Shown here: positions 1 to 9,520 of the stretch, piece after piece
Layout: each line of letters opens with the position of its first letter
Numbering within the stretch: the stretch's first letter is position 1
Assembly: GCA_009838385.1 (NCBI GenBank)
Contig: VXRS01000191.1
Location: 1 to 9,520 of the forward strand
Direction: 5' to 3'
Length of the DNA: 9,520 bases
Origin: Dehalococcoidia bacterium
GTDB taxonomy: Bacteria; Chloroflexota; Dehalococcoidia; Tepidiformales; Tepidiformaceae
Position numbers and translations under genes: made by a program
The notes under the pieces: model-generated
The model's input: the letters and a program-made list of their open reading frames with translations, nothing else
The model's database searches: none
What the model was told of the DNA's origin: nothing

Positions 1-188
1 GGATCGAGTTCATCGTCGTCGACCGCGAGAGCGAAGATGGCAGCGAGTTCGCTCGGAGGCATAACATCTTCTACCAGCCCGTTTTCATCATCTACGAAGG
101 CGATACGCTCCTCCGTCAGGACGCAACGGTCGCCAGGGAGCGCGACCTGCGCGCCTTCGTCGCCTCGGCCCTCGAGGAGGAAAGCTGA
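1..188 (+). CDS. Thioredoxin-like protein, C-terminal part (5' end outside window)
   Basis: The frame that starts at base 3 is open to a TGA at 186-188 and gives 61 residues beginning IEFIVVDRESEDG. The pattern matches the second half of a thioredoxin fold: a beta strand with VVDRE, a helix with EFARRHNI, the YQPVF segment carrying the expected cis-proline, a strand FIIYEG, and a C-terminal amphipathic helix ending ALEEES. The next two genes show the same order (VEFFSVDRE...GQPGFVVYD and IEFTMVDAN...GHPGFVAIN), so this is a third paralogue in the same cassette. The active site lies upstream of the window, so it cannot be said whether it is CxxC or contains selenocysteine. No cysteine occurs in the visible part. 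Its stop overlaps the next start as TGATG, which indicates translational coupling. Confidence 0.8.
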   Translation, partial: IEFIVVDRESEDGSEFARRHNIFYQPVFIIYEGDTLLRQDATVARERDLRAFVASALEEES

Positions 189-628
189 TGCGCCTCATAG
201 CCCTTGTCGCTACCACCGCTCTCGCCGCGGTCGTGCTTGTGGCCTGTGGCGGGAGCGACCCCGCCCCCACGGCCGCGCCCGCCCAGCCCGAGGCTACCCA
301 GCAGGCTCAGGCCGCCGACGCCCGCGAGGACTCCGCCGTCTCCGCCACGCCGAGGGTCTACTTCATCCACACCGAGTGGTGACCGACCTGCAATGCGCTC
401 CGCCCCGTGTGGGCGGACCTGGAGGAGGAGTACGGTGACCAGGTCGAGTTCTTCTCCGTTGACCGCGAGACCGAAGAAGGCCGCGAGTTCATCCGCGACC
501 ACGGCCTTCCCATCGGCCAGCCCGGCTTCGTCGTGTACGACGCCACAGGCGAGATAACCTACGCCGCCCTCGGCCCCACCCGGGCCGAAGGCGTCCGCGA
601 GCTCGTCGAGTCGGTCGTTCCCCAGTAG
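188..628 (+). CDS. Thioredoxin-like selenoprotein, secreted lipoprotein with U-x-x-C active site
   Basis: Reading the in-frame TGA at 380-382 as selenocysteine gives one 146-residue protein. Residues 1-20 are a lipoprotein signal peptide with lipobox LVAC, so Cys20 would be the lipid anchor. Residues about 21-57 form a low-complexity Pro/Ala/Gln linker. The thioredoxin-like domain follows: strand RVYFIHTEW, then U65-P-T-C68 and NALRPVWADLEEEY, strand VEFFSVDRE, cis-Pro segment GQPGFVVYD, and C-terminal helix. The normal stop is TAG at 626-628. The ATG is preceded by AGGAGG (175-180) at 7-nt spacing, so the start is firm. The TGA sits exactly on the first cysteine of W-C-x-x-C, and a SECIS-like hairpin follows it. 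The protein probably acts outside the cytoplasmic membrane as a thiol/selenol oxidoreductase; its partner is unknown. The alternative is a nonsense-mutated pseudogene, which is unlikely because the next gene shows the same arrangement. Confidence 0.88.
399..417 (+). promoter_or_regulatory. Candidate bacterial SECIS hairpin of the UxxC gene
   Basis: Bases 399-405 (TCCGCCC) pair perfectly with 411-417 (GGGCGGA), leaving a 5-nt loop CGTGT (406-410). The loop starts 23 nt after the TGA at 380-382 and has a G at its second position. Bacterial SECIS elements usually have a small apical loop with a G in the first two positions, about 16-37 nt downstream of the recoded UGA, so this fits. It would recruit SelB-GTP with Sec-tRNA. 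The hairpin lies in coding sequence for LRPVWAD. Confidence 0.75.
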
Positions 629-630
629 CC

Positions 631-1020
631 GTGCGTCCGCTTGCCCTGGCCGCCGCCGTTGCCGTTGCCGCCACAGCCCTCGCCTGCGGGTCCGGCGGCT
701 CGGAGTCGCCCGACCCGACCGCTGCCCCTGCCGCCATCTCCGGCCCCCAGGTTTTCTTCGTCCAGATCGAAACCTGAGGACCGTGAAACCGCCTCCGCCC
801 CGTGTGGGCGGCGCTGCAGGCCGAGTACGCGGACCAGATCGAATTCACCATGGTGGACGCGAACACCCGCGCCGGGGCGGACTTCTCCGACCTCTACGGC
901 ATCCGCGGGCACCCGGGCTTCGTCGCCATCAATGCCAACGGCGAGGTGATCCACGCCGCCCTCGGCCCCTTCGACGAAGAAGGGCTACGCGAACTCGTCG
1001 CCTCGCTCGCGCCTGAGTAG
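631..1020 (+). CDS. Thioredoxin-like selenoprotein with double-selenocysteine U-x-x-U active site
   Basis: From the GTG at 631, 2 nt after the preceding stop, the frame runs to TAG at 1018-1020 with two internal TGA codons, at 775-777 and 784-786. Read as selenocysteine it encodes 129 residues. Residues 1-19 are a hydrophobic export signal ending TALAC; Cys19 is a weaker lipobox. A short Pro/Ser/Ala linker follows. The thioredoxin-like domain begins with strand QVFFVQIET, then U49-G-P-U52, NRLRPVWAALQAEY, strand IEFTMVD, cis-Pro segment GHPGFVAIN and a C-terminal helix. This aligns with classical W-C-G-P-C thioredoxin motifs with both cysteines replaced. No other cysteine remains in the domain, so the two TGA positions are its only candidate redox pair. 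No clear Shine-Dalgarno is seen, which suggests coupling to the upstream gene. A diselenide/diselenol centre is inferred, not shown. Confidence 0.85.
795..811 (+). promoter_or_regulatory. Candidate bacterial SECIS hairpin of the UxxU gene
   Basis: CCGCCC (795-800) pairs with GGGCGG (806-811) around the loop CGTGT (801-805), the same loop and stem as in the preceding gene. The loop starts 23 nt after the first TGA (775-777), identical spacing to the UxxC gene, and 14 nt after the second TGA (784-786). A 19-nt stretch (793-811) is base-for-base identical to 398-416, including wobble positions. One hairpin would have to serve two UGA codons, the second at slightly less than the usual spacing. 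Confidence 0.7.
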
Positions 1021-1023
1021 CGG

Positions 1024-2067
1024 CTAGCCCCCGGCCGCCGCCATCAGCCGCTGCGCCCGGTCCACGAGCACGGGCACGAACCACTCGAAACGCGCGCTGT
1101 CCGGGTTCGCCGCGGTCTCTTGCAGGTGTTGCATGTAGAGCCCCTCTAGGATGATCGCCAGCTTGAACACGGCGAACACGTGGTAGAAGGCCACGTGCTG
1201 CATCGAGCGGCCGCTCCCCTCCTCGTACAGCGCGATGACCTCCTCGTGGTCGGGGAAGCCCTCCTGCGCGGTCAGGAGCGTTGGCGGATCCCAGCCCGGA
1301 GGGGGCGGCGGATCGCCTGGGTCACCCCAGTACGAGAGCAGCCAGCCCACGTCCGCCAGCGGGTCGCCCACCGTCGCCATCTCCCAGTCGAAGATGGCCA
1401 CGACGCGCGGCTCCTTCGCCGCGTACATCACGTTGTCGAGCCGGTAGTCGCCGTGCACCACCGTCGCCCCCGCGTCCCCCGGCATCCGCCCCTTCAGCCA
1501 CTCGACGATCTCGTCGAGGCCTGGCAGGTCGCGGGTCTGCGGGCGCGTCAGCTCCCACTGGCCGATCCAGCGCCGCATCTGCCGCTCCAGGTACCCGGAG
1601 GCCCGGCCCCGGAGCCCCACCGCCTCCCAGTCGACTGCGTGCAGCTCCACCAGCGAGGCGACCAGGTCGTCGGCGATCCGCCGCCGGTCCGCGGGCGTGT
1701 CGTACGCCTCCGGAATCCCGTCCCGCATCATCGCCCCGAAGCAGCGCTCCATCAGGTAGAACGGCGCCCCGATCACCGAGTCGTCGTCGCACGCGACCAC
1801 CGGCGTGGGGACACGCGCTCGCCCCTGCAGCGCCGCCATGAAGCGGTGCTCGCGCAGCACGTCGTGCGCCGTCGGCAGCAGCGGTCCCGGCGGCGGACGG
1901 CGCAGCACCCACTGCTGCGATCCCCGCGTCACGTAATACGTGACGTTTGAGGAGCCAACCACGTGCCGCTCGCACTCAAGCGGCGCGTCGTCGCCCGGCA
2001 CCCGCTCGGCGAGGAATCGCTCAAGCGCGGGAACGTCGATCAGGCCGTCCGCGTCTCCGTCCGTCAT
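1024..2067 (-). CDS. APH-fold phosphotransferase of the ACAD10/11-associated type
   Basis: This 347-residue protein has a protein-kinase-like (aminoglycoside phosphotransferase) fold. Visible motifs are the N-lobe GSSNVTYYV (38-46) with WVLRRPPPGPLLPTAHD (53-69), the catalytic loop H205-G-D207-YRLDN212, and the metal-binding D227-W-E. D207 is the expected catalytic base. Family knowledge: bacterial members of this type are usually encoded beside acyl-CoA dehydrogenases and resemble the kinase domain of eukaryotic ACAD10/ACAD11, which phosphorylates 4-hydroxyacyl-CoA. It starts 15 nt after the acyl-CoA dehydrogenase stop and is last in the SDR-ACAD-kinase operon. The substrate here is inferred; antibiotic resistance is unlikely given the sequence type and context. 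Its stop faces the selenoprotein operon stop with 3 bp between them. Confidence 0.88.
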   Translation of the reverse strand: MTDGDADGLIDVPALERFLAERVPGDDAPLECERHVVGSSNVTYYVTRGSQQWVLRRPPPGPLLPTAHDVLREHRFMAALQGRARVPTPVVACDDDSVIGAPFYLMERCFGAMMRDGIPEAYDTPADRRRIADDLVASLVELHAVDWEAVGLRGRASGYLERQMRRWIGQWELTRPQTRDLPGLDEIVEWLKGRMPGDAGATVVHGDYRLDNVMYAAKEPRVVAIFDWEMATVGDPLADVGWLLSYWGDPGDPPPPPGWDPPTLLTAQEGFPDHEEVIALYEEGSGRSMQHVAFYHVFAVFKLAIILEGLYMQHLQETAANPDSARFEWFVPVLVDRAQRLMAAAGG

Positions 2068-2082
2068 GGGCTCGCGTTCGCC

Positions 2083-3297
2083 CTAGAGCGCGGCGAAGTC
2101 CCAGCCCGCGCCCTCGCGGAAGCTGCGCAGGATGCGCCGCGAGACCACCATCCGGTGCGTCTCGTCGGGGCCGTCGTAGATGCGCGCGCTGCGGGCCGCG
2201 CGGTACATCGACTCCAGCGGCGTGTCGCCGCTCACCCCACGTGCTCCGTGCGTCTGGATCGCGCGGTCGATCACGTCGTGCAGCACTTTCGCCCCGAAGA
2301 ACTTGATCGCCGAGATCTCGACCCGCGCCTCGTCGCCCGTGTCGATCTTCTCTGCCGCCCGCAGCGTCAGCAGCCGCGCCGCCTGGATCTCGACGTACGA
2401 GTCCGCGATCCAGTTCTGGATCGTCTGTTTGTCCGCCAGCGGCCCGCCGAACACGTGCCGCTTGAGCGAGTAGTCGCACATGATCTCGAAGGCCCGCTGG
2501 CTTTGCCCCAGCCAGCGCATGCAGTGGTGGATGCGCCCCGGCCCCAGCCGCTTCTGCGCGATGCGGAAGCCGCCGCCGGCTTCGCCCAGCACGTTCGTCA
2601 GCGGCACGCGCACGTCGTTGTAGCGAATCTCGCAGTGGTGCCCCTCGGTATCCCCCATCACGGGGACGGGCCGGATGATGTCGAAGCCGGGCGTGTCCGT
2701 CGGCACGATGATCTGGCTCATGCGGCTGTGCGGCGGCTGATCAGGCTCCGTCACGCACATCACGATCGCGAACGACGCCTTGAGCCCCCCACTCGTGAAC
2801 CACTTGTGCCCGTTGATCACCCACTCGTCGCCGTCGCGAACGGCCGTCGTCTGCAGGTTCGTCGGGTCCGCCCCCGAGACTTCCGGCTCCGTCATGGAGA
2901 AGCAGGAGGTGATGTCGCCCTCGACCAGTGGCTTCATCCAGCGCTCCTGCTGCTCGGGCGTGCCGAACTGCCACAGGATCTCCGCGTTCCCCGAATCCGG
3001 CGCCTGCGCCCCGAACGACTTCGGCGCGAACGGACTGCGCCCGAGAATCTCGTTCATGTACACGTACGGCATGAAGCCGATGCCCATGCCCCCAGCCTCG
3101 GCCGGCAGGTGTGGGGCCCACATCCCCATCCCCTTCGTCCGCCCCTGCAGGTCGCGCATGAGCGAATCGGCGGCCTCGTCGTGCTCCGAGAACGCCTCCT
3201 CGTTCGGGTAGATGTGCTCGTCCATGAACGCCTTGGTCCTGTCGCGAAGCTCATCGATCTCCGCCTGGCCCAGCGCTTCTCGCGTCTCAGTTACCAC
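2083..3297 (-). CDS. Acyl-CoA dehydrogenase family protein (ACAD10/11-like group)
   Basis: This is a 404-residue flavoprotein of usual acyl-CoA dehydrogenase length. It has an N-terminal helical domain, the FAD/substrate motif CFSMTEPEVSGADPT (132-146) with WVINGHKWFTSGG, the middle beta domain, and a C-terminal helical domain with KRHVFGGPLADKQ and IQTHGARGVSGDTPLESMYR. The C-terminal IYDGPDETHR (373-382) is typical of the ACAD10/11-like group. It occupies the place where short- and medium-chain enzymes have IYEGT with the catalytic Glu. It likely forms a 2,3-double bond in an acyl-CoA, passing electrons to ETF. The frame is open upstream to a GTG at 3339, but GGAGGT at 3309-3304 lies 6 nt before the GTG at 3297, so the shorter start is preferred. 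It follows the SDR gene after 48 bp. That gap holds a weak -10-like TAGAGT (3331-3326). Confidence 0.92.
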   Translation of the reverse strand: MVTETREALGQAEIDELRDRTKAFMDEHIYPNEEAFSEHDEAADSLMRDLQGRTKGMGMWAPHLPAEAGGMGIGFMPYVYMNEILGRSPFAPKSFGAQAPDSGNAEILWQFGTPEQQERWMKPLVEGDITSCFSMTEPEVSGADPTNLQTTAVRDGDEWVINGHKWFTSGGLKASFAIVMCVTEPDQPPHSRMSQIIVPTDTPGFDIIRPVPVMGDTEGHHCEIRYNDVRVPLTNVLGEAGGGFRIAQKRLGPGRIHHCMRWLGQSQRAFEIMCDYSLKRHVFGGPLADKQTIQNWIADSYVEIQAARLLTLRAAEKIDTGDEARVEISAIKFFGAKVLHDVIDRAIQTHGARGVSGDTPLESMYRAARSARIYDGPDETHRMVVSRRILRSFREGAGWDFAAL

Positions 3298-3303
3298 GGC
3301 TGT

Positions 3304-3309
3304 ACCTCC
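3304..3309 (-). promoter_or_regulatory. Ribosome binding site deciding the ACAD start
   Basis: On the minus strand GGAGGT is followed by ACAGCC and then GTG (3297-3295). Spacing and complementarity to 16S rRNA are near ideal. This puts translation start 14 codons inside the longest open frame. Confidence 0.75.
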
Positions 3310-3345
3310 GTTGTTGGCGTTCGCGACTCTACCAGCCACCAGCCC

Positions 3346-4257
3346 CTAGAACAGTCCATGCCGCTCGCGGTGCTCGGCAGCGCGTGCGGCCCCCGCCGCT
3401 GCCTCCGCGTCGAGCGCCGCCAGCACAGACTCGCCCCCCTCCGACGCCACCTGTTCCCGCATCTCCAGCAGCCGGTCCGGCAGGTCCCGGTAGGTCAGGC
3501 CGTTCCTGTCGAGCAGGCCTCCGTCCATCACGTTGTAGGTGCCGGTCATGTACTCCGCTTCGTCACTGGCGAGCCAGCAGACGAGGTTGCCGATGTCCGC
3601 CGGTTGGCCCACGCGCCCGAAGGGGAGCTCCCGCTCCAGCATCTCCCGCGCCTCCCGCCGCGCCGCCACCGCCCCCCACAGCCGCGTGTCCGTCATCCCC
3701 GGCGCGATGCTGTTCACCGTGATCCCGAACGGCGCCAGATCGAGCGCCCAGCAGCGCGTCATCATGCGCACCGCCGCCTTGCTCCCGCTGTAGGCCGAGG
3801 AACCCATGTCCGCCCGCTCCCCGCTCACGGAAGAGATGACGATTACTCGCCCCGCGCGTCCCTCCCGCACCATCTCGCGCGCGCACGCCTGCACCGTCAG
3901 GAACACGCCCTTCGTGTTCACGTCGAACACCAGGTCGAGGTCCTCTTCCGTAAGGGTGAGCACGTTCGTGCCGCGCGCGATGCCGGCGTTCGCAAGCACG
4001 ATGTCGAGCCGCCCGAGCTGCGCGGCCGTCTCCTCCACCGCTACCTCCAGCGCTCCCAGGTCGCGCACGTCGACCGCTGCGGCCAAGGCGTTCCGCCCGA
4101 GCGCGCGAACCTGTGCCGCCGTCGCCTCGGCGCGTTCGGCGTCGAGGTCCGTGCAGGCGATGTCCGCCCCCGCCCGCGCGAGGGCGAGCGCCGATCCCTC
4201 CCCGATTCCGCTTCCGGAGCCAGTTACGAACGCCACCTTCCCTGTCAGGTCGAGCAT
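3346..4257 (-). CDS. Short-chain dehydrogenase/reductase (classical SDR)
   Basis: This 303-residue protein is an NAD(P)-dependent oxidoreductase. It shows the Rossmann glycine motif T12-GSGSGIG (12-19), an acidic residue after the second strand (CTDLD, D37), which suggests NAD(H) preference, NAG at 90-92, the structural N114 in DVNTKG, and the catalytic S143 and Y156-SGS-K160. The PG motif is at 186-187. Residues beyond about 250 form a 50-residue extension rich in Ala and Glu, ending RERHGLF, that is longer than in the usual 250-residue enzyme. The ATG is preceded by GGGAGG (4268-4263) at 5-nt spacing. As first gene of the operon with an acyl-CoA dehydrogenase and an APH-like kinase, it probably oxidises a hydroxy group in the same catabolic route. 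The substrate cannot be read from the sequence. Confidence 0.9.
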   Translation of the reverse strand: MLDLTGKVAFVTGSGSGIGEGSALALARAGADIACTDLDAERAEATAAQVRALGRNALAAAVDVRDLGALEVAVEETAAQLGRLDIVLANAGIARGTNVLTLTEEDLDLVFDVNTKGVFLTVQACAREMVREGRAGRVIVISSVSGERADMGSSAYSGSKAAVRMMTRCWALDLAPFGITVNSIAPGMTDTRLWGAVAARREAREMLERELPFGRVGQPADIGNLVCWLASDEAEYMTGTYNVMDGGLLDRNGLTYRDLPDRLLEMREQVASEGGESVLAALDAEAAAGAARAAEHRERHGLF

Positions 4258-4292
4258 CTCGTCCTCCCGCCGCGCGACTGCCGGCGGGCCGC

Positions 4293-4298
4293 ATTATC
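4293..4298 (-). promoter_or_regulatory. Candidate -10 box for the SDR-ACAD-kinase operon
   Basis: GATAAT on the minus strand lies 35 nt upstream of the SDR start codon and stands out as AT-rich in a GC-rich intergenic region. No convincing -35 hexamer was found at the usual spacing. Confidence 0.4.
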
Positions 4299-4333
4299 GC
4301 GCGCCTCGCATGCCCCCTGCGCCCCGGACCTGC

Positions 4334-4339
4334 GATAGT
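4334..4339 (+). promoter_or_regulatory. Candidate -10 box for the DUF3352-like gene
   Basis: GATAGT lies 41 nt upstream of the preferred GTG start at 4381 and would give a leader of about 35 nt. It diverges from the GATAAT box at 4298-4293, with about 35 bp between them, so both promoters would share one control region. No -35 box is obvious. Confidence 0.35.
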
Positions 4340-4380
4340 TGAAGGCAGCGCGCGGCCACCGCCGTCAGCGAGGGTACCCG

Positions 4381-5913
4381 GTGTCGATCCTCTCCCGTCT
4401 CACCTCCACGAGGCTGGCCCTCGTCCTGGGTGCCGCCCTGGCCATCGCCGCGATAGTCGTTCTCCCCTTCGTCCTCAGCGACCGAGGCGTGCCCGCCCCC
4501 GTCGACGGCATCGGCGATATCCCCACCGCCCACCTCGTCCCCCATGACGCCGCGCTCTACGTCGCTCTTTCCACCGATCTTGACTCCCCCTCCTGGGGCG
4601 ACGCATTCGACGAGTCCGAAGACGTGGGCGCCGAAGACCCACTCGCCCAGCTGCGTGAGCTGCTCGCAGGGGAGCTGGGCATCGACTGGGAAGAGGAGGT
4701 CGAACCCTTCCTCGGGGGCGCTGCTGTCTTCTTCATCTCAAGCAGCAGGGACGGAGACGCTGGAGACCCTGCGGGCGCCGTCATCTTCCGAGCCAACGAT
4801 GCGAGCGCCGCCGAGGCGGTCATCCTGGACCGGCGCAGCGACAGTTTCGAGGGACGCAGGTACCGCGACGTGCCTTACAAGGTGATGGAGGAGGGCGGCG
4901 TCCTCGCCGTCATCGGCGACCACTTCGTCTACGCCGCGGACGACCCCACCCTCCGCGCCATCGTCGATACGCATCTCGGCGACACGCGCGCCCTCGCCGA
5001 CGCCGATGACTTCCGCCGCCTCCGCAACGCCCTCGAAGGAGACGCGCTCGCCTTCGTCTACATCCACCCCGGCAACCTGGCGGGCGTGCTGGACGACGCG
5101 CTGGAGCCGTCCGGCGTGGAGGACGCGCCTGGGGAAGAACCGGACATCCTCTCCATCGTCGGCCTCGACAGGCTCTTTGCCGAACCCATCGGCGTCGTCG
5201 TGAAGACCGACGAGGACTCGTTCCGCGTCGAGGCCGCGATGCTCGGCGACCCGGGCCCGCTCGTACCCCTCCTCCGCCCCCGCGACTCCCGCTTCGCCGA
5301 GATGGTCCCCGACGGAACCGTCGTTTTCGTCTCGGCCTACGACGTCGCCGGCGTCGTAGACGAGGCCTTCGGTGACACCGGCCTCGCCGCCCGCCTGCGC
5401 GACGCCGTCCTCGAATCCGCCGACGAAGAAGGCGAACTCGGCCTCGTCGAGGACGTCCTCTCCCTCTTCGAGGGCGAACTCGCGTTGGCCCTGTGGCCTT
5501 CCGCGGACGCGGATGACTTCGAATTCGTCATCCTCGCCGAGGTCGACAACGAGGAGTACGCCCTGCAGCTCCTTGAGGAGCTCTTCGCGGAATCCCTTGA
5601 CGCCGGCGAGGTGGCCCTGCTGGTCGAGGACGGCATTGCTGCGGTCGGCCCCACCACCGCCGCCATCAAGGCCGTGCTCGACGGCGCCGGCCCCTCCCTT
5701 GCCACCTCCGGGCACTTCGCCGCCACTGTCTCCACGCTGGACAGGGAGCTGGCAACCTTCGCGTACGTCGATGTCGGGGGCCTCCTCGCTTCCACCCTCG
5801 ACGAGCTTGACGGCCTCGATTGGGAGGACGACACCCTCGGCTTCATCGTGAACCTCCTCTGGGAGGACGACCGCATGCAGGTCGAGGCCGCCCTCGCGAG
5901 CGGGGGCGACTGA
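4381..5913 (+). CDS. Membrane-anchored DUF3352-like protein
   Basis: The 510-residue product has one N-terminal transmembrane helix (about residues 11-33, TRLALVLGAALAIAAIVVLPF) and a large, very acidic extracytoplasmic domain rich in Asp, Glu and Ala. The segment HLVPHDAALYVALSTDL after the anchor and repeated motifs such as DALAFVYIHPGNL and TVVFVSAYDVAGVVDEAF resemble DUF3352 proteins, which have no established function. The frame is open back to a TTG at 4339. The GTG at 4381 is preferred because GAGGGT lies 5 nt before it and it leaves a standard short cytoplasmic tail (MSILSRLTSTR). It stands alone: a divergent SDR operon lies upstream and a new promoter-like box lies 28 nt after its stop. 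The DUF assignment is from recognition of pattern only. Confidence 0.72.
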   Translation: MSILSRLTSTRLALVLGAALAIAAIVVLPFVLSDRGVPAPVDGIGDIPTAHLVPHDAALYVALSTDLDSPSWGDAFDESEDVGAEDPLAQLRELLAGELGIDWEEEVEPFLGGAAVFFISSSRDGDAGDPAGAVIFRANDASAAEAVILDRRSDSFEGRRYRDVPYKVMEEGGVLAVIGDHFVYAADDPTLRAIVDTHLGDTRALADADDFRRLRNALEGDALAFVYIHPGNLAGVLDDALEPSGVEDAPGEEPDILSIVGLDRLFAEPIGVVVKTDEDSFRVEAAMLGDPGPLVPLLRPRDSRFAEMVPDGTVVFVSAYDVAGVVDEAFGDTGLAARLRDAVLESADEEGELGLVEDVLSLFEGELALALWPSADADDFEFVILAEVDNEEYALQLLEELFAESLDAGEVALLVEDGIAAVGPTTAAIKAVLDGAGPSLATSGHFAATVSTLDRELATFAYVDVGGLLASTLDELDGLDWEDDTLGFIVNLLWEDDRMQVEAALASGGD

Positions 5914-5941
5914 GCCCGAGCGACCCCCCATCGCTGTGCGC

Positions 5942-5947
5942 TAGAAT
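5942..5947 (+). promoter_or_regulatory. Candidate -10 box for the NTF2-like gene pair
   Basis: GCTAGAATC contains TAGAAT 35 nt upstream of the ATG at 5983. The same octamer GCTAGAAT occurs before the nitroreductase gene at 9387-9394, so it may be this organism's housekeeping -10 element. No clear -35 box is visible. Confidence 0.5.
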
Positions 5948-5968
5948 CTCCGCCCCGCCAGACGGCGG

Positions 5969-6460
5969 CTGAGGAGTGCGCCATGCCCGTCGGACCGAAC
6001 GATCTCGAGACCGCCCGCAAGCTCTTTGAAGAGGGCGGATGGGGCAGCGGCGACCCCTACGGCCCCGACCAGTGGTTCGCCGAGGACGCCGTCATGCGCG
6101 ACATCGTCGGCCACGAGGATGCGCTGCGTGGCCACGAGGAGATCCGCCAGTTCTGGGCCAGCCAGAAGGTCGGCATCACCCTCCGCGTCCCCGTCGAGGA
6201 CCTCTACGTCGCCGAGGGCCACCGCGGCGTCGCCGTCCTCTGGATGGCCTACGTCCAGATCATGGACGAAGAGAACGAGAACTACGCCAAGTGGATTACC
6301 TTCGAGGGCATGTCCCGCCTCGAGTTCAACGACGAAGGCAAGGTCACCCTTGAGGTCGACTACCACCACGGCCCCCAGGGCGTGACCGATAGCTGGGTCG
6401 CGCACTGGAACGCGCGCCGCGCCCGCCCCTGGAAGGAGCTCGGCGAGATCACCGGCGCCT
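5969..6460 (+). repeat. Tandem duplication, copy 1
   Basis: The unit starts at the shared leader CTGAGGAGTGCGCC and runs to the last codon of the NTF2-like gene. Copy 2 begins 535 bp later, with 43 bp of unrelated sequence between the copies. Bases 6044-6253 have no difference from copy 2. Confidence 0.9.
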
Positions 6461-6462
6461 AG
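5983..6462 (+). CDS. NTF2/SnoaL-like protein, copy 1
   Basis: This 159-residue protein has the cone-shaped alpha+beta NTF2-like pattern: an N-terminal helix (ETARKLFEEGG), WFAEDAVMRDIVG, then GHEEIRQFWAS, and several strands (EDLYVAEGHRGVAVLWMAY, KWITFEGMSRLEFNDEGKVTLEVDYHH) ending in a tryptophan-rich tail. Members of this superfamily include ester-bond isomerases, hydrolases and small-ligand binders, so no reaction can be assigned. The start is supported by GAGGAG 6 nt upstream. It is followed after 55 bp by a 91%-identical copy. Compared with copy 2, differences cluster at residue 21 and at 91-135. Confidence 0.8.
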   Translation: MPVGPNDLETARKLFEEGGWGSGDPYGPDQWFAEDAVMRDIVGHEDALRGHEEIRQFWASQKVGITLRVPVEDLYVAEGHRGVAVLWMAYVQIMDEENENYAKWITFEGMSRLEFNDEGKVTLEVDYHHGPQGVTDSWVAHWNARRARPWKELGEITGA

Positions 6463-6503
6463 CCGCCGCCAGATGCTTTCGTTCCCGATACGCCACACAC
6501 CAA

Positions 6504-6995
6504 CTGAGGAGTGCGCCATGCCCGTCGGCCCCAACGATCTCGAAACCGCCCGCAAGCTCTTTGAAGAGGGCGGCTGGAGCAGCGGCGACCCCTACGGCCC
6601 CGACCAGTGGTTCGCCGAGGACGCCGTCATGCGCGACATCGTCGGCCACGAGGATGCGCTGCGTGGCCACGAGGAGATCCGCCAGTTCTGGGCCAGCCAG
6701 AAGGTCGGCATCACCCTCCGCGTCCCCGTCGAGGACCTCTACGTCGCCGAGGGCCACCGCGGCGTCGCCGTCCTCTGGATGGCCTACGGCCAGATCATGG
6801 ATGAAGAGAGCGACGACTATGGCCGGTGGGCCAGCTTCGAGGGCATGTCCCGCCTTGAGTTCAACGACGACGGCGAGGTCACCCTCGAGGTCGACTACCA
6901 CCACGGCGGCCAGGGCATCGTCGATAGCTGGGTCGCGCACTGGAACGCGCGCCGCGCTCGCCCCTGGAAGGAGCTCGGGGAGATAACGGGCGCCT
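6504..6995 (+). repeat. Tandem duplication, copy 2
   Basis: This is the second copy of the unit, in direct orientation. It includes the same 14-nt leader with ribosome binding site. Bases 6579-6788 are identical to 6044-6253; the remainder differs at many first, second and third codon positions. Confidence 0.9.
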
Positions 6996-6997
6996 GA
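6518..6997 (+). CDS. NTF2/SnoaL-like protein, copy 2
   Basis: Also 159 residues, differing from copy 1 at 14 positions (21, 91, 98-100, 102, 103, 105, 106, 118, 120, 131, 134, 135). Most lie in the loop and strands around residues 91-106, where NENYAKWIT becomes SDDYGRWAS. These are residues of the second half of the barrel and may alter ligand or partner choice (inference). The frame extends upstream to an ATG at 6473, but the ATG at 6518 matches copy 1 and has the same GAGGAG leader. No promoter-like TAGAAT box lies between the copies, so it is probably cotranscribed with copy 1. Its stop faces the membrane-protein stop across 9 bp. Confidence 0.8.
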   Translation: MPVGPNDLETARKLFEEGGWSSGDPYGPDQWFAEDAVMRDIVGHEDALRGHEEIRQFWASQKVGITLRVPVEDLYVAEGHRGVAVLWMAYGQIMDEESDDYGRWASFEGMSRLEFNDDGEVTLEVDYHHGGQGIVDSWVAHWNARRARPWKELGEITGA

Positions 6998-7006
6998 CGT
7001 CACGCC

Positions 7007-8179
7007 CTAGCGCCCCGCCGCCGCCTCCACCTCCGTCGCCGCGTCCTGCTCGATAGCGGAGACGTAGACGGTGCGCACCGCCAGCGCCTGCCGCAGGTCG
7101 CGCACCACGTCCTCGAAGAACTGCGCGCGGTAGTCCGCGTTCGTGACGATGCTCACCGTGAAGTAGAAGGCCGAGAAGGCGGTGAGGAAAACGGCCACCT
7201 TGATATGCGCGAGCGTCAGCACGGTCCCGGTGCCGTCGTCGATTCCGAGGAGGACCTGTGGCTCCTGGCCGATCCAGTCCCGGACGAGCGCTTCGTCCAT
7301 CGCGATCACGCCGAAGGCGACGAAGAAGGCCCCCAGCACGACACTTACGAACGCCACCTGCAGCGTCAGGCTGAAGAGCACGACCAGCCCGGCGTTCAAC
7401 CACTGCCGCCTGCTGAGGGGCGCATCCAGCTGAAGGGCGCGCGCGCTCACCGCAAGCCCCTCGGCGGGCGTTCCCCGCACGAGTCCCTCCACCCGTTGGG
7501 CGCTGTCGAACGTCTCCAGCTCGCCGATCTCGCCGGGAAGCCGGGAGACGAGGAAGGCGCCGGTCACCAGGACGAAGAGCCCGACCAGGAGCCCGAGGAG
7601 CGCATCCTCGATCCCTCCCGCCACTCTCCACACCTCTTCGGTGATGAAGAGAAACGTGACGAACAGGAGCAGCAGCGGCAGCGCCCGTGCGAACAGCCCC
7701 GCGACATCGCGGACGTTGCGGACGAGGAGCAAGCCCGCCCAGCCCAGGATCGGCAGCAGCCCGTAGCTCACGACGGCGAAGATCACGGCCAGAATCACCG
7801 CGTTGAAGAACATGAGGGAGAAGAGGTGTGTCCAATTCAGGTCGAGCACGGCTGCGAGGGCGCCCGGAAGGACAAGGTACACGGCCACCTCCACCCACCC
7901 CACCCGCTGCGGCAGCGCCAGAAGCCTCCGCCCCCGCAGGAAGTTGAGCCCCGCCCAGATTCCCGGGATCAGCAAGAGCACGAACCCCACGACCAGCACA
8001 TTCACCCACCACGGAAGGCTCGGGTTCACGAAGAGGAAGGCTTCGAGCAGGAGCGCCAGCACCAGAAACGGCAGGGCCCGCGTCAGAATGTCCTCGCGGG
8101 CGTTGTAGTTCTGGATGAAGTGGGGGACGCCCCGCCTCTGGAACCACCCCTCCGTGGCCGCAATCGCCTCGGCGCTCAT
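7007..8179 (-). CDS. Polytopic membrane protein, function unknown
   Basis: The 390-residue product begins MSAEAIAATEGWFQRRGVPHF and then NYNAREDILTRALPFLV, followed by about eight hydrophobic segments (near 34-52, 58-80, 97-113, 117-138, 139-153, 164-180, 192-211, 262-291 and 326-346). A soluble loop spans about 213-260, and a C-terminal tail (NADYRAQFFEDVVRDLRQALAVRTVY) is predicted to be cytoplasmic. The pattern WFxRRGVPHFI...REDxLTRxLPFL recalls an uncharacterised family seen in high-GC bacteria; no transport or catalytic motif was recognised. The open frame continues upstream through the preceding gene, but ATG at 8179 fits the family-like N-terminus and lies 20 nt after the upstream stop. 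It is second in a two-gene minus-strand unit. Confidence 0.75.
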   Translation of the reverse strand: MSAEAIAATEGWFQRRGVPHFIQNYNAREDILTRALPFLVLALLLEAFLFVNPSLPWWVNVLVVGFVLLLIPGIWAGLNFLRGRRLLALPQRVGWVEVAVYLVLPGALAAVLDLNWTHLFSLMFFNAVILAVIFAVVSYGLLPILGWAGLLLVRNVRDVAGLFARALPLLLLFVTFLFITEEVWRVAGGIEDALLGLLVGLFVLVTGAFLVSRLPGEIGELETFDSAQRVEGLVRGTPAEGLAVSARALQLDAPLSRRQWLNAGLVVLFSLTLQVAFVSVVLGAFFVAFGVIAMDEALVRDWIGQEPQVLLGIDDGTGTVLTLAHIKVAVFLTAFSAFYFTVSIVTNADYRAQFFEDVVRDLRQALAVRTVYVSAIEQDAATEVEAAAGR

Positions 8180-8199
8180 GACGGCCGGCTTGGAGGCCG

Positions 8200-8592
8200 C
8201 TACTCGCTCAGGAACATCGGGCCCGGAGGCGCGCTCGCGGCCGCCGCCTCCGTCGCCTCCAGCATGTCCCGGATGCGCTCCGCTTCGCGCCCGAGTTCCT
8301 CGGGGCTGAGCGAGTACGCATGGCGCGCGATGCCCCCCATGCCCCGCGAACCCCACTCCACCACCAGGTCCTCGATCTCGTCCAGCACCGCCCCCGGCAC
8401 CGCCTTCCGCGGGAGCCGCAGCTCCGCAATCCGCGTCCACGCCGCCGCCAGCCCCTGCGGCGTCGGCTCCTCCGTGCCCAGGTCGCCCACCGCGTCCCGC
8501 AGCCGCGCGATCGTCGGCTCCAGCTGGTGCGCCGTGTAGGTCGCGTCGTGGTCGTCGCGAAGGATGTCCGGCAGGTCCAGGTTGATGGGCAT
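8200..8592 (-). CDS. Hypothetical 130-residue protein
   Basis: The protein starts MPINLDLPDILRDDHDATYT and is mostly helical and acidic, with a stretch LEPTIARLRDAVGDLG, a central LRLPRKAVPGAVLDEIEDLVVEWGSRG, and a C-terminal helix PEELGREAERIRDMLEATEAAAAS. No signal peptide, membrane segment or known catalytic motif is seen and the family is not recognised. The frame stays open well upstream across the divergent toxin-antitoxin genes, but ATG 8592 is the only start that keeps the gene on its own side of the intergenic region. No Shine-Dalgarno precedes it; a TACACT box sits so close that the transcript could be leaderless. It is cotranscribed with the downstream membrane protein, 20 nt away. 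Confidence 0.65.
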   Translation of the reverse strand: MPINLDLPDILRDDHDATYTAHQLEPTIARLRDAVGDLGTEEPTPQGLAAAWTRIAELRLPRKAVPGAVLDEIEDLVVEWGSRGMGGIARHAYSLSPEELGREAERIRDMLEATEAAAASAPPGPMFLSE

Positions 8593-8639
8593 GGCCGCAG
8601 TGTAGCGCCACGGGGAGCACCTGGGGACCCCGCATCCGA

Positions 8640-8672
8640 AGTGGTCACATGCTGGTACGATAGTGGTCATAT
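8640..8672 (+). promoter_or_regulatory. Promoter and candidate operator of the toxin-antitoxin operon
   Basis: The -10-like TACGAT lies at 8656-8661. It is flanked by two near-identical direct repeats, AGTGGTCACAT (8640-8650) and AGTGGTCATAT (8662-8672), whose starts are 22 bp apart, about two helical turns. A third TGGTCA occurs at the antitoxin start (8693-8698). YefM/Phd antitoxins, alone or with toxin, usually repress their own promoter by binding repeats at this place, so these are the likely operators. Confidence 0.55.
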
Positions 8673-8691
8673 CGACACGGGGAGCACAGCC

Positions 8692-8964
8692 ATGGTCACC
8701 GAGAGCGGCGACGCGGCCCGCACCATGAAGGCGTCCGAGTTCAAGGCAAGGTGCCTCGCCCTCATGGACGAGATCGCCGAGAGCGGTGAGGAGATCATCA
8801 TCACCAAGCACGGCAAACCCGTGGCGAAGCTCGCCCCCTGCGACGACAAGACCGCCAGCTTGTTCGGGCGTGGCGGCGACATCGTCATCCTCGGCGACAT
8901 CATCGAGCCGATTGATGTGGAGTGGGAGGCCGAGACCGACCCCGACCGCGTGCTCAATCCATGA
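8692..8964 (+). CDS. Antitoxin, Phd/YefM family
   Basis: This 90-residue protein contains the Phd/YefM DNA-binding fold: MKASEFKARCLALMDEIAESG, then the strand-turn-strand EEIIITKHGKPVAKLAP (33-49), which is the family signature. The C-terminal half, with VEWEAETDPDRVLNP, is acidic and probably wraps the toxin. The frame is open much further upstream, but ATG 8692 has GGGGAG (8679-8684) at 7-nt spacing. An internal ATG at codon 12 is less likely. The stop overlaps the toxin start as ATGA, typical for coupled synthesis. It should neutralise the VapC-like PIN toxin and autorepress the operon through the repeats just upstream. Confidence 0.92.
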   Translation: MVTESGDAARTMKASEFKARCLALMDEIAESGEEIIITKHGKPVAKLAPCDDKTASLFGRGGDIVILGDIIEPIDVEWEAETDPDRVLNP

Positions 8965-9359
8965 TTCTGCTCGACACGCACGTCCTCGTCTGGTTCTGGC
9001 ACGGCCAGTCCGATTTGGGGGGACGCGCGCGTGAGACCATCGAGCGTGAGTGGCGGGTCGGGAGCGCCGCCGTTTCAACCATCACCTTCTGGGAAGCCGG
9101 CATGCTGCAGGATAAGGGGCGTATCCAGTTGCCCGCGGAAACCGCCGCCTGGCGCGCCTCCCTGCTGCGCGATGGACTCGTCGAGATCCCCGTTGACGGC
9201 GCCATCGCCGCCCGCGCTGGCTCCCTGCGCGACATCCACGGCGACCCCGCCGACCGCGTCATCCTCGCTACCGCCCTTGAGGGCCACCAGCTCATCACCG
9301 CCGATGACCGCCTCCTCGCCTGGCCCGGCGACATCGCTCGCCTCGACGCCCGCGAATGA
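8961..9359 (+). CDS. PIN-domain toxin, VapC family
   Basis: This 132-residue protein is a PIN-domain ribonuclease of normal length. The acidic metal-binding residues are all present: D5 in MILLDTHVLVW, E45 in TFWEAG, D98 in DPADRVI and D115 in ITADDRLL. These would coordinate Mg2+ or Mn2+ and cleave RNA; many VapC toxins cut initiator tRNA or 23S rRNA, but the target here cannot be predicted. ATG 8961 is chosen because it overlaps the antitoxin stop by 4 nt and begins directly at the first beta strand. A Phd/YefM partner with VapC is a common pairing. The gene looks intact. Confidence 0.92.
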   Translation: MILLDTHVLVWFWHGQSDLGGRARETIEREWRVGSAAVSTITFWEAGMLQDKGRIQLPAETAAWRASLLRDGLVEIPVDGAIAARAGSLRDIHGDPADRVILATALEGHQLITADDRLLAWPGDIARLDARE

Positions 9360-9374
9360 CGCCCGGTCCCGCTT

Positions 9375-9410
9375 CTGCGGTACACCGCTAGAATCCTGCC
9401 TCTACCGCAG
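9375..9410 (+). promoter_or_regulatory. Promoter-like box inside an inverted repeat upstream of nitroreductase
   Basis: CTGCGGTA (9375-9382) and TACCGCAG (9403-9410) form a perfect 8-bp inverted repeat with a 20-bp spacer. The spacer contains TAGAAT (9389-9394), part of the octamer GCTAGAAT shared with the 5940 region. Binding of a dimeric repressor over the arms would cover the -10 and the start of transcription. Confidence 0.45.
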
Positions 9411-9430
9411 GCCAGGAACCACGGGCCTGC
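9407..9430 (+). promoter_or_regulatory. Leader hairpin before nitroreductase
   Basis: GCAGGCC (9407-9413) pairs with GGCCTGC (9424-9430) around a 10-nt loop. It would form in the 5' leader shortly after the predicted transcription start and ends 4 nt before the AGGAGG ribosome binding site (9435-9440). It has no U tract, so it is not an ordinary terminator. Its left arm overlaps the right arm of the larger inverted repeat. Confidence 0.35.
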
Positions 9431-9451
9431 CTCCAGGAGGACCCGCCCGCC

Positions 9452-9520
9452 ATGAGCATCACCAACGACATCTTCGAAGTCATGGACACCTGCCGCGCCA
9501 TGCGCCGGCTCAAGCCCGAC
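9452..9520 (+). CDS. Nitroreductase family protein, N-terminus (3' end outside window)
   Basis: Only 23 codons are visible, reading MSITNDIFEVMDTCRAMRRL and continuing KPD. The segment IFEVMDTCRAMRRLKPD closely matches the start of many FMN-dependent nitroreductase-like flavoproteins, where the RAMR arginines contact FMN. The ATG is preceded by AGGAGG (9435-9440) with a rather long 11-nt spacing. Substrate and full length are unknown because the window ends here. Its own promoter-like box suggests that it is not part of the toxin-antitoxin operon. Confidence 0.7.
   Translation, partial: MSITNDIFEVMDTCRAMRRLKPD

Follow-up and report, generated by a model that had tools for sequence, protein, structure and literature searches.

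A conserved thioredoxin-like gene of Dehalococcoidia with in-frame UGA at both active-site cysteine positions: probable double selenocysteine, one predicted hairpin and a likely second origin in Chloroflexota

Can a natural bacterial thioredoxin carry selenocysteine (Sec) in place of both active-site cysteines, and if so, how would its two UGA codons be decoded and what would such a redox centre be used for? This question is raised by a stretch of 9,520 nucleotides from a Dehalococcoidia bacterium, hereafter called the window, in which a short thioredoxin-like gene with a lipoprotein-like N-terminus (gene C; 631–1,020, forward strand; GTG start, TAG stop at 1,018–1,020) contains two in-frame TGA triplets. 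The explanation that we favor, and in which we place good confidence, is the following: Gene C codes for a likely lipoprotein with a thioredoxin domain, Sec likely being inserted at both UGAs under the direction of one predicted hairpin; the protein would serve as an extracytoplasmic reductant, and the same design likely originated a second time elsewhere.

Reading frame, conservation and neighboring paralogues of gene C

Translation of 631–1,020 with TGA read as Sec (U) yields a product of 129 residues whose sole internal stops correspond to U49 (775–777, forward strand) and U52 (784–786, forward strand), embedded in the motif context IET-U-G-P-U-NRLRPVW. Residues 47–123 pass the gathering score of the Pfam Thioredoxin family PF00085 (35.9 versus 23.5 bits, U being scored as C). 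An earlier note on this DNA had placed the two TGAs, as the only stops of the frame, on the cysteine positions of the thioredoxin motif, and both the translation and the PF00085 match bear this out exactly: The first UGA takes the place of the attacking and the second that of the resolving cysteine of CxxC, both align with the CxxC of an ordinary homologue (L056), and compared to W-C-G-P-C the sequence reads T-U-G-P-U, that is, both cysteines are replaced and the tryptophan is exchanged for threonine. As the note had likewise stated, the thioredoxin domain has no further cysteine. The only other one is C19 (685–687, forward strand), which lies outside the domain in a hydrophobic N-terminus ending in LAC; judged by eye, it is a lipobox-like cysteine and the predicted lipid anchor, it is invariant in 8/8 sequences, and it fits the proposed surface anchoring as far as inspection of the sequence goes.

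The fold is equally consistent with a thioredoxin. An AlphaFold2 model of gene C with C in place of U reaches ten-residue mean pLDDT values of 95–98 for residues 41–120, and its best matches among solved structures are thioredoxins. The loop proline P95, which we take to be cis from what is known of the family, is invariant in the 28 sequences of an alignment that includes the CxxC homologue. Gene C stays below the TrxA equivalog cut-offs (TIGR01068, 31.4/96.8 bits; NF006898, 28/138 bits; NF047697, 20.7/140 bits), an NCBIfam scan of eight proteins returned no named family above its cut-off, and at E up to 0.01 PF00085 was the only domain matched, a SelL/Prx-like 2 domain (PF04592-like) being absent.

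In a set of 5.8 billion proteins, all 20 matches of gene C are stumps of 72–74 residues that start after the motif, which is expected where gene callers meet a stop and does not discriminate between one TGA and two. A scan of genome contigs with the aligned stumps led to seven loci (L001–L007), all from metagenome-assembled genomes labelled Dehalococcoidia or Chloroflexi; the nearest relative, L001, shares 95.35% identity with the window across 6,860 bp. Both TGAs are present in all eight loci (the window and L001–L007), the motif being UGPU in seven and UPPU in L007. Purifying selection acts on the frame of gene C before as well as after the TGA pair, with a dN/dS of 0.088 over the 10 preceding and of 0.115 over the 70 following codons. 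A pseudogene or a sequencing error might be suspected from two stops within one short frame and from relatives that appear in the protein set only as stumps; the recurrence of the same two TGAs at every locus, the low dN/dS on either side and the frozen hairpin codons described below refute this for practical purposes and leave it a probability close to nil, and they dispose of the concern of the earlier note that the TGAs might be errors.

Among 393 genomes of the class, 28 gave matches, complete gene C matches were confined to the same seven and the remaining matches are mostly of the one-TGA type (UxxC); in this search, as in those of 400 and 346 genomes described below, at most 10 to 12 candidates per genome were scored. 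A family search in which all candidates were scored found gene C in 7/38 genomes. One scan of viral contigs yielded 29 stretches that fit a pattern, but no relative is encoded by any of them.

Gene C is the third of three tandem thioredoxin-like genes, the first two of which (genes A and B) are absent from the earlier note. Gene B (188–628, forward strand) is a lipoprotein-like paralogue, 54% identical to gene C, with a single in-frame UGA (U65; 380–382, forward strand) in a UPTC motif; motif and TGA are kept in 8/8 loci. Of gene A, the window holds only the C-terminal end (3–188, forward strand), the motif lying beyond the window start; where the sequence of a relative extends to the motif (6/6), gene A has a single TGA and a UxxC motif, namely UPTC (three loci), USTC, UGTC and UPQC. 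Gene A of L003 is lipoprotein-like and has a long Pro/Thr/Glu-rich stalk. The 14 A and B genes read all have cysteine (TGC) at the second place of the motif and the eight C genes all have TGA, and homologues do what the earlier note had proposed to look for: The A, B and C genes of the relatives carry U or C at both positions and nothing else.

Several further features were observed around these genes and in related sequences. Upstream of genes A, B and C in L003 (approximately 147–2,832), genes for a binding protein, a FecCD-like permease and an ATPase are recognizable by eye. In the window, 5,983–6,462 and 6,518–6,997 are tandem near-copies, SnoaL_2-like according to a domain scan of the first, and match each other at about 88–92% in the loci of the relatives; 8,692–8,964 and 8,961–9,359 are overlapping genes for a Phd/YefM-type antitoxin and a PIN-domain protein, likely a toxin–antitoxin pair. 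L111 and L119 are thioredoxin-like with a lone Sec, serine replacing the partner cysteine (UGAS).

Selenocysteine machinery and the candidate hairpin

Decoding of the TGAs as Sec presupposes the respective machinery, and the earlier note had proposed a check for selA, selB, selC and selD. All four are found in the relatives of the window, the nearest of which is the 95.35% identical one: The models of selA, selB, selD and tRNA-Sec score above their cut-offs in 7/7 relative genomes, and ARAGORN identifies a tRNA-Sec with the anticodon TCA in 7/7. Among 14 known genomes serving as controls, the cut-off was exceeded in two for selB, one for selA, two for selD and five for tRNA-Sec; because of these five, the tRNA-Sec model counts only together with the anticodon and is the weakest of the four markers. 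Moreover, selD itself contains one in-frame TGA in 7/7 relative genomes. If this lineage had reassigned TGA to an ordinary amino acid, the frame of gene C would likewise stay open; the probability of such a reassignment is negligible in view of this complete machinery, of in-frame TGAs that coincide with the cysteine sites of redox motifs or lie in selD, and of three window genes that end in TGA (at 5,913, 6,997 and 9,359), which means that TGA is not simply reassigned.

The candidate SECIS hairpin of gene C (795–811, forward strand) reads CCGCCC-CGUGU-GGGCGG and begins 17 nt after UGA1 and 8 nt after UGA2. That of gene B (400–416, forward strand) is identical in sequence and in distance to its UGA, and in genes A, B and C alike the hairpin lies at one fixed distance from the first TGA, the 3′ arm being GGGAGG in 3/6 A genes. 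From this fixed distance it appears probable that gene C acquired its second UGA within an already existing one-UGA design. The codons CTC CGC CCC GTG TGG, which make up most of the hairpin, are identical in 22/22 genes, four of the five being degenerate. When invariant residues with degenerate codons are considered, the codon itself is invariant in gene C for 6/6 within the hairpin region (+5 to +11) versus 19/60 elsewhere (hypergeometric 0.0019), in gene B for 6/6 versus 18/41 (0.0125) and in gene A for 4/4 versus 16/29 (0.118). When the A, B and C genes are combined with eight one-UGA relatives that are more distant (30 rows, 22 distinct), 96.1% of the stem is paired and three cells show changes on both sides; when slid, the stem reaches at most 57.1%.

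Passages of PMC13188914 describe a bSECIS model with a loop of 3–9 nt, a G in the first two loop bases, a stem of 4–16 bp, a UGA-to-loop distance of 16–37 nt and an energy of at most −7.5 kcal/mol. According to our own script, UGA1 agrees with every one of these features in 8/8 B genes and in 8/8 C genes; the energy limit is missed by 3/6 gene A hairpins. UGA2 of gene C lies 14 nt from the loop, just short of the range, and its spacing agrees in 0/8 genes. The suggestion of the earlier note that a single hairpin serves two UGAs agrees with the presence of one conserved hairpin, but UGA2 is outside the published range at all eight loci. A free fold of 60 nt of the window's gene C places the hairpin outside the minimum-energy structure (−22.8 versus −22.7 kcal/mol with the hairpin enforced) and assigns it a probability of 0.42, which changes to 0.73, 0.16, 0.16 and 0.04 after removal of 6, 9, 12 and 15 nt, respectively, from the start of the sequence. 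A comparison with Rfam found nothing of SECIS type, either in the whole window (E up to 1) or in 370–880 (E up to 10). Hairpin energy relative to synonymous shuffles was also considered as proof of a SECIS and rejected: The mean z is −1.25 in 56 Sec genes and −0.86 in 14 ordinary CxxC genes, so that the controls are nearly as low. A separate lipoprotein-like UxxC family that includes the motifs DAIWUPFC and DSIWUMSC (L052–L055, L057–L061, L064, L065, L074–L076) has a hairpin within the published spacing in 11/14 cases.

The short distance between UGA2 and the loop lends some weight to the idea that only UGA1 is read as Sec, while UGA2 mostly terminates or takes, for instance, cysteine, the working protein then being a minority product or effectively UxxC; two close recodings might also be expected to multiply losses. 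We regard this as improbable: The frame past UGA2 is under the strong purifying selection given above (dN/dS 0.115), and TGA is kept in every C gene, next to A and B genes that keep TGC and even though one base change would restore cysteine. Under the favored reading of two Sec residues, SelB bound to the hairpin would bring Sec-tRNA to UGA1 and, 9 nt downstream, to UGA2 as well.

A second UxxU group and its likely origin

The statement of the earlier note that UxxU motifs are rare needs to be changed, as two-TGA genes are carried by many genomes from a different class of the Chloroflexota. The first leads were L063 and L086 with the motifs UVPU and UPDU; they were followed through 400 genomes of the phylum and 346 of another class, the latter having no overlap with the 393 genomes above. 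The resulting second group comprises at least 45 UxxU genes in at least 41 genomes, counted as L123–L152 (30 genes, all UxxU), 12 of 13 further regions (L165 being excluded as UxxC), and L063, L086 and L096. Its motifs include UAPU, UPPU, UPAU, UGPU and UVPU, and nearly all genes have, by eye, a lipoprotein-like N-terminus. His-Pro is found by eye at the loop proline in the 44 second-group genes that are long enough and in 8/8 C genes. As an observation on the side, the loop proline is preceded by histidine in the UxxU proteins that reach it (the gene C loci, L063, L086, L096, L123–L152, L154–L163 and L166) and by glutamine in all 14 A and B genes, again by eye. The model of selA scores above its cut-off in 29 of the 33 genomes examined out of the 41; one further genome has a fragment below the cut-off and three have none.

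A hairpin related to that of gene C starts 19–20 nt after UGA1 and 10–11 nt after UGA2 in five genes examined closely. The automatically chosen best hairpin is in range of UGA1 in 45/45 genes and of UGA2 in 42/45, which argues against a failure of decoding at UGA2; its energy reaches the published limit in 27 of the 45 and misses it in 18. Of the codons CCC ATC GTG, the first is conserved in 41, the second in 42 and the third in 43 of the 45 genes, and the Leu and Glu codons that follow vary freely. In a set of 24 genes, five of them UxxU, 90.5% of the cells are paired as opposed to at most 46.4% when slid, and the 12 cells changed on both sides are reached by 0/500 shuffles. Two of the five pairing measures fail to exceed shuffles: The pairs changed on both sides (three) are reached by 133/500 and the further pair types (six) by 388/500.

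Does the second group share its UxxU motif with gene C by descent? A tree built from 95 sequences joins gene C to the UxxC genes of the A/B type (30 rows, support 100) and places the second group apart from them; on this tree, the UxxU label requires two changes. An AU test of a single UxxU clade gave p 0.0437 for this quick tree; with a more careful method on 90 rows, p-AU was 0.00018 and one origin occurred in 0/200 bootstrap trees. Both trees omit L105 and L109 (copies of L124 and L123), the 90-row tree also omits five long rows (L062, L098, L094_c, L097_c and L100_c), both carry a long-branch warning, and the UxxU group tested was named after the first tree had been seen. One common origin of all UxxU genes is thus opposed, only weakly so by the first AU test, and was rejected as a candidate, and the trees indicate that the UxxU thioredoxins likely have two origins; with 94 alignment columns, the deep branching is not secure.

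The neighborhoods of the second group were compared for 33 of the 45 genes in flanks of up to about 1.5 kb, the other 12 having short flanks. A CopA-like P-type ATPase is encoded near nine of the 33 loci, a CsoR-type repressor near four, a small cytochrome c near ten and a DsbA-like protein near eight; altogether, a CopA, cytochrome c or DsbA-like neighbor is present at 16/33 loci, which suggests a role of the second group in copper handling or cytochrome maturation. Four loci (L139, L141, L144 and L152) read csoR, UxxU thioredoxin gene, copA, an order that looks like a copper-export operon. Such neighbors, including the four loci of this order, also speak for another use of the two Sec residues, namely binding of a soft metal such as copper(I), the protein then being an extracytoplasmic metal chaperone or a maturation factor of metal sites instead of a general reductase. 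We rate this as unlikely, yet as deserving more weight than a failure at UGA2. CopA, CsoR, cytochrome c and DsbA-like genes are all absent from the examined flanks of the gene C loci (window and L001–L007), so that the link to metals may hold for the second group only; even there, 17/33 loci are without such neighbors in the flanks examined, and a thioredoxin fold with its cis-proline kept suits redox work equally well.

Predicted function and relation to known selenoproteins

For gene C itself, we return to the reading as a reductant. The mature protein would be located beyond the cytoplasmic membrane and alternate between its diselenol and diselenide forms, and it may itself be reduced by the neighboring UxxC paralogues A and B. 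Its diselenide centre is expected to be fast and strongly reducing, so that its likely task would be to reduce or repair extracytoplasmic partners. A passage of PMC10096412 gives −381 mV for the diselenide analogue of a glutaredoxin peptide versus −180 mV for the disulfide. A bolder version holds that Chloroflexota built a (Se)2-thioredoxin twice, that these are the most reducing extracytoplasmic thioredoxins known, each with two UGAs and one SECIS, and that one of the two lineages serves copper export and cytochrome c maturation; we put this forward tentatively, at somewhat below an even chance.

How does such a protein relate to what is known? In an engineered (Se)2-thioredoxin, Sec reportedly replaces the active-site cysteines and forms a diselenide bridge, as its title has it, and the same replacement is said, again by title, to have been made in a synthetic seleno-glutaredoxin 3; unlike these laboratory-made proteins, genes of the gene C type are natural and under selection. 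SelL of aquatic animals, attributed to Shchedrina (2007), reportedly has a UxxU motif, with the diselenide named in the title; it uses a eukaryotic SECIS in the 3′ UTR.

Table 1 of a 2026 inventory of prokaryotic selenoproteins with 119 families (PMC13188914) contains Sec-thioredoxins of PF00085 as UxxC only, and UxxU only for Prx-like PF00578, the metal-binding/mercuric reductase NF041115 and the FmdB family TIGR02605. Genes A and B fit the PF00085 row with their thioredoxin domain, first-position Sec and bacterial UGA decoding; gene C and the second group differ from it in having Sec, as predicted, at both positions. Passages of PMC9312934 mention UxxU in Prx-like proteins and in a putative mercuric reductase, and passages of PMC2398784 describe it in Prx-like 2, a family from marine metagenomes. 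As far as these passages describe them, the Prx-like UxxU selenoproteins resemble gene C, as does SelL, in two Sec residues three positions apart and in a thioredoxin-related fold; unlike the Prx-like proteins (PF00578, or low similarity to PF04592 in the case of Prx-like 2), gene C matches neither family at E up to 0.01. Weak similarity exists to the HUIPC-motif family NF047660 and to SaoT (NF040730), small thioredoxin-like Sec proteins that are, in contrast to gene C, both UxxC; with 13.4 versus 105 and 12.5 versus 65 bits, gene C falls far short of the respective cut-offs. Among the papers listed by a full-text literature search, whose coverage excludes most subscription journals and all bioRxiv preprints, none deals with this family. 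On the basis of these comparisons, a natural UxxU thioredoxin, its Sec residues being predicted from the sequence, would be a new variant beside the known UxxC thioredoxins and the UxxU proteins of other families.

Genes of this kind are easily hidden, as matches of two members in protein sets are only stumps of 72–77 residues: The database matches of one second-group member are 73–77 residues long in 27/27 cases, corresponding to 61–64% of the query, and where named they are called hypothetical or thioredoxin-like. With regard to decoding, gene C would offer a clean natural test of whether SelB and one hairpin can decode two UGAs three codons apart, for which the one-UGA genes A and B of the same cluster are matching controls. 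With regard to physiology, a natural and conserved UxxU thioredoxin makes it testable why cells would want so reducing a centre, and why outside the cytoplasm.
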